64,000 nt of DNA. Source: Treponema sp. Marseille-Q3903 (lineage in GTDB: Bacteria; Spirochaetota; Spirochaetia; Treponematales; Treponemataceae). Under the pieces are notes generated by a model that saw only the letters and a list, made by a program, of their open reading frames with translations, was not told where the DNA came from and did no database searches. Location: NCBI RefSeq assembly GCF_014334335.1, contig NZ_JACSEU010000001.1, forward strand, positions 992,001-1,056,000, in the 5' to 3' direction. Each line of letters begins with the position of its first letter. Position 1 is the stretch's first letter. The translations under genes and the position numbers were made by a program. This document shows positions 1 to 64,000 of the stretch, piece by piece.

Positions 1-1
1 G

Positions 2-1819
2 CTGATTATTCCGCGTGATAAAATCGAAGACATTTACGAACTGCTCGTAAAGTATCGTGCAAATCTTCTTCAAAAAGATATGTTCGGCGATACTGTTTTG
101 CACACAGCTACAATGCTAAACGTAGGTCTAAAGACATTGGAATTCCTTGTAAAAAATGGAGCTGATGTAAATGCCCGCAATAAAGAAGGCGTTACGCCGC
201 TTGCAATTGCTGTTCAAAAAGGCGACATAGTTTCTGTAAAATATCTTACGATGAACAAAGCCGATATCCACACGCAGGATACTCACGCAAATACTCCTCT
301 TTCAATGGCTCTCGCAGGCTCAGACGAGATGCTTGAAGCTGTTGTCGTAAGCTCAAACGTAGTTTCTCAAGATTCCGATGGAAATACACCTCTTCACATA
401 GCTTTGATGACAGATGCTCCTCTTTCGAAAATTAAATACATCGTAAGCCTTGCGACAGATGTGAACGAACGAAACAGAGACGGTAATTCAGCCCTTTTTC
501 TGGCTGTTATGAAAAATCGACAAAAAGTAGGTGAGATTCTTCTAGCTAAAAATGCCGATATTTTTTCAACAAACACAAATAACAATTCTCCGTTGCGAAT
601 TGCGCTTAAATACGGCGGAACAATCCAAAACTGGCTTATCACTTCGCAGACAATTTCTTCTAAAGACGGAAGCGGAAATTCAGTTCTTCACTATGCAGCG
701 GAATGGAAATATGCAAACGCAATCAAGAGCCTTGTCACAAAAGGCGCAGATATCAATGCAAAAAATGCAAATGGAGAAACTCCGTTATTCAATGCGGCAA
801 AGACAAACGATCCTACCATAATTCAAGTTGTGGTAGACTGCGGCGCAAATATCAACGCTCGCGATAATCTTGGAAGTACGCCTCTTCATACTGCTGTGCG
901 ATGGGACGCTTTGGAATCTGTTTCAAAACTTTTGTTGCTCGGAATAAATATCAATGCACAAAATACAGCTGGTAAGTCGGCACTTGCAGAAGCAGTTATC
1001 GCTGGAAAATATGAAATAGCAAAAAATCTGCTTGAAAGCGATGCAGACCCGAATATATGCGATTCGACAGGTGTGACAATTTTGATGGACGCAATTCGCG
1101 GTAATAATGTAGATGATGTGGCACTTTTGCTTGAGTACGGGGCAAATCCTAATGTTCAGGAAATCAACGGACGCAATTCTTACCATGAAGCCGCATATTC
1201 AGGAAACAAAGATATAATCAAATTGATTCGAGATGCCGGCGGCGATCCACTTTCGAGAGATAAACAAGGCAATACTCCGTTCTCGATTGTCTTAAATAAA
1301 AATATAGATATCATCAAAGAAGTTCTTGGAACAAAATATACGATTACAGACAGCGACGGCAACACACCTGTTCACATTGTCGTGCGGAACAAAATGTCAG
1401 GAAATCTTTTAAGGTTTTTGATATCGACAGGTTATCCGATAGATACAAGAAACTCATCAGGATATACTCCGTTATCTTATGCAATCGAGATGAACGATGT
1501 AAAAACGGCTGAGATTCTCCTTGAACATGGCGCAAATCCGTTCCAGATGATAGATAGAAAAGGTAAAAATGGAGTTTCAATCGCTCTCGAACAAGAAGAC
1601 AAAAATATGATTGCAAATATTGTAAAATATGCGGGCAGCATGACTGATGTAAAAGGCAACACGATTTTGCACTACGCAGCAAAAACTTGCTCTGAATCAA
1701 TGGTGCGAAATTTGATTTCGTATGGAATAGATAAAACAGTCAGCAACGTTTCTGGAGATACTGCATACACAATCGCAGTGAGATGGAAAAGACCTGAAAT
1801 TGCTGCATTGTTGAAATAG
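2..1819 (+). CDS. Ankyrin-repeat protein, 5' end outside window
   Basis: The reading frame is open from base 2, so the gene starts before the window; the Met at 80 is internal. About 605 residues are visible and nearly all are ankyrin repeats of about 33 residues, with recurring TPLHxA, GADxNAxN and D/N-G-N-T/S-P/V-L motifs. Many repeats are degenerate, with D-S-D-G-N-T in place of the usual D-xx-G-xT. Ankyrin arrays bind partner proteins; no enzymatic domain is visible in this part. The stop is followed 8 bases later by the rhodanese lipoprotein gene, so the two are probably co-transcribed. The partner is unknown. The family call is secure, the cellular role is not. Confidence 0.93.
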   Translation: MIIPRDKIEDIYELLVKYRANLLQKDMFGDTVLHTATMLNVGLKTLEFLVKNGADVNARNKEGVTPLAIAVQKGDIVSVKYLTMNKADIHTQDTHANTPLSMALAGSDEMLEAVVVSSNVVSQDSDGNTPLHIALMTDAPLSKIKYIVSLATDVNERNRDGNSALFLAVMKNRQKVGEILLAKNADIFSTNTNNNSPLRIALKYGGTIQNWLITSQTISSKDGSGNSVLHYAAEWKYANAIKSLVTKGADINAKNANGETPLFNAAKTNDPTIIQVVVDCGANINARDNLGSTPLHTAVRWDALESVSKLLLLGININAQNTAGKSALAEAVIAGKYEIAKNLLESDADPNICDSTGVTILMDAIRGNNVDDVALLLEYGANPNVQEINGRNSYHEAAYSGNKDIIKLIRDAGGDPLSRDKQGNTPFSIVLNKNIDIIKEVLGTKYTITDSDGNTPVHIVVRNKMSGNLLRFLISTGYPIDTRNSSGYTPLSYAIEMNDVKTAEILLEHGANPFQMIDRKGKNGVSIALEQEDKNMIANIVKYAGSMTDVKGNTILHYAAKTCSESMVRNLISYGIDKTVSNVSGDTAYTIAVRWKRPEIAALLK

Positions 1820-1827
1820 AGGAAAAT

Positions 1828-2235
1828 ATGAAAAAATACTATATTGCACTTATAGTTTTATTGATGGCTATAATACCTTGTTGTGCAAAATCTTCAAAAA
1901 AGGATGCGTTTGTAATGACTTTTAGATCTGTTTCGATGGCTGAAGGTTTAAAACTTATGTCTCAAGATAATGATTATGTTTTGCTCGATGTAAGACGCCC
2001 TGCCGAATATGCTGAAGGTCATATTCCCGGTGCAATACTGCACACAAATGAATTGATGACAAAAGAAAATACAGAACTTTTATTGAAAAACAAAGACCGG
2101 ACTATCTGTGTTTATTGCAGAAGCGGTCGGCGAAGCAAAGACGCAAGCAAAAAACTTGTGAGCTACGGCTATACAAACGTGATAGAAATCGGTGGAATCA
2201 ACGATTATTCTGGGGAATTGCGACAAGGATTGTAA
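1828..2235 (+). CDS. Rhodanese-domain lipoprotein
   Basis: The 135-residue product starts with a lysine pair and a hydrophobic stretch ending in IIPCC, which fits a spirochaetal lipobox with Cys18 or Cys19 as the lipidated residue. The rest is one rhodanese domain: LLDVRRPAEY near 52-61, EGHIPGA near 63-69, and the active-site loop CRSGRRS with catalytic Cys97. Single-domain rhodaneses move sulfane sulfur through a Cys persulfide. Lipidation would put this one on a membrane surface in the periplasm, where the natural sulfur acceptor is unknown. GAGGAA just before the ATG serves as ribosome-binding site. It directly follows the ankyrin gene. Confidence 0.9.
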   Translation: MKKYYIALIVLLMAIIPCCAKSSKKDAFVMTFRSVSMAEGLKLMSQDNDYVLLDVRRPAEYAEGHIPGAILHTNELMTKENTELLLKNKDRTICVYCRSGRRSKDASKKLVSYGYTNVIEIGGINDYSGELRQGL

Positions 2236-2244
2236 GAATTGCGA

Positions 2245-2360
2245 GCACAGTTTTGACTGTGCGAGCAAACTGCGAAACACGCGATATTTTTGCGTGTTTC
2301 GCAGTCGAAGCTATTAGCGGAGTTCTGAAAAGCCTGGTTTTTGCGATTTTATCGCAAAAA
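2245..2360. repeat. Cluster of three short hairpins after the rhodanese gene
   Basis: Three inverted repeats follow in a row: 2245-2262 (GCACAG/CTGTGC), 2270-2304 (13-bp arms CTGCGAAACACGC and complement) and about 2337-2360 (TTTTTGCGAT/ATCGCAAAAA). None ends in a clear T-run, though together they could slow or stop transcription from the upstream genes. The design of several unrelated stems side by side recurs in other gaps of this window. Confidence 0.6.
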
Positions 2361-2498
2361 GTCGCCAAATCATTTAAAAACTGCCTATTAAATCCTATAA
2401 AACTTTCTTTTATGTATAAACCATGTTATCATTTTACATATAGGATTCTCTAAAATAGGGATTTTTTTTGCAATTATATAAATGTATCAGGAGCAAAG

Positions 2499-4334
2499 AT
2501 GCTTATGAAAAATAATGCTATGTTGCCTCCGAGAAAAATTTGGATACTTGATTTACTTGCTAATCTTGGATGGGTTGTAACAAACACAATTACTAGTTCG
2601 ATTGTCGGAATCAGTGAAAATCGTCTGACAATTATGACTTCAAAGACTTTTATAATTTGTTTTATAATTTTACTGCTCGCCCCGTTTTTGAAGCCGCTGT
2701 TTCTTTTCCCTGCTATAAAAAATTGGGAAAATGATATACAAAAAGCAAAACGCAATATTAAGCTGTATGAAAATCTTTTGGTTTTCATACCGGTGTTTGT
2801 CGGAGTTTTCGGCGCTGTTATACTTGCTTTTGAAGTAGGGCTTAATAAAAACCCTAACGCATTTTTAGCGTTTGTCTTTTTAACAATCGGCAATATTTTA
2901 ATTGTGGCAACTTTTTGGGGTTCGTATGTGCTTTTAGCTTTTGAAAAATGGGTTTCTCCTATCCCATTTGATGAAAAGTCTTTGGGACTTTCTTTGAATA
3001 TGAGAATCATCATCATATCTATGACGACTTTTTCTTCTGTAATTTTAATATCTTTGTCGCCAATAGTGCGTATGAATGATCAGAATTTGTATATCGTGTT
3101 GACAACAAAGACTCTGCCGTTTGCCATTATAAGTTCTTTTATCTCAATCTTTATCTTAGCTTCTGTTGCAACTAGAACCCAAAAAGAAATTAAAAAGCTA
3201 ATGCGGAGTTTTGTGAAACTTGCAGACGGAGATTACCTGCACGAAGAAATAATTATAGAGACACGCGATGAAATTTCTTTGCTTGTAAAAAAATACAACA
3301 GTTTTTTAAATTTCAATAAAAACTTTTTAAAGACTTTGATAGACGCTGTCGCAATTTCCAGACAAACGTCGCAAGAATTGTCATCAAATATGCAGGGCAC
3401 GTCTAAAGCTGTTAAAGATATAACGGAAAATATTGCTATCGTTGTCGAACACATGGACAATCAGGCAAATGCAGTTATGGCAACTCAGGCAGCGATAGAA
3501 CAGATTGAGCGAAACCTCGATTCCCTTGACAAAAACATCACAAACCAATCAGCTTCTGTGATTGAATGTGTCTCTACAATTGAAGAGATGACATCGAGCA
3601 TAAAATCTGTAGACAAAGTTATAAATCAGAATATGGAGTCTATCGATGAACTGAAAAAATCTTCAGAAGACGGCAACAAAGCTGTTTCAGGAACAGCCGA
3701 AATTGTAAAGATTGTCACTGAAAATTCCGAGGGACTTTTGGAAGCGACAAATGTCATTCAAAACATCGCAAACCAGACAAACCTTCTTGCAATGAATGCG
3801 GCGATTGAAGCGGCTCATGCCGGAGAAACAGGAAAAGGTTTTGCAGTTGTTGCAGATGAAATCAGAAAACTTGCAGAGGAGTCCGGTTCACAGGGAAAAC
3901 ACATCACTACTGTTTTAAAAGAGCTAAAGGTAAAAATAGAAACCCTTGTTGCTTCAACGTCAGAATTGGAAGAGAAATTTAGAAGGATTCTTGAACTTTT
4001 GGGACTTGTTCACGACAGAAGTACCGAAATTATGAACGCGATGAATGAACAAAGCTCGGGAAGTACTCAGGTTTTGCAGGCAATTAAAGATATAAACAAC
4101 ATCACGGAGCAGGTAAAAGGCGGCTCGGACGAAATGGTTTCAGGTAACAAAGAAGTTGCGCAGGAAACTAAAAAGCTTGTAGAGACTTCCGACGACATCA
4201 ATTCGAGCATGAAAAATATCACTTCAAGTGTAGAAAAGATATCTCAGTCAGTACAGCTTGTATTAAATTCTGGAGAAAACGAAAAGCAGGCGATTGAAAA
4301 AATTGCTATGCAGCTGGCTGAACTTAAAGTGTAG
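2499..4334 (+). CDS. Methyl-accepting chemotaxis protein with polytopic N-terminus
   Basis: This is a 611-residue chemoreceptor. The first 225 residues carry about six hydrophobic segments and no long periplasmic sensor loop, so ligand sensing may occur in the membrane or via partners. A HAMP-like stretch follows (RSFVKLADGDY, near 235-245), then a long signalling coiled coil. The hairpin tip that contacts CheA/CheW is clear around 425-460 ([34 protein letters not shown]). The start at 2499 has AGGAG five bases upstream; a second ATG at 2505 is also possible. It stands alone, with no che genes next to it. The call is very secure, the ligand unknown. Confidence 0.95.
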   Translation: MLMKNNAMLPPRKIWILDLLANLGWVVTNTITSSIVGISENRLTIMTSKTFIICFIILLLAPFLKPLFLFPAIKNWENDIQKAKRNIKLYENLLVFIPVFVGVFGAVILAFEVGLNKNPNAFLAFVFLTIGNILIVATFWGSYVLLAFEKWVSPIPFDEKSLGLSLNMRIIIISMTTFSSVILISLSPIVRMNDQNLYIVLTTKTLPFAIISSFISIFILASVATRTQKEIKKLMRSFVKLADGDYLHEEIIIETRDEISLLVKKYNSFLNFNKNFLKTLIDAVAISRQTSQELSSNMQGTSKAVKDITENIAIVVEHMDNQANAVMATQAAIEQIERNLDSLDKNITNQSASVIECVSTIEEMTSSIKSVDKVINQNMESIDELKKSSEDGNKAVSGTAEIVKIVTENSEGLLEATNVIQNIANQTNLLAMNAAIEAAHAGETGKGFAVVADEIRKLAEESGSQGKHITTVLKELKVKIETLVASTSELEEKFRRILELLGLVHDRSTEIMNAMNEQSSGSTQVLQAIKDINNITEQVKGGSDEMVSGNKEVAQETKKLVETSDDINSSMKNITSSVEKISQSVQLVLNSGENEKQAIEKIAMQLAELKV

Positions 4335-4421
4335 CGTTTAATGGTCACCGCATTTTGTATCGCTTCATTTTTTTTATAATGTATCGGATATGAAAGTAAG
4401 CGTTCGATTTACCGCTGCCCT

Positions 4422-4845
4422 GCACAGATAGCGCGTTGCTTCTAACTTCGAGTTTTCAAAAAAGAAAACTCGCTGATATACGTGTGCGCTCTAGCGCACG
4501 AATTGCACGGCTCCTAAATCTGATGATTTACTCGCCGTGCAATTTTACGGAATGTTTAGAAGCACCGCACAGATAGCGCGTTGCTTCTAACTTCGAGTTT
4601 TCAAAAGAAAACTCGCTGATATACGTGTGCGCTCTCGCGCACGAATTGCACGACTCCTAAATCTGATGATTTACTCGCCGTACAATTTTACGGAATGTTT
4701 AGAAGCACCGCACAAATGGCGCGGCACTTCTAACTTCGAGTTTTCAAAAAAGAAAACTCGCTGATATACGTGTGCGCTCTCGCGCACGAATCCGGCATTT
4801 TCGAAAATCGACATTTTCTGCAATGCCGCATTTTAAGGAAGATGT
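4422..4845. repeat. Three-copy 145-bp multi-hairpin repeat
   Basis: Copies start at 4422, 4567 and 4710 (periods 145 and 143); the third is full-length only to about 4790. Each has a stem CGAGTTTTC/GAAAACTCG, a stem CGTGTGCGC/GCGCACG, and a third stem near TTGCACGG/CCGTGCAA. TAGAAGCA and TGCTTCTA form a further stem across each copy junction. In the third copy the last stem has another sequence (CGGCATT/AATGCCG), but the flanking bases (GCGCACGAAT before, TTTTAnGGAA after) are kept. The block fills the whole gap between the chemoreceptor and the macrodomain gene. Its function is unknown; DNA-level spread or a structured RNA are both possible. Confidence 0.8.
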
Positions 4846-5631
4846 ATGACACAAAAGGAACGACGCGTTTTTTTAATAGATTGTCTTTTAAAGGAAAACC
4901 CCGGTTATCGCACGGCGCGAATACCGGATGACGAACGGGAACAAAAGGTTTTGCTCCGTTCCCTGATGAATGTCCGAGTGCCGCAAGACACGAGCGAAGA
5001 ATTTTTACGCATACAGGATGAGTATTTACGGGAAGCGATCCGGGAAGGCGGCATTACCGACCTTGTGCAGTTAAAACCTGTTGCAGCGTGCGGGAACGGA
5101 GAATTGTATATTTGGCAGGGCGACATTACACGGCTTAAAGTGGACGCAATCGTGAATGCGGCAAACAGTGCCATGACCGGCTGCTGGCAACCATGTCATG
5201 CGTGCATCGACAACTGCATCCACACATTCGCAGGCGTGCAGCTGCGCGCGGTCTGTGCCGGCATCATGCAAAAACAGGGACACGAAGAACCGACGGGCAG
5301 CGCAAAAATTACACCTGCGTTCAACCTGCCGTGCAAGTACGTGCTGCACACCGTAGGGCCTATTGTGCAGGGGCGATTACAAAAAAAACACGAAGAAGAG
5401 CTCTCGTCCTGCTATCGTTCTTGCCTTGAACTCGCCGATCAACATAAAGTGCGGAGTATCGCCTTTTGCTGTATTTCGACTGGCGTTTTTATGTTTCCGA
5501 ATCGGCGCGCGGCGGAAATTGCGGTAGAAACCGTCCGAAAATACTTCGAGCAAACCGGGAGCGGGATGAAAGTCGTGTTTAACGTATTTAAAGACGAAGA
5601 TTTTGCAATTTACAGCGAAATTTTATCATAA
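4846..5631 (+). CDS. Zinc-type macrodomain, protein ADP-ribose hydrolase
   Basis: The 261-residue product has a helical N-terminal part of about 85 residues and then a macrodomain. Visible motifs are QGDITRLKVDAIVNAAN (near 91-107), a GCxxPCHxCID zinc/catalytic segment (near 111-121), and the phosphate loop STGVFMFP near 212. This Cys/His pattern is typical of the Zn-macrodomains of Staphylococcus and Streptococcus, which remove ADP-ribose attached by class-M sirtuins. A SirTM gene lies 4 kb downstream at 9544, which supports that role. The gene is visibly richer in G+C than its neighbours, suggesting transfer. A degenerate second copy of its 3' end lies at 6999-7124. AAGGAAG precedes the ATG. 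Confidence 0.92.
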   Translation: MTQKERRVFLIDCLLKENPGYRTARIPDDEREQKVLLRSLMNVRVPQDTSEEFLRIQDEYLREAIREGGITDLVQLKPVAACGNGELYIWQGDITRLKVDAIVNAANSAMTGCWQPCHACIDNCIHTFAGVQLRAVCAGIMQKQGHEEPTGSAKITPAFNLPCKYVLHTVGPIVQGRLQKKHEEELSSCYRSCLELADQHKVRSIAFCCISTGVFMFPNRRAAEIAVETVRKYFEQTGSGMKVVFNVFKDEDFAIYSEILS

Positions 5632-5725
5632 AAAGAATAGTCGGAAATGTGTTGGCAATTATTCGGTAAAGAAGAAAAGATGATTGTCGGCATTATGTAA
5701 TAATAGAAACTTTATGGAGTATATA

Positions 5726-6142
5726 ATGAAAATCGCTGTCAGTGCATGCCTGTTGGGAGAGAACTGCAAATATAATGGCGGAAATAATTTTTCTCAAAAA
5801 GTAATTGACTTTGTAAAAGGTCATCAAGTTGTTCCTGTATGCCCTGAAGTGCTCGGCGGATTGCCTATCCCAAGAGAACCCGCTGAAATAGTTAAAGGAA
5901 TTGTAATGCAAAAAAACGGAAACTCCGTAGATGCGGAATTCAGAAAAGGAGCGCAAATCGCCCTGAAAAAGATTCTCGATCGGAAAATTGAACTTGTAAT
6001 TCTTCAGTCGAGAAGTCCCTCTTGCGGTGTAAACATGATATATGACGGTTCTTTTTCAGGAAAACTGATTTCAGGACAAGGTATTTTTGCAAAGCTTCTC
6101 AAGGAAAACAATATTAAGGTGATAGATGTTGAAAATTTATAA
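5726..6142 (+). CDS. DUF523 protein, TudS-like thiouracil desulfidase
   Basis: The 138-residue protein belongs to the DUF523 family. Members characterised as TudS use a [4Fe-4S] cluster to remove sulfur from thiouracil, and fused DUF523-DUF1722 proteins (RudS) remove it from 4-thiouridine in tRNA. All three expected Cys motifs are present: SACLLG (Cys8), CPEVLGGLPIPREPAEI (Cys39) and SPSCG (Cys100). GGAG at 5716-5719 fixes the start at 5726 rather than an upstream in-frame Met. A free-standing DUF1722 gene, the other half of RudS, lies at 29786. About 75 bp of this gene's 5' end and leader recurs at 39034-39108. Confidence 0.88.
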   Translation: MKIAVSACLLGENCKYNGGNNFSQKVIDFVKGHQVVPVCPEVLGGLPIPREPAEIVKGIVMQKNGNSVDAEFRKGAQIALKKILDRKIELVILQSRSPSCGVNMIYDGSFSGKLISGQGIFAKLLKENNIKVIDVENL

Positions 6143-6184
6143 CAGGTGAGCAAGCGGTATTCTAATGTGGTTTACAAAAAAATT

Positions 6185-6976
6185 ATGATAGAGAAAAAAA
6201 TGGAAAATCAGACCTTTAAGCAAAACCGAAACTATTTTTTAATCTCAGCGATGTTCCTTATCGGTATTTTTGTATATATGGGGATTCGGATTGGTTTTTT
6301 ATATTTCGGCCTCAAACTAAAGTTTACAAACTCCTTGCAGGAAACCGTAAATCAACATCGTACGCTACTGATGATTATAGATGAATTGCTCATGCTTTCA
6401 ACTATCCTTTGCGGAAGCAGTTTTTTTAATGTGCGCAAGGTATATTCTCAAAATAAAAATATACTGACCGGATTTGTAACGACAAGCTTTATACTAATGT
6501 TAATAACATGGCTGCTAATAATGTTTGAAACCGGAAGACTTGTATATCCTGTCAATGGTCTGCCTGTTGTTACGGGTGACAATCTCCGAACGACTTTAGC
6601 CGAAATTTACGCCGCTTGGCATTTATGCGATATCTTGCTGGGACTGTTTATAATTTTTTTGTCGGGGCTGTCCAAAACTTCAGTTTTTGGACAGCTTCCT
6701 TGATTTTATGTGCGATGTTTAAAATTAAGTCATTATAATATAAAGACTTAATTTTAAACTCGACAGGCTGTCGAGAAAGTAATCGACTTTTGAGACAGCC
6801 CCATTCCCTTTTGGAAATACAGCGGGATAGCGATTGGACTGTTGCAAATGCTCTGTACTTATTTCGGACAAAGCATAAAGCCGATCCCTTTGTTCATTGC
6901 TATTATATTATCAACAATTTGGCTGTTAAAACAAAGCATTTCAATCGTTGACGAACTTAGGGAGAAAAAATTATGA
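6185..6976 (+). pseudogene. Membrane-protein gene interrupted by a small inverted-repeat element
   Basis: The product begins M-I-E-K-K-M-E-N-Q and has hydrophobic segments typical of a polytopic membrane protein. The frame reads into an inserted element at about 6665 and stops at 6701-6703. Past the element, from 6803, the same frame continues as a hydrophobic C-terminal part (IPFWKYSGIAIGLLQ and on) to a natural stop at 6974-6976. Removing 6665-6802 restores one open frame of roughly 217 codons. The family was not recognised. A diverged copy of the 5' end lies at 38021 with a better ribosome-binding site (AAGGAGG). Confidence 0.75.
6665..6802. mobile_element. Miniature inverted-repeat element (MITE-like), about 138 bp
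   Basis: The ends are inverted copies of GGGGCTGTC followed by a CAAAA-like stretch: GGGGCTGTCCAAAA on the left and, read on the other strand, GGGGCTGTCTCAAAA on the right. Inside is a long perfect stem (GTTTAAAATTAAGTC and complement, about 6718-6757) and a second stem at 6667-6694. It has no coding capacity and splits the membrane-protein gene around it. Similar GGGGCTGTC ends occur in some bacterial IS families, so a full-length relative elsewhere in the genome may move it; no transposase is in this window. No clear target duplication was seen. Confidence 0.75.
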
Positions 6977-6998
6977 CAGAAAATATGTAAGAACTTCA

Positions 6999-7124
6999 TT
7001 TGGAAAAACACATCCGGCAGCAACCGTCCGCACATACTGTAAAGAAACGGGAAGCGGAATAAAAGTCGTGTTTGACGTATTCAAAGACGAAGATTTTGCA
7101 ATTTACAGCGGAATTTTATCATAA
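6999..7124 (+). pseudogene. 3' remnant of a Zn-macrodomain gene
   Basis: An open frame of 41 codons with no start matches the last 40 or so residues of the macrodomain protein at 4846-5631. Shared segments include ETVRxY/ATVRTY, TGSGxKVVF and the terminal VFKDEDFAIYSxILS with the same stop context. The nucleotide match is strongest in the final 80 bases. The two copies flank the TudS-like gene and the membrane-protein gene as direct repeats, suggesting these two genes came in between a full and a partial copy. Confidence 0.85.
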
Positions 7125-7380
7125 AAATCGATTATGCTACTATAAGTAGCGAAAATGCGTCGAAACAATCTGTGTTACACTTGCCGCCGCAATTATCGTT
7201 TTTACAAACAAAGATCTGTTTTTTGAAAAACGCCACATAGGGAGAATATTGGAAAGCTGAATTTCGAGAAAAGGGTGGATCGTTGAATTTCTCAACTAAA
7301 CTTTCAAGTTAATATGCGGCATCTCTAAAAATCCGGTTGGTTTTCAAAGGTTCCCTATAGAATATTTCCAAAGTTTATCA
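7125..7380. other. Gap without a supportable gene
   Basis: Between the macrodomain remnant and the minus-strand flavoprotein gene I see no intact gene. A short + frame around 7160-7260 encodes a mildly hydrophobic peptide ending in KRHIGRILES, possibly the tail of a lost membrane protein, but this is weak. Confidence 0.4.
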
Positions 7381-8070
7381 TTATTTCCACGGACGGTTTT
7401 TATCCCGCCATCCCTTTTCCTGCCAATAATCCGTATCTGCCCGATTCCGAACTTTATTTTGCAAGAGGCGTATGATATTGAACATCAGTTTTGTTTTTAT
7501 TCCGGGCTTCGTTTTACCATACTTATCGGTAATTTTTTTTGCAAGAGAGCTTAATGCTTTATCTATGGATTTTTTATTTTTTTCACTTACATCTTGCCAT
7601 TTTACAGCCTGAACAGCTTTGCCGTATGTATAAATTTCAGCAACTCCCCAAAAAAACAAACTGTCTGCCATATCTTTATTTGCAGATTTCATACCCCCAC
7701 CCGCGGCAGTGGAAATACACACACCCTGCTTCGAAAACATTGTTTCCTCCGGCCGGTGTACCATCCAACGATATCCGTAATGATCTAAAAATGCTTTCAT
7801 AGAACCCGTTGGGTGCATTACATATACGGGACTTGCAAGAATAATCAAATCGGCTTTGTCTATCGTCTCGGTAATAGGGTTAAGTTTGTCGAAATGCGGA
7901 CATTGTTTTTCCGATTCTAAAAAACACTTTGTACAACCGGTACAAAACTCACCGAAATCTTTCGGCAAAAAAAACTCTTTTATGTTTCCTCCGACTTTCA
8001 ATGCCAGATTGTTCGCAATATGATATGTTGATCCCTTATGATTTTGTCCGTGTATAATCACTGTTTCCAT
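7381..8070 (-). CDS. Flavodoxin-like NAD(P)H-dependent FMN oxidoreductase
   Basis: The 229-residue protein has the flavodoxin-like fold of the FMN-reductase family: an N-terminal phosphate-binding segment IIHGQNHKGSTYHIA (near 5-19) and the flavin-contact stretch LIILASPVYVMHPTGSMKAFLDH (near 75-97). The segment CTGCTKCFLESEKQCPHFD adds four cysteines, as in iron-sulfur flavoproteins and related reductases of anaerobes; whether a cluster binds is not clear from sequence. The C-terminal 40 residues are basic and rich in Lys/Trp. It lies on the minus strand next to the GNAT gene at 8131, and the two may be one transcription unit. Confidence 0.85.
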   Translation of the reverse strand: METVIIHGQNHKGSTYHIANNLALKVGGNIKEFFLPKDFGEFCTGCTKCFLESEKQCPHFDKLNPITETIDKADLIILASPVYVMHPTGSMKAFLDHYGYRWMVHRPEETMFSKQGVCISTAAGGGMKSANKDMADSLFFWGVAEIYTYGKAVQAVKWQDVSEKNKKSIDKALSSLAKKITDKYGKTKPGIKTKLMFNIIRLLQNKVRNRADTDYWQEKGWRDKNRPWK

Positions 8071-8130
8071 CGTCTAAAAATCATCTCCTCGGATTTCGAT
8101 TTTGCCGATTTATACAAATTACAGTTTATC

Positions 8131-8574
8131 TTACTCGAGCCACTGTATAAATGCCGTTTTGTCCTCGCTGTTATACCCGGCATTTTTATAGAAATTCAAT
8201 GTGCTTTCTTTTTTTGTACCCGTTAAAAGCATCATCTTATAGCAATTATTTTTAATCGCTATCTCTTTTGCATAAGCCAGACATTCCGTTGCGTATCCTT
8301 TTCCGCGGTATTCTTCATTGGTAACGACATTTTCAATAAACGCATACGGGCGCACATCCCTCGTCAAATTCGGAATGATCACACAAACACAGGACGACAG
8401 TATTTTACCGTCTATTTCATTGACGATGATATGATGATTCTTATCTTCAATAATTGTTTTCCATGTGTTTTCCAGACGGCTTGAATTTTTTGGAATATCT
8501 TTTTCGTGTAAAAACAAATATAGATTCAATAATTCATATAAATCTTCTTTAACCGCTTCTCTTACCATAAGCAC
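8131..8574 (-). CDS. GNAT-family N-acetyltransferase
   Basis: The 147-residue single-domain acetyltransferase shows the acetyl-CoA pyrophosphate loop RGKGYATECLAYA near 96-108, after the conserved strand FIENVVTNEEY. The C-terminal NFYKNAGYN (near 128) is also typical. The substrate cannot be told from sequence. The segment NHHIIVNEIDGKILSS in its middle is echoed at 38260-38301, where a broken + strand frame ends in a nearly identical peptide. Confidence 0.88.
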   Translation of the reverse strand: MLMVREAVKEDLYELLNLYLFLHEKDIPKNSSRLENTWKTIIEDKNHHIIVNEIDGKILSSCVCVIIPNLTRDVRPYAFIENVVTNEEYRGKGYATECLAYAKEIAIKNNCYKMMLLTGTKKESTLNFYKNAGYNSEDKTAFIQWLE

Positions 8575-8662
8575 AACCCCGCAGCCGATTTTCAGCTGCC
8601 CGCATTATAACACAAGTATTGAAGGTTATCCATATTTTGTTTAAAATGCGGTGGAGGTTTGT

Positions 8663-9334
8663 ATGAAAACAGATTTATGCTTTAAGGCTTTTGTAAAGTT
8701 TTTTTTCGGTGTGATTATCGTAGGGATTTTACTGTTTTTGCCCGCAGGAACATTTTATTATTGGAACGCGTGGTTATTGATGGGAATATTATTTATTCCG
8801 ATGTTTTTTGCGGGAATCGTATTGCTGTTGAAAAATCCGGAATTGCTCAAAAAACGCTTGAATACAAAAGAAGAGCAAGCGGAACAAAGGCTCGTGATAA
8901 AACTGACAGGATTGATGTTTCTTTTGGGATTTATTTTGGCCGGATTGAATTTCCGCTTCGGCTGGATAATAATGCCCGATCGGGTTTCATGGGTCGGTGC
9001 TGCCGTATTTCTTTTTTCATATATGCTTTATGCAGAAGTATTGAGAGAGAATACCTACTTATCGCGAACGGTAGAAGTCCGGAAAGGACAAAAAGTTGTT
9101 GATACCGGATTGTATGGAATTGTTCGCCATCCTTTGTACGGCGTAACGATTCTTTTGTTCCTTTCGGCGCCTTTGGTGCTCGGCTCTATTATATCTTTTG
9201 TTGTTTTTCTTGCATATCCGGTGATTATAGCGAAAAGAATTAAAAATGAAGAAGCCGTCCTTGAAAAAGAATTAAACGGATATGTCGAATATAAAAATAA
9301 AGTAAAATACAAAATCATTCCGTATATTTGGTGA
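8663..9334 (+). CDS. Isoprenylcysteine carboxyl methyltransferase-like membrane protein
   Basis: The product is about 223 residues with four to five membrane helices and the C-terminal signature of the ICMT/phospholipid methyltransferase superfamily: GLYGIVRHPLYG near 151-162, then NEEAVLEKELNGYVEYKNKV. Bacterial members methylate unknown small or lipid substrates; protein prenylation is not implied. GGAGG at 8653-8657 supports the ATG at 8663 rather than the GTG at 8651. It is divergent from the GNAT gene. The product's substrate is unknown. Confidence 0.85.
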   Translation: MKTDLCFKAFVKFFFGVIIVGILLFLPAGTFYYWNAWLLMGILFIPMFFAGIVLLLKNPELLKKRLNTKEEQAEQRLVIKLTGLMFLLGFILAGLNFRFGWIIMPDRVSWVGAAVFLFSYMLYAEVLRENTYLSRTVEVRKGQKVVDTGLYGIVRHPLYGVTILLFLSAPLVLGSIISFVVFLAYPVIIAKRIKNEEAVLEKELNGYVEYKNKVKYKIIPYIW

Positions 9335-9543
9335 GTACTGATTTTACCGTAGGGGGTAGGAACTATCGAATATATTGTCCTGTATGTAAATAGACTGAAT
9401 GGTTTTGTATAAAAAATGCCGCTGAAGAACAAATGAATTTTTCGGATACTCGGTTTAAAAGATTTGTTTGATGGATTTTCTTTTGCGGATTTTTGCCGTA
9501 AAAAAAATATTTACGGATTGGAAAATAAAAACAGGAAAAGATC

Positions 9544-10407
9544 ATGGAATTTACAAGCGATTTTTTGCCGCGCATTGAAGCGCTGAAAACCGCCCTCGAA
9601 GAAGTCGAATCGGTGCTCATCGGAGCGGGCGCGGGACTTTCAACTTCCGCAGGCTTTATCTATTCGGGCGAGCGCTTTGAAAAACATTTTTCGGATTTCC
9701 GTGTAAAGTACGGCATTACCGATATGTATTCGGGAGGGTTTTATCCGTTTAAAACGCTCGAAGAATTTTGGGCGTACTGGAGCCGTCAGATTATGATAAA
9801 CCGCTATACCGATGCGCCCAAACCTGTGTACGAAAATCTGCGCAAACTCGTTGACGGTAAAGATTATTTTGTGCTGACGACGAACGTCGATCACTGCTTT
9901 CAAAAAGCGGGCTTTGATAAAACGCGGCTCTTTTACACGCAGGGCGACTACGGTTTATGGCAGTGCTCCATCCCTTGCCACGACAAAACTTACGACAACG
10001 AAGCGACCGTCCGCAAAATGGTCGAAACGCAAAAAGACATGCGCATTCCGTCCGATTTGATTCCGTACTGTCCGCGCTGCGGAAAACCGATGTCGATGAA
10101 CCTTCGAAGCGATTCAACATTTGTGGAAGATGAAGGCTGGCATAAAGCTTCTGAACGGTACGGAGACTTTATCGCGACTCATAAAAACAAAAAAATACTA
10201 TTTTTGGAACTAGGCGTCGGATCGAACACGCCCGGTATTATCAAATATCCGTTTTGGCGTATGTGCGCCGATAACCCGCGTTCGCTTTACGCGTGCATCA
10301 ATTACGGCGAAGCGTTCTGTCCAGACGAAATCAGCGAGCGCTCGATATGCATAGACGGCGACATTGCAAACGTGCTGAGCTTGCTGGAAAAAATGCGGCG
10401 ATTGTGA
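9544..10407 (+). CDS. Class-M sirtuin (SirTM), protein ADP-ribosyltransferase
   Basis: The 287-residue sirtuin carries the NAD loop GAGAGLSTSAGF (near 27-38), TTNVDHCF with Asn114, and TQGDYG with Gln133 where ordinary sirtuins have the catalytic His. Zinc ligands are Cys141/Cys145 and Cys176/Cys179. The Asn and Gln, 19 apart, match the pair that defines SirTM enzymes, which ADP-ribosylate lipoylated GcvH-like carrier proteins instead of deacetylating. The matching Zn-macrodomain eraser is at 4846. No GcvH-L or lipoate ligase gene is in the window. G+C is higher than in flanking genes, as in the macrodomain gene. AGGAAAAG precedes the ATG. Confidence 0.92.
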   Translation: MEFTSDFLPRIEALKTALEEVESVLIGAGAGLSTSAGFIYSGERFEKHFSDFRVKYGITDMYSGGFYPFKTLEEFWAYWSRQIMINRYTDAPKPVYENLRKLVDGKDYFVLTTNVDHCFQKAGFDKTRLFYTQGDYGLWQCSIPCHDKTYDNEATVRKMVETQKDMRIPSDLIPYCPRCGKPMSMNLRSDSTFVEDEGWHKASERYGDFIATHKNKKILFLELGVGSNTPGIIKYPFWRMCADNPRSLYACINYGEAFCPDEISERSICIDGDIANVLSLLEKMRRL

Positions 10408-10430
10408 TACAGTGCGGTTCGGAGGAAAAT

Positions 10431-11030
10431 ATGGATAACGACACAAAGCAGGAATTCGGCGAGATTGCGCAAAACATTGCGCCCTACGGAATTATGATGG
10501 CGGTTTTCACTTTGTTCTATTCCGTTTGGTTTTGCTTCGCATGGGGCAATCTCGGCAGGATTTTATTCGCGCTGACAGTCGCATACGGCGTATGCATAGT
10601 TTTTTTAAGTATAAAAAATATCAAACACGCAAAGCGTTTTAAAGCGGTTCCGTCCAAAGAAGGAAAAAAGATTGCTAAAAGTATGACTATTGTAAGCGCA
10701 ATCACTTATCCTGCTATGACTGTTTGCGTCGTAATGCTCGTAGCCTTTCATCTTGAAAAACTGATTTTGCCGGCAGTAACTTTTGTTATCGGGCTGCACT
10801 TTATTCCGCTCGGAAAAATCATGAACAGAAAAATCGACTATTTTATCGCGCCTGTTCCGATTGTGTTTTCGCTTGTCGCCTCGTATCTTGCTTTTACGAC
10901 GGCAATATCGTGGGTTGAAGTGTACGCCGTAGCGGGAATCGGCGGAGCTTGTGCGACGATGATTTACGGCGCGTATATGCTGTATGCGTACAAAAAAGTT
11001 GCGCAAAAATACGGCGTGGAATATCCGTAA
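10431..11030 (+). CDS. Polytopic membrane protein, family not recognised
   Basis: GGAGGAAAAT before the ATG at 10431 sets this start; the frame is open further upstream but that part overlaps the sirtuin gene. The 199-residue product has about six hydrophobic segments joined by short charged loops and no visible soluble domain. It begins 23 bases after the SirTM stop and shares its higher G+C, so it probably belongs to the same transcript. I could not assign a family; a role linked to the sirtuin is only suggested by position. Confidence 0.75.
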   Translation: MDNDTKQEFGEIAQNIAPYGIMMAVFTLFYSVWFCFAWGNLGRILFALTVAYGVCIVFLSIKNIKHAKRFKAVPSKEGKKIAKSMTIVSAITYPAMTVCVVMLVAFHLEKLILPAVTFVIGLHFIPLGKIMNRKIDYFIAPVPIVFSLVASYLAFTTAISWVEVYAVAGIGGACATMIYGAYMLYAYKKVAQKYGVEYP

Positions 11031-11090
11031 AAAAGCCTTAACACGGATTTTCATATTTTTTATAATTGATACTGATAACAAGGAAAATTT

Positions 11091-11771
11091 ATGAACGGAT
11101 TTATTTTAGTGATAATAAAATTATTAATCGGTTTTTTTGCTTTGATACTGATAATAAATATTTCGGGAAAAAGGAATCTGGCTCCCTCATCAGTCGGTGA
11201 CCAAGTGCAAAATTACGTGCTCGGCGGTCTTATCGGCAGCGTGATTTATAACAATAATATTCGATTATTGGATTATATAGGGGTTTTATGTATTTGGTGT
11301 ATACTTGTATTGGCTGTAAAATGGATAAAAACACATAATATTAAAGCGAAACAAGTTATAGACGGGAAAGCGTTAATAATTATCGATGACGGTAAAATTA
11401 ATATTGAAAATTGTGAAAAAGCGGGTTTATCCGCTCACGATGTATCTTTTAAGCTTCGAACAAAAAACGTTTATTCAACAAAAGACGTAAAAAGAGCTAT
11501 TGTGGAGCAAAACGGTCAATTGATCATTATACTTCCGGGAGAAGAAAATCCGAAGTTTCCTCTGATAACAGACGGGCAGTTGCGAGAGGATATTTTGACC
11601 GTGATAGGCAAAAGTGAGCAATGGCTGATTGAAGAAATTAAAAAACATGGATTAAATAAATACAGCGATGTATTTTTGGGCGAATATGTGGATGGAAAGC
11701 TGATACTGACAGCATATCCGCCTCAAGAACAAGCAAAGAAACGCAAGAAAATATGGGAATTGTACAAGTGA
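11091..11771 (+). CDS. DUF421/YetF-domain membrane protein
   Basis: The 226-residue protein matches the DUF421 family: two to three N-terminal membrane helices with GKRNLAPSSVGDQVQNYVLG near 25-44, then a cytoplasmic YetF domain (LIIIDDGKINIENCEKAGLSAHDVSFKLRTK) that ends in a basic tail. YetF-like proteins in Bacillus affect spore or envelope traits, but no biochemical activity is established. The codon use is more AT-rich than in the sirtuin segment just upstream, so the accessory block may end near 11.05 kb. AAGGAAAATTT precedes the ATG. Confidence 0.85.
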   Translation: MNGFILVIIKLLIGFFALILIINISGKRNLAPSSVGDQVQNYVLGGLIGSVIYNNNIRLLDYIGVLCIWCILVLAVKWIKTHNIKAKQVIDGKALIIIDDGKINIENCEKAGLSAHDVSFKLRTKNVYSTKDVKRAIVEQNGQLIIILPGEENPKFPLITDGQLREDILTVIGKSEQWLIEEIKKHGLNKYSDVFLGEYVDGKLILTAYPPQEQAKKRKKIWELYK

Positions 11772-11861
11772 GCGCCTATTCGGTGTTGACAGTCTGTTTT
11801 GAGTTTTAGATAAATAATTTATCAGCACTGTCTAAACCGGAGCGCTCTGGAGGAATAAAAA

Positions 11862-12797
11862 ATGAAGAGAGTTTTTTTATTGTGTTTGTTGGTATTTTTT
11901 ACTTTTCAATTTTATTCCAAAGATATTAAATTGGAATTGGAATACAGAAAATACTTTGGAACTGTCGCCAAAACAACAATCAATGATGATAATTTAAACA
12001 TAAGATTAAAACCATCCACATCATCATTGAAAGTTGGAATGCTAAAAAAAGGTGATGTAGTTACGATAACAGGCTATTCAGATAAAAGAGATCTAATCGA
12101 TGGTTTCTATGGATATTGGCTGAAAATCCAGATTGAAAAAAATGATATTATAAAAGATTATGCCTTTGACAATTTCGGATGGTATGGATGGATTTTTTCA
12201 AAATATGTTGATATTGATCCAACTGTTGATGTAAGCACTTTTCGTGTTATCAAAGAAAATCCGAAAACCAAATCAACAAGTTTATCACTGGAGTTAGAAA
12301 TCGATAGGAACGGGCAAAAATCAATAGTAAAAGTATATCCAGAAAAGTTTTCAACGCAGGAATCATACTGTTTTGTTTGGTCTGATGACATCGAAGGATT
12401 CCTATATTCGGATCCTGTTGGAACTTTTAGATGGAATCCTAAAACAAATGAAATTACACATATTACAGATATGGGATTTTATTGCGAGTCGGCATGGTGT
12501 ATTGCTTCTGATGATGGAAAATATTTGTTCCAAGATTTCGGTACAAGTCCAGGAATTAGGAGTTTTTCTATTTACAGTATAGAAACAAATAAGTGTTTAT
12601 ACAGTGGCAACTATTTGCATGATTTGGAATATGATGGAAAAACAATCATCATCGCAAACGAATCCTATGACGAGGAATATCTAAAGACTTTACCGCCGGA
12701 AGAGGCAAAATATGCACAGGTTATCGCGCGATATAAATTAAACTTGAATAATTTTCGTAAAGAATTTTTAGATTACACAGTAACTCATATGCAATAA
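11862..12797 (+). CDS. Exported SH3-domain protein
   Basis: The 311-residue product starts with a signal peptide (MKRVFLLCLLVFFTFQFYSK). An SH3b domain follows, recognisable by NLNIRLKPSTSSLKVGMLKKGDVVTI (split here as two parts of one strand pair near 44-70) and the closing GWIFSKYVD near 105. The remaining 190 residues look like a WD/propeller-like or lipoprotein C-terminal domain without a known name. Such proteins are common in treponemes and are expected in the periplasm, often bound to peptidoglycan. GGAGG lies before the ATG. No enzyme motif was seen. Confidence 0.82.
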   Translation: MKRVFLLCLLVFFTFQFYSKDIKLELEYRKYFGTVAKTTINDDNLNIRLKPSTSSLKVGMLKKGDVVTITGYSDKRDLIDGFYGYWLKIQIEKNDIIKDYAFDNFGWYGWIFSKYVDIDPTVDVSTFRVIKENPKTKSTSLSLELEIDRNGQKSIVKVYPEKFSTQESYCFVWSDDIEGFLYSDPVGTFRWNPKTNEITHITDMGFYCESAWCIASDDGKYLFQDFGTSPGIRSFSIYSIETNKCLYSGNYLHDLEYDGKTIIIANESYDEEYLKTLPPEEAKYAQVIARYKLNLNNFRKEFLDYTVTHMQ

Positions 12798-12909
12798 TCT
12801 TGTATAACATGAAGTTAGCCGCTGTCTGCAGATTTTAAGGCATGTGATAGTGTTTATTCACTCTGCTTCAATCAGGAAATTCGACAATCTGACAATAATA
12901 ACCCCAATA

Positions 12910-12938
12910 TCGACAAATGCTTTCTTATGAGATATATT
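12910..12938 (+). promoter_or_regulatory. Promoter of the glycosyltransferase gene, leaderless layout
   Basis: TCGACA at 12910-12915 and TATATT at 12933-12938 are 17 bp apart. Only 6 nt separate the -10 from the ATG at 12945, and there is no ribosome-binding site, so transcription should start at or next to the start codon. Confidence 0.6.
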
Positions 12939-12944
12939 CTAAAT

Positions 12945-14171
12945 ATGAACATAGCGATGTTTACAGATGCTTATTTTCCTAGAATCAACGGCGTCACAAT
13001 TTCTGTCAAATCTTATGCGACAGAACTCACTAAACTTGGTCACAAAGTCTGTATTGTCTGCCTTGAATATTCTGAAGAGCAGCAAAAAAGTGCAATTTTT
13101 GATGAAAAGAGTGAAGATGAAAAGTCTCCGTTCAGTGTAATCCGTATCCCGTCGATGGGAATTATATGGTCAAAAGAAGACAGAATGGTGCGGCTCGATA
13201 AGTGGCATTTCCTGAAAGAAAAAATGAAAGTTTTTCAACCTGATATCATTCACATAAATTCGGAATGGACAATCGGTTATTTGGGAACTCTTTATTCGAG
13301 AAAAGCTAAAATCCCTATTGTCTTTACCTTTCATACGTTTTTAGAAGAATATCTTATGAATTACGTAAATTTTATCCCGCAGGGGTCAATGCAAAAACTC
13401 GGTCGGGATATAGTAAAATTTTATCTCAAAAAAGCAGAACTCATTATTGCTCCTACAAAGCGAATCGAAAAGGTTGTGCATGAATACGGAATCGAAAAGG
13501 ATACGTTTTTGCTTCCTACCGGGATTCCTTCTAATCTTATAAAATTCGACAAAAATCAAAACAAATGCATAAAAGCTGCATTGTTCAAGAAATTTCCGTT
13601 ATTAAAAAACAAAAATATCTTGCTCTATGTCGGTCGTGTTGTAAAAGAAAAAAATCTGACATTTTTATATGATGTTCTTGAAAAAATCAAACAGTCAGAT
13701 AAAAACTCTGCTCTTCTTTTTGTCGGCGGCGGACCATTCCTTGAGGAGCTTAAGGAAATTGCTGCATCAAGAGGTCTTAAAAAAGATGTCGTTTTTACAG
13801 GCTATGCTGCGTATAAAGATTTGATTTATTTTTACAAAATGGCTAGTGTTTTTGTTTTTCCGAGCCTGACAGAAACTCAGGGGCTTGTCACGATAGAGGC
13901 TATGACAGCAGGGCTTCCTGTTGTTGCCATTGGAGAAATGGGCACTGTTGACGTTATGCGTGGCGATAACGGCGGTTTTATGGTTTCAAACGATGTGGAC
14001 GAGTTTGCTTCTAAAGTACACATTCTGCTGAACGACAAAAAGATTTACAGCCGGAAAAAAGCTGATGCAATTGAATGGGCAAAGAGATGGTCTATAGAAA
14101 CATTGACGCCAAAGCTTGTCGATTGTTACAAAAAAGCAATCGATAATTTCAAAAAAAATCACTCGTCATGA
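12945..14171 (+). CDS. Family-4 glycosyltransferase
   Basis: The protein of about 408 residues has the GT-B fold of family GT4. The N-terminal MNIAMFTDAYFPRINGV is the acceptor-side start of the fold, and the C-terminal half holds LYVGRVVKEKNL, LFVGGGPFLEELK and the E-x7-E donor site in TETQGLVTIEAM. The closest described functions are lipid glycosyltransferases such as diacylglycerol glucosyltransferases, so glycolipid synthesis is likely but not certain. The Met at 12945 fits family starts and the promoter spacing; an in-frame Met at 12927 would lie inside the -10 region. It is not in an obvious operon. Confidence 0.88.
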   Translation: MNIAMFTDAYFPRINGVTISVKSYATELTKLGHKVCIVCLEYSEEQQKSAIFDEKSEDEKSPFSVIRIPSMGIIWSKEDRMVRLDKWHFLKEKMKVFQPDIIHINSEWTIGYLGTLYSRKAKIPIVFTFHTFLEEYLMNYVNFIPQGSMQKLGRDIVKFYLKKAELIIAPTKRIEKVVHEYGIEKDTFLLPTGIPSNLIKFDKNQNKCIKAALFKKFPLLKNKNILLYVGRVVKEKNLTFLYDVLEKIKQSDKNSALLFVGGGPFLEELKEIAASRGLKKDVVFTGYAAYKDLIYFYKMASVFVFPSLTETQGLVTIEAMTAGLPVVAIGEMGTVDVMRGDNGGFMVSNDVDEFASKVHILLNDKKIYSRKKADAIEWAKRWSIETLTPKLVDCYKKAIDNFKKNHSS

Positions 14172-14205
14172 CTTCTCATTTTAGCGTTCTATAATATGTC
14201 TTGCA

Positions 14206-14948
14206 GTGTTTATATTCGCCTACATAGTCTGGCACACTGAACAAAATTTACAATTTCAGATTGAAGAGAAAACGAGAGAAGTGAAATCTAAAAATGAAAA
14301 ACTTGTATCTCTTCAGAGCCGAATAATCAACAGTCTTGCAAGCCTTGTAGAAAATAGAGATGAAGATACTGGAAACCACATTTTAAGGACAAGCGCTTAC
14401 GTCGAAATTATCGCAAGAAAAGCGTTTGAACATGGACTTTGGAGCGAAACTATAGATGAACACTATATAGAACTGATAAAAAGCGCTGCCCCTATGCACG
14501 ATGTTGGAAAAATTGTTGTACCTAACCACATACTTAAAAGGCCCGAGAAACTGACTGCAGAAGAGTTTGAGCAGCTGAAACTTCACACGACAGAAGGAAA
14601 ACGCATAATTGAAGAGATAATAGGCATGACAGAAAATAAAAATTATATAAAAATCGCTTCTGAAATTGCGACGAGCCACCACGAGAGATGGGATGGAAGC
14701 GGGTATCCTTATCAATATGCAAAAGAAGAAATTCCTCTTTCAGCGCGAATTATGGCAATTGAGACGTCTTTGATGCTTTAGTTTCCACTGCTGTTACAAA
14801 AAAGCAATCGATAAGTAAGACGCCTTTCGCATCATACTTTCGCATCATAAAAGAAGATTTGGGAACTCATTTTGATCCAAATCTTGTGGGACTGTTTATG
14901 GAAGCTAGGTTTGAAGTTGAGAAAATTCTTGCGGCGTATTCAGAATAG
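14206..14948 (+). pseudogene. HD-GYP-type phosphodiesterase remnant
   Basis: The frame encodes a coiled coil then a HD-GYP domain: NRDEDTGNHILRTS, MHDVGKIVVP and HHERWDGSGYP are all present, i.e. metal site and GYP motif. The N-terminus is cut off just after a possible membrane helix and has no proper start. At 14761 one base is missing (GCA-GAC expected after ATT), which shifts the frame and gives a stop at 14779-14781. The other frame continues with DVFDALV and THFDPNLV to 14948. The 23-bp string that begins TGTTACAAAAAAGC occurs both at the end of the glycosyltransferase gene (14126) and inside this gene (14792). The gene is probably dead. Confidence 0.85.
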
Positions 14949-14967
14949 TTTTATACTGTGGTGGAGT

Positions 14968-15825
14968 ATGATAAAGACTTGTGTAAAAAATGAAGGATTT
15001 GAGGGAATCTTTCTTACAGGAAACGGAAATAAAGACAAAGTTTTGATAGTGATGTCTGGCTCAAACGGCGGTATGCGCGTTACAAAAAAATGCGCGGAGT
15101 TTTATGATAAAAATGGAATTCCTGCCTTAGCGCTCGCTTTGTTTGCCACAAAAGAAACTCAGCCTTTTTTAGACAGAGTTCCCGTTGAATATGTAGAAAA
15201 TGCTATAAAATGGCTCAAAGATAAAGGATACAAGAAAATTGGAATAGACGGTATGTCGAAGGGAAGCGAAATGGCGCTTGTCGCCGCATCAAAATTTCCT
15301 GAAATCTCCTGTGTGATAGCTCGAGTACCATCTTATTTTGTAAGCGAAGGATTGATTGGAAAAAAAAATAAAAAGCCATCAGGAACATCATGTTGGAGTT
15401 ATCATGGGGAGCAGTTGCCTTTTGCTCCATACAAAACAAAAACATTTGATGTTCTAAAAATGCTGAGGGAAAAAAAGGAATTTTACATCCTCCCCTTTAA
15501 CAAAGATAAAGACATCACTCCCGAAAGCCTGATAAAAATAGAAAGCATCAATGCTCCAATTCTGATTCTTTCTTCAAAACATGACACAGTATGGCCTTCT
15601 TATGAATATGCTTTACATATAGAAAACAAATTGAAAGAAATAAACTATCCATATAAATACAAGCACATAGCTTACAATCATCTGAGTCATCTTTTATTGA
15701 CAAAATTGCCGTTCATCTATAAACTTGCCTTCAAATCTGAAAGAAAAAACATGGCGGCGTGTGCTGATGAAAGAAAAAATCTAAGCCACGAACTTATAAG
15801 TTGGGTTTACGACGTTTGGGAATAA
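14968..15825 (+). CDS. BAAT-type alpha/beta hydrolase (acyl-CoA thioesterase/acyltransferase family)
   Basis: The product is about 285 residues. It resembles the C-terminal hydrolase domain of bile-acid-CoA:amino-acid acyltransferase/acyl-CoA thioesterases: GSNGGM near 31, nucleophile elbow GMSKGS (Ser near 93), the ILILSSKHDTVWPS Asp region and a final NHLSHL His. The start at 14968 is chosen because the homologous protein at 23998 begins at the same point; the longer frame runs back into the HD-GYP remnant. Acyl substrate is unknown. GTGGAG is very close to the ATG, so initiation may be weak. Confidence 0.8.
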   Translation: MIKTCVKNEGFEGIFLTGNGNKDKVLIVMSGSNGGMRVTKKCAEFYDKNGIPALALALFATKETQPFLDRVPVEYVENAIKWLKDKGYKKIGIDGMSKGSEMALVAASKFPEISCVIARVPSYFVSEGLIGKKNKKPSGTSCWSYHGEQLPFAPYKTKTFDVLKMLREKKEFYILPFNKDKDITPESLIKIESINAPILILSSKHDTVWPSYEYALHIENKLKEINYPYKYKHIAYNHLSHLLLTKLPFIYKLAFKSERKNMAACADERKNLSHELISWVYDVWE

Positions 15826-15858
15826 TCGATATGAATATATTCACTTTAAAGGAAAACA

Positions 15859-16746
15859 ATGAATAAAACAAACAATAGAACAATTCTTGTTGCGGGAGCT
15901 ACAGGCTATCTCGGACGTTTTGTAGTAGCAGAGCTACACCAACGCGGTTTTAAGGTTCGTGCAATCACACGAAATCGCGAGCGAGCAGAATCTTTAGGAC
16001 CTTGGGGGGCTCCATCATTGGATGGACTAGTTGATGATTGGGCAATCGGGGAAGTAACGAATTCAGAATTTATTGCCAATGTTGCAGAAGGTGTTGACGA
16101 TGTCATATCTACTTTGGGGGTGACAAAGCAGAAGGCTAACCCTTGGGATATCGACTACAAAGCCAATCTTTCTATCCTTCATTCTTCGGAAAAGCACGGC
16201 GTCAAGAACTTCTGCTTTGTCAATGTCATTGAGGGCAACAAATGCCCGGCTCAGTTGACTCGTGCAAAGACTGCTTTTGCTCAAGAACTGGTTTCTTCCC
16301 AGATATCTAGTCAGATTATTAATCCTCCCGGATACTTTTCCGACATGACACAGATTCTTCAGATGGCTAGAAAAGGTCGTGTTTTTCTTTTCTCCCCTAA
16401 AACTATTATTAACCCCATTCACGGTGCCGATCTCGCAAAGTTCTGCATCGACCGTTTGCTTGATGGGAATAAGGGCTCATGGAATGTGGGAGGTCCAGAG
16501 GTATTTACTTGGCAAGAACTCGCTGAGTGTGCTTTTCAGGCTCTAGGTAGACCTGTAAGAGTTGCAACTATTTCTCCAGCAGTTTTGCCACCTATCATTG
16601 GCATTCTTAGACTCTTCAATAAAAGGATGGCAGACACAATGAGATTTGTTTCGTGGAGTATGATTCACGATTGTGTAGGGAAATCTTTCGGCACTCATAG
16701 GCTGCTAAACTTTTACAAAGATATTGTCAAAAAAAGTGATTATTAG
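15859..16746 (+). CDS. NmrA/SDR-type NAD(P)-binding protein
   Basis: The 295-residue product is an atypical short-chain dehydrogenase-like protein with an N-terminal dinucleotide-binding motif VAGATGYLGR (near 11-20) and ITRNRERAESLG, consistent with NADP binding. The usual YxxxK catalytic pair is not in place, as in NmrA-like sensors and some epimerase relatives. C-terminal WNVGGPEVFTWQELAECAFQ is typical of NAD(P)H-binding relatives of complex-I assembly factors and cinnamoyl reductases. Codons differ slightly from the neighbours (more CTC, GCC, GGC), which fits acquisition. AAAGGAAAAC precedes the ATG. Confidence 0.82.
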   Translation: MNKTNNRTILVAGATGYLGRFVVAELHQRGFKVRAITRNRERAESLGPWGAPSLDGLVDDWAIGEVTNSEFIANVAEGVDDVISTLGVTKQKANPWDIDYKANLSILHSSEKHGVKNFCFVNVIEGNKCPAQLTRAKTAFAQELVSSQISSQIINPPGYFSDMTQILQMARKGRVFLFSPKTIINPIHGADLAKFCIDRLLDGNKGSWNVGGPEVFTWQELAECAFQALGRPVRVATISPAVLPPIIGILRLFNKRMADTMRFVSWSMIHDCVGKSFGTHRLLNFYKDIVKKSDY

Positions 16747-16805
16747 ATACTGAAAATAAATTCTTCACATTGGGTGTTGCTTCAAAAACTTCACATAAGC
16801 ACATA

Positions 16806-16844
16806 AAAAAACGCGATAGAGTTTTAATTACTATGGCGTTTTTT
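16806..16844 (+). terminator. Rho-independent terminator
   Basis: Arms AAAAAACGCGATAG (16806-16819) and CTATGGCGTTTTTT (16831-16844) pair almost fully, with an 11-nt loop and further T residues behind. It ends the SDR transcript and may act on both strands. Confidence 0.8.
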
Positions 16845-16955
16845 TTATATTATTATAAAAAACGCATTTTTTTTGATTTTAAAACGATGTGATAAAAAAA
16901 TATATTTTTCTTATCTGTTGGTGTATAATTATTAAAAAAATGACGGAGTGCAAAT

Positions 16956-19900
16956 ATGGAAAGAAAAAGTGTCATGAATAAAGGTCAGTTTTGGCTTTTG
17001 ATGTGGCTGCTTGGTATGGCGGGACAACTTTGCTGGAACATTGAAAATCAGTGGTTCAACACTTTTGTATATGCGAAGATTGCAAAAGATTCTTCGATTG
17101 TCACTTTGATGGTAATCACGAGTGCATTTGTGACTACTTTTTCGACTTTCTTTTTTGGAACGCTGTCTGACAGATTGGGGACGAGGCGCCGATTTATTTC
17201 TCTTGGCTACATAGTTTGGGGAGTTTGCACAATCTTATTTGGTTTTACCGAATTTATTGGAAAAGGTGCAGTCGGAACTGGGGCTAAAGTTTCTATGTGG
17301 GCTGCCGTCATGGTTATTCTTGCCGACGATGTGATGAGCTTTTTCGGTTCGATGGGCAATGATACCGGCTACAACGCATGGAGCAACGACATGACCGATG
17401 ATAAAAATCGCGGACAAATCGGTGCTGTTCTGGCTGTTCAGCCTATTATCGGAACTATCGTGGGAACTGTTCTTGGCGGTTTTCTTATAGGGGCGGAAAA
17501 CAACTATCAGCGGCTTTTTTGGTCGATGGGATTGTTTGTCGTCGCTGTCGGCATATTTTCACTGTTATTTTTGAAAGATTCCCCATCTCTAAAACCTCAC
17601 AAAAACGGTTCGCTTGCTGCACAATTTTGTTCTGTATTTAAAATAAAAGGATTTTTCGCTCAGAGGGAACTGTTGCTTGCGTGTATCACGACTGCCTGTT
17701 TTTTTATTCCTTTTAATATTTATTTTGTGCACATGGGAAACTGGATGATTTACCGCATGGGCTTTAGCGCTGACAGCATGGAAATAATTCAGGGACTTAG
17801 TTTACTTGTCGCATCTCTTTCGGCTATTCCCGCCGCAAATCTCATAAACAAAAACAAAACTCCGGCAGTTGTCGCTTTTGCTATCACTGTCAACATTATA
17901 GGATTGTGGTTGATAACATTGTTTATTCGTCCTGAAATTGTCAATACGCAGAGCGTCTTTAGCAAAGAAAACGCGCTTTTGTTTTTTGCAGTTTTTTCAG
18001 CAGGGATGGGGCTTGTCCTTGTAACGCAGACTATGACGATGTGGGTCAAACAGTTGTATCCTGAGCAAAGCCGCGGTCAATTTGAAGGAATCAGAATACT
18101 ATTTTTTGTTCTCACTCCTATGATTATTGGAACAATTATAGGAAACATCATCATAAAAAACGGCGCCGGTTCTATCGTAAATGAATACGGCATCACCGAA
18201 AATATTCCTGTTGAATCTATCTACATGTGGGCGGCAATCCTTGTAACAGGTGCATTTATTCCTCTTTTTTTTGCTGCAAGGCTTTATCATAAGAGAATCA
18301 ACAACAAAGTTCTTTCTCCTTTGATGACTGTGTGGGGCGAAAATCTGAACAAAGAATGTCCTCTAAATGACTATCCTCGTCCTCAACTTCAAAGAAAACA
18401 ATGGCAGTGCTTGAACGGCATCTGGAAATATGCAATATGCGATGGAAAAGAAAAGCCTGATAGCTGGGATGGCGATATTATTGTTCCTTTTTCGCCTGAA
18501 AGCTTGTTGTCCGGTGTTCAGAGAAAACTGATGCCGTCTCAAACTCTGTGGTACCGCAGGGCTGTTCGTTTTGACAAGATGCCTGCAAACGGTGAACGTC
18601 TTCTTTTGCACTTTGGAGCTGTAGACCAGCATTGTACTGTCTATATCAACGGTAAAGTTATAGGCAACCATTCAGGCGGTTATTGGCCTTTTTCTTTTGA
18701 CATTACAGATTTTATAAATGAAGGTGAAAATGAAATCATAATTTCTGTCACCGACGACACAAACTTAGGCGATGAAGCGTACGGAAAGCAAAAGCTGAAT
18801 AGAGGAAAAATCTGGTATACAGGGCAAAGCGGAATCTGGCAAACAGTCTGGTGCGAGACAGTTCCTCAAACATATATCAAAAATGTCAGCATAAAAACAG
18901 ATTTAAGCAATGGAGAAGTCAGTTTTGCGCTGGACTGCGAAGGGCATGATATGCCGAGTGGAAAAATAACTGTTTTTGATAGCGGAACTGCCGTAGCCGA
19001 AGTTCTTGTTGAAAATAGCGAAGTTCGCATAAAGTTGCCCGAAAACTTTAAAACTTGGTCTCCGGATTCTCCATTTTTATACGACGCACAAATCAGCATT
19101 GGAAAAGATGAAGTGCGGACATATTTTGGCATGAGGGAATTCGGCATAATAAAAACAAAAAAATGTTCGTTTCTCAGTTTAAACGGAAAGCCGATTTTCC
19201 ATCACGGACTTTTGGATCAGGGATATTGGAGCGACGGCATGTACACAGCTCCTTCCGATGAAGCTATGATTTGGGACATCGAACAGATAAAAAAACTCGG
19301 CTTCAACATGCTGCGGAAGCACATCAAAATTGAACCTCTCCGCTGGTATTATCACTGTGACAGACTCGGTGTTCTTGTTTGGCAGGATTTTGTAAGCGGT
19401 GGCGGACCATATAAACCGTTCGTCGTTCAGTACGCACCTTGGATTGGCATAAAGTTTTCAGACGGTCCAAATCGCTATAAGCTGATGGGACGAAAAAGAG
19501 AGCAGGGACGTAAAAACTTTTTACGCGATGCCGAACGCACTGTAAAACTTTTGCGCAATTGCGTCTCCCTTGCCGTATGGGTTCCGTTCAACGAAGCGTG
19601 GGGGCAATTCGATGCCGCAGAAATCGCAGAAAAAGTTCTCTCTTGGGATTCGAGCCGTGCAATAGACCATGCAAGCGGCTACTTTGACCGCAATGCAGGT
19701 GACTTTCACAGCTATCACATTTATTTTAAACACTTTTTTCCAAAAGCAGATAAAAAAAATAGGGTGCTTGCGCTGACAGAATTCGGAGGTTACAGCATGC
19801 CGTCTGAAGGACACATGGTTTCGCCCGCTCTTTATGGGTACAAAATGTTCTCCGACAAAAAAACATTAAACGAAAATATTTTAAAACTGTACAAAGATGA

Positions 19901-20090
19901 TGTTTTGCGCAATATGACAAAAGCTTTGAGCGCTACTGTCTACACTCAGGTAAGCGATGTTGAAGATGAAATAAACGGACTGTTCACTTATGACCGAAAA
20001 GAAATAAAGGCCGACTCTCTTGTGATGAAAGAAATATCTGAAATGATTCAAAACGCTTTTAAAGAAAATCTAGATAAGGCGGACTTATGA
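16956..20090 (+). CDS. Fusion of an MFS sugar transporter to a GH2 glycoside hydrolase
   Basis: One continuous 1044-codon frame holds two proteins that are normally separate. Residues 1-455 are a twelve-helix MFS/GPH-like sugar transporter with the DRLGTRRRF loop motif near 73. After a short linker (about 458-475) comes a GH2 enzyme: sugar-binding domain (YINGKVIGNHSGGYWPF), immunoglobulin-like domain, and TIM barrel with acid/base Glu880 in FNEAWGQ and nucleophile Glu942 in TEFGGYS. The enzyme half has no signal peptide and would sit on the cytoplasmic side if the transporter's C-terminus does. Import and hydrolysis of one glycoside could thus be coupled. A TATAAT lies at 16924 and GGAG at 16945. 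Beta-galactosidase or beta-glucuronidase specificity cannot be told. Confidence 0.92.
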   Translation: MERKSVMNKGQFWLLMWLLGMAGQLCWNIENQWFNTFVYAKIAKDSSIVTLMVITSAFVTTFSTFFFGTLSDRLGTRRRFISLGYIVWGVCTILFGFTEFIGKGAVGTGAKVSMWAAVMVILADDVMSFFGSMGNDTGYNAWSNDMTDDKNRGQIGAVLAVQPIIGTIVGTVLGGFLIGAENNYQRLFWSMGLFVVAVGIFSLLFLKDSPSLKPHKNGSLAAQFCSVFKIKGFFAQRELLLACITTACFFIPFNIYFVHMGNWMIYRMGFSADSMEIIQGLSLLVASLSAIPAANLINKNKTPAVVAFAITVNIIGLWLITLFIRPEIVNTQSVFSKENALLFFAVFSAGMGLVLVTQTMTMWVKQLYPEQSRGQFEGIRILFFVLTPMIIGTIIGNIIIKNGAGSIVNEYGITENIPVESIYMWAAILVTGAFIPLFFAARLYHKRINNKVLSPLMTVWGENLNKECPLNDYPRPQLQRKQWQCLNGIWKYAICDGKEKPDSWDGDIIVPFSPESLLSGVQRKLMPSQTLWYRRAVRFDKMPANGERLLLHFGAVDQHCTVYINGKVIGNHSGGYWPFSFDITDFINEGENEIIISVTDDTNLGDEAYGKQKLNRGKIWYTGQSGIWQTVWCETVPQTYIKNVSIKTDLSNGEVSFALDCEGHDMPSGKITVFDSGTAVAEVLVENSEVRIKLPENFKTWSPDSPFLYDAQISIGKDEVRTYFGMREFGIIKTKKCSFLSLNGKPIFHHGLLDQGYWSDGMYTAPSDEAMIWDIEQIKKLGFNMLRKHIKIEPLRWYYHCDRLGVLVWQDFVSGGGPYKPFVVQYAPWIGIKFSDGPNRYKLMGRKREQGRKNFLRDAERTVKLLRNCVSLAVWVPFNEAWGQFDAAEIAEKVLSWDSSRAIDHASGYFDRNAGDFHSYHIYFKHFFPKADKKNRVLALTEFGGYSMPSEGHMVSPALYGYKMFSDKKTLNENILKLYKDDVLRNMTKALSATVYTQVSDVEDEINGLFTYDRKEIKADSLVMKEISEMIQNAFKENLDKADL

Positions 20091-20093
20091 TAT

Positions 20094-20171
20094 ATGAGTA
20101 AATTTGTTTGTAAAAGTTCTATTTTCCCAGCCAACCGTAGCGTAAAATCGACAATAGAAGAAGGTGAATGA
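20094..20171 (+). pseudogene. 5' remnant of the SRPBCC gene at 20967
   Basis: A 25-codon frame begins MSKFVCKSSIFPAN, nearly the same as the SRPBCC protein start MSKFICKNSIFPAN at 20967, with matching leader ATAT before the ATG. Similarity ends right after PAN, then the frame stops two bases before the transglutaminase ATG. The two copies are direct repeats that bracket the transglutaminase-like gene. Confidence 0.8.
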
Positions 20172-20172
20172 A

Positions 20173-20895
20173 ATGGATCAATACTTGCAGGCAACCGCAA
20201 TGCTGGATTTTTCAAATCCGAATATTCAAAAATTAATAGAGATTAAGCATTGGAAAGAACAAAATGAATTTGACCGCCTTAAAGCTATTTATCTCTTTGT
20301 AAGAGATGATATTGCATTCGGATATAACATTGATGACAACATTCCCGCATCTAAAGTCCTTGAGGACGGATACGGTCAATGCAATACAAAGGGAACACTC
20401 TTTATGGCTTTATTACGTGCCTGCGAAATTCCTTGCCGGGTTCATGGGTTTACCATAGATAAGAAATTACAAAAAGGGGTAATGAGCGGGTTCGTTTATA
20501 ACAATGCACCGCAAAATATATTTCACAGCTGGGTTGAAGTTTATTTTGAAAGTCGCTGGTATGAACTCGAAGCCTTTATACTGGATAAAGCCTATTTGTC
20601 AAAACTGCAAAAGCAATTTGCAAACTGTACGGGTTCTTTCTGCGGTTATGGTGTTGCAGTAAAAGATTTTCAGCATCCGGTAATTGATTTTAACGGAAAT
20701 AACACCTACATACAAAGCGAGGGAATTACGCAAGATTTCGGCGTATGGGATTCTCCGGATGAATTGTTAAAAAATCATCATCAAGAAGTGTCGGGAATAA
20801 AAGCCTTTGCTTACAGACATTTGGGAAGGCATCTGATGAACTTCACTGTAAAGAAAATAAGAAATAGCACAATAAATGGTAAACTAAGTCATTGA
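20173..20895 (+). CDS. Transglutaminase-like cysteine protease-fold protein
   Basis: The 240-residue protein has the transglutaminase-like core: RDDIAFGYN near 42, the Cys in GYGQCNTKG near residue 70, and the His in FHSWVEVYF near 118, followed by WYELEAFILD with the third polar residue. Bacterial members hydrolyse or modify peptides and their substrates are mostly unknown. AGAAGGTG at 20158-20165 supports the ATG at 20173 over the GTG at 20164. It is bracketed by a remnant and the full copy of the SRPBCC gene, suggesting insertion into that locus. Confidence 0.85.
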   Translation: MDQYLQATAMLDFSNPNIQKLIEIKHWKEQNEFDRLKAIYLFVRDDIAFGYNIDDNIPASKVLEDGYGQCNTKGTLFMALLRACEIPCRVHGFTIDKKLQKGVMSGFVYNNAPQNIFHSWVEVYFESRWYELEAFILDKAYLSKLQKQFANCTGSFCGYGVAVKDFQHPVIDFNGNNTYIQSEGITQDFGVWDSPDELLKNHHQEVSGIKAFAYRHLGRHLMNFTVKKIRNSTINGKLSH

Positions 20896-20966
20896 CCGTG
20901 TTCCCTAATTGTATTTTTTTATTATGATTATATTGCTCGTTTTTATGAGGTGGAGGATATTGATAT

Positions 20967-21434
20967 ATGAGCAAATTTATTTGTAAAAACTCGATTTTTC
21001 CTGCCAACGCAGATGTGATATGGGAAAAATTGCAAAGTTTTGAATCGTTAAAATATGTGGCGGCTCCTTTTGCAGCCTTTGAGATGGTTGACGGTGAAAA
21101 AAATATGCAGTGGGAATGTGGCAAAACTTTTCGGCTTAATTTTAGGCTGTTTGGCGTAATTCCGTTCGGTATTCATTCAATTTATATATGCACATTAGAT
21201 AAAGAAACATTAACAATATATTCTAATGAGAGTAATCCCCATGTACCGATATGGAATCATAGAATTCAATTGGAGCCCATTGATGACAATCGTACAAAGT
21301 ATACTGACTGCATAGAAATCGAAGCCGGCTGGAAAACAGGCATAATATGTGTCTGGGCTAAAGCATTTTATTCACACAGACAAAGAAAGTGGAAAAAACT
21401 ACTCACAAAAGTAAAAAAAAATGCAGAACGATAA
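20967..21434 (+). CDS. SRPBCC-fold (START/polyketide-cyclase-like) protein
   Basis: The 155-residue product starts SKFICKNSIFPANADVIWEKLQSFESLKYVAAPF, the pattern of SRPBCC ligand-binding proteins, where the first strand is followed by two helices forming the pocket lid. The basic C-terminal tail (HRQRKWKKLLTK) closes the long final helix. These proteins bind hydrophobic ligands; the ligand here is unknown. GGAGG lies before the start. A partial copy of its 5' end lies before the transglutaminase gene. Confidence 0.8.
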   Translation: MSKFICKNSIFPANADVIWEKLQSFESLKYVAAPFAAFEMVDGEKNMQWECGKTFRLNFRLFGVIPFGIHSIYICTLDKETLTIYSNESNPHVPIWNHRIQLEPIDDNRTKYTDCIEIEAGWKTGIICVWAKAFYSHRQRKWKKLLTKVKKNAER

Positions 21435-21459
21435 AAACCGAAATAATAGAGAATAAACA

Positions 21460-22212
21460 ATGAAGTCGTATCAGGATATAAATAAAGAAACAATAGACAG
21501 ATGGGCTTTGGAAGGCTGGGAATGGGCAAAGCCAATTTCGCATGACGAATATACTAAGGCAAAAAATGGAGAATGGAAAGTTTTGCTTACACCGACAGTT
21601 CCTGTTCCGCAGAAATGGTTTGGAGATTTAAATGGCAAGAAAATTTTAGGGCTGGCGTCGGGAGGCGGACAACAAATGCCTATATTTAACGCGTTAGGGG
21701 CAGACTGTACTGTGCTTGACTATTCTTCGAATCAAATAGAAAGTGAACTTTTGGTTGCGAAAAGAGAAGACTATAATATTAAAGCAATTGAAGGTGATAT
21801 GACAAAAACTTTGCCTTTTGAGAATGAAACCTTTGATATAGTCTTTCATCCTGTCTCTAACTGCTATATTGAAGATGTGCAACATGTTTTTGATGAGTCA
21901 TATAGAGTGCTTAAAAAAGGCGGTATTTTCCTTGCCGGGCTTGGAAATGAGATAAATTATATTGTAGATAACGAAGAAAAAGAGATTATTTGGAAAATGC
22001 CTTTTAATCCGTTAAAAGATGAAGCGGCAAAAGCCTTTATGCTGAAAGAGGATTGTGGAATACAGTTCTCTCATAATATGACAGAGCAGATTGGTGGGCA
22101 ATTAAAGTCAGGGTTTACTCTGCTCGATATATATGAAGATACAAACGGATTTGGAAGACTTCATGAATTGAATATCAAAACATACATTGCAACTAAATCG
22201 ATAAAATTGTAG
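21460..22212 (+). CDS. Class-I SAM-dependent methyltransferase
   Basis: The 250-residue protein contains the SAM motifs KILGLASGGGQQMP (motif I near 60-73), DYS with the acidic end of strand 2 near 84, and LPFENETFDIVFHPVSNCYI (motifs III/IV near 113-132). This is the arrangement of small-molecule methyltransferases related to UbiE, and close relatives are common in Clostridia. It lies 25 bases after the SRPBCC gene in the same direction. The substrate is unknown. Confidence 0.88.
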   Translation: MKSYQDINKETIDRWALEGWEWAKPISHDEYTKAKNGEWKVLLTPTVPVPQKWFGDLNGKKILGLASGGGQQMPIFNALGADCTVLDYSSNQIESELLVAKREDYNIKAIEGDMTKTLPFENETFDIVFHPVSNCYIEDVQHVFDESYRVLKKGGIFLAGLGNEINYIVDNEEKEIIWKMPFNPLKDEAAKAFMLKEDCGIQFSHNMTEQIGGQLKSGFTLLDIYEDTNGFGRLHELNIKTYIATKSIKL

Positions 22213-22252
22213 AGTCAGATAAATTAAATTGAGATTCATGGAGGTCAATTCG

Positions 22253-22798
22253 TTGCGATATATACTTTTATTGCGCGGCATAAATGTTGGCGGCAAGAAT
22301 AAGGTATCCATGAGTGATTTGGAACAATTATTGTTAAACGCAGGGTTTGAAGATGTCGCATCTTATATCAACAGCGGAAACGTGTTTTTCAGCAGCACTC
22401 AAAACAGCGAAAGTTTCATACCAAAAATAACACATTTGTTAAAAACCGGCTACGACTTTTCTATTCCTTTTGCTTTAATCTCAAAAGAAGAGTATTTAGA
22501 AGAAAGAGCCGCATTGCCGGAGTGGTGGAATGAAAAGCTGGCAAGAAGAGATGTTTTATTTTTTTCGTTGGGCTTGGATAAATCGGAGGTTTTTGACTTT
22601 ATAGATAAATCCTCATTTTATAATGAGATAGTGCATGTCGGTAGTCACGCATTATTTTGGGGAAAATATGATGAGTCGGAATATCTTAAAACTACTTACC
22701 ATAAGCAATTGATGAGGCAAGATTTTTATAAAAAAATTACAATCAGAAACGGAAACACATTTGAAAAGATTGCGGAAATTCTTGAAAAAAAGAGATAA
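22253..22798 (+). CDS. DUF1697 protein
   Basis: The product begins RYILLLRGINVGGKNKVSMSDL, the highly typical N-terminus of DUF1697, and has SYINSGNVFFSS near 45-56. The best start is TTG at 22253, since GGAGG ends 8 bases before it and family members begin directly with the ILLRGINVG strand; the ATG at 22229 precedes the ribosome-binding site. The family is widespread in Firmicutes and other bacteria and has no proven function. It sits in a run of single-gene inserts. Confidence 0.85.
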   Translation: MRYILLLRGINVGGKNKVSMSDLEQLLLNAGFEDVASYINSGNVFFSSTQNSESFIPKITHLLKTGYDFSIPFALISKEEYLEERAALPEWWNEKLARRDVLFFSLGLDKSEVFDFIDKSSFYNEIVHVGSHALFWGKYDESEYLKTTYHKQLMRQDFYKKITIRNGNTFEKIAEILEKKR

Positions 22799-22834
22799 AA
22801 GATAGGTTGGAAGTTTGGGAAAAAGGAGGCTCAT

Positions 22835-23452
22835 TTGCGCGAGTATATTAAAAAACTGGAAAAAGAATTTTCTTTGATAGAAAATGGTTTCAAAGAAGAA
22901 GAAAAAAGAGCCTTAATCGATTATAAAACTAATGATAATGAATATATCAAGAAGTTGGCATTTTTAGCCTATAAATCAGACACCTATCAAGTAAGAATGT
23001 ACGCCGTATTTCTTTTTGGACACTTATCAGAACAAGACGACATTTTAGAATTTATGAGAGATGAAGTTTCTAAAGATGATAATTGGAGAGTTCAAGAAGT
23101 ATTGGCAAAGGCATTTGATGAATTCTGCAAGAAAACAGGATATGAAAAAGCACTTCCAATCATTGATGAATGGCTCAAAAATAACAATTCTAATACAAGG
23201 CGAGCAGTTACAGAAGGATTAAGAATATGGACAAGTAGACCGTATTTCAAAGATAACCCGAATGAAGCTATCAGACGAATTGCCGCATTAAAAGAAGATA
23301 CGAGTGAATATGTCAGAAAATCGGTGGGCAACGCTCTAAGGGATATCAGCAAAAAAAATCCGGAGTTAATTAAAGCTGAACTCAATAACTGGAAGTTAGA
23401 AAACAAAGAAATAAATCAAGTTTACAAGTTGGCGAGCAAATTTGTTGGCTGA
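22835..23452 (+). CDS. HEAT-repeat AlkD-like DNA alkylation repair protein
   Basis: The 205-residue protein consists of HEAT-like helix pairs, with the YQVRMYAVFLFGHLS and NWRVQEVLAKAFDEFCKKTG segments characteristic of the AlkD/AlkC superfamily. AlkD removes bulky or cationic alkylated bases without flipping them. Here the RxWxSRPYF segment near 130 carries Trp and Arg in the region that contacts DNA in that family. A TTG start at 22835 has AAAGGAGG six bases upstream, so the start is convincing. An AlkD paralog that does not act on DNA cannot be ruled out. Confidence 0.8.
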   Translation: MREYIKKLEKEFSLIENGFKEEEKRALIDYKTNDNEYIKKLAFLAYKSDTYQVRMYAVFLFGHLSEQDDILEFMRDEVSKDDNWRVQEVLAKAFDEFCKKTGYEKALPIIDEWLKNNNSNTRRAVTEGLRIWTSRPYFKDNPNEAIRRIAALKEDTSEYVRKSVGNALRDISKKNPELIKAELNNWKLENKEINQVYKLASKFVG

Positions 23453-23508
23453 GAAAGAAGAATTAATAACTGAAATTTTGTGTATTTTGTGAAGGAGGAT
23501 ATTGATTT

Positions 23509-23883
23509 ATGTTTTCAATATTAGGTGCAGCATTATTTGGACTTATAGCAACTATGACAGTTCTTGTTGCTTGCGGCTTGCCTTTGGGCGAATTTACAAT
23601 GGGCGGACAACATAAAATCTTACCTAAGAAATTGAGAGTTGCGGCAGTTATTTCAGTGGCTATCCAAATTTTTGCAATGATAATTATTTTACAAGCCGGA
23701 GGTTTTATTTCCTTGTGGTTTTCTTTTAAGGTTACTAAATATATTTGTTTCTTCTTTGCCGCTTACCTATCTTTGAATACTATTATGAACATGATTTCAA
23801 AAAGTAGGAAAGAAAAATATGTTATGACTCCGCTTTCACTTATTGCCGGAATATGTTTTTGGATAACGGTATTTCAGATATAG
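23509..23883 (+). CDS. Small four-helix membrane protein (copy 1)
   Basis: The 124-residue product has four hydrophobic segments and no named domain. It is over 95% identical to the protein at 24994-25386, differing only at scattered positions (for example GQHKI against GQPKI). The two copies are direct repeats of about 370 bp that flank the BAAT-like gene at 23998. GGAGG before the ATG gives a clear start. Function unknown. Confidence 0.8.
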   Translation: MFSILGAALFGLIATMTVLVACGLPLGEFTMGGQHKILPKKLRVAAVISVAIQIFAMIIILQAGGFISLWFSFKVTKYICFFFAAYLSLNTIMNMISKSRKEKYVMTPLSLIAGICFWITVFQI

Positions 23884-23997
23884 TATGTAAAATGAGGATA
23901 ATCTACAGTGCGTCAAATTGGAAAAATATGAGAAAAGTGATATAGTAGGATGGACGAGAAATTGACAAATTTGAATTTGAAGAGGAGAAACTTTCCC

Positions 23998-24933
23998 ATG
24001 AAGAAAGAAATCAAAACAATAGAGAAAGATGGATATAACGGCGTATACTGGCCGAATCCGAACGGCAGTAAATATTGCATGATTGCCATGCTTGGTGATG
24101 ATACAAAAGACATGATGGCAAAGGGTGGCGTCAAATGGCTTCAAAAGAAAGGTCTGAATGTCCTCACAATGTCACCGGCCCCAAAAGATTACGGTCACCA
24201 TAACTATCCACTCGAACGTTTTGAGAAGGCACTTGCATTTCTGAAGACGATGGGCAATGAAAAAATCGGTATTATGGGTGCCTCGACAACTGGTATGCTT
24301 GCGCTTGTCGCAGCGTCATACTTTTCGGAAATAACGCTTACGATAGCCATTTCTCCTTCTGATTTTGTGATGGAAGGTTTTTATCAGGATGGGAAAGACG
24401 GGGCTCACGAACGTCCGGGAGACGGAGAGTCATCTGTTTCGTATCACGGTAAGCCGCTTCCTTATCTGCCCTATGCGTATCGCCATCCGGAATACTGGCA
24501 GAAAATATCTGAGGAATCCAAACGGCGCGGCGCGATGGTTGCCAGTCGCGATTTGTTCGATGAATCGGAGAAAAGGCATCCCGTGCAGGAAGCCGAGAAA
24601 ATAAAGGTGGAGAATATAAAGGGCCGCATTCTGCTGATTGGTGCGGAGGATGATGTACTTTGGGATACCTGTAAATACATTCGTAGAATGGAAAACAGGC
24701 TGAAAGAAAGAGACGCGGATAACAGTGTAGTTCTCATGACCTATGAACATGGAACGCATTTTATATTTCCGCAGACCATGTTAACAGGCATTCTTCCCGT
24801 GGGTTCCGGGCTGTTTATCAGCATGGCTTTTAAGGAGGCAAAGCAGTATCCGAAAGAGTGTAAGCAGACGAGGATTGATGTTGATGAGCGCTTATCGGAG
24901 GAACTAAAGCAGTGGATAAATTCAGCTTCATAA
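23998..24933 (+). CDS. BAAT-type alpha/beta hydrolase, second paralog
   Basis: The 311-residue product is a second member of the BAAT-C family seen at 14968. It has MGASTTGMLALVAASYF with nucleophile Ser in G-A-S-T-T-G, the VSYHGKPLPYLPY segment, Asp in LIGAEDDVLWDT, and HGTHFIFP His near the end. Both proteins lack the N-terminal domain of the animal enzymes. The Met at 23998 has AGGAG ten bases upstream; the Met at 23950 is less likely. Position between two near-identical membrane-protein copies suggests it came in with one of them. Confidence 0.82.
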   Translation: MKKEIKTIEKDGYNGVYWPNPNGSKYCMIAMLGDDTKDMMAKGGVKWLQKKGLNVLTMSPAPKDYGHHNYPLERFEKALAFLKTMGNEKIGIMGASTTGMLALVAASYFSEITLTIAISPSDFVMEGFYQDGKDGAHERPGDGESSVSYHGKPLPYLPYAYRHPEYWQKISEESKRRGAMVASRDLFDESEKRHPVQEAEKIKVENIKGRILLIGAEDDVLWDTCKYIRRMENRLKERDADNSVVLMTYEHGTHFIFPQTMLTGILPVGSGLFISMAFKEAKQYPKECKQTRIDVDERLSEELKQWINSAS

Positions 24934-24993
24934 ATCCCGGTTTGTCGAAGTAAAAAATCAAATAGGATATTACCAAGAGGAGGTAAAAGCAAA

Positions 24994-25386
24994 TTGCCGA
25001 TACTTCCTTTTTTGTTGTCAATATTAGGTGCAGTATTATTTGGACTTATAGCAACTATGACAGTTCTTGTTGCTTGCGGCTTGCCTTTGGGCGAATTTAC
25101 AATGGGCGGGCAACCTAAAATCTTACCTAAGAAATTTAGAGTTGCGGCAGTCATTTCGGTGGCTATCCAAATTTTTGCAATGATAATTATTTTGCAAGCC
25201 GGAGGTTTTATCTCCTTGTGGTTTTCTTTTAAGGTTACAAAATATATTTGTTTCTTCTTTGCCGCTTACCTATCTTTGAATACTATTATGAACATGATTT
25301 CAAAAAGTAGGAAAGAAAAATATGTTATGACTCCGCTTTCACTTATTGCCGGAATATGTTTTTGGATAACGGCATTTCAGATGTAG
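24994..25386 (+). CDS. Small four-helix membrane protein (copy 2)
   Basis: The 130-residue product is a near copy of the protein at 23509, with an N-terminal extension (MPILPFLLSILGA) read from a TTG start at 24994 that follows AAGAGGAGGT. Sequence identity runs to the last codons and a short way into the 3' flank (AAAATGAGGATAATCTACA). Such close similarity at the DNA level points to recent duplication or to gene conversion. Confidence 0.8.
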   Translation: MPILPFLLSILGAVLFGLIATMTVLVACGLPLGEFTMGGQPKILPKKFRVAAVISVAIQIFAMIIILQAGGFISLWFSFKVTKYICFFFAAYLSLNTIMNMISKSRKEKYVMTPLSLIAGICFWITAFQM

Positions 25387-25485
25387 TAGTAAAATGAGGA
25401 TAATCTACATTGAGTTAAATTAAAAGCAGATGAATTTTGTGAACAACAAAACGGAATTAAAAATTCGGCGAAGAGTAGAAGCTTC

Positions 25486-25569
25486 ATGAAAGAACAGATA
25501 CTGCAGACAGACAAAGGCATGGTCTATAAGAACATCTCCAATTATCTACAGATAACAGATAGAAATTAG
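25486..25569 (+). pseudogene. N-terminal fragment of an alpha/beta hydrolase gene
   Basis: A 27-codon frame starts MKEQILQTDKGMVY, the usual beginning of a clostridial alpha/beta hydrolase family, then loses similarity and stops. The rest of such a gene is found at 25902-26279. The two parts are separated by the intact nucleoside-deoxyribosyltransferase-like gene. Confidence 0.6.
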
Positions 25570-25588
25570 AATTTGCGGGGGTGATTAG

Positions 25589-25882
25589 ATGAAAACCTAT
25601 ACAATTTGTGGAATTATGAGATTTGATAAAGAGATGAAGAAGATTGCTTATGACCTTGAAACTGATAAAGGATATAATATATTGCAGTGTGTTTATTGTG
25701 AAGAAAATGTTATTCCAACAGATGAGGAACTTTCACGACTTGCGGATGCTCATTATAGAAAAATCGACTTGAGCGATGGTATATATGTTGTAAATATTGA
25801 TGGTTATATTGGAAAATCGGTTAAAGAGGAAATTGAGTACGCCAAAAAACATGGTAAAGAAGTAGTGTATCATTACAATTGA
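25589..25882 (+). CDS. Nucleoside 2-deoxyribosyltransferase-like small protein
   Basis: The 97-residue protein has a N-terminal CGIMRFDKEMKKIAYDLE and a C-terminal DGIYVVNIDGYIGKSVKEEI near 69-88, the D/N-G-Y-I-G-x-S motif of nucleoside 2-deoxyribosyltransferase-like folds. It lacks the length of the classic enzymes, so a related short family with unproven activity is as likely. GGGGGTG before the ATG marks the start. It lies between the two parts of a broken hydrolase gene. Confidence 0.75.
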   Translation: MKTYTICGIMRFDKEMKKIAYDLETDKGYNILQCVYCEENVIPTDEELSRLADAHYRKIDLSDGIYVVNIDGYIGKSVKEEIEYAKKHGKEVVYHYN

Positions 25883-25901
25883 TAACTTTCAGTTTACCTA
25901 G

Positions 25902-26279
25902 CTGAATAAAACTGAATATAAGGCATTTGACGGACAAATCACAGCGTTTGAAAAAGAATACAACCTCCTGACATGGGACACTCCTGCTCGCGGAAAATCC
26001 AGACCATTTGCAGCGTTTGATTTCAGCGATACGTCAAGCTACATTAAGAGCATTCTTGATAAACTTTCAGTAGAGCGGATTATCCTTGTGGGACAGTCAT
26101 TAGGCGGCTATCTTGCCAAGTCATTTATAAAGCGATATCAAAGCAGGTATCAGCGACTCAAAAGGCATACGACAATATGATGCAGATGCTTTCTCCATAT
26201 AAAAAAAGCGAACTATGCCATTTGATGGGACTAGGTTATGCCGGTTTCCCACGCATATCAAATTACAAGTTGCCATGAC
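25902..26279 (+). pseudogene. C-terminal part of a broken alpha/beta hydrolase gene
   Basis: The frame from 25902 reads FDGQITAFEKEYNLLTWDTPARGKSRPF and the nucleophile elbow GQSLGGY, then drifts and stops at 26178-26180. A shifted frame from about 26162 carries on with KAYDNMMQMLSPYKKSELCHLMG to 26279. So there is an internal deletion plus frameshift. The oxyanion-loop region expected before FDGQ is missing. Together with 25486-25569 this looks like one gene split by the insert at 25589. Confidence 0.8.
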
Positions 26280-26360
26280 ATCAGCCCTATAAAATTTGTA
26301 CGGATTTGATAGGGCGATAAATTTTCCTGTCGTCTATAATACGGAAATGGAGGCAGGAAA

Positions 26361-27287
26361 ATGAATTTATACTTTGGTGATATTCCGATTTGCTATTCGC
26401 ATTCGGCAGCTATGGTTTTACAGGCTGCCGGTTATGATTTTCGACCGGACTATCTGGAAGCTATCATGGTCATGGGGAACGGGGCGACCTTTGTGAAAAA
26501 AGATGACAGACATCCGCTGATTTTCTTTGACAACGGCATGCCGGATAAGTCCATCAGTCATTGTCTGCAAATTCTTGGATTTAATTATGAGGAATTTTTC
26601 CGCGATTCTTCAGAGCCGGTCAATGTGACAGAGCTGCAGGAAAAACTCAAAACCTTTCTGACCCATGGTTCCGTTATCGCAGGTCCTTTGGATATGGGAT
26701 ATCTGACTTATAATCTTAATCACAGCCATCTGGGAGGGCTGGATCATTTTGTTTCGGTTTATGACATGGATGAAAACTATATTTACTTCCACGATCCGGC
26801 AGGCTATCCTTGCATGAAAATGGATTTTCGTGATTTTTGCAAAGCATGGAAAGCAGAATCGATTGACTATAAAAGAGGGTCTTATTCCATGTGGGGGCGC
26901 TTGCAGAGAAACAGACTTCCGGCTAACCGGGAGATTTATCACGATGTTTCTGTTATTATGAAGCAACGATATGAAAATAGCGAGACCGGCATAATTGAGG
27001 AATATGCAAAAACCGTCAGGGCAAACGGGTTAAATGAAGAACAAAAACAGCTCCATCAATTTTTTTCATTTCGTCTGGCAGCAGCCAGAAGCCTTTACTT
27101 GAGCCAATTTTTGAAAGATTGTGATCCTGACAGGGCAGCCTTGAAAGAAAAAATTGCACGTCTTTTTAGCCGGGCATATCTGGACAGCAGTCATGATGAC
27201 TATAATGCTTTAGCAGATACCCTGATGGAGATTGCCCGTCTGGATAGCCGGTTCAGGGATTTGTGTCTTCGATATATCAGGGGATAA
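26361..27287 (+). CDS. BtrH N-terminal-like (C39-like fold) protein
   Basis: The 308-residue protein resembles the butirosin biosynthesis protein H N-terminal family: ICYSHSAAMVLQAAGYD with a candidate Cys near 11, and GGLDHFVSVYDMDENYIYFHDPAG with a candidate His near 128, the spacing of a C39-like papain fold. The C-terminal 110 residues are helical. Stand-alone members are widespread in Clostridia and their substrates are unknown; there is no butirosin gene set here. AGGCAGG precedes the ATG. I am fairly sure of the family and not of any activity. Confidence 0.72.
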   Translation: MNLYFGDIPICYSHSAAMVLQAAGYDFRPDYLEAIMVMGNGATFVKKDDRHPLIFFDNGMPDKSISHCLQILGFNYEEFFRDSSEPVNVTELQEKLKTFLTHGSVIAGPLDMGYLTYNLNHSHLGGLDHFVSVYDMDENYIYFHDPAGYPCMKMDFRDFCKAWKAESIDYKRGSYSMWGRLQRNRLPANREIYHDVSVIMKQRYENSETGIIEEYAKTVRANGLNEEQKQLHQFFSFRLAAARSLYLSQFLKDCDPDRAALKEKIARLFSRAYLDSSHDDYNALADTLMEIARLDSRFRDLCLRYIRG

Positions 27288-27380
27288 AACTCTGAAAAAT
27301 CATTGCATCGGATAATGTAAAAAGTTAGAGATTCCGCCATCTCCACAATGAGATAAGGAAATCATGAATAGAGGGAAAAC

Positions 27381-28223
27381 ATGAAGATGATTCAGTTTTT
27401 TAATGAAACCATTAATTACATTGAAAGTGTGCTGGACAGCGAAATAGATGAAGATAAAATTGCCCGTTTATCAACATATTCTTATCCTATGTTCAGCAGA
27501 CTCTTTTCCATATTAACCGGAACAACACTCTCGGAATATTTGAGAAGCCGAAGATTAACCGAAGCAGCCATCATATTAAGAGATACGGATGAAAAAATCA
27601 TAGATATAGCGATGAAATATGGATATGAGTCATCGGATTCATTCGGAACTGCGTTTAAGAATTTTCATGGATTTACCCCTTCAGAGGTAAGAAACGGAAA
27701 ACCGTTCAAATTAGTTTCACGAGTGCAATTAGCGCTGAGCGTAAGAGGAGGAAGAAGCATGAATGTCACAATAAAAAAGAAAAAAGCATTTACAGTTGCA
27801 GGAGTAAATGAACAAAACATCGATTCATCATTGTGTCCGGCTGTCTGGAATAAGCTGTATAAAAAATACAGTCACAATGAACTTGCAAGTTTGGGAAAAG
27901 GTCAAAGTGTCGGAGTCTGTCATGATGTAAAAAATCCGGCCACAATCAACTATATGGCAGGATATATAGTTGATGATCCCTACAAAGCAAAAATCATGGG
28001 CTTAGATGTTCTGGAAGTTGAAGAAGCTGAGTATGCCATTATAGAATTAACGGGGAGAGTTCCTGAGTGCATTCATAACGGCTGGAAATATGCGATGGAA
28101 GTCTTCTTCCCTGAGCATGGCTACGTTCATTCGGGGAAACCTGATTTTGAATATTACTTTGAAGGTGATATGAAAAGCAAAGACTACAAAATGGAGCTTT
28201 GGATTCCTATAACTAAAGCTTAA
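27381..28223 (+). CDS. AraC-family regulator with GyrI-like effector domain
   Basis: The 280-residue protein has an N-terminal AraC DNA-binding domain with two helix-turn-helix motifs (ARLSTYSYPMFSRLFS near 28-43, and IAMKYGYESSDSFGTAFKNFHG near 73-94). It joins a GyrI-like small-molecule-binding domain (about 130-280) that ends ELWIPITKA, the typical last strand. Such regulators (Rob/SoxS-related in layout, BmrR-like in effector) sense drugs or hydrophobic compounds. The target is not obvious: the preceding BtrH-like gene is in the same direction 94 bases upstream. A terminator follows at 28244. Confidence 0.9.
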   Translation: MKMIQFFNETINYIESVLDSEIDEDKIARLSTYSYPMFSRLFSILTGTTLSEYLRSRRLTEAAIILRDTDEKIIDIAMKYGYESSDSFGTAFKNFHGFTPSEVRNGKPFKLVSRVQLALSVRGGRSMNVTIKKKKAFTVAGVNEQNIDSSLCPAVWNKLYKKYSHNELASLGKGQSVGVCHDVKNPATINYMAGYIVDDPYKAKIMGLDVLEVEEAEYAIIELTGRVPECIHNGWKYAMEVFFPEHGYVHSGKPDFEYYFEGDMKSKDYKMELWIPITKA

Positions 28224-28243
28224 TTGCCGGCATAGTACTAAAA

Positions 28244-28276
28244 GCGATGGAAATTAAAACCTCCATCGCCTTTTTT
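28244..28276 (+). terminator. Rho-independent terminator after the AraC-type gene
   Basis: GCGATGGA (28244-28251) and TCCATCGC (28262-28269) form a perfect 8-bp stem, followed by CTTTTTT. Confidence 0.85.
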
Positions 28277-28386
28277 ATGCTAAAATTGAAAAGTGCAAAA
28301 ATCATAAATTTGCAGAAGAATATCATGATGGGCGATTAAAAAATATAAAGAAGCAGATAAATTCTGATTTTAAGGAGATAATCATA

Positions 28387-28713
28387 GTGAATGAATTTAA
28401 CGAATTTGTTCGTGAAGTTTTTTCCGCAGCAGGTGATATTGTCATAAAATCCATGATGGGCGGATATCTCGTATATCTAAATGGTAAACTGATAGGTGAT
28501 ATTTGTGATAATGAACTGTTTTTGAAGAGAACGCCGACAACTGACAAACTTCTTGCAGACTCAGAATTGCGTTATCCCTATGAAGGTTCAAAGACATTGA
28601 TGCATGTATTCGACAGATTTGAGGATACGGATTTGATTACAGAACTACTGGAAGGTATGTATGCGGAACTGCCCGAACGGAAGCCTACCCCCAGAAAGTC
28701 TGACAAAAAATAA
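28387..28713 (+). CDS. TfoX N-terminal domain protein
   Basis: The 108-residue product matches the TfoX/Sxy N-terminal domain: KSMMGGYLVYLNGKLIGDICDNELFLK near 19-45, DSELRYPYEG and a basic end. In proteobacteria TfoX activates competence genes with CRP, but short TfoX-N proteins in Firmicutes are common and have no known role. The GTG at 28387 follows AAGGAGAT by a good distance and is the probable start. It stands alone after a terminator. Confidence 0.82.
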   Translation: MNEFNEFVREVFSAAGDIVIKSMMGGYLVYLNGKLIGDICDNELFLKRTPTTDKLLADSELRYPYEGSKTLMHVFDRFEDTDLITELLEGMYAELPERKPTPRKSDKK

Positions 28714-28760
28714 AATCCGAAATAAAACCCAACCAGTCAGAATTTGTAGAGGGAATTTGA

Positions 28761-29363
28761 ATGAAAAATGTTGTTATATATGTTCATGGTAAAGGCGGTA
28801 ATGCAGAAGAAGCTAATCACTATAAACAATTTTTCGATGATAATTTTGATATAATTGGATTTGATTATAAATCGGATAAACCATGGGATGCAAAAATTGA
28901 GTTTAGCAATTATTTTAATTCAATTGTTCCTCAATATAATAAAATCTATTTAATCGCTAATAGTGTAGGTGCATTTTTCTCATTAATATCTTTATCAGAT
29001 AAACCTATCGAAAAGGCAATGTTGTTTTCTCCTATAGTATATATGGAAAGGTTGATTTTAGATATGATGAAATAGGCAAATATTTCAGAAGATGAACTTA
29101 TGCTAAAAAAAGAAATTGAAACATCCTTTGGAGATCTTTTGTCATGGGAATATTTGACCTATGTTAGAAATAATCCTATCAACTGGGATATCCCTACTAA
29201 TATTCTTTTTGCGGATAAAGACAATATGACATCAGTAAATACAATGATAAATTTTGCTAATAAAATAAATGCAAATCTGACAATTATGAGAGATGGGGAA
29301 CATTTGTTTCATACAGATGAACAAATGGATTTTTTAGATAACCGGTTTAAAAAGAATATTTAA
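28761..29363 (+). pseudogene. Alpha/beta hydrolase gene with an in-frame TAG
   Basis: One frame encodes a small alpha/beta hydrolase: N-terminal YVHGKGGNAEEA, nucleophile region IANSVGAFFS (Ser near 76), then LILDMMK followed by TAG at 29073-29075, and on with ANISEDEL, NILFADKDNMTS (acidic residue) and GEHLFHTDEQ (His). Total length without the stop, about 200 residues, is normal for the family, and Trp is expected at the TAG, so a single TGG to TAG change explains it. All catalytic residues survive. Read-through is possible in principle, but a recent pseudogene is simpler. Confidence 0.82.
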
Positions 29364-29785
29364 CAACTCATGGTTTGTCGGGATAGGTAAATTAGAAATT
29401 GTATGGGAGGGATTATAGTGAATAATAATAGCAATAAAAAGAATAAAGAATTATATAAGATAGGATTAAGTATGCTTATTGGCATGGGTATGAAGTAGGA
29501 TTTGTGTCAAGTATAGTATTTGAGAATACAGACCTGTTGATTGCAATAGGAATTGATTTTGAATAAAAGTAACGAGCAACATTGAGAAAAATCATTAACT
29601 TAAAATTTGGAGAGGTTATAGTAATGAAAATTCTTTGTATCGGAGACAACTTTAACATATTGTAATGTTGGATATTCATTTATACCTTACCTGAATAAAA
29701 ATTTAAATTCGATCAATAAAAACTTAAATAGTGATACATTATATGGGATTTGTTTTAGTTTGAATATTTGGAAAGAGGTGTCAAT
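29364..29785. other. Intergenic stretch with short gene scraps
   Basis: This gap holds at least two truncated starts with good ribosome-binding sites: GGGAGGG before a GTG at 29418 (short Lys/Asn-rich peptide ending LSMLIGMGMK), and GGAGAGG before an ATG at 29624 (MKILCIGDNFNIL then stop). Neither is a full protein. It reads as decayed gene debris in a region that gains and loses single genes. Confidence 0.5.
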
Positions 29786-30190
29786 ATGAGACAAAAAGAT
29801 ATAAGAAGAGAATGTGAAGAGTTGTGGGCAAAAAATAAATATTATGTACTAAGCAAATCGCAAAAAGCATATCTGGAGGTAAGGGAGTACTTGAAGGAAA
29901 AAGAACTGGATGTTTTATGGATAAATGAAAAAATACAGGAAATAAGAGATATGAAGGAGAGTAAAAAAGATTTTAGTAATGCCATTCTTCATATATGGGG
30001 ATATTTCAAAAAAGAAGCAAGTACAATTGAAAAACAGGCATTATTTAATATATTAAATGAACATATGGAGGGGAAAAATAATCAAGGTGTTGTAATTGAA
30101 TATATCAATACTTTACTAAAAAGATACCCTAATGAATATTTAGAAAAATCAACCTTGTTAACAGGAGAAAAATATGAGACTATGGCATGA
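29786..30190 (+). CDS. Stand-alone DUF1722 (YbgA-like) protein
   Basis: The 134-residue protein matches DUF1722: ELWAKNKYYVLSKSQKAYLEV near 12-32, ILHIWGYFKKEAS near 73, and RYPNEYLEKSTLL near 113. In RudS-type proteins DUF1722 is fused behind DUF523 and takes part in 4-thiouridine removal from tRNA; it is also found beside photolyase genes. The ATG at 29786 follows AGAGGTG by 6 bases; the TTG upstream is not needed. Its 3' end overlaps the pyrimidine-dimer glycosylase-like gene by 17 bases, so both are translationally coupled. Confidence 0.85.
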   Translation: MRQKDIRRECEELWAKNKYYVLSKSQKAYLEVREYLKEKELDVLWINEKIQEIRDMKESKKDFSNAILHIWGYFKKEASTIEKQALFNILNEHMEGKNNQGVVIEYINTLLKRYPNEYLEKSTLLTGEKYETMA

Positions 30191-30542
30191 AAAACTTATC
30201 CCCTTATTGCCAAAAAATCAGCTGCTTGGACAACATAGGGAATGTTGTGCTCTGAGGGGCAATGGATGGAAAAAGAAACATAAAACTGTGGACTATGTGT
30301 TTTTATATTCCCCATATCATATTTTTATTTACCATGTATTGGTTATGAAGGAGATGGAAAAAAGAGGATATAATGTTTCTGCGGAATGGAAGGATAAAAA
30401 TTATAGAGGAAAGACAGCAGTAAAGTATGATAATCTTAAAGAGGAAATTATAGGCAGCCCGATTTACAAAGAGCATAATATTGAATATCTGGCTGATTGC
30501 ATAGAAAATTTAAGAAATAAAGGTATACAGCTAAAAGTATAG
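30174..30542 (+). CDS. Pyrimidine-dimer DNA glycosylase-like protein
   Basis: The 122-residue protein begins MRLWHEKLIPLLPKNQLLGQHRECCALRG (given here in parts), the conserved start of the Pyr_excise/T4 endonuclease V-like family, with WxKKHKTVDYVF near 44 and KNYRGKTA near 83. T4 endonuclease V cuts at UV-induced pyrimidine dimers; the catalytic amine there is the N-terminal Thr2, so here the second residue Arg suggests another mechanism or activity. The gene overlaps the DUF1722 gene, an arrangement that fits a UV-response pair. Confidence 0.8.
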   Translation: MRLWHEKLIPLLPKNQLLGQHRECCALRGNGWKKKHKTVDYVFLYSPYHIFIYHVLVMKEMEKRGYNVSAEWKDKNYRGKTAVKYDNLKEEIIGSPIYKEHNIEYLADCIENLRNKGIQLKV

Positions 30543-30787
30543 AATTTATAGGAGATGATGAGTATTGAAATATTATAAAAAAAATAACACTTAGAAATAA
30601 TATGTTTTCTTAATTTTCAAGCATACCGGACTTTACCTTTGAAAATGGAGGAAATACAGAAAAAATGACTAAAAAGGAAAAGGAAGATTTAAAAAAAAGG
30701 AATTCAAAAATTTTCTGAACGTTTCCCTGAATGTTTTAAGAAGAAAAGTGAGAAGAGCGAAAACTAAAGAAACAAGAGGCAAATTTT
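30543..30787. other. Short gap with a broken frame
   Basis: GGAGG at about 30646 precedes an A-rich frame (MTKKEKEDLKK) that breaks at an eight-A run near 30690 and continues in another frame as KFSERFPECFKKK. This looks like a small gene killed by a slip in the A-run. The last part holds the leader of the AAC(3)-like gene. Confidence 0.4.
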
Positions 30788-31570
30788 ATGATAACAGTAT
30801 GTAAAAAAGATATAGCACGAGGATTGACAGATATTGGACTGAAACAAGGTGATGTTGTCATTGTTCATACATCGTTAAAAAGTATCGGATATGTATGCGG
30901 CGGAGCGCAGGCGGTTATAGAAGCCCTGATTGAGACAGTTACTTTTGAAGGGACAATTGTTATGCCGACTCAGTCATGGAAAAACCTTGATCCTGAAACA
31001 GGAGTGCACTGGGATGCGGAAAAGTCAGACTGGGATAAAATCAGGGAGAATTGGCCGGCATACGATAAACAGCTAACGCCGACAAACACGATGGGCGCAG
31101 TTGCGGAAATGTTTCGCCAATGGCCGGGAAGCATCAGAACAGATCACCCCGCAAGGTCTGTCTGCGCATGGGGAAAACACGCAAAATACATCACATCGGA
31201 ACACACCCTTTCAAATATATTCGGAGAAGGCTCTCCTGTTGCAAAACTATATGAACTAGACGCGAAAGTGCTGCTGTTGGGAGTCGGATATGACAAAAAC
31301 ACGTCAATACACTTAGCAGATGTACGCGCAAAATACCCCGGAAAACACGACTGCATTGAGCACAGCGCCATACTTGAAAATGGAAAGCGTGTATGGAAGG
31401 CATATAAAACATTATTCGTTGACGGAGAAGATTTTGAAAAGATAGGAAATGCGTTTGATAAAACAAATCTCGCAACTATTGGTAAAATCGGCAATGCCGA
31501 ATCAAGGTTGATGAGTCAACGCGATATCGTAGATTTTTCTGTTTCTTGGATTGAAAATAACCGCGTATAA
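30788..31570 (+). CDS. AAC(3)-family aminoglycoside N-acetyltransferase-like protein
   Basis: The 260-residue protein matches the antibiotic N-acetyltransferase family AAC(3)/YokD: IVHTSLKSIGYVCGGAQAVIEAL near 24-46, IVMPTQSW near 58, the conserved TDHPARSVCAWG near 119-130 (His believed to act as base), and GSPVAKLYELDAKVLLLG near 146-164. Some members inactivate aminoglycosides such as gentamicin; others, like Bacillus YokD/BaAC, have little or no activity on drugs. So resistance is possible but cannot be claimed. The gene ends the 20-31.6 kb run. Confidence 0.85.
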   Translation: MITVCKKDIARGLTDIGLKQGDVVIVHTSLKSIGYVCGGAQAVIEALIETVTFEGTIVMPTQSWKNLDPETGVHWDAEKSDWDKIRENWPAYDKQLTPTNTMGAVAEMFRQWPGSIRTDHPARSVCAWGKHAKYITSEHTLSNIFGEGSPVAKLYELDAKVLLLGVGYDKNTSIHLADVRAKYPGKHDCIEHSAILENGKRVWKAYKTLFVDGEDFEKIGNAFDKTNLATIGKIGNAESRLMSQRDIVDFSVSWIENNRV

Positions 31571-31757
31571 AACGTCTCTCTTAACCTATCATTTTTGTCC
31601 CGCTTCGTTTTCGCATTTCAAAGCAAGAACTGCGGGAACGCTTGAAATGAAAGCGCTTGTTTTAATAAATGATTATCACTAGTTTTTTTGTGAAAAATTT
31701 TGTAAGATGTAACGCATAAACGAAGAAAATCTCGAAAAGTAAAGGAGAATACATCTA

Positions 31758-32450
31758 ATGGTAAAATTGGTTTTTGCTCGCCACGGTGAGTCTGAATGGA
31801 ATAAAGCCAACCTTTTCACAGGTTGGGCTGATGTTGATTTATCTGAAAAAGGAACACAACAAGCGATCGACGCCGGTAAATTGATTAAAGAAGCCGGTAT
31901 CGAATTTGACCAAGCTTACACTTCAGTGTTGAAACGCGCAATCAAAACAACTAACTTGGCTCTTGAAGCAGCTGACCAATTGTGGGTCCCTGTTGAAAAA
32001 TCATGGCGTTTGAACGAACGACACTACGGTGGTTTGACAGGTAAAAATAAGGCAGAAGCAGCTGAGCAGTTTGGCGCTGAACAAGTGCACATCTGGCGTC
32101 GTTCATACGATGTATTGCCACCAAATATGGCTCGTGATGATAAGTATTCAGCGCACACCGACCGTCGTTACGCTTTGCTTGACGACTCAGTTGTCCCTGA
32201 TGCTGAAAACTTGAAAGTAACTTTGGAACGTGCCCTTCCATTTTGGGAAGATAAAATCGCTCCTGCGCTTAAAGACGGCAAAAATGTGTTCGTAGGAGCT
32301 CACGGTAACTCAATCCGTGCCCTTGTAAAACACATCAAACGTTTGTCTGATGACGAAATCATGGATGTGGAAATCCCTAACTTCCCACCATTGGTATTCG
32401 AATTTGATGAAAAATTGAATGTAGTTTCTGAATACTACCTTGGAAAATAA
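31758..32450 (+). CDS. gpmA: 2,3-bisphosphoglycerate-dependent phosphoglycerate mutase, streptococcal-like
   Basis: The 230-residue product is a d[15 protein letters not shown] with phospho-His10 near 3-14, [12 protein letters not shown] near 83-94, and GAHGNSIRA with the second catalytic His near 183. From memory it is almost identical to Streptococcus GpmA from start to the final EYYLGK. The nucleotide sequence also resembles streptococcal gpmA, with heavy use of TTG, CGT, CCA and ACT codons unlike neighbouring genes. AAAGGAGAAT sits before the ATG and its own terminator follows at 32464. A recent inter-phylum transfer of a central glycolytic gene is the simplest reading. Confidence 0.95.
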
Positions 32451-32463
32451 CAGAAAAGAATGG

Positions 32464-32510
32464 GGTGTCCTAGAGATTTTCAAAATTTCATAATGGGCAC
32501 CTTTTTTTTT
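32464..32510 (+). terminator. Rho-independent terminator of gpmA
   Basis: GGTGTCC (32464-32470) pairs with GGGCACC (32495-32501), followed by nine T residues. Confidence 0.8.
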
Positions 32511-32520
32511 AATGGGCGTT

Positions 32521-32561
32521 CGTGGCGAGATTTGGTAGCTTTGCTACCAAATCTCGCCACG
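32521..32561. repeat. Perfect 18-bp inverted repeat
   Basis: Arms 32521-32538 and 32544-32561 are exact complements with a five-base loop CTTTG. It lies between the gpmA terminator and the dispersed repeat, in the gap where gpmA and pulA converge, and could serve as a bidirectional stop or as an end of the repeat element. Confidence 0.75.
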
Positions 32562-32562
32562 T

Positions 32563-32638
32563 CGGCTGTTTTGCCCTTCGCTCACGCTCACCGTCCTCAC
32601 TTCGTTGCGGTCGGCAAGGGGCTACATAGCCTAACGCG
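32563..32638. repeat. Dispersed 77-bp repeat, copy 1
   Basis: The segment starting CGGCTGTT and ending AGCCTAACGCG recurs at 44274-44350 with only a few changes. Both copies keep CTCACCGTCCTCACTTCG and the following TTGCGGTCGGCAAGGGGCT unchanged. Both have the same orientation and lie between converging genes. It has much higher G+C than its surroundings and no coding capacity. Confidence 0.85.
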
Positions 32639-32663
32639 TTGCCAAAAAGGACAATGCGTTGTT

Positions 32664-35423
32664 TTACTTTTTCAAAATTACAAAGCTCTTTGCAGGAATT
32701 TCTGTAGGAATTGTTCCTGACTCATTTACAGAGCCGCTGCTTACGTCAATAAGTTTTGCATACCCCATAGTGTCGATGTGTTGTGTCTCGTCTGTAGCAT
32801 TAAAATAAACAAGAAAATTTCCTGTTTTATACTTTATAAATCCTGTGGCAAGTTTTTCTGCAGATGCGGACGAATTCTTTCCGAATGCAGCTGGATTTGC
32901 TTTTCTTAACGCAATTAAACCTTTGTAAGTGTTGTAAACATCTGAATATGTAGTTTTAAAACCTAGGTCAATAGCGTTGATCGCATCACTGCTATTGTAA
33001 CTGTTTTCGTCGCCTTTTTTCGTGCGAAGAAATTCTTGCCCTCCGTTTATAAAAGGCGTTCCTTGAGCCAAGAATATATATGCGGCGGCAAGTTTATCCT
33101 GCTTTTCGACTTCTGTTAATCCTGCGACACCGATTTTAGCAAATAGATCAACAGGAGGTTTTGGTGGTTTTGTGCCATAAGAATAGGAAATTGCCAGTTT
33201 ATCAAACAGAGTATAGTTGTCGTGGCATTCAACATAATTTATAAATCGACCTATTACATCAACATCACTCTTTGAGCCTTGCAAACCTTTTATTATAGCG
33301 CCATCGTAAAATGTTCCCTGAACATGACCTTTTTTAAATCCACCGAATTCTGCGCCTTTAATCGCGTTACGATAATCATCATCAAAACAGCCGACTCCGT
33401 TGTTTGAATAAGTATTATCAGCACAGTCGTCTATGCTTCCCTTAGTCCCTGCTGTTATTCCGTTTTTAACGCCGCTGGTGCCGCCAGTCCAAGGTTCTCC
33501 GTATACCATAACGTTTTTATCGATTGCGGAAAGTTCTTTATAAATCTCTTTCATTGTCGATTTTTCTATACAGCCCATCAAATCAAAGCGGAATCCGTTT
33601 ACATGGTAGTCAAGCATCCAGTGTTTTAAAGAATCTATTATATACTTTTTGGTCATAGGAGAGCTGGTATCAATTTCATTTCCGCAGCCGCTGCCGTTCA
33701 CATAAGTTCCGTCCGCCGCCATATTGTAGTAATAGTATGGAACAGTCATATCATACAAAGAATTCTTACCTGTTCCGCTTGTGTGGTTGTATACAACATC
33801 CATAATCACGGCAATACCCGCATCATGAAGTTTTTTTATCAATGTGCGAAGCTCTAAAACAGCCTGCGTTCCGTCAGCATAGCCTGCAGTAACATAGCGA
33901 CCTTCAGGCACATTGTAGTGATACGGATTATATCCCCAGTTATAGGCAGCGTTCGCATTTTTTTCCGCATAGTCAAAAACAGGAAGAATCTGAACGTGGG
34001 TAATACCCAAATCCTTAAGGTGTGCAATAACTTTAGTTCCGTTTGCAATTTCAAGATATTTTCCTGTATTGGAAGTGTTTTCCGCTTTTGCCCAGTCGCG
34101 GATGTGCATTTCGTAAATAACAGCATCTGTGTAAGATTTTGTCTGCGTTCCGTCATTACCGAACGGATTTTTATAGTATTCTTTTTTACCGTATTGAGTC
34201 CCAGAAGGAATTGCCGCTGAATCGGTATTTATATCTGTAATTTGTGCCGCAACGGAATCTGCGCTTGCAGATTTTGCATAAATATCGCAGACGTCATTTT
34301 GTTCACCGTTATTTGTGATTCTAAACTTGTAATATTTGTATGAACCAATAGATACATTGGAAAGGGACCATATTCCTTTATCATCTTTTGTCATCTGCTT
34401 AGTCTCAGCAGGTGTTTTAAGCGCGGCAGAGTTTGTAAAAAGCAAAAGTTTAACATCGCTTGCCAACGGTGCCCAAGTTTTGAACGAAGCCGATGTTCCG
34501 CTGATTGTAACACCTAGATCAGTTCCCTCATATTCATAATCACTGTACTGCTTTTTGATTGCAACAACCATTCCAACTTCTACGCCTGCATCGGGCTTAA
34601 ATTTTGGATGACTTATGAACCATTTTTTAGAAGCGTCAAGATTACTGCCTAGTTTTATATACAGCGTATCGGCAAAATTATGGCTGCGGTCAGCCCTGCC
34701 TCTGTAAACGTAATTTTTTACATCGGCAACAATAATTTCAGCTCCGTCGTCTGATTTTAATACAAAGTTGTTAGAAGATTCTCTTGTTTCAAGTCCGAGC
34801 TTAACGGAAAGAGTGAGCTTTATTGAGTCCAATCCTTCCGCCGCAGCAGAAACAAATGTAGGTTCAAAATTTTTTTTGATAGAATAGACAGCAGTGTCAT
34901 TGCTTATAGTCATAAAGTGCTTTCCTTCAGTTAAAGTCATAAAACGGTCTCCGTCGGGATCTTTTCCCCATTCTGCATTGCGTATAATAAAGTTCAACTT
35001 ATCATTCTCAGCTATAGCGCTTTGTATTTCGGTCAAACTTGAAGTAAGCTCACTGATGTCCCAGTAGGCAATATCTTGTCCATCGATATTGCGTTTTTCT
35101 GCCTTGCCGTTTGTCGCATCATATCCAGCCCCTCCGTCTCCACCTGTTTTCCATAGCCACAAACCCCAGTCTTCATATTTACCGTCAGGTCTATAGTAAA
35201 AAAGAATCACTTTATTATCGGCAGGATCTATCTCCTTAGCCAATTTAGACGCGGCAGAAATAACTTTCGATTGCTGTCCTATAGTGCCCGGTTCAACATC
35301 GTATGCATTTTTATTTTCACCGTGAGATTTTGTTTTACCACTTGTTAGTCCTGCACAGCCCAAAAATAAAACAGCAGAGAGAACGAGCGTGGCAACTCCA
35401 AATTTTAAGAGAATGTTCTTCAT
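32664..35423 (-). CDS. pulA: Type-I pullulanase lipoprotein
   Basis: The 919-residue protein begins with a lipoprotein signal ending LFLGC near 19-23. A CBM41-like starch-binding domain follows (YYRPDGKYEDWGLWLW near 55-70), then further beta domains and CBM48, and the GH13 catalytic barrel. Signature motifs are YNWGYNPYHYN (pullulanase type), DVVYNHT, GFRFDLMG with the nucleophile Asp near 612, GEPWTGG with the acid/base Glu near 642, and VECHDN near 732. It should hydrolyse alpha-1,6 bonds in pullulan and starch at the cell surface. GGAGG precedes the start. It stands alone on the minus strand. Confidence 0.95.
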   Translation of the reverse strand: MKNILLKFGVATLVLSAVLFLGCAGLTSGKTKSHGENKNAYDVEPGTIGQQSKVISAASKLAKEIDPADNKVILFYYRPDGKYEDWGLWLWKTGGDGGAGYDATNGKAEKRNIDGQDIAYWDISELTSSLTEIQSAIAENDKLNFIIRNAEWGKDPDGDRFMTLTEGKHFMTISNDTAVYSIKKNFEPTFVSAAAEGLDSIKLTLSVKLGLETRESSNNFVLKSDDGAEIIVADVKNYVYRGRADRSHNFADTLYIKLGSNLDASKKWFISHPKFKPDAGVEVGMVVAIKKQYSDYEYEGTDLGVTISGTSASFKTWAPLASDVKLLLFTNSAALKTPAETKQMTKDDKGIWSLSNVSIGSYKYYKFRITNNGEQNDVCDIYAKSASADSVAAQITDINTDSAAIPSGTQYGKKEYYKNPFGNDGTQTKSYTDAVIYEMHIRDWAKAENTSNTGKYLEIANGTKVIAHLKDLGITHVQILPVFDYAEKNANAAYNWGYNPYHYNVPEGRYVTAGYADGTQAVLELRTLIKKLHDAGIAVIMDVVYNHTSGTGKNSLYDMTVPYYYYNMAADGTYVNGSGCGNEIDTSSPMTKKYIIDSLKHWMLDYHVNGFRFDLMGCIEKSTMKEIYKELSAIDKNVMVYGEPWTGGTSGVKNGITAGTKGSIDDCADNTYSNNGVGCFDDDYRNAIKGAEFGGFKKGHVQGTFYDGAIIKGLQGSKSDVDVIGRFINYVECHDNYTLFDKLAISYSYGTKPPKPPVDLFAKIGVAGLTEVEKQDKLAAAYIFLAQGTPFINGGQEFLRTKKGDENSYNSSDAINAIDLGFKTTYSDVYNTYKGLIALRKANPAAFGKNSSASAEKLATGFIKYKTGNFLVYFNATDETQHIDTMGYAKLIDVSSGSVNESGTIPTEIPAKSFVILKK

Positions 35424-35633
35424 AAAGCCTCCAAAAAAATCATGTAGATTGAAAAAACGATATGCGTTGCACTCGTAAATTCTTTATATATTAAAACATA
35501 GACGTTTTTATATAAGCAAGTCAATACTCAAAAAAAAGATAATAAAACTTTCATTACGAAACGTCACAATGCAACAGATTTTTCTTCGCTAACAACTATC
35601 TTTATAGTTTCCAATTTTTATTAAAAGAATTCC
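35424..35633. other. Upstream region of pulA
   Basis: The leader of pulA is AT-rich; no gene or clear repeat is seen. The pulA promoter must lie here on the minus strand, and the divergent TetR promoter starts right behind, but I cannot fix a -10/-35 pair for pulA with confidence. Confidence 0.4.
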
Positions 35634-35690
35634 TTGACAACAAAAAAGTAAACGGTGTATTAATAAATAAAAAAAGTATACGGTGTCTAT
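35634..35690 (+). promoter_or_regulatory. TetR-type promoter with paired operator motifs
   Basis: TTGACA at 35634-35639 and TATTAA at 35658-35663 are spaced by 18 bp. Two near-identical motifs GTAAACGGTGT (35648-35658) and GTATACGGTGT (35676-35686) lie over and after the -10, as expected for auto-repression by a TetR-family protein. AGGAGG at 35701 serves the gene that follows. Confidence 0.65.
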
Positions 35691-35712
35691 TTTTTTATTT
35701 AGGAGGAAAATT

Positions 35713-36160
35713 ATAAAACGCGATACAGCAAAGCTAAAAGAAAAATTGATTCAAATCGGAATCGAGCAGATTAGAAAAAAAAGGTGTTGATCAACTGTCG
35801 CTTAGGACTATTGCCGGAATTTGTGATGTTACTCATGGCACTTTTGTATCGACATTTAAAAAGCAAGTAAGAGTATCTAAAAATTGTATTGGTGGAGATT
35901 GCGGCTTTTCTTAATCATGAGATAGACTCCGGAGTCGATGAAAAATCTTCACGCGGTAAACTTATTCAAATGGGATTCAACCTTATAAATTTTGCAAAAA
36001 ATTATCCTACTTTTTTTGAAGAGTTGTTTGTAAAGTTTCCCTTTAAATAATTACGGGGCTTGCTGTTTTCGCAAATAGACCGATAGGCAAAGACCTTGAT
36101 GACAATGCAATACAAGATAATATCGAACACATGCTTGATATATATAAAAGGAGGACAATT
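35713..36160 (+). pseudogene. TetR-family repressor, decayed
   Basis: After a good AGGAGG the expected ATG is ATA at 35713. The frame KRDTAKLKEKLIQIGIEQIRK shifts in an A-run, then goes on with GVDQLSLRTIAGICDVTHGTF, the TetR helix-turn-helix, shifts again, and continues IVLVEIAAFLNHEIDSGVDEK to a stop near 36050. A last part ends MLDIYKRR at the flavodoxin gene. At least three lesions make this non-functional. With the repressor lost, the downstream reductase would be expressed constitutively. Confidence 0.85.
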
Positions 36161-36520
36161 ATGAATATTTTAATTATTTACGCGCATCCGAATCCGAAAA
36201 GTTTTAACGCGGAGATTTTCAAGCAAGTTCAGGACAACATTCCAAAATCGCATACTGTTCAAACTTTGGACTTATACGCTAAATATTTTGAGCCTGTTTT
36301 GAAGTTCGATGAAAATCATAAACGGCGCGATTTAGCCAAACTTGAAGAAACAAAAAAATATCGTGATTTAATCACTTGGACGGATCGGATAATATTCATC
36401 TTTCCTGGTTGGTGGAGCGGAATGCCTGCAATTCTCAAAGGTTTTATAGACCGCGTTTTTGTAGCAGGATTTGCTTATTCATACAAAAAAATCGCCTCTC
36501 TGGCTGGAAAAATCAAGTGA
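36161..36520 (+). CDS. Flavodoxin-fold NAD(P)H:quinone oxidoreductase, truncated
   Basis: The product starts MNILIIYAHPNPKSFNAEIF, typical of NQO/MdaB-like reductases, with the flavin segment FPGWWSGMPAILKGFIDRVF near 82-101. It stops at residue 119 (ASLAGKIK), while family members have about 180-200 residues; the C-terminal NAD(P)H-side part is missing, and the ALDH gene begins 10 bases later. The start at 36161 has AGGAGG ahead; the upstream Met belongs to the TetR remnant. Activity is doubtful. Confidence 0.82.
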   Translation: MNILIIYAHPNPKSFNAEIFKQVQDNIPKSHTVQTLDLYAKYFEPVLKFDENHKRRDLAKLEETKKYRDLITWTDRIIFIFPGWWSGMPAILKGFIDRVFVAGFAYSYKKIASLAGKIK

Positions 36521-36530
36521 TGGAAAAAAA

Positions 36531-37910
36531 ATGACCGAGCAAGATATTATAAAAACAATAAAACGACAGAATGAGTATTTCGAGTCCGGGGCAGCGCAAA
36601 GCAGAAAGGCCAGGCTTGAATCTCTTGAGACTCTTGAGAAGGCTATAAATATTTATAAAAATGACTTGTGCGAGGCATTAAAAACTGACTTGGGTAAGAG
36701 CGAGGTTGAATCTCTGATGAGTGAGCTAAGTCTTACATTTGCTGAGATAAGATGGCTCAAAAAGCGTTTAAGGAGTCTTATGCGAAAAAAGCATGTGCGC
36801 ACACCTATTGTTCAGTTTGCCGCTAAAAGTTTTAGAAGTCCATCTCCCTATGGAACTGTTTTGATAATAAGCCCTTGGAATTATCCTGTTCTTCTTACTC
36901 TGGAACCGCTCTCCGACGCTTTGGCAGCCGGAAACACTGTGATTTTAAAGCCGAGTGCCTATGCACCTGAAACTTCCAGAGTATTAAAAGAAATGATTGA
37001 AGAGTTTTTCGACCCGGAATTAGTTGCAGTTGTAACCGGTGGGAGAAGTGAAAATAAGGCGCTTTTGCATCAGAGATTTGACAAGATATTTTTTACAGGA
37101 AGTAAGTCTGTAGGAAAAGAGGTGATGAGGTGCGCGGCAGAGCATTTAACTCCTGTAACTCTTGAACTTGGTGGAAAAAGTCCCTGCATTGTAGAAAAAA
37201 GCGCAAAAATAGGTTTGGCTGCAAAGAGAATTGTATTTGGAAAATTCTTAAACTGCGGACAGACTTGTGTAGCGCCTGACTATATTTTATGCGACCGGAA
37301 TATAAAAGACGAGCTTGTTGTGGCTATAAAAAAAGAGATAGTTTTTCAATTTGGGGCGGAGCCTCTTGAGAATCTGAATTACGGAAAAATTGTAAATGAA
37401 AAACATTTTGACAGATTAAAAAGTCTTATAAATGCGGAAAAAATAGCCTTTGGTGGAAAATGCGACAGAGAAACGCTTAAAATAGAGCCAACTGTACTGG
37501 TCGATATAACTTGGGATGATGCGGTGATGGAAGATGAAGTTTTTGGTCCCTTGCTACCAATTCTTACTTACAAAAACTTAGACGAGGCGTTTTCTGTGAT
37601 TGAAAAAAATCCTCGCCCTTTGGCTCTGTATTGCTTTACGGAAAATAAAAAGGTCAAAGCGGATGTGCTAAAAAAATGCAGGTTTGGCGGTGGCTGCATA
37701 AACGATACTGTTGTTCATCTGGCTACAAGCGAAATGCCTTTTGGAGGAGTTGGAGAAAGCGGAATCGGCTCTTATCACGGAAGGGCCGGCTTTGAGGAAT
37801 TCAGCCACACAAGGAGCATCGTAGATAAAAAAACTTGGATTGATATGCCGATGAGGTATCAGCCATATACCGAAAAAAAACTCAAGATTTTGAAATGGCT
37901 CTTAAAGTAA
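36531..37910 (+). CDS. Class-3-like aldehyde dehydrogenase
   Basis: The product of 459 residues has NAD-binding SPWNYPV (near 118-124), KPSAYAPETS, FTGSKSVGKEVM, LELGGKSP (general base Glu near 212) and GQTCVAP (catalytic Cys near 246). Length and lack of a C-terminal membrane tail fit the ALDH3 group that oxidises medium/long-chain aldehydes. It follows the truncated reductase at a deletion-like junction. The Met at 36531 is chosen because the part upstream repeats the reductase in another frame. A run of A residues precedes it, without a good ribosome-binding site. Confidence 0.9.
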   Translation: MTEQDIIKTIKRQNEYFESGAAQSRKARLESLETLEKAINIYKNDLCEALKTDLGKSEVESLMSELSLTFAEIRWLKKRLRSLMRKKHVRTPIVQFAAKSFRSPSPYGTVLIISPWNYPVLLTLEPLSDALAAGNTVILKPSAYAPETSRVLKEMIEEFFDPELVAVVTGGRSENKALLHQRFDKIFFTGSKSVGKEVMRCAAEHLTPVTLELGGKSPCIVEKSAKIGLAAKRIVFGKFLNCGQTCVAPDYILCDRNIKDELVVAIKKEIVFQFGAEPLENLNYGKIVNEKHFDRLKSLINAEKIAFGGKCDRETLKIEPTVLVDITWDDAVMEDEVFGPLLPILTYKNLDEAFSVIEKNPRPLALYCFTENKKVKADVLKKCRFGGGCINDTVVHLATSEMPFGGVGESGIGSYHGRAGFEEFSHTRSIVDKKTWIDMPMRYQPYTEKKLKILKWLLK

Positions 37911-37921
37911 AAAATCAACAA

Positions 37922-37942
37922 CCCCGACTCAGAGCATCGGGG
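37922..37942. terminator. Weak hairpin after the ALDH gene
   Basis: CCCCGA and TCGGGG form a six-bp stem 11 bases after the stop codon; no T-run follows, so termination is uncertain. Confidence 0.45.
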
Positions 37943-38020
37943 TATTAAACCATCCGCACGAATAAAGTCGGTAAGAGAGCGTGGGAAGACGTAGTATTTC
38001 AAGGAGGTTTACAAAAGATT

Positions 38021-38301
38021 ATGACAGAAAAAAGAGTGGAAAATCAGACTTTTAAGCAAAACCGAAAATATTTTTAAATCTCAGCGATGTTCCTTATCGG
38101 TATTTTTCAACATCGTACGCTACTGATGATTATAGAAAGGGATATCCGCTGTACACAATAAAAGATGCCGCACATAATACGAATGTTTATAAACCTGATG
38201 AAGTGAATAAAATCATAGAGGAGTTTACCGGCATTTGTAAAATAAAAAAAGTAAATCATCATATTGTTGTAAACGAAATAAACGGCAAGATAATCTCATA
38301 A
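38021..38301 (+). pseudogene. Mosaic of gene fragments related to the 6-8 kb region
   Basis: After AAGGAGG, an ATG at 38021 opens a short frame (ENQTFKQNRKYF then stop) that copies the start of the membrane-protein gene at 6185; the match resumes with ISAMFLIGIF and HRTLLMII with a deletion between. A second scrap runs from about 38137 to 38301 as YPLYTIKDAAHNTNVYKPDE and ends VNHHIVVNEINGKIIS, like the GNAT at 8131 in the middle of its domain. None is functional. Confidence 0.72.
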
Positions 38302-38357
38302 TGCGTTTGCGCTATGCAGTTTGATTTTGCCCTTATCTATACTTTTGGTGGTGTTTA

Positions 38358-39032
38358 ATGACTATTGAAGAAAAGGCGTTTGAAAGAAAACGGTTTGTTT
38401 TTGAAAAACTTTTGGAATATGGATTTAAAAAGGTTGGAAACGATTTTGTTTTTGATGCTGATTTTATGAATGGAGATTTTCATGCTGTGATATCAGTCTC
38501 TGAGAGCGGTATTATCTTTGGCAAAGTTATTGACGTTATGAATGATGAGGAATATACCCAGCTCAGAATTGAAAATATGAATGGGGCGTATATTGGAAAA
38601 GTGAGGACTGAATATTTAGATTTACTTTCAAATATAGCCGAGTCTTGCTGCGATGACGTTCTTTTTTCATTTGACCAAGCAAACCGCATAACAGATATGA
38701 TTTTTGATAAATTCGATATTCTGCCGGATTTTCCGTGGCAGAAAAGTAATTTTCAAAGTTATGGCGTTTTCAGGCATCAAGATTCCCGAAAATGGTTTGC
38801 ACTTATAATGAATATAAAATGGAAATCTATTCTAAAAAATAAAAATGATAAAAATGTCGATGTCATAAATCTCAAAATAAACCCAGATGACAGCGACAAA
38901 TTGAAAAAATTTGAAGGAATTTATCAGGGCTATCACATGAATCACAAAAATTGGATTACAGTTGCGCTTGATGACACTTTGCCTGATGAAGAAATTATGA
39001 AGCTGATCGATACCAGCTTTGAGTTGACTTAA
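38358..39032 (+). CDS. MmcQ/YjbR (DUF419) family protein
   Basis: The 224-residue product has an N-terminal domain of about 95 residues (KRFVFEKLLEYGFKKVGNDF) and a C-terminal YjbR part with VFRHQDSRKWFALIM near 137-151 and GYHMNHKNWITVALDD near 195-210. This CyaY/YjbR-like fold occurs in DNA-binding-like proteins with no fixed function. The N-terminal half is a frequent extension in clostridial members. It is bracketed by gene fragments on both sides (38021-38301 and 39034-39108). No clear ribosome-binding site was found; GGTGG is closest. Confidence 0.82.
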   Translation: MTIEEKAFERKRFVFEKLLEYGFKKVGNDFVFDADFMNGDFHAVISVSESGIIFGKVIDVMNDEEYTQLRIENMNGAYIGKVRTEYLDLLSNIAESCCDDVLFSFDQANRITDMIFDKFDILPDFPWQKSNFQSYGVFRHQDSRKWFALIMNIKWKSILKNKNDKNVDVINLKINPDDSDKLKKFEGIYQGYHMNHKNWITVALDDTLPDEEIMKLIDTSFELT

Positions 39033-39033
39033 T

Positions 39034-39108
39034 ATGTAACAATAGAAACTTTATGGGGTATGATGAAAATCGCTGTCAGAGCATGCCTTTTTGTAAAGAA
39101 CTGCAATG
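39034..39108 (+). pseudogene. 5' fragment of the TudS-like DUF523 gene
   Basis: About 75 bp match 5695-5768 with roughly 85% identity, including the leader TATGTAA.AATAGAAACTTTATGG, the ATG and MKIAVSACLL (here MKIAVRACLF). Similarity then stops. Confidence 0.85.
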
Positions 39109-39181
39109 ACACTATTGATATACGGGTGCAAGAGTGATTGGCTGTTTTTATGCGACTTTTTTTTGATTACATGACTAAATC

Positions 39182-39235
39182 TTGACAAGTTAGTTAATTA
39201 TAACCATAGTAAGTTAACATTGTAAACAAGGCGAT
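39182..39235 (+). promoter_or_regulatory. Possible promoter with operator-like palindromes
   Basis: TTGACA at 39182 lies inside CTTGACAAG, and dyads such as GTTAACATTGTAAAC follow. A -10 is weak (CATAGT after 17 bp). This may drive the esterase gene, but I hold it with little confidence. Confidence 0.35.
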
Positions 39236-39242
39236 TTGAGGC

Positions 39243-39390
39243 GCTGCCGCTAACGCGGTGTTTTATAGGAGCGTGCTAAAAATTACATACTTGTAATTTT
39301 TAGCACTAAAGTTTATTTCGCGCGTGCGCTCCGTAAACTTTAATACAGCACCTCCATGTGCTGCCGCTAACGCGGTGTTTTAGTTTTATA
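39243..39390. repeat. Hairpin-rich repeat flanked by direct copies
   Basis: GCTGCCGCTAACGCGGTG with the following TTTTA occurs at 39243-39265 and 39360-39382, each time followed by TATAGGAG (with a 6-bp insert in the second). Between them are a perfect 15-bp stem (GTGCTAAAAATTACA and complement), a TAAAGTTTA/TAAACTTTA stem and CAGCAC/GTGCTG. The final TAGGAG provides the ribosome-binding site of the esterase gene, so the repeat sits directly on its leader. Confidence 0.75.
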
Positions 39391-39398
39391 GGAGAAAA

Positions 39399-40907
39399 AT
39401 GATTTTTAAGACTGAACTTGGAGAATTAAATGGAATTCCTTTGGGAAAAAGCGATAATGGAAAAATTGTCTATGAATTTCATAGCATTCCCTACGCAAAA
39501 GCAAAACGCTTTGAAAAACCTATCCTAATAGATGACTACGAAAACGGCAAACCTATAAACATGGAAGATACTGTTTGTTTTCCTCAACATGGATATCCTC
39601 TGTGGCTAAATCGCTTTATAAAACACCACATGATGCGTCCTGAGTTTTTGCCGATGAAAGACAGACAAACGGAGGACGCTCTTGTAGTAAATATATGGAC
39701 GAACGATTTGACTGGAAATAAACCTGTCACAGTATTTTTTCACGGTGGCGGAGAGGGAAGCGGGACAGTTCCTATGTACACCGGCGGAAATCTTGCAAAA
39801 AAGGATATTGTCTCTGTGACAGTTACGTATCGGATTGGTTGCTTTGGATATATGCCGACTTTTGATAGAGGGCAAATGACTGCAAATCTGGCATATTTTG
39901 ATCAACAAGCGGCACTGCTTTGGATTAAAAAGAATATTCAGTATTTCGGCGGAGACCCTGCAAATATAACATTGATTGGGCACTGTGGTGGAGCGCTAGC
40001 GGCATTGTACCACTTTTTGAACCCGATAAGTCAAAAGTGTTTTGACAAATTAATGCTCCTGTGCGGCAATCTCCCAACGCTGACCACAAGAGCAAAAGCG
40101 GAATCGAACTATCCAAATATGCTGAAACACTACAAATGCAGCTCTCTCGAAAACCTAAAATCGCTGCCGTCAAATCGTTTTTTGAGGCGCAATTCAATAG
40201 GGATGGGAGATGTCCAGGATGGCGATTTTTTTATAGATGACCCGAACAAATTGATGGAATGCAGGCTTTTTCCGTCAATTCCTATTCTTATCGGCACTAA
40301 TGCTGATGAGTTCTCCATGATAGAACTACCTATGTATTACAAAGTTCTTGGGATTGCCACAAAAGAAAAAAATGTAGATGACGCATTGACAAAGAAATAT
40401 GGAAGTTTAGCGTCTATGCTTAAGTCGGCTTTTGTCGCTGAAGCAAACAAAGCGGTCGATTTACAAGTTAAAATCATGGAGCTGCTCGTCTTTCACAATT
40501 CCGCATATCGCTTGCTGGAGACAGTTAAAGGAAAATGCCCAGTCTACGGATATCGCCTGAATTTTGTGCCTGACCTCTATAACGGGCTCAGAGGCAGTTA
40601 TCACGGTGCGGAACTGGCATATTTTTTTGATAACTTTGACAAGATGAATATTCCTTATACGAAAAAGAACAAAATGGAAACAGCCATTATTCAAAAAGAC
40701 TGGCTACAGTTTGTTAGAAATGGAGTTATTGAAGGCAGGGAACGATATGATGAGACTGAGCACATTACAAATTACGATTCAGATATTAAATCAATCCGTT
40801 TTCCGAAAGAGGAGCTTTTGAAAAAGCTGTCCGATTCCGACATTTTTGAAAAAGTAAGGCGAAGCTATATTCTTGGAATGAAGGAAGATCCGACGGGCAA
40901 AGTTTGA
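39399..40907 (+). CDS. Type-B carboxylesterase-like protein with Cys nucleophile
   Basis: The 502-residue product has the carboxylesterase-B layout: IPYAKAKRFEKP near 28-39, oxyanion HGGGEGSG near 117, the segment ITLIGHCGGALAALYHF near 190-206, and catalytic His in YHGAELAYFF near 402-411. The usual nucleophile motif GESAG reads GHCGG, so Cys196 replaces Ser. Acidic residues around 300 (GTNADEFSMIE) supply the third residue. Cys in this position could give thiolase-like or weakened esterase activity, or none. Length is normal and the frame intact. Confidence 0.85.
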   Translation: MIFKTELGELNGIPLGKSDNGKIVYEFHSIPYAKAKRFEKPILIDDYENGKPINMEDTVCFPQHGYPLWLNRFIKHHMMRPEFLPMKDRQTEDALVVNIWTNDLTGNKPVTVFFHGGGEGSGTVPMYTGGNLAKKDIVSVTVTYRIGCFGYMPTFDRGQMTANLAYFDQQAALLWIKKNIQYFGGDPANITLIGHCGGALAALYHFLNPISQKCFDKLMLLCGNLPTLTTRAKAESNYPNMLKHYKCSSLENLKSLPSNRFLRRNSIGMGDVQDGDFFIDDPNKLMECRLFPSIPILIGTNADEFSMIELPMYYKVLGIATKEKNVDDALTKKYGSLASMLKSAFVAEANKAVDLQVKIMELLVFHNSAYRLLETVKGKCPVYGYRLNFVPDLYNGLRGSYHGAELAYFFDNFDKMNIPYTKKNKMETAIIQKDWLQFVRNGVIEGRERYDETEHITNYDSDIKSIRFPKEELLKKLSDSDIFEKVRRSYILGMKEDPTGKV

Positions 40908-40970
40908 TTACAATATTGTCCTCCGGAACTATAAAGGTTAAACTTTGCGTTGAGGCAGTGGAAAAAACAA

Positions 40971-41498
40971 ATGGTTATTTTAATTACAGGTGCATCGCAC
41001 ACAGGAAAAACGGCACTCGCTCAAAAATTGCTCGAAAAATATAAATATCCGTATCTTTCAATCGACCATTTAAAAATGGGATTGATTCGTAGCGGTCAGA
41101 CAACCCTTACGGCTATGAGTGACGACAGAAAGCTGACAGAATATTTGTGGCCGATTGTCAGAGAAATAATAAAAACCGCCATAGAAAATAAACAGAATCT
41201 TATTATCGAAGGCTGCTACATACCATTTAATTGGTCGAATAGTTTTGATAAAAAATACATTGATGATATAAAATACTATTGCCTTGTAATGACTGAAAAA
41301 TACATAAAAGCCCACTTTTCCGACATAAAAAAATACGCAAATGTTGTTGAAAACCGCATAGATGACAAATGGTGCACTTTGGAAAGCGTACTGGATGATA
41401 ACACGCAGACCCTTGAAGATGCAAAAAAATACAAAGTCAACTACGTGCTTATAGATGATAAATATGAAATTGAAATTGAAAAGTTAAAATTGATATAA
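40971..41498 (+). CDS. Small P-loop kinase-like protein
   Basis: The 175-residue protein starts MVILITGASHTGKTALAQKLLEK, with Walker A GASHTGKT near 7-14, then YPYLSIDHLKMGLIR (substrate-lid-like) and IIEGCYIPF with the second strand. The layout resembles AAA-like small-molecule kinases such as shikimate/zeta-type or 2-phosphoglycerate-kinase-like proteins; the substrate is not clear. The ATG at 40971 is preferred over the TTG at 40950 since it begins right at the first strand of the P-loop fold. It leads a run of four closely spaced + genes. Confidence 0.8.
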   Translation: MVILITGASHTGKTALAQKLLEKYKYPYLSIDHLKMGLIRSGQTTLTAMSDDRKLTEYLWPIVREIIKTAIENKQNLIIEGCYIPFNWSNSFDKKYIDDIKYYCLVMTEKYIKAHFSDIKKYANVVENRIDDKWCTLESVLDDNTQTLEDAKKYKVNYVLIDDKYEIEIEKLKLI

Positions 41499-41510
41499 AA
41501 GGGGGCATTC

Positions 41511-42275
41511 ATGAATATTCACGAATTTGGAAAAAATAATGCTGATGTCATTGTTTTATTGCACCCACTCGGTGCTAGATGGGATGTCTTTAATTATGTT
41601 ATACCGACATTAGAAAAGCAATATCATCTTGTTATCCCGGCAATGCCAGGCTTTGACCCCAACGAACCGAATACTGATTTTACAAGTGTGGAGCAAATTG
41701 CCGATGAGATTGCCGGATGGCTTACGGAGCATAATTTAAAAATTAAATGCCTTTACGGTTGTTCTATGGGAGGAGGTATAGCGGCACGGATTTTAGCCGT
41801 CGGAAAAATCGCTACTGACTGTGCTGTGATTGACGGCGGTATGACTCCGTATCAATTTTGGAAACCTTTGACGTATATTGTTGGTGTTCGTGATTTTGTG
41901 ATGATGGAGATTGGAAAGCACATGAGCGTAAAAGCGTTACGCAGTATGTTCGATCCTAAAAAATACACGGAAGACGATCTTAAGTATATTAAAGAGGCTA
42001 TGAATGCTATGAGTGCTAAAACAATATGGCGTTCGTTTTATTCCTGCAATAATTACTCTATGCCAAATCCGCTTCCGCCTGTAAACTACCCTATAGTATA
42101 TTGGTACGGTTCTGACGAAAAAAAAGCACGTAAATGGGACATCGCATATATTAAAAAAGCATTTCCAAATGTGCAAATCGTTGAAAACGCTGGTATGGAC
42201 CATGCGGAATTTTTTACATTGCATCCGAAAGAATTTTGTGAAAAACTTATCTCATGGATTTGTTTTGCGGTATGA
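41511..42275 (+). CDS. Alpha/beta hydrolase
   Basis: The 254-residue protein shows VLLHPLGARWDVF near 15-27 (oxyanion region), nucleophile motif GCSMGGG with Ser near 85, the acid in YWYGSDEKKARKWD near 199 and the His in GMDHAEFF near 235. No family-specific substrate hint. GGGGG precedes the ATG 13 bases after the P-loop gene, and the stop overlaps the next start as ATGA, so translation is coupled to the EamA gene. Confidence 0.85.
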   Translation: MNIHEFGKNNADVIVLLHPLGARWDVFNYVIPTLEKQYHLVIPAMPGFDPNEPNTDFTSVEQIADEIAGWLTEHNLKIKCLYGCSMGGGIAARILAVGKIATDCAVIDGGMTPYQFWKPLTYIVGVRDFVMMEIGKHMSVKALRSMFDPKKYTEDDLKYIKEAMNAMSAKTIWRSFYSCNNYSMPNPLPPVNYPIVYWYGSDEKKARKWDIAYIKKAFPNVQIVENAGMDHAEFFTLHPKEFCEKLISWICFAV

Positions 42276-43339
42276 AAAAAAGCAGAAAAACAATGGCAGT
42301 AATATTCGCGTTGCTCGCAGCTACTTTTTATGCAATCAATACGCCGTTTTCAAAAGTTCTTCTAAGTAAAATTTCACCTGCACTTATGGCGGCTTTTTTG
42401 TATTTAGGTGCAGGCGTAGGAGTCGGTATTGCGTACTTATTCCACATAAAAGGTGAAAAAAAATCAGAAAGGCTGACGAAGCGAGAACTCCCTTATGCGA
42501 TAGGGATGATTTTGCTCGACATAGCCGCACCAATATTTTTGATGATTGGAATAAAAATCGGTTCCGCATCAAATGCTTCTTTGCTCAGCAACTTCGAAAT
42601 TGTAGCGACAACACTAATCGCTCTGTTTGTGTTTAGGGAAATGATAACATTTAGGCTATGGATTGCAATCATACTTATCACACTTTCGAGCATAATTTTG
42701 ACTTTTGAAGGAACAGGGAGTTTTAAACTTTCTTTAGGTTCTTTGTTTGTCATCATGGCGACTTGTTGCTGGGGATTGGAGAATAACTGCACCAGGAAAA
42801 TTTCAGACAAGAGCACTTATGAGATTGTTTTTCTAAAAGGATTTTTTTCCGGTAGCGCCTCGTTTATTGTCGCCGTCGTTTTAGGTGCGCATATTCCTGA
42901 ATTTAAATATGTTGCAGCTGCAATGCTGCTCGGTTTTGTAGCGTACGGACTGAGCATTTTTATGTATATAAAAGCCCAAAGAGAGTTGGGAGCAGCAAAG
43001 ACCAGTGCATATTATGCAGTAGCTCCTTTCATCGGCACTTTTTTAGCATTTGTCATCAATGGAGAACAGCTTTCCGCCTTATATTTTGTAGGATTGATTT
43101 TCATGTTGTCGGGGACAATCTTTGTCGTATATGATACAATGACAAAGCATCATTTTCATGGACATTCTCATATAATTGTTCACACACACAACGGCACAAC
43201 ACATACGCATGTTATCACCCATGAGCACGAGCACAATCATATCGCATCAGAAAAAAAACATGCTCATAGACATAACGAATATATGGATAGCGAAGAACAT
43301 AAATCGGCGCACGCAAACGCAAAAAGCAGATCGCTTTGA
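42272..43339 (+). CDS. EamA/DMT transporter with histidine-rich tail
   Basis: The 355-residue protein has ten membrane helices in two EamA repeats. Its cytoplasmic or periplasmic C-terminal tail of about 65 residues has 18 His (HHFHGHSH, HTHVITHEHEHNH, HAHRH). Such tails bind Zn, Ni or Cu in other transporters and chaperones. The EamA core normally exports metabolites, so metal control of transport or metal storage are the main options. The ATG at 42272 overlaps the hydrolase stop (ATGA); the longer start at 42254 is less likely. Confidence 0.88.
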   Translation: MKKSRKTMAVIFALLAATFYAINTPFSKVLLSKISPALMAAFLYLGAGVGVGIAYLFHIKGEKKSERLTKRELPYAIGMILLDIAAPIFLMIGIKIGSASNASLLSNFEIVATTLIALFVFREMITFRLWIAIILITLSSIILTFEGTGSFKLSLGSLFVIMATCCWGLENNCTRKISDKSTYEIVFLKGFFSGSASFIVAVVLGAHIPEFKYVAAAMLLGFVAYGLSIFMYIKAQRELGAAKTSAYYAVAPFIGTFLAFVINGEQLSALYFVGLIFMLSGTIFVVYDTMTKHHFHGHSHIIVHTHNGTTHTHVITHEHEHNHIASEKKHAHRHNEYMDSEEHKSAHANAKSRSL

Positions 43340-43410
43340 AATATAAAAAGGAAATAATTAAATGTGTTGCAAATTAAAACAAGCGCAGCATATCGTATAA
43401 GGAGAACACT

Positions 43411-44220
43411 ATGAACGAATTTAACGGTGTGGCAGATACAATGCTCATCCCAATGGCGGCACGAATCTATGTGTCTAAAAACTTTCCCGAATACTTTTAT
43501 GACAAAACAGCATTATCTTTAGAAGAAAAAATTCCTTCTGACGCGCTAGAGCGGATTTGGAAATCGTCTTCCGAATATACTATGCTAGCTTCTGTTGCCC
43601 GCTATTATAATTTTGACCAGATGATTAAAAAATTTCTCGCTCAACATGAAAAATGCAATATCGTCAATCTCGGCGCCGGGCTTGAAACTGCTATTTTTAG
43701 ATTAAAAGCGGACAACGCTATTTTTTACGAAATCGATTTGCCGGAAGTGATTGAACTCCGCAAAAAAATCTTAGGCGAAAAAGAAAACGAAAAGCTCATC
43801 TCTGCCGACCTTTTTTCATTGGAATGGACTGATAGCATAGATAAGTCTCTTCCGTCTTTGTTGATTGTTTCCGGTGTATTCCAGTACTTTCACGAAGATA
43901 AAATCATTTCTTTTTTGGAGAACGTCAAAAAAAGTTTTCCAAAAGGCGAGTTGATTTTTGATGCAACTAACGAAATCGGCATTAAGTATGCAAATAAATA
44001 TGTACAAAAAACAGGAAATACTTCGGCACAGATGTATTTTTACGTAAACGACTGTCCGGCTTTTGCAAAAAAATGCGGCATGAGCTTGATTGAACATCGC
44101 ACATTTTATACCGATGCGCGAAAAATGCTGAAACGCAAGCTAAAGCTTTACACCCGAATCGCTATGAAAGTTTGCGACGACGGCGGAAGGACAGTTATTT
44201 TACATTTAAAGTTGAACTGA
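43411..44220 (+). CDS. LCM-family O-methyltransferase (TcmP-like)
   Basis: The 269-residue product has the leucine-carboxyl/TcmP-type methyltransferase pattern: NGVADTMLIPMAARIYVSK near 5-23, NLGAGLETAIFRL near 87-99 (SAM motif I), EIDLPEVIELRKKIL near 110 and VSGVFQYFHEDKI near 154. Free-standing members act on polyketides or other small acids. AAGGAG precedes the ATG. It ends the + strand run; a dispersed repeat and the converging lipoprotein gene follow. Confidence 0.88.
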   Translation: MNEFNGVADTMLIPMAARIYVSKNFPEYFYDKTALSLEEKIPSDALERIWKSSSEYTMLASVARYYNFDQMIKKFLAQHEKCNIVNLGAGLETAIFRLKADNAIFYEIDLPEVIELRKKILGEKENEKLISADLFSLEWTDSIDKSLPSLLIVSGVFQYFHEDKIISFLENVKKSFPKGELIFDATNEIGIKYANKYVQKTGNTSAQMYFYVNDCPAFAKKCGMSLIEHRTFYTDARKMLKRKLKLYTRIAMKVCDDGGRTVILHLKLN

Positions 44221-44273
44221 ACAATGCAGGACGTGGCAGGAAGGGCGTCCGTCGCTCGCTGCGCTCGCGCCGC

Positions 44274-44350
44274 CGGCTGTTCCGCCCTTCGCTATCCGCT
44301 CACCGTCCTCACTTCGTTGCGGTCGGCAAGGGGCTCCATAGCCTGACGCG
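44274..44350. repeat. Dispersed 77-bp repeat, copy 2
   Basis: This copy matches 32563-32638 with small changes (TCCGCCC for TTTGCCC, a 2-bp insert, CTCCATAGCCTGACGCG for CTACATAGCCTAACGCG). The left flank, 44231-44273, is GC-rich with a GGACG/CGTCC stem. As with copy 1 it lies between converging genes. Confidence 0.85.
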
Positions 44351-44369
44351 AATTTGAAGTGCACCCCCA

Positions 44370-44408
44370 AAAAAAAGCCTCCAAAAACCGAAGTCAGTTT
44401 TTGGAGGC
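44370..44408 (-). terminator. Rho-independent terminator of the lipoprotein gene
   Basis: Arms GCCTCCAAAAAC (44377-44388) and GTTTTTGGAGGC (44397-44408) are perfect; on the minus strand they are followed by a run of T (44370-44376). It ends the gene at 44451-45626. Confidence 0.88.
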
Positions 44409-44450
44409 ACACTTCATTTTGACCTGTCCGAAGTTTTTCAGGTTGATAAA

Positions 44451-45626
44451 CTATTTTATATAAGAAACGCCGATAGCGTTTAATTGGTCTGTTTTTACCC
44501 TTGTACTTATAACATTTCCAGCATATTTTCCATTTATATCGCTGATTGTCACAGATGCATAATGAGCTTTTGCATTATTTCCGTCATCTTCTGTTGCTGT
44601 CCAGTAATCATTCCAGCCGAGTTCCGTATTATTTCCGTCGCTGAAAACTTTCCACTGCCGAGTACCGTAGGTTTCCCATAAGTTTTTAATTATAACTTCC
44701 ATTTCCGCTTTTGAAGGAAGATATGTGTTTGTAAGACCGGTCTTAGCGTTTGCCCACGTTTTATTTGTAAGCCGTTGAGCGCCATACTGCGACACTACAA
44801 GATAGTTCCAATCACCGGCAGGTTTTGATGATGAAGTTTTTACAGAATCAGCAGAATCTGTTTTTCCTAAAATATACGCAACATATCCTGTCTGGGGTTT
44901 CCCGTCAATATCATTTACATTTGTAATTTTGTCCCCGATACTGTATTTTGACCAAATCATATATAATTTAAGAGTTCCCGCATCTACCATAGCCTGAGTA
45001 ACCGGAATCTCTCCTCCAATATTGTATAGAGGATTTTCATCGGTTTTTACAGTAGACCAGCCGAACTGTCTTTTCTCCATACTCTTCGCTTCTTTTGCCG
45101 GAAGTAAAATTTTTTCGCCGGCTTTATAAAGATTGCGTTCAAAACGGAGCTCGCTTGAATTATTCACATAAACCCCATTATAGTCTACGGATACATAGAG
45201 CCTCTTGTTTATTATTACATCATAAGTTTTAGGAGTTCTGCCCGAACCTTCTATCAAAATTGTCTTGAGAGTTGAAAGTGTAATGCCGCTAATTTCCGGT
45301 GTGTCATCTTTATCGGTTATATCGTATTTTGTGCCGGTTCCGTTAAACTGAACGGTACTGCGATATCCAAGCGCACAAACTTTTACAACTACATTCGACC
45401 ATGAATCTATATTTGACGGCAAATCTATTGTTATGGATGAATTGTCTACCTTACCTGAAAAATGACTGCCGTCAGCGATTACATGAAAATAGGAGATATA
45501 TGCGCTGGCTTTATTCGTCGGTTCTCCTTCGCCTGAATCTATTGTGGTGCCACCGCAAGAACTTAAATTGCCGATAATAAATGCTGCAAAAATAAAAGCA
45601 GCAAACATTTTTAATAATTTTTTCAT
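44451..45626 (-). CDS. Surface lipoprotein with DUF1566/Lcl-like C-terminus
   Basis: The 391-residue protein has a signal peptide ending NLSSCGG (lipid-anchor Cys near 24), an Ig/Cadherin-like N-terminal region, a Listeria-Bacteroides-type repeat (FGWSTVKTDENPLYNIGG, near 200-217) and a C-terminal domain like DUF1566/Lcl of treponeme surface proteins (YLPSKAEMEVIIKNLW, YWTATED near 345). It is likely exported and membrane-anchored. Binding target unknown; such proteins often adhere to host glycans. Long hairpin and T-run at 45651-45690 lie upstream. Confidence 0.85.
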   Translation of the reverse strand: MKKLLKMFAAFIFAAFIIGNLSSCGGTTIDSGEGEPTNKASAYISYFHVIADGSHFSGKVDNSSITIDLPSNIDSWSNVVVKVCALGYRSTVQFNGTGTKYDITDKDDTPEISGITLSTLKTILIEGSGRTPKTYDVIINKRLYVSVDYNGVYVNNSSELRFERNLYKAGEKILLPAKEAKSMEKRQFGWSTVKTDENPLYNIGGEIPVTQAMVDAGTLKLYMIWSKYSIGDKITNVNDIDGKPQTGYVAYILGKTDSADSVKTSSSKPAGDWNYLVVSQYGAQRLTNKTWANAKTGLTNTYLPSKAEMEVIIKNLWETYGTRQWKVFSDGNNTELGWNDYWTATEDDGNNAKAHYASVTISDINGKYAGNVISTRVKTDQLNAIGVSYIK

Positions 45627-45650
45627 GATAAAAACCTCCTATGATTTTAT

Positions 45651-45697
45651 CTTTTTTTTTTTGCGAAGTCGAACACACTCGACTTCGCAAAAAAAAT
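45651..45697. promoter_or_regulatory. Long stem-loop in the lipoprotein leader region
   Basis: TTTTTTTTTTGCGAAGTCGA pairs with TCGACTTCGC and the following A-run across a six-base loop (45661-45690 core). The T-run precedes and the A-run follows on both strands, so it is an extended stem rather than a terminator. It lies 25-70 bases before the lipoprotein start and might act in its leader. Confidence 0.55.
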
Positions 45698-45892
45698 TAA
45701 TCTTCATTAGGTATTTTACACTTCCAAAAAAGACTTTTCAAGAAAAAAAAATGCATCGTAAAGTTTTTTCGTATCTCTGATTTTTTATATATTTTTTATA
45801 TCAAAATCGCTGCATGCTTGTTTGAATATTCGTTTCGGCCAAAACAAATAAATTGACAATTTTGAAGATTATGCATTATCATCATAGCTATT

Positions 45893-47221
45893 ATGATTTT
45901 AAATTTGCATAGTAAAATTGTAAAATTTTTACAATATGGTTTTTGTTTTATTTTTTGTTTAACTTGTTTTGGTTGTTCAAATGCTAAATCGACTTCTGTT
46001 TCTTCTACGATAGATTTCTGGTCTTTTCCGAATTTTACATCAGAATCAGGTGTTGAAGGCGATTTTGAAAGAAGTTTAATTGCTGCTTTTGAAAAAGAAA
46101 ATCCCGGCATAAAAGTAAATTTCAAACTTATCACATTTGCAGATGGAGCTGCAGAAATTGAAGAAGCTATAAAAGCAAATAAAGCTCCTGATGTTGTATA
46201 CGATGCGCCTGGACGAATTATTGTATGGGCAGATAAAGGACTTCTTGAGCCTTTAGACGATGTCCTTGCGACGGAAAAACCTTACATCATCACAGGTTTG
46301 CTGTCTGTTTCTGCCGGCAAAGACAGACGAACTTATATGTACCCAATGCACGAAGGACCTTTTTCTATGGCATTCAATAAAGAGATGCTCGAAGATTTGA
46401 ATCTTATAGATTTGCTTCCGTATAAAAGGCTTGACAGGAGATGGACTCTTGCCGAATATGAAAAACTTCTGACTGCTTTGCATAAAAAACTCCCTGCCGG
46501 AAAAACTCCGGGTGTATTTTTCTATAAGACTCAAGGGGGAGACCAGGGAACAAGAGCATTTTTGATGAATCTTTACGGCGGTGCAACTCTTTTAAATGGA
46601 GACTATTCAAAATACACATTCAACACTTCACAGGCTGTAAAAAACGTCACGTGGACTGTAGATGCAATGAAAAAAGGTCTTTTGCTTGACGGTAAAGAAG
46701 CGACTTCAAACGATGCGATAAAGATGTTTGTTGAGTCTAACGCAGCCCACACAATTTTATATTCTCCGCAGTTGAATAAAATGTATGATGGAAAACGTTC
46801 ATACAAAGGAAAGAATTTTACTCCAATATATATGCCGTTCCCGAACGACAGCGGCGCTCCTACTCTTGAGTTTCTTGCAGGAGGGGCTTGTGTATTCAAC
46901 AACGGCGACGCAAATAAGATAAAAGCTGCAAAAAAATTCTTACACTTTGCGGCAACAGATGAAGTGTGGGCAAAAAAGCTCGTATCGGCTACAGGCGGTT
47001 TTCCTGCAACTTCAAAAATTGAGATTGAAACTGATGACGATGAAATATTGTACAACTCTGTTATGCAGCGATTTTTCGGTCAATATTATAACAATATCAC
47101 CGGCTTTGCAGAGATGCGCAGTTTCTGGAACACAGCTTTGAAAGAGGCTGCCAACGGAAAAGATGTTCAGAAGGTGCTAAATGATTTTGTGCGCAATTCG
47201 GATGCAACTTTAAAAAATTAG
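45893..47221 (+). CDS. Extracellular solute-binding lipoprotein (family 1)
   Basis: The 442-residue protein has a lipoprotein signal ending CLTCFGC near 28, then the ABC substrate-binding fold: IDFWSFPNF near 40, FEKENPGIKVNF near 66, APDVVYDAPGRI near 93, and GGACVFN near 330. Family-1 members bind sugars or oligosaccharides. There is no permease or ATPase gene nearby, and the next gene is a chemoreceptor starting 57 bases later, so the protein probably serves sensing. TTGACA lies at 45853 and a TATCAT at 45877, ten bases before the ATG; no ribosome-binding site is visible. Confidence 0.9.
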   Translation: MILNLHSKIVKFLQYGFCFIFCLTCFGCSNAKSTSVSSTIDFWSFPNFTSESGVEGDFERSLIAAFEKENPGIKVNFKLITFADGAAEIEEAIKANKAPDVVYDAPGRIIVWADKGLLEPLDDVLATEKPYIITGLLSVSAGKDRRTYMYPMHEGPFSMAFNKEMLEDLNLIDLLPYKRLDRRWTLAEYEKLLTALHKKLPAGKTPGVFFYKTQGGDQGTRAFLMNLYGGATLLNGDYSKYTFNTSQAVKNVTWTVDAMKKGLLLDGKEATSNDAIKMFVESNAAHTILYSPQLNKMYDGKRSYKGKNFTPIYMPFPNDSGAPTLEFLAGGACVFNNGDANKIKAAKKFLHFAATDEVWAKKLVSATGGFPATSKIEIETDDDEILYNSVMQRFFGQYYNNITGFAEMRSFWNTALKEAANGKDVQKVLNDFVRNSDATLKN

Positions 47222-47277
47222 GCAAATTATAGCTTTTGTTATATACAATTATTGACGATATCTTATGAGGTTTCAAA

Positions 47278-49386
47278 ATGACAAATATAAAAAATAATAA
47301 AGTTTTTTCTATCAGAAATAAAATTATTGTAGTTTTTGCTATTTTCTCAATAGTTTTTCTCTTTATACTTGGAGTTTTCTCTATTTCGCTTGCAAGGACC
47401 GGGCTTTTATCTAATTCAAAATATTTTATAAACGAGCTTGCGGAAGATGCTTCGAACCTGCTCGACGAGCGTTCCAATTCCATCTTTGGAAAACTTGAGG
47501 CATTTTCAAATATCCCTGATATTCAGAATGATAGCATTCCTTATTCTAAAAAAATCAAGATTTTTGAAAACGAAATTCAGACTCAAAAATTGCGCGGATG
47601 GATCAGTTTTGGAATATGCGGCACAAACGGAGTTTTATACAGCACAGACGGAACTGTAAAAAATATATCTTCATCAGGTTGGTTTAAAAGAGCCATTTCA
47701 GGAAAGAACGCTCTTACAGAGCCGAATTTGTCAAATGAAGAAAGAACTTACATAAGTTATGCAGCAATTCCGCTAAAAAACTTGCAGGGAAAAATCACCG
47801 GTGTTTTATGTGCTTCAATTTTTGGAGACTCTCTTTCAAACCTTATAAGCGATGTAATTGTCGGCGAAACAGGAACAGCATATATTTTGAATTCTGATGG
47901 AGTGATTCTCGGAAACAGACAGCCTGAAATTCTGTATAAAAGTATTTTTTCAACTATGTCAGGACAAAAAGATAATGATTTGGAAAAATCACTTAAATCA
48001 GTATTGAAGGATAAAAAATCACACACATTTACTTTAAAAGTAAACAATGTAAAATACATTGCCGCATCTTCAAAAATGCGCTATACGGATTGGACTGTTT
48101 TAATTGTCGCTCCTATCTCAGAATTTGTTTCTTCAAATATGAAAATGATTATAAGAACGCTGTCACTTATCGCTTCTATTCAGCTTATAATTGCGATTTT
48201 GATTGGACTTGTTATTACAAACACTCTTACAAAACCTCTAAACAGAGTTACAGAAGCTCTTAGAAACATTTCTGATGGTGAAGGCGACCTCACTGTAGAG
48301 CTCCCTGTAAGCGGTGGCGATGAAACAGGAAGAATGTCTTCGTATTTTAATCAGACGATTTTAAAGCTCAGAAAATCTATCAAAAAAGTTGGAGAAGATT
48401 CGACTTTAATGAAAGATGTTGGTTCAGAACTTGAAGGAAACATGATTTCTGTAAGCGAAATCGTAAAAGATATCACAGAGAGCATAAACACACTCCGCGA
48501 AAGATTTAATGAACAGGAAAGAAGTGTTACAGGAACTGCTACTGCAGCCGGTGAAATCATCAAGACAATCAGAGTTTTGAATGAAAGCATAAGCCAACAA
48601 GTTTCTGCAGTAGATGAATCATCTTCTTCGTTCGAAGTCATGTCACAAAGTATTTTCAGCGTAGGCGAAAATGTAAAAAAGACAGAAGATTCTATCAATA
48701 AATTGGTAAGTGCAACTGTAGACGGTAGGGAATCTTTAATCATCGCAAATAACGTTTCGCAGAGCATTTCTGAGGCATCAGGAAGTTTGCTTGAAGCGAG
48801 TGCCGTTATAGAAAATATTGCACAAAAGACAAATCTTCTTGCAATGAATGCGGCAATTGAAGCAGCACACGCTGGCGAAGCCGGAAAAGGATTTGCCGTC
48901 GTTGCTTCTGAAATCAGAAAGCTCGCAGAAGGTTCCAGCGCTCAAGGTAAAAAAATCACAGTTACACTCAAAAAAGTTTCTTCCGAAATCAACACTCTTG
49001 CAGAATCTGCGGCAAGCGCTGTAGAAAAATTTAACTATATCGCCGATTACTCTCATGAAGTAAACGATTCTATCAAAGCTGTTGTAAATGCGACAAGCGA
49101 ACAGGAAGGAAGTAGTTCAAGCATTTGGAAAACTATTCAGAATGTAAGCAATATGACAGGATCTGTAAAATCAAGTTCGGATGAAATGCTTAGCAGAGGT
49201 GAACAGATTTCGAAAGAGACTATCCAGCTTGGCGATATTACAAAAATACTTAGAAATTCTATGGATTCTATAGAAGAGCAGATATATCAAATTAACGCTG
49301 CAACTCAGGAGTCTCTTGAAATCGCTATCAAGAACCGCGAAAGCATAGACAGCCTTGCGGGCGAAGTAAAACAGTTTAAGACCTGA
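47278..49386 (+). CDS. Methyl-accepting chemotaxis protein with Cache sensor
   Basis: The 702-residue chemoreceptor has a first membrane helix near 15-38, a periplasmic sensor of about 240 residues with double-Cache features ([25 protein letters not shown] near 197-213), a second helix near 290-312, HAMP ([21 protein letters not shown]) and the coiled-coil signalling domain with the tip [20 protein letters not shown]. The solute-binding lipoprotein directly upstream is a good candidate for its ligand-bearing partner. TGAGG sits eight bases before the ATG. It is closer in tip sequence to the receptor at 2499 than in sensor. Confidence 0.95.
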
Positions 49387-49390
49387 TAAA

Positions 49391-49567
49391 ATTTTTGTGC
49401 GGCGAAAGTTTGTCTCACTGCATTTTGTGCGGCGAAAGTCTATCACATAGCATTTTCAACATGTATGATGGATTTTCGCCTTCGCTTTTTTTAATTCATT
49501 TTTACATCAACAACCTGAGCGACAACCTGCACGCGAAAAATGTGCAGGTTTGCAGCATGTTGAAAAT
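49391..49567. repeat. Tandem 30-bp repeat and nested inverted repeats
   Basis: Two 30-bp units, each with TTTTGTGCGGCGAAAGT, start at 49391 and 49421. Arms ATTTTCAACATG (49452-49463) and CATGTTGAAAAT (49556-49567) enclose a 27-bp hairpin with AACCTGCAC/GTGCAGGTT at 49524-49550. The block fills the gap between the chemoreceptor and the converging permease gene and may end transcripts from both sides. Confidence 0.75.
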
Positions 49568-49568
49568 T

Positions 49569-50915
49569 TTATTCTTCTTTACCGAGCATCACGTTTGTCA
49601 AAATGCCAAGAATCAAAGCGCATGCTACTGTGCGAATTTCTACTGCGCCAAAACTTACGACCATTCCCCCAACACCTGTGATGAATATGACAGATGCGAC
49701 AAAAAGGTTTTTGTTTTTGTTCAAGTCGACTTTTTGGAACATCTTAAGTCCCGAAACTGCGATAAATCCATACAAAGCGATGCAAACGCCACCCATCACG
49801 CAAGAAGGAATTGTTTCCAAGAATGCTACGAGTGGAGAAATCAAGGAGAATATTACACATATAATTGCACAGCCCCAGATAGAGACTGTAGATGCATTTC
49901 GCGTGATTGCTACACAACCTATCGATTCACCGTAAGTTGTGTTTGGACAGCCTCCAAAAAAAGCACCGGCGATTGACCCGATTCCATCTCCCAAAAGCGT
50001 TCTCGTAAGACCAGGCTCTACAAGCAAATCTTTTTCTACAATTGCCGAAAGATTTTTGTGGTCGGCAAGGTGTTCTGCAAATACAACAAAGGCAACCGGA
50101 ACATAGGCTGTAAACAATGTAAGGATGTATTTTCCGTTTATAGCAGCAAGCCCATCTGTGCCGCCTTGCAGGAATGTAAATTTTGGAAAAGAAAAATAAC
50201 CAGATAATCTGCTGAAGTCAAGGGCCTTCAGTGCATCATAGTTTATCACAATCAAAGATGCGTTATCGGTTGCATGTCCGGCCAAAGCAAAAAGTGAAGC
50301 GAGGAAATATCCTGCCAAAATCCCGAGAATAAAAGGAATAAGTTTTCCGATTTTTTTACCGTAAGTTGAAAATAGCATTGTGACTGCAAGAGTTGCAAGA
50401 CCGCATATCAAGGCAACGTATGAGCTTCCCCCTTCTGCGCTTGTCTTCATCAAATCTCCTATAGCGTTGCTCGAAAGGCTCAACCCGATGATGGAAACTG
50501 TAGGTCCGATTATCACCGGAGGCATCAGTTTGTTTATCCATTCTACGCCGCAGAATCTAACGGCAATTGCGATTATTACATAGACAAGCCCAGCCATAAG
50601 AGCTCCTATGATAAGTCCCCAGTATCCTGCTGATTCGGCAAGACCCAGAGTTGAAGCTCCGGCAAACGCACTGAACATTGAGCCGATAAAAGCAAATGAA
50701 CTTCCTAAAAATACGGGACTTGAACTTCTTGTGAACAACAAGTAGACAAAAGTTCCGATTCCTGCCCCAAAAAGAGCTGCGGAAGCCGAAAGTCCGTGAC
50801 CAATGATTGCCGGTACTGCAATTGTTGCTGCCATTATTGCCAAAAGCTGCTGTAGTGCGAATAACAAAATTTTAGCGAAATGCGGTTTGTCTTTGATTCC
50901 ATAAATCAAAACCAT
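49569..50915 (-). CDS. uraA: Uracil/xanthine permease (NCS2 family)
   Basis: The 448-residue protein has 14 membrane segments of the nucleobase-ascorbate transporter fold, with FAEHLADHKNLS near 279-290 (the Glu and His that contact the base in UraA), and GCPNTTYGESIGCVAITR near 322-339, matching the NTTYGE signature. It should take up uracil by proton symport; xanthine specificity is the alternative. AGGAG lies eight bases before the ATG on the minus strand. It is a single gene, so salvage enzymes are elsewhere. Confidence 0.92.
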   Translation of the reverse strand: MVLIYGIKDKPHFAKILLFALQQLLAIMAATIAVPAIIGHGLSASAALFGAGIGTFVYLLFTRSSSPVFLGSSFAFIGSMFSAFAGASTLGLAESAGYWGLIIGALMAGLVYVIIAIAVRFCGVEWINKLMPPVIIGPTVSIIGLSLSSNAIGDLMKTSAEGGSSYVALICGLATLAVTMLFSTYGKKIGKLIPFILGILAGYFLASLFALAGHATDNASLIVINYDALKALDFSRLSGYFSFPKFTFLQGGTDGLAAINGKYILTLFTAYVPVAFVVFAEHLADHKNLSAIVEKDLLVEPGLTRTLLGDGIGSIAGAFFGGCPNTTYGESIGCVAITRNASTVSIWGCAIICVIFSLISPLVAFLETIPSCVMGGVCIALYGFIAVSGLKMFQKVDLNKNKNLFVASVIFITGVGGMVVSFGAVEIRTVACALILGILTNVMLGKEE

Positions 50916-51094
50916 TTTTTACTCCTGTTTTGACCTTTTATCATATAAAAATATCAGGTCTGATGTTAAAACTGTAAATCTTTCTGATTATAATAAGTTG
51001 CAATATGGAATTCAATTGAATTTATAAACCAGTTTGGAAACTGCACAATACAATTCGTGAGCGGGCACGGATACAGAGGCTTTTTAATTTCAGT

Positions 51095-51565
51095 TTATAG
51101 AATAACTTCCATCTGGGTTTCTTTCACAAACATGCCCATCTTCTCATAAAATGCTCTGGCATTATCATTGCCTTCCCATACGTTGAGCGTAACATCATAA
51201 CAGCCCTTTTCTTTTGCAAATTTCAGTACATGCTGATACAGTTTTTTGCCGATTTGCCGGCCTCTTGCATTCTGGTCTACGCACAGATCGTCTATGAACA
51301 GGGTAGTAAATTGATGCATGTTCGTACTGAACGGCTGTTCTAAAAATATGCAGAAAACATACCCCAGAACTTCATCGTTGTCGTCTGTTGCAACAAAAAC
51401 CGGCTTTTTATCGTCGTTAAACTTTTCTGCCAGCTGATTTTCTGTGTATTTTGTAGTTCCCGAAATAAAAATATCGGGGCGAATCTTTGAATGAATCTCC
51501 AGAACTTCTCCCAGGAGTTTTAGAATTTTACCTGTGTCTTTTTTTTCTGCCCGTCTTATGTTCAT
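51095..51565 (-). CDS. GNAT-family N-acetyltransferase
   Basis: The 156-residue protein contains FIDDLCVDQNARGRQIGKKLYQHV near 89-112 with the acetyl-CoA loop RGRQIG, and NDNARAFYEKMGM near 133-145. Closest layout is the RimI-like group of small acetyltransferases. It may share direction with uraA at a distance but not a transcript. Substrate unknown. Confidence 0.9.
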   Translation of the reverse strand: MNIRRAEKKDTGKILKLLGEVLEIHSKIRPDIFISGTTKYTENQLAEKFNDDKKPVFVATDDNDEVLGYVFCIFLEQPFSTNMHQFTTLFIDDLCVDQNARGRQIGKKLYQHVLKFAKEKGCYDVTLNVWEGNDNARAFYEKMGMFVKETQMEVIL

Positions 51566-51751
51566 AAAAAATATCCTCTTGAAAATTGTTATAGCCGCTG
51601 ACTGCAGGAATCCTGTGCAGTTATGACAGATTATGTGAAATTAATTTAAAACCGTGATGCTAAATATTATAATAAAAAATCCTTTCTTTTGTCATAGATT
51701 TGTGCTGTATTTAAAAATTATAATTCCTGGTGGCATTGATCAGTGTTTTTA

Positions 51752-51780
51752 TTGTTTTTTTTATTCTCTGTTATTATATT
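51752..51780 (+). promoter_or_regulatory. Promoter of the Mbeg1-like gene, leaderless layout
   Basis: TTGTTT at 51752-51757 and TATATT at 51775-51780 are 17 bp apart, and the ATG at 51788 follows after 7 nt without a ribosome-binding site. Confidence 0.6.
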
Positions 51781-51787
51781 GGTTTAT

Positions 51788-52924
51788 ATGGCAGATTTAT
51801 TTGATTATTTATTATGGCGTGGAGATCTTGATTTTGTACAGTCGCCTTTTAACAAAATTGATGCATTGCTGCTCGCCCAGATTTCTTATTCAAAAGTGGA
51901 TGGTTTGCTTTCAGATTCTTTTGATGAGGCAAAAACTCTCAGCCAGCTTTCAAAAGATATAAAATCTGCGCCTGACTACAAAGAACGTTTGAACGTAGGA
52001 GTTTTGATAAACAATCGTGTTACAGAGCTTTTAGATAAATGCTCAAAGACAAATCGATTTAGAGATATGAAGATCTGCGGTTATCGAAATATATTCAATC
52101 AAGAAAGTGCAGAACAATTTTCAGGTTTTTGTTTTTTGTACGGGAAAAAATGGAAGCAGAAAGCAGTCGTCTTAAAAGGAACTGATGACACCCTTGTCGG
52201 CTGGCACGAAGATTTTGATTTATCATGGAAAGAAGAAATACCTTCTCAAAGAGATTCGTTGAAATATTTTGCAGATGTCTGCCATCATTTTAAAAGTGGA
52301 AAAATAACTTTGATCGGTCATTCAAAAGGTGGAAATCTCGTTGTAAATACAGCAGCAAAGTGCGGCGAAAAACTCCAAAGACGAATAGCCGATGTCTATA
52401 ATTTTGATGGACCGGGCTTTTCAGCAGCATTTTTCGAGTCTGATGAGTTTATGCGTGTAGAGGCGAAAATTCATTCATATTTTCCTTCTTTTTCGCTTGT
52501 CGGAGTTGTTTTTTCTCATCAGAAAAATTTTACAATCGTGCAAAGCAGCGCTTCGGCAGCTTGGCAGCACGACATGCTTACATGGAATATTTTGGGAATC
52601 GATTTTGAAACAGCAAAAGATTTTACAAAAGAGAGCAAAGCATTTTGCCGCAACTTAAATGCGTGGTTGGAAAAACTTTCAGTTGAACAAAAGCGTAATT
52701 TTGTAGATGCTATGTTTTCTATGGCGGATGCAACCGGCGCAAGTTCTTTGACTCAACTCAAAAATGATAACAAAATTGCGGTTTCCGGTAAGATTCTTTC
52801 AGTTGTAACGTCGATGGATAAGGAAACTCGTAGCGAAGTTTTTAAGATTATTTCACTGCTGACAGATGTGATCAGGACAGATATTTTCAACAGTTTTGGA
52901 GCGATTCTTTCTGTAAAAAAATAG
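51788..52924 (+). CDS. Mbeg1-like (DUF2974) alpha/beta-hydrolase protein
   Basis: The 378-residue product matches the DUF2974/Mbeg1-like family: FDYLLWRGDLDF near 5-16, DALLLAQISYSKVDG near 27, and IGHSKGGNLVVNTA near 182 with the G-x-S-x-G nucleophile. A lipase-like fold is likely; the natural substrate is unknown. The start at 51788 fits family starts; an upstream in-frame Met at 51743 would be before the promoter. It is followed by the FHA gene, which has its own leaderless-type promoter. Confidence 0.85.
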   Translation: MADLFDYLLWRGDLDFVQSPFNKIDALLLAQISYSKVDGLLSDSFDEAKTLSQLSKDIKSAPDYKERLNVGVLINNRVTELLDKCSKTNRFRDMKICGYRNIFNQESAEQFSGFCFLYGKKWKQKAVVLKGTDDTLVGWHEDFDLSWKEEIPSQRDSLKYFADVCHHFKSGKITLIGHSKGGNLVVNTAAKCGEKLQRRIADVYNFDGPGFSAAFFESDEFMRVEAKIHSYFPSFSLVGVVFSHQKNFTIVQSSASAAWQHDMLTWNILGIDFETAKDFTKESKAFCRNLNAWLEKLSVEQKRNFVDAMFSMADATGASSLTQLKNDNKIAVSGKILSVVTSMDKETRSEVFKIISLLTDVIRTDIFNSFGAILSVKK

Positions 52925-52951
52925 TTTTAAGAAATAGTTTAAAAAAATAGT

Positions 52952-52980
52952 TTGCGAATAACAATGTAAAGTAATATAAT
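52952..52980 (+). promoter_or_regulatory. Promoter of the FHA gene, leaderless layout
   Basis: TTGCGA at 52952-52957 and a perfect TATAAT at 52975-52980 are 17 bp apart. The ATG at 52987 follows after 6 nt and there is no ribosome-binding site. Confidence 0.7.
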
Positions 52981-52986
52981 TTTGAT

Positions 52987-53331
52987 ATGGCTGATATAAC
53001 AATAATTGAAAATAGTCCGGTAGGACGTCATCTCGACTCAATCGGAGAAACTAAACCTGCTTCTTATTTGATGTTTAACCATAAAAAAGTTGAACTAGTG
53101 ACTAAAATCACTATAGGCAGAGATTCTGATAACGACGTAGTGGTTGACAATAAACTTGCCAGCCGACATCACGCAGTAATTCAAAAGATAAAAGATCAAT
53201 ATTTTATAAAAGACGATGGAAGCACAAATGGAACTTTTGTGAACGACATACGTATTCCAAAAGAAAAATATATAAAATTGAAACCGGGAGACAAGATCAC
53301 AGTCGGTAACACGAATCTTGTGATTTCCTGA
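52987..53331 (+). CDS. FHA-domain protein
   Basis: The 114-residue protein is a single forkhead-associated domain with GRDSDNDVVV near 44-53, SRHHAVIQK near 59, and DGSTNGTFVNDIRI near 77, the residues that bind phosphothreonine. It lies immediately before a PPP phosphatase and a Ser/Thr kinase gene, so it is likely the reader protein of that signalling set. The 30-residue N-terminal tail could hold a phosphorylated Ser/Thr itself. Confidence 0.92.
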   Translation: MADITIIENSPVGRHLDSIGETKPASYLMFNHKKVELVTKITIGRDSDNDVVVDNKLASRHHAVIQKIKDQYFIKDDGSTNGTFVNDIRIPKEKYIKLKPGDKITVGNTNLVIS

Positions 53332-53367
53332 TTTTAGTTTTTTTACCATCGATGAATCTGAACGTAG

Positions 53368-54372
53368 ATGAATCTGAACGTAAAAAACTATCTTAAAATC
53401 CGAAATATCCTCAAAAAAAACAATCTTCCTTCTCATAAAGAAATTTTTGAACTGACGGAAAAAGTTTCAGGCATCTTGGAGAATGAGAAAACCGATTATC
53501 GGCAGCAAGCAAAAGATGGTTCTTGCGGAGGACTTTTATCATTCCCTGATGATGGGCTTAGCCTTGTTGTAGTTCCTGACCTTCACGCGCGCCCATATTT
53601 TCTTCAAAATATAATAGATTATAAAATAGACGGAAAATCTATATTTGAACTTCTTTCCGAGTCAAAGATTAGAGTTTTGTGTGTCGGAGATATTTTACAT
53701 ACAGAGCGCAACACATGGGAAAGATGGAATGCCGTAAAAGATGAATTTGAAAGTGGAATATTTACAGGTCCTGCGATCTCTGCCGAAATGCAGGAAGGGC
53801 TTTCTCTTTTAGACGGACTTTTAAAATTAAAGCAGCTTTTTCCAAAATATTTTCATATTTTAAAAGGCAACCACGAAAACATAATGAACGTCACGGGTGG
53901 CGGAGATTATGCGTTTAGAAAATGTGCCGACGAAGGTCAGATGGTCAAGACGTTTGTCGAAGAATATTATGGGGACGATATCCTTTATCTTATAAGTTGC
54001 TTTGAGCACGCTCTCCCGCTTGTCGCTTGTGTAAAAAATTGTGTAGTTTCGCATGCGGAACCGCGATTTGCTTTTACAAAAGAACAGATAATAAACGCAA
54101 AGTTTACAGACGGCGTCATAGAAGGGCTTACGTGGACTGCAAACGACGAGGCTGAAGAAGGGACAGCTTCTGCTATAATTAAAAACCTTCTTGGCAGTGA
54201 TTCAGACGAATGTGTCTATCTCGCTGGGCATCGTCCTGTTTCCGGAAATTACAGATTGCGGCAGAACGGAAAATTTATTCAGATTCACAATCCATCTAAA
54301 CAGAACATTGCAATTGTGCAAAGTGATAAAAAATTTAATCCTGAAAATGATATTGTTGAGGTGAAAAAATGA
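53368..54372 (+). CDS. PPP-type Ser/Thr protein phosphatase
   Basis: The 334-residue protein is a calcineurin-like phosphoesterase of PPP type: VVVPDLHARP near 70 (metal motif GDxHG variant), CVGDILHTERN near 105, LKGNHEN near 166, and VVSHAEPR near 226. The first motif reads PDLHARP in place of GDIHG, as in other bacterial relatives. It should remove phosphate from Ser/Thr, antagonising the kinase encoded next with an ATGA overlap. A 16-bp direct repeat (GATGAATCTGAACGTA) lies at its start, so an upstream ATG at 53352 is out of frame. Confidence 0.85.
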   Translation: MNLNVKNYLKIRNILKKNNLPSHKEIFELTEKVSGILENEKTDYRQQAKDGSCGGLLSFPDDGLSLVVVPDLHARPYFLQNIIDYKIDGKSIFELLSESKIRVLCVGDILHTERNTWERWNAVKDEFESGIFTGPAISAEMQEGLSLLDGLLKLKQLFPKYFHILKGNHENIMNVTGGGDYAFRKCADEGQMVKTFVEEYYGDDILYLISCFEHALPLVACVKNCVVSHAEPRFAFTKEQIINAKFTDGVIEGLTWTANDEAEEGTASAIIKNLLGSDSDECVYLAGHRPVSGNYRLRQNGKFIQIHNPSKQNIAIVQSDKKFNPENDIVEVKK

Positions 54373-56012
54373 GTGTTGAATTTCCTCCAATGATCGGCAA
54401 GTATAAAATACTTGGAGTTATAGCAAAAGGCGGAATGGGAATTGTCTATAAAGCGATTCATCCGTCGCTCAAACGCTATGTTGTCATAAAAAAGATGACC
54501 GAACGAAATCGCAGCGGATCAGGCGAACGCTTTAAAAAAGAAGCTCAGATTTTGCTCGATTTACAAAGCCCTTATATAGTCCATCTTTTTGACTATTTTA
54601 CTGATCAGGGCTACCGCTACATGGTTGAAGAACTCGTAGACGGCTCCGCAGTAGATGCGATTATCGAAAAGCAAAAAAAGTTGCCATGCCCTGTAGCAAT
54701 GCTCATATTGCAGGATGCATGTTATGCTTTGAAGTACGCTCATTCTAAAGGTATCGTTCACAGAGATATCAAACCCGGAAATATCTTGATTTCTCGACGC
54801 GGTGAAGTAAAACTCGCCGATTTTGGAATTGCAAGCGATGCCCGCAGCAGCACATACGATGGATCAAAAAACCTTACGATGAGCGGTGTTGCACTTGGAA
54901 CTCCTGCTTATATGCCGCCGGAGCAGTTTGAAGACAGTACTCGCGTAGACAATCGTGCAGACATTTATGCGCTTGGAATCATGCTTTATGAAATGGTTAC
55001 AGGAACAAAGCCTTATCCGGGAAGTTTGTCTATAGAAAATCTGAAGACAATCAAAAAAGGAAAATATACAAATCCTAGAAAACTTGATAAAACAATTCCG
55101 CGCACAATCTGTAAATTGATAGATAAGATGATAAAACCAAAAGCTAAAAGGCGCTATCAGAACATCGGCTGCGTCATCAAAGTTATAAAAAAGTATCTTA
55201 AACACTACGATACACATGAACTTCGTGTGCAAGTTGCAAAAACAGTGATTGCATCAAAAAAATATGAAATTCCTGCAATTGTACAAAAAGACAAAAAAAA
55301 GATAATTGTAAGGCGAATTGTTGCCGGCGTTGTTCTTGCAGGGCTTGTTTTATTTGGACTTTGGGAAAGCGGGGCTGTTCACAAAACACTGCTTCGTAAA
55401 TGGTACTCAGAAGTTTCAATCAACTTGGAAATGCCGCATTCGCTTTCCAAAAATCTGGATTTGCCTGCACGCGCTTTTTTCTATAAAAACGATAATGACA
55501 AGCTTCCTGAAGTCAGCAGAAGCTACAGAAATTTTTATGTACGAGGCTCTCGTTTTTACGAAAATATTTTTTCATTTGGGACAAAAAAAGAGGTTTCTCG
55601 TCCTGCGGCAAAAAACAAAACATACAACATTCGTCATCTTTATCTTAAAAAAGGTGAATATCGCGTGAAGATTGTTGTTGGACCTTATGTTTGGTGGAAA
55701 TCATTTTCAGCAGTTCAAAATAAGACAGAGATCAAGTGCGATTTTCTGAAAAATAAAACCCGTAAGCTAAACATCAAAGCGCTTGCGTACGACTATGAAA
55801 CTCAAAAAAATATTTCGGAAGCACGTGTGAGCGTTTTGTTCAATAATAACTGGGTTGATATAAATGCGATTGATCCAGAAAAGATAGAAACCGGTGCCGT
55901 TTGGAAAATTAAAGTTTCAGCAGATGGTTACAATGATGAATTATTTTCACTTTTGATAGACTGGTTCCAAGATGACTTGACAGTTTCTGCATTGCTAAAA
56001 AAAAATAAATGA
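54369..56012 (+). CDS. PknB-type membrane Ser/Thr protein kinase
   Basis: The 547-residue product has a kinase domain from residue 7 to 280 with GVIAKGGMGIVYKA (Gly loop), Lys in VVIKKM, HRDIKPGNI (near 130-138), DFGIAS near 151 and a GTPAYMPPEQ activation segment near 178-187. One membrane helix lies near 315-336, then a 210-residue extracytoplasmic domain of unknown family. This is the layout of eukaryotic-like kinases with an outside sensor. It overlaps the phosphatase gene by four bases and follows an FHA protein, forming a full write-read-erase set. Confidence 0.95.
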   Translation: MSVEFPPMIGKYKILGVIAKGGMGIVYKAIHPSLKRYVVIKKMTERNRSGSGERFKKEAQILLDLQSPYIVHLFDYFTDQGYRYMVEELVDGSAVDAIIEKQKKLPCPVAMLILQDACYALKYAHSKGIVHRDIKPGNILISRRGEVKLADFGIASDARSSTYDGSKNLTMSGVALGTPAYMPPEQFEDSTRVDNRADIYALGIMLYEMVTGTKPYPGSLSIENLKTIKKGKYTNPRKLDKTIPRTICKLIDKMIKPKAKRRYQNIGCVIKVIKKYLKHYDTHELRVQVAKTVIASKKYEIPAIVQKDKKKIIVRRIVAGVVLAGLVLFGLWESGAVHKTLLRKWYSEVSINLEMPHSLSKNLDLPARAFFYKNDNDKLPEVSRSYRNFYVRGSRFYENIFSFGTKKEVSRPAAKNKTYNIRHLYLKKGEYRVKIVVGPYVWWKSFSAVQNKTEIKCDFLKNKTRKLNIKALAYDYETQKNISEARVSVLFNNNWVDINAIDPEKIETGAVWKIKVSADGYNDELFSLLIDWFQDDLTVSALLKKNK

Positions 56013-56036
56013 TAAAAAAATTCCCCGATAAAAAAA

Positions 56037-56070
56037 AAGGCTGCCGAAAAGGAGTGTAAACGGCAGCCTT
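56037..56070 (+). terminator. Terminator of the kinase operon
   Basis: AAGGCTGCCG (56037-56046) pairs with CGGCAGCCTT (56061-56070); A-rich and then GGAGG flanks follow. The stem is strong but the T-run is short. Confidence 0.7.
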
Positions 56071-56190
56071 GAAAAAATGGAGGTTTTATTATAGAGCCAT
56101 GCTTCGTTGCTTTCTATATAGTATAACCTCAGACTTTCCCAATAGTTACAAAAATAATTAAAATCTATTTCTTTTTTTTTGACTATTTTT

Positions 56191-56196
56191 TATAAT
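56191..56196 (+). promoter_or_regulatory. -10 element of cimA, leaderless layout
   Basis: A perfect TATAAT lies 7 nt before the ATG at 56204, with no ribosome-binding site. A -35 is weak (TTTCTT at 56168). Confidence 0.55.
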
Positions 56197-56203
56197 CCTT
56201 GAT

Positions 56204-57850
56204 ATGAACAAAAGAATTGATATTCTTGATTCTACTTTGCGCGATGGTGCACAAGGAGAAGGCATTAGTTTTTCCGTAAAAGACAAAATCCATATCTGTC
56301 AAGCACTCGATGAGCTTGGAATCACTTACATCGAGGCCGGGAATCCAGGCTCAAATCCTAAAGACATGGAGTTTTTTAAGGAGATTGAAAAAAATCCTCT
56401 CAAAAATGCAAAAGTCTGCGCATTCGGCTCTACTCGCAGAAAAAATATCAGATGTGAAGACGACGAAAATTTAAGAAGTCTCATTGCGGCAGGAACTGAA
56501 AATGTCGTAATTTTTGGTAAATCATGGACATTTCAGGTAACTGATATATTAAAAACTTCATTGGAAGAAAATCTTGCGATGATTAAAGATACGTGCCGAT
56601 ATCTTGTAGAAAAAGGCAGAAATGTTATATACGATGCCGAGCATTTTTTTACAGCATTTTACGACAACAGGCAATATGCTTTCAATACAATTCAGGCTGC
56701 AATCGACGGCGGGGCAAGCGTAATAGTTCTCTGCGAAACTAAAGGCGGTTTTATGATTGATGATTGCCGCTCAGCTGTCGCCGAAACTGTAAAGATGTTC
56801 GGTAAAAAAGCAAAAATCGGGATACACACTCACGACGACTGCGGGCTTGCCGTTGCAAATTCTCTTGCCGCAGTCCAAGAAGGTGCGGAACATGTTCAAG
56901 GTGTTTTGCTCGGGTTTGGAGAAAGGACAGGAAACGCAAATCTTTCAACAATTATTCCAAACCTTCAGTTAAAAATGAATTACGACTGCATTCCTTCCGA
57001 TAAAATGAAGAATCTCACTTCAATATGCAAACGGATTGCAGAAATTACAAACATAAGCATGAATCCTCAGCTTCCTTATGTCGGTGCAAATTCGTTCGCA
57101 CATAAAGCCGGAATGCATATAGATGCGGTTTTAAAAAATCCTTTTGCTTATGAACATATAACGCCGGAAACTGTAGGCAATTCTCGAGTATTTTTGATGA
57201 GTGAAGTTGCCGGTCGCAGTACAATCATGGAAAAGCTTTCTAAAATTGCCCCGGAAATCAAAAGGACAGATTCTGTTGTAAAAGATATCATGGCAAAGGT
57301 AAAAGAACTTGAGGCAAACGGATATCAATTTGAAGGTGCCGACGGTAGTTTTGAGCTTATGGTGTGCAAACTTCTTGGTCAGTATAAACCGTTTTTTAAG
57401 CTTCACTATTATATAACAACTGGGTCTAATCCGCGTCCAGAAGAAGGCGTTTGCAGTTGTGCGCAGATTAAAGTTGAAGTCGACAACAAGATAGAAATCA
57501 CAGCCGGAGAAGGGGACGGTCCGGTCAACGCACTCGATATTGCACTTCGCAAAGCTCTTGAAAAATTTTATCCTGTCGTTTCCGGATTTAGACTCGTCGA
57601 TTACAAAGTTCGTGTTCTCGACAGCAGGACAGCGACCGCATCTAAAGTCCGCGTAATAATTGAATCTACAGACGGAAATGCAACATGGACAACTGTTGGT
57701 GTCTCTTCCGATATCATCGAAGCGTCATGGATTGCTCTTGTAGATTCGTTCGAATATAAATTAAACCGCTCAATTGCAACACAATCATTAAACCGTTCAA
57801 TTGCAACACAATCATTAAACCGCTCTCGCCTTGCAAAAAAATCAAAATGA
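56204..57850 (+). CDS. cimA: Citramalate synthase
   Basis: The 548-residue enzyme makes (R)-citramalate from pyruvate and acetyl-CoA, the first step of the threonine-independent isoleucine route. Evidence: LDSTLRDGAQGEGISFSVKDK near 6-26 (catalytic DGxQ), HTHDDCGLAVANS near 207, GNANLSTIIPNL near 244, and LeuA-type dimer domain near 400-520. The match is to the long CimA type rather than to LeuA or NifV. The C-terminus has an extra tail in which NRSIATQSL is repeated about 2.3 times, encoded by 27-bp tandem repeats. ilvD lies two genes on. Confidence 0.92.
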   Translation: MNKRIDILDSTLRDGAQGEGISFSVKDKIHICQALDELGITYIEAGNPGSNPKDMEFFKEIEKNPLKNAKVCAFGSTRRKNIRCEDDENLRSLIAAGTENVVIFGKSWTFQVTDILKTSLEENLAMIKDTCRYLVEKGRNVIYDAEHFFTAFYDNRQYAFNTIQAAIDGGASVIVLCETKGGFMIDDCRSAVAETVKMFGKKAKIGIHTHDDCGLAVANSLAAVQEGAEHVQGVLLGFGERTGNANLSTIIPNLQLKMNYDCIPSDKMKNLTSICKRIAEITNISMNPQLPYVGANSFAHKAGMHIDAVLKNPFAYEHITPETVGNSRVFLMSEVAGRSTIMEKLSKIAPEIKRTDSVVKDIMAKVKELEANGYQFEGADGSFELMVCKLLGQYKPFFKLHYYITTGSNPRPEEGVCSCAQIKVEVDNKIEITAGEGDGPVNALDIALRKALEKFYPVVSGFRLVDYKVRVLDSRTATASKVRVIIESTDGNATWTTVGVSSDIIEASWIALVDSFEYKLNRSIATQSLNRSIATQSLNRSRLAKKSK

Positions 57851-57902
57851 CAAATTGTGCTTACTGTGATAAAATCGATAGATATATTATAGGGAAAATT
57901 TT

Positions 57903-59549
57903 ATGGGTGAAGGTTATATTAAAAAAAACGGACTTATTTATTCGGAAGATATGCACACTGTTCTTGGGGTAGACGATACTTCAAACTTGTTCACAGGAAT
58001 GATTCCGTTCGGGGCTCGTTCTATAGACGATGAAGTGTTTTCTGGATGCCCTTATGAATCTTTTTCGGTGCCGGATTCTGTAACCCGCCTTGGAAAATCT
58101 CAATTTAAAGATTCCAAATCTCTTGAAAACGTAAAACTTTCTTCAGTTTTGACGAAACTGCCGCCATATCTTTTTGCAGGCTGTTCTTCTCTTATAAAAG
58201 TAACAATGCCGAACGTCGTCGATTCGTTTCCTGAAGGGCTTTTTATGAATTGCGAATCTCTCCGCGATATTCCGTTCCGCGCCGGTATAAAAGAGTTGCC
58301 TCCTTACGTTTTTGCAGGCTGCAAGTCGCTAAAATCGCTTGTGATTCCTCCTACTGTGCAGAAAATTGAAACAAAAGCTGTTGCAGATTGCGTTTCTCTT
58401 GAAAGCGTCGTGATTCCCACAAGTGTAATTCAAATTGCTCCGGATGCATTTGAAGGCTGTACTTCTATTCACAACATCAGAGTTGAAGATGGCAACACTG
58501 CGTTTTATATAAATGAACAAGACGGATGCCTTTACTCTGATTCTGATGACGGAGATATAATAGTAATCCGCTGCTATAAAACAGGTGTACAGGATGTTTC
58601 GTTTTACAAAGACAATATAGATGATGAGCCTATAGAGTTTTTAGATGACGAAGATTTTGAAGATGACGATACATTTTTCAGTTCTGAAATCGGAACTTCA
58701 GAAGCGGAAACTGAAATCGGAGGCTTAAAAGCTCTCGCTGAAAAATTTGATAACTCAGCAAAATTGGGTAACGCTGAAAAAAATGATAACTCAGAAATAA
58801 AAAATACAGCATCGACAGGAGAAAACAAAACTATGTCAGACAGTGAAAATGTAGATTCAATGCTCGCAGATATTATGGAATCGGAAAAAGAACGCAGCAA
58901 AGTTGCCGGCAATATCGGAGTAAGCGATAAAGAATCAGAAATTCTTTCTGAAACGATGTCAGTTATGGCAGACGTAAATTGCAACACAGGTGCAGTTTCA
59001 AAAGAAGAGCTCGAAAAATTATTTGCTAAAAACGAGGAAAATGAAATATCATCTCAAAGAAGCGATATCCCGGAGACAGCGTCGTATCCTCGTGCGATAG
59101 ATTCTAAAGTTCAAATTCTCCTTGATTCGGCAAAATTCAGTAAAGTAAATGAATATCAACCTAAAAATGAAGTCGATAATTCCGAACTTTTTATAATTGC
59201 AGAAAATATTGTAAAAGATGAAAATGGAAATAATTCTTTCAGCAAAAAACTGATGGCATGCTGCAATACGTTTGCAAGAATTCACGATTTGAAACGCATT
59301 GTTCTTCTTTATGGACTTCCGATGGACAACGATGAATTTGCAGAGTTTTTTCATAGCTATATTAAAAACAAAAATATTATAGTTGCGTGCGAAGCATCAA
59401 GCCCATCAAATCTTTCGGCTTATTGTAAAGCAATTTGCGATAAGGCAAGAATCAGCCTTGATAAAGATGATTTAAATGAGCAGCGAAAAAATGCATCGAT
59501 AAAAACAAACATACTTATAAAACTTATCATCCGCGATAAATACGAGTAG
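57903..59549 (+). CDS. BspA-type leucine-rich repeat protein
   Basis: The 548-residue protein has about six LRR_5 units near 40-200 (pattern [18 protein letters not shown] and [13 protein letters not shown]), then an acidic, Ser/Glu-rich low-complexity stretch (about 240-420) and a C-terminal folded part (ENIVKDENG and following). No signal peptide is visible, unlike most BspA proteins, so it may act in the cytoplasm. In treponemes such proteins are often surface adhesins; here only the repeats support that. AGGGA precedes the ATG. It lies between cimA and ilvD. Confidence 0.85.
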
Positions 59550-59574
59550 TATTTTTATAAAAAAGAGGGATTTG

Positions 59575-61260
59575 ATGAAAAGCGATAACGCAAAAAAGGG
59601 GATAGAGCGTGCTCCACATCGTTCATTGTTTTATGCAATGGGCTATACAGATGAAGAATTATCAAGACCGCTGATAGGAGTTTGTTGCGCAAAAAACGAA
59701 ATTATCCCGGGGCATATTGAACTTGACAGAATTGCACAAGCTGTAAAAGACGGAATAAGGATGACAGGTGGAACTCCGATAGAATTCCCTGCAATCGGGG
59801 TTTGCGACGGTATTGCGATGGGGCACGAAGGAATGAAATATTCTCTTGTAACCCGTGAACTTATAGCAGACTCAATTGAATGCATGGCAAAAGCTCATCA
59901 GTTTGATGCGTTAGTTATGGTTCCAAATTGTGATAAAATTGTTCCGGGTATGCTTATGGCAGCTGCTCGCCTTGATTTACCTGTCGTCTTTATAAGCGGT
60001 GGTCCAATGATGCCGGGACATCTACATGGGAATGATCATTCAAATCCATATTCAGGAAGAAATCTTTCGCTGACAGATATGTTCGAAGCTGTAGGTGCTG
60101 TTTCGAGCGGAAAAATTACAGAAGCACAGCTGCGTCAAATGGAAGAGACTGCATGCCCCGGTTGCGGTTCGTGTTCCGGTATGTTTACAGCAAATTCAAT
60201 GAACTGTCTGACAGAAGTTATAGGGCTTGGACTTCCTGGTAACGGAACAATTCCTGCTGTTACGGGAAAACGCATTGCGCTTGCAAAACACGCAGGAATG
60301 CAGGTTATGGAAATGTATAATCGTGGTATTACTGCAAGGTGTATGATGACAAAAAAGAGCTTTGAAAATGCCCTCGCGGCTGATATGGCTCTCGGATGTT
60401 CAAGCAACACGATGCTTCATGTTCCTGCAATCGCTCACGAAGCCGGAATCGAAATCGACCTTCATCAAGTAAATGAAATTTCAAACAGAACTCCTAACTT
60501 GTGTCATCTCGCTCCGGCTGGTCACACATTTATGTGCCAGCTAGACGATGCGGGTGGCGTACAGGCAGTTTTGGCAGAACTTGCGAAAAAAAATCTCATA
60601 CACACAGATTTAATCACCGTGACAGGAAAAACAATCGCAGAGAATATAAAAAATGCAGTCAACACAGATAAACAGACAATTCGCCCTATCGAAAATCCTT
60701 TCAGCGATAACGGTGGACTCGCTATTCTGTTTGGAAATCTAGCTCCTGACGGAACAGTTGTAAAACGCTCTGCCTGCGCAAAAGAGCTTATGAAACACAC
60801 AGGACCGGCACGAGTTTTCAACGACGAGTCGGAAGCTATGGATGCAGTCCAGAATCATCAGATAAAAAAAGGTGATGTTGTTGTAATCCGCTATGAAGGT
60901 CCGAAAGGGGGACCCGGAATGCGGGAAATGCTGGCGGTTACAGCTGCGCTTGCGGGGCAAGGGTTGGACAAAGATGTCGCACTGATTACAGACGGACGAT
61001 TTAGCGGAGCTACACGCGGCGCTTCACTTGGGCACTGCTCGCCTGAAGCCGCAGTCGGAGGTCCTATCGCACTCGTAAAAGAAGGTGACAAAATCACTCT
61101 CGACATCAACGCATATAAGATTACGCTTGAAGTAGATGAACAGGAACTTCAACGTCGCCGTGCCGAATGGAAAGCCCCTGAACCTAAAGTAAAAACCGGG
61201 TATCTTGCGCGCTATGCAAAGTTAGTCACTTCAGCTGACAAAGGTGCAATTTTAGATTAA
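59575..61260 (+). CDS. ilvD: Dihydroxy-acid dehydratase
   Basis: The 561-residue protein is IlvD, which dehydrates dihydroxy-isovalerate and dihydroxy-methylvalerate in branched-chain amino acid synthesis. The Fe-S and substrate motifs are present: [11 protein letters not shown] near 119-129, [17 protein letters not shown] near 190-206, and the C-terminal [19 protein letters not shown] near 471-489. Start at the ATG 59575, three bases after a TTG; GAGGG lies upstream. With cimA it suggests an isoleucine pathway independent of threonine dehydratase. Confidence 0.95.
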
Positions 61261-61302
61261 AATCAGTATAATAAACTCTATTCTTTTTTCTGGAGCAAAT
61301 TC

Positions 61303-63348
61303 ATGTCTATCGATAAAATGCGTAACATCGGCATTATGGCTCATATTGATGCCGGCAAAACTACAACAACGGAACGTATTCTTTTTTATACCGGGAAAAT
61401 TCATAAAATCGGTGAAATTGATGACGGCCAGGCAACAATGGACTGGATGGCTCAGGAGCAGGAACGAGGAATTACAATCTGTTCCGCCGCAACAACAACT
61501 TACTGGAAAAATTATCAGATAAATATCATCGACACCCCAGGACACGTTGACTTTACAGCGGAAGTTGAACGTTCTCTGCGTGTCCTCGATGGAGCAGTTG
61601 CTGTTATATGCGCTGTAGATGGTGTTCAACCACAGACAGAAACAGTTTGGAAACAGGCAGATGAATTTAATGTTCCTCGAATATGTTTTATGAACAAGAT
61701 GGATAGAATTGGAGCAGATTTTTTCGGTTCAATGGAAGATGTTCATGAAAAGTTCGGAGTAGACTGCCTCACGCTTCAAATTCCAATCGGACAGGGACCT
61801 GATTTTGAAGGTGTAATTGATTTATTAAACATGAAAGAAATCCGCTGGCATCAGGAAGATGAAGGCGAAACTTTTGACATTACAGACATTTCAGATACGG
61901 AAAAAGCAAATGCACAAGAATGGCGTTCAAAACTAGTAGAAACTGTAGCCGGCTCAGATGATGAACTTATGGAAATATATCTTGAAGGCGGAGAAATCTC
62001 GATTGAACAGCTCAAAAATGCCATAAGAAAAGGGACAATCGCACGGACTTTTGTTCCATTTGTTATGGGAAGTGCGCGTCACAACCAGGGAGTTCAACTG
62101 CTTATAGATGCAATCGTCGATTATCTTCCAGCTCCTACAGATGTTCCTTTTGCAAAAGGAATTAAGATTAAAAAAGACCAACAGGAAGTTATAGAAGTTC
62201 CTTGTGACGCAACAAAAATGCCGCTCGGTCTTGTATTTAAAATTCAATACGACCGCGAAATGGGCTCCCTTTGTTACGTTCGCATGTATTCGGGAAAAAT
62301 CAATTCAGGCATGCAGCTTTACAACATCAACAAAAAGAAGCGGGAGCGCGTAAACAGAATATTGCGCATGCATGCAGATAAATCTGAACAGATCGACAAC
62401 ATACAAGCCGGCGACATAGCTGTTTTTATAGGACTAAAATTCGCTCAGACAGGTGACACAATCGGGACAGAAGCGTTCAATGTGCTTCTTGAGCAGCCTA
62501 AATTTCCACAGCCTGTCATCTCCGTCGCACTTGAACCTGAGTCTATGTCTGAAAAAGATAAGATGAATGAAACACTCGAAATTTTGAGCCGTGAAGATCC
62601 GACGTTCACAAGTCATGAAGATCCTGAAACTGGGCAGCTTATAATTTCGGGGATGGGTGAACTTCATCTTGACGTTCTTGTGACACGTATGAAAGATGAT
62701 TTTGGTGTAAAATGCAATGTCGGCGCTCCTCAAGTTACATATCGAGAGTCTGTCGGCAGCAGTGCACAGGCATCTGAAAAATTTGAAAAGATTCTTGGCG
62801 GAAAAGAAAATACAGCTGGAATCACAATTCAAGTTGAAAAACGCGAGCAGGGCAGCGGAAACTCTTATGAAGTTACGTGCCATCATGCAAATGTTCCAGA
62901 TGAAATTATGGAAGCTCTTGAGAATGGCTTTAAATCTGCTCTAAATTCGGGAATTGTTTACGGCTATCCGTGTACAGACATTGGAATAAAAGTGACAAAT
63001 ATAGAATATGATGAACTGACTTCAACGACTTTTGCCTTTGAAGCATGTGCATCGCAAGTCTTTGACAAAGCTTGTAAAGCGGCAGACCCACAGATACTGG
63101 AACCGGTTATGAACGTCGATATCTCGTGTCCAAAAGAGTTTGTAGGACCGGCATCAAGCCAGCTGAGTCAGCGCGGTGGAAACATCATTGGACAGGATTC
63201 AAAAGCTTCAGGAGAAGTAATCCACGCACAGGCACCGATGGCAAACATGTTCGGTTTTACAACAAATCTCCGCTCTGTTACGCAGGGACGGGCAAGTTTC
63301 AGCATGGAGTTCAGCCACTTTCAAGTAAAAATCGGTGGGCTGGGTTAA
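61303..63348 (+). CDS. fusA: Elongation factor G
   Basis: The 681-residue GTPase is EF-G, which moves tRNAs and mRNA after peptide transfer: GHIDAGKTT-type P-loop (AHIDAGKTTTTERIL near 13-27), DTPGHVDF near 78, and NKMDRIGADFF near 132. Domains II to V follow (MSGMGELHLDVLVTRM near 450). Its length fits the main EF-G rather than the long tetracycline-protection proteins. CTGGAG lies ahead of the ATG. Spirochaetes often carry two EF-G genes, so this may be one of a pair. Confidence 0.95.
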   Translation: MSIDKMRNIGIMAHIDAGKTTTTERILFYTGKIHKIGEIDDGQATMDWMAQEQERGITICSAATTTYWKNYQINIIDTPGHVDFTAEVERSLRVLDGAVAVICAVDGVQPQTETVWKQADEFNVPRICFMNKMDRIGADFFGSMEDVHEKFGVDCLTLQIPIGQGPDFEGVIDLLNMKEIRWHQEDEGETFDITDISDTEKANAQEWRSKLVETVAGSDDELMEIYLEGGEISIEQLKNAIRKGTIARTFVPFVMGSARHNQGVQLLIDAIVDYLPAPTDVPFAKGIKIKKDQQEVIEVPCDATKMPLGLVFKIQYDREMGSLCYVRMYSGKINSGMQLYNINKKKRERVNRILRMHADKSEQIDNIQAGDIAVFIGLKFAQTGDTIGTEAFNVLLEQPKFPQPVISVALEPESMSEKDKMNETLEILSREDPTFTSHEDPETGQLIISGMGELHLDVLVTRMKDDFGVKCNVGAPQVTYRESVGSSAQASEKFEKILGGKENTAGITIQVEKREQGSGNSYEVTCHHANVPDEIMEALENGFKSALNSGIVYGYPCTDIGIKVTNIEYDELTSTTFAFEACASQVFDKACKAADPQILEPVMNVDISCPKEFVGPASSQLSQRGGNIIGQDSKASGEVIHAQAPMANMFGFTTNLRSVTQGRASFSMEFSHFQVKIGGLG

Positions 63349-63374
63349 ACAGACTGAAGTTTTTAGGCTATAAT
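63346..63374 (+). promoter_or_regulatory. Promoter of the response-regulator gene, leaderless layout
   Basis: TAAACA at 63346-63351 and a perfect TATAAT at 63369-63374 are 17 bp apart, with 7 nt to the ATG at 63382. The promoter overlaps the fusA stop codon. Confidence 0.55.
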
Positions 63375-63381
63375 GAAAGTG

Positions 63382-63708
63382 ATGAAAAACTTGATCCTTA
63401 TTGATGATCACAAAATGCTTAGAAAAGGAATTTCTGCATATTTTACTGAAAATTCGAAGTGGAATGTGATTGCGGAAGCAGAAAGCCTTGATGATATGCC
63501 TGATATTCTGAAAAAAATCGGAGAAAATCCTTACATGTTAAACAAAACTGATGGAGACAGAGTTCAAAATATTGCCGATAATTCTGAGCGAGTTTTTCAA
63601 TCTGCAACAAAATGTTCGGATTCTGATAATGAAGAAAATTGCACGGTCGCTGTTGTTGACATTCAGATAATCTGTACTGCCTGTAATCTTCGCCGCTTTT
63701 TATTTTAA
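63382..63708 (+). pseudogene. Response-regulator receiver domain, truncated
   Basis: The frame starts MKNLILIDDHKMLRKGISAYF (given in parts: acidic pair in IDDH near 8-10), the receiver start, followed by a charged insert of about 35 residues and AVVDIQI, the phospho-Asp strand. Right after DIQI the receiver pattern ends, and the last 11 residues come from the opposite strand of the PRiA4-like gene. The rest of the receiver and the HTH output domain are missing. The long insert before the phospho-Asp is unusual. Confidence 0.72.
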
Positions 63709-64000
63709 ATGCTTTTTTTATCGCTCTAAGACCATCTGTTCCGCCACAATCTTCTATAATCCCAAGTCCGGTTCCTTCTAAAACAACAGGAAGAGAAGTT
63801 GTTGGAATGTCTGTAAGGAAATCGTCTTTTTCAAGCGTCAATTTGATTTTCCAGCCGTCACCAAAATCATAAAAAAAGTCTATTTCATGATTTTTTTTAT
63901 TCAAAAACTTGATAATTTTTACGGAATATGCCTCAAAACGTTCCGGAGGCTGTATTCCAAGTTCTTTAAGCATAAATTCATCATCAGCGCAATCCATTTG
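63665..64000 (-). pseudogene. PRiA4/IS1096-ORF3-like protein, cut at both ends
   Basis: On the minus strand a frame enters from the window edge. It carries DCADDEFMLKELGIQPPERF, FFYDFGDGWKIKLTLEKDD, and VVLEGTGLGIIEDCGGTDGL, the hallmark of plasmid pRiA4b ORF-3/IS1096 ORF3-like proteins. Similarity runs out after EDYRQY near 63670, where the sequence becomes antisense to the response regulator (the frame goes on to 63443 without meaning). The start lies outside the window. Confidence 0.75.

Follow-up and report, generated by a model that had tools for sequence, protein, structure and literature searches.

A rare, conserved in-frame fusion of an MFS transporter and a family 2 glycoside hydrolase in Treponema sp. 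Marseille-Q3903

One long reading frame in the genome of Treponema sp. Marseille-Q3903 places a membrane transporter and a glycoside hydrolase on a single predicted polypeptide, which raises the question of whether the two are truly one gene and, if so, what such a protein would do. The frame lies in a stretch of 64,000 nucleotides, called the window here; the features of the locus are collected in Table 1. It opens with ATG, continues without an internal stop codon and has a predicted product of about 118 kDa. The MFS_1 domain scores 98.4 bits against a Pfam cut-off of 33.4, and the three GH2 domains likewise exceed their cut-offs. The gene is present in single copy in its own genome, where the sole further match among those listed is a GH2 similarity of 76 residues. 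An Rfam search of the window gave no matches.

Table 1. Coordinates of the fused gene and its parts in the window
Feature	Position	Strand	Basis or remark
Fused MFS transporter - GH2 glycoside hydrolase gene	16956..20090	+	1044 codons plus stop
GGAG, Shine-Dalgarno-like, shortly 5' of the start codon	16945..16948	+	
MFS half, residues 1-440	16956..18275	+	Pfam MFS_1, residues 42-375; hydropathy
Linker, residues 441-459, without stop	18276..18332	+	
GH2 half, residues 460-1044; sugar-binding, Ig-like and TIM-barrel domains	18333..20087	+	Pfam; PDB sequence matches 7sf2, 9j6n, 9j6m
Glyco_hydro_2_N sugar-binding domain, residues 486-632	18411..18851	+	Pfam
Glyco_hydro_2 Ig-like domain, residues 639-727	18870..19136	+	Pfam
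Glyco_hydro_2_C TIM barrel, residues 738-1025	19167..20030	+	Pfam
E880, predicted acid/base, NE motif	19593..19595	+	Aligned counterpart: E464 in the JHA19 galactofuranosidase
E942, predicted nucleophile, TEFGG motif	19779..19781	+	Aligned counterpart: E530 in the JHA19 galactofuranosidase

The fusion is confirmed as real and as more than a chance arrangement. The preliminary description of this DNA had called the gene a single in-frame fusion and had suggested a search of related genomes for the same one. That search was positive: the single-contig genome G246, from genus g16 of the same family, encodes one ORF of 1044 amino acids with the same layout (L123:7924-11058) and with AAGGA ahead of its start codon. 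The two fusion proteins share 84.5% amino acid identity. Between the two genes the MFS half has a dN of 0.061 and a dS of 1.72 (NG86 estimates; dN/dS about 0.035) and the GH2 half a dN of 0.119 and a dS of 1.70 (dN/dS about 0.07); the Ig-like domain is looser than the rest (dN 0.29). The low dN/dS in both halves suggests that purifying selection has maintained the fused gene since the fusion. The 26-codon junction (residues 441-466) aligns without gaps and is less conserved, with an identity of 0.654.

The C-terminal half displays the full set of family 2 glycoside hydrolase features, namely the N-terminal, Ig-like and TIM-barrel domains and two catalytic glutamates, with E880 in NEAWGQ and E942 in LTEFGG, and the earlier reading of a complete enzyme thus stands. 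Residues 472-1044 match the PDB sequences 7sf2 (E 1e-121), 9j6n (6e-111, in two stretches) and 7xyr (1.7e-66); four distinct PDB sequences, including 7sf2, fall below E 1e-30. The half is nearer to the GH2_18 entry 9J6M than to the GH2_19 entry 7XYR, with bit scores of 373-375 to 9j6m/9j6n against 228 to 7xyr. For the galactofuranosidase of Streptomyces sp. JHA19, the published mutagenesis table shows 8 of 18 alanine mutants with less than 20% of the activity left, those of D201, D330, E405, D423, E464, D500, E530 and E594 (PMC4560423). All eight of these residues are identical in the window protein (D600, D718, E793, D811, E880, D911, E942 and E1005, respectively). Seventeen of the 18 mutated residues agree with the chain numbering in the alignment and 16 are identical in the window protein; D508, whose mutant kept 33.5% activity, corresponds to Ser919, and D336 is off the numbering. 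From this numbering (17 of 18, at an offset of 23) and from a reference cited in an excerpt of PMC12243196, we infer that the 9J6M/9J6N chain is the mutated ORF1110 protein.

A related GH2 gene (46% identical) in genome G229 lies beside two genes with an alpha-L-arabinofuranosidase C-terminal domain. Together, the PDB matches, the retention of the critical residues and these neighbours make a furanoside, either a galactofuranoside or an arabinofuranoside, the likely substrate of the predicted enzyme; the nearest activity is that of the GH2 group III beta-D-galactofuranosidase. The half could instead be a beta-galactosidase or a beta-glucuronidase, like most GH2 enzymes, and no furanosidase. 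The top NCBIfam matches are indeed to beta-glucuronidase and beta-galactosidase models, and the PDB matches include entries named beta-glucuronidase. However, the NCBIfam scores are far under their cut-offs (97 of 544 bits and 89 of 900), and nearly the whole half matches 7sf2 and the galactofuranosidase 9j6n at the E-values given above, so that we regard a pyranosidase as unlikely, although it keeps some weight. In G229 the GH2 frame stays open over 1147 residues; it was considered as a second fusion and was rejected, as no transporter was seen by eye in the extra frame; this frame overlaps the arabinofuranosidase genes of the opposite strand.

ATG457 of the window (18324-18326) is CTG in G246, and its Shine-Dalgarno-like match is of at most 3 bases. 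Ahead of TTG456, ATG457 and GTG459, the complement of the anti-Shine-Dalgarno sequence is matched over just 3 or 4 bases, nowhere in a purine-rich form like GGAG, and codons 440-482 of G246 contain no ATG, GTG or TTG. Since ATG457 is neither conserved nor served by a good Shine-Dalgarno-like site, the fusion is most likely the only form in which the enzyme is made. It is improbable that the long frame is real and the enzyme nevertheless also, or mainly, free in the cytosol through internal initiation or proteolysis of the linker. The GH2 of relatives is a free protein and the junction is less conserved than the rest, which would suit such release, but the weak Shine-Dalgarno-like matches and the lack of start codons in this part of G246 argue against it.

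The N-terminal half had been described as an MFS/GPH sugar transporter. The MFS assignment holds, with MFS_1 matched; the GPH label does not, for the corresponding Pfam family MFS_2 is absent from the five families listed up to E 1, and the term sugar finds no support beyond the pairing with the enzyme. No relative of this half was found among PDB sequences at E 0.1. Its hydropathy profile has 11 peaks of at least 1.3. A motif-A-like loop follows the first peak (residues 67-79), and from its position, the meaning of which for the topology we assume here, an additional, weaker first helix may be placed; a long basic loop lies at residues 206-239. The half thus probably has 12 helices with both termini inside. 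With both ends of the MFS half inside, the enzyme half is expected on the cytoplasmic side, and the predicted helix count in this way agrees with the inner membrane face proposed before. The pairing of transporter and enzyme suggests uptake as the direction of transport. A different reading, that the MFS half is an exporter or a decayed membrane anchor and that the fusion merely sites the enzyme at the membrane, seems to us quite improbable. It can draw on the NCBIfam models, since every model matched by this half (a single weak multidrug-efflux one) or by the T. putidum relative is of efflux or multidrug type, and weakly matched. On the other hand, the MFS half evolves more slowly than the GH2 half (dN 0.061 against 0.119) and its pattern of helices and loops is full, which together make a mere anchor unlikely.

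The origin of the fusion can be traced in relatives with two genes. In eight family genomes (genera g14 and g15) the halves are two overlapping genes in differing frames, and the same is true of the T. putidum and T. vincentii records. Separate genes in relatives had been put forward as evidence that would speak against a fusion; they do exist, but as the ancestral state, and the fusion is unaffected. Taken as the distance between a conserved motif preceding the last helix and the enzyme's WGE motif, the junction is 120 nt long in both fused genes versus 154 or 155 nt in 10 two-gene Treponema loci (L113-L120, L023 and L027, of which 8 are distinct, the proteins of L115 and L117 being the same as those of L023 and L027); it is 164 and 196 nt in two more distant loci (L032 and L033). 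Eighteen loci were entered into this measurement and four (L025, L026, L030 and L031) gave no row. The shortening by 34-35 nt indicates that a small net deletion made the fusion, removing stop and start and aligning the frames. Trees were built from 40 hand-picked loci and the window, of which a 75% coverage filter left 37 MFS and 32 GH2 rows. In both, the window and G246 are sisters (support 100/99 for MFS and 100/100 for GH2), and this pair adjoins the two-gene g14/g15 group (100/97 and 99/98); the tree program flagged long branches in other rows, outside the window's group. The two trees agree on a single origin, with one operon and one fusion event. That an assembly or sequencing error erased the stop and start separating two genes, an objection raised at the outset, has next to no probability, and the conserved fusion of G246 rules it out: close two-gene relatives do have overlapping genes in differing frames, and a TGA overlapping ATG457 is present in another frame of the window, but chance would not place one and the same error in an independent single-contig genome at a dS of about 1.7, the junction is shorter by 34-35 nt than in the two-gene Treponema relatives and not by one base, and the position of ATG457 holds no ATG in G246.

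The fusion is thus a real and conserved joining of a known gene pair, and it is also rare. Searched with the DNA sequence, 32 of 274 family genomes showed a match, with long matches in the genome of the window, in G246 (79% identity across nearly the whole query) and in the eight g14/g15 genomes (67-73% by piece). The fusion was present in 2 of the 274; the frames of the other, weakly matching genomes were read in part, and a diverged fusion could have escaped a search made with DNA. No other genome among 200 of the same genus had a long match. At the level of the phylum, 32 of 392 genomes had a match at E 1e-90, with two candidates scored per genome, and one match spanning both halves occurred only in the genome of the window and in G246. 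A sample of 149 phylum genomes yielded no further fusion, and G245, the other sampled member of g16, had no match at E 1e-60. Its presence in 2 of 274 family genomes and its absence from G245 suggest that the fusion is generally dispensable. Among 196 genus genomes searched with the protein, one further match to both halves was listed, in G096; there (L004) a distant MFS/GH2 pair lies in one frame, split by a single TAA stop. Among the best 79 of 144 candidate contig loci, 19 contained a relative of each half, never with the best matches in one frame; in 40 others the fetched stretch, in some cases cut by a contig end, showed a relative of the MFS half but none of the GH2 half. Matches were found in 107 plasmid records, but no single place in any of them covered 80% of the query. 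In the open-licence literature, as far as titles and the first parts of abstracts tell, no description of a transporter-glycosidase fusion was found.

The fused proteins are more similar (84.5% identity) than two housekeeping proteins of the same two genomes, EF-G (67%) and IlvD (74%). BLASTN of 19 kb around the G246 gene against the window recovered the fused gene and two short matches (143 and 181 nt) of one G246 stretch, one of which falls in a chemoreceptor gene (MCPsignal) of the window; no neighbours of the fused gene are shared between the window and these 19 kb. The higher identity, judged against two housekeeping genes, and the lack of shared neighbours suggest that the fused gene passed horizontally, long ago and as a unit, between genera of the Treponemataceae. 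The third-position GC of the gene is 41% in the window versus 60% in G246. The upstream gene, used as a probe for an empty site, was found in its own genome only (1 of 196). In G246 a Fic-family gene (Fic_N, Fic, SoFic-like_C; L123:7055-7927) lies directly 5' of the fused gene and overlaps it by 4 nt.

Several repeats were seen in the window. A 48-nt stretch from the stop codon of the fused gene (20088-20135) is 85% like 20961-21008, at the start of the gene at 20967, and looks like a truncated 5' copy from a local duplication or insertion. A direct repeat of 300 nt (23506-23805 and 25009-25308) is 96% identical over copies 1503 nt apart and is followed by a further 45-nt repeat; together these are read as a local duplication. 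Three direct repeat copies spaced by 143-145 nt lie at 4417-4791, ahead of the gene at 4846.

We consider it reasonably probable that the product is a bifunctional protein of the inner membrane, in which an importer carries a cytosolic exo-furanosidase tethered to it, and that the gene arose by one fusion event, was kept, and probably spread horizontally. An ancestral operon would have held two overlapping genes, MFS then GH2; a net deletion of 34-35 nt across their junction would have occurred once, with loss of the transporter stop and the enzyme start; and the fused gene, maintained by purifying selection, would probably have moved as a unit between genera. In the present protein the N-terminal half, probably of 12 helices, would bring in a small glycoside, and the C-terminal half, sitting some 20-30 residues from the last helix at the cytoplasmic face, would cut a terminal furanose (beta-D-galactofuranose or alpha-L-arabinofuranose) off it. 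Tethered import and hydrolysis is most likely the function of the fusion, and the two activities may be coupled. A stronger version, a one-chain machine in which the tethered GH2 takes the emerging glycoside, hydrolysis pulls transport and no free substrate builds up, long kept and passed on horizontally as a unit, is a speculative and rather doubtful extension. The fusion ties an otherwise unassigned clade of MFS transporters to a probable furanosidase and thereby proposes, for transporter and enzyme alike, a substrate that can be tested. As a natural 1:1 construct of the two, it also allows uptake to be compared directly with that in close relatives, where the genes are separate, so that the contribution of tethering can be measured.

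LacS-type transporters belong to the GPH family and carry a C-terminal cytosolic IIA domain, which is regulatory. The window protein resembles them in joining a secondary transporter to a C-terminal cytosolic domain, and differs in that theirs is a GPH transporter and their added domain no glycosidase. PDB 7sf2, a GH2 sugar-binding domain protein, is the best match and covers nearly the whole GH2 half, but has no transporter part. The GH2_18 beta-D-galactofuranosidase of Streptomyces sp. JHA19 (9J6M/9J6N) shares the full GH2 layout; unlike the window protein, it is reported to carry a signal peptide and an AbfB domain (PMC4560423), and it has no transporter. Two actinobacterial single-frame proteins, of Microbacterium gorillae (L047:6100-8955) and Propionibacteriaceae bacterium P6A17 (L052:5998-8769), have a GH2 part 42-45% identical to that of the window. 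Their long frames were tried as transporter fusions and turned out to be GH2-DUF2804 proteins, whose C-terminal partner has no assigned function and which lack a transporter. DUF2804 adjoins an MFS gene in other loci, with relatives in the fetched stretch of 15 of 59 loci that have an MFS relative (from the best 79 of 144), and these associations suggest that this GH2 tends to be recruited into fusions, with partners that vary. All five genomes examined, that of the window included, encode DUF2804 proteins elsewhere, and as a clue to the substrate the domain was set aside as too weak, judging from an excerpt of PMC8151288. The closest comparison is with the pairs of T. putidum OMZ 758 (L023) and T. 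vincentii OMZ 806 (L027), which lie in the nearest group of both trees, have the same gene order and strand, and share 73% identity with the window in MFS and 63-64% in GH2; they differ in making two polypeptides, from a junction that is longer by 34-35 nt and has its own stop and ATG.
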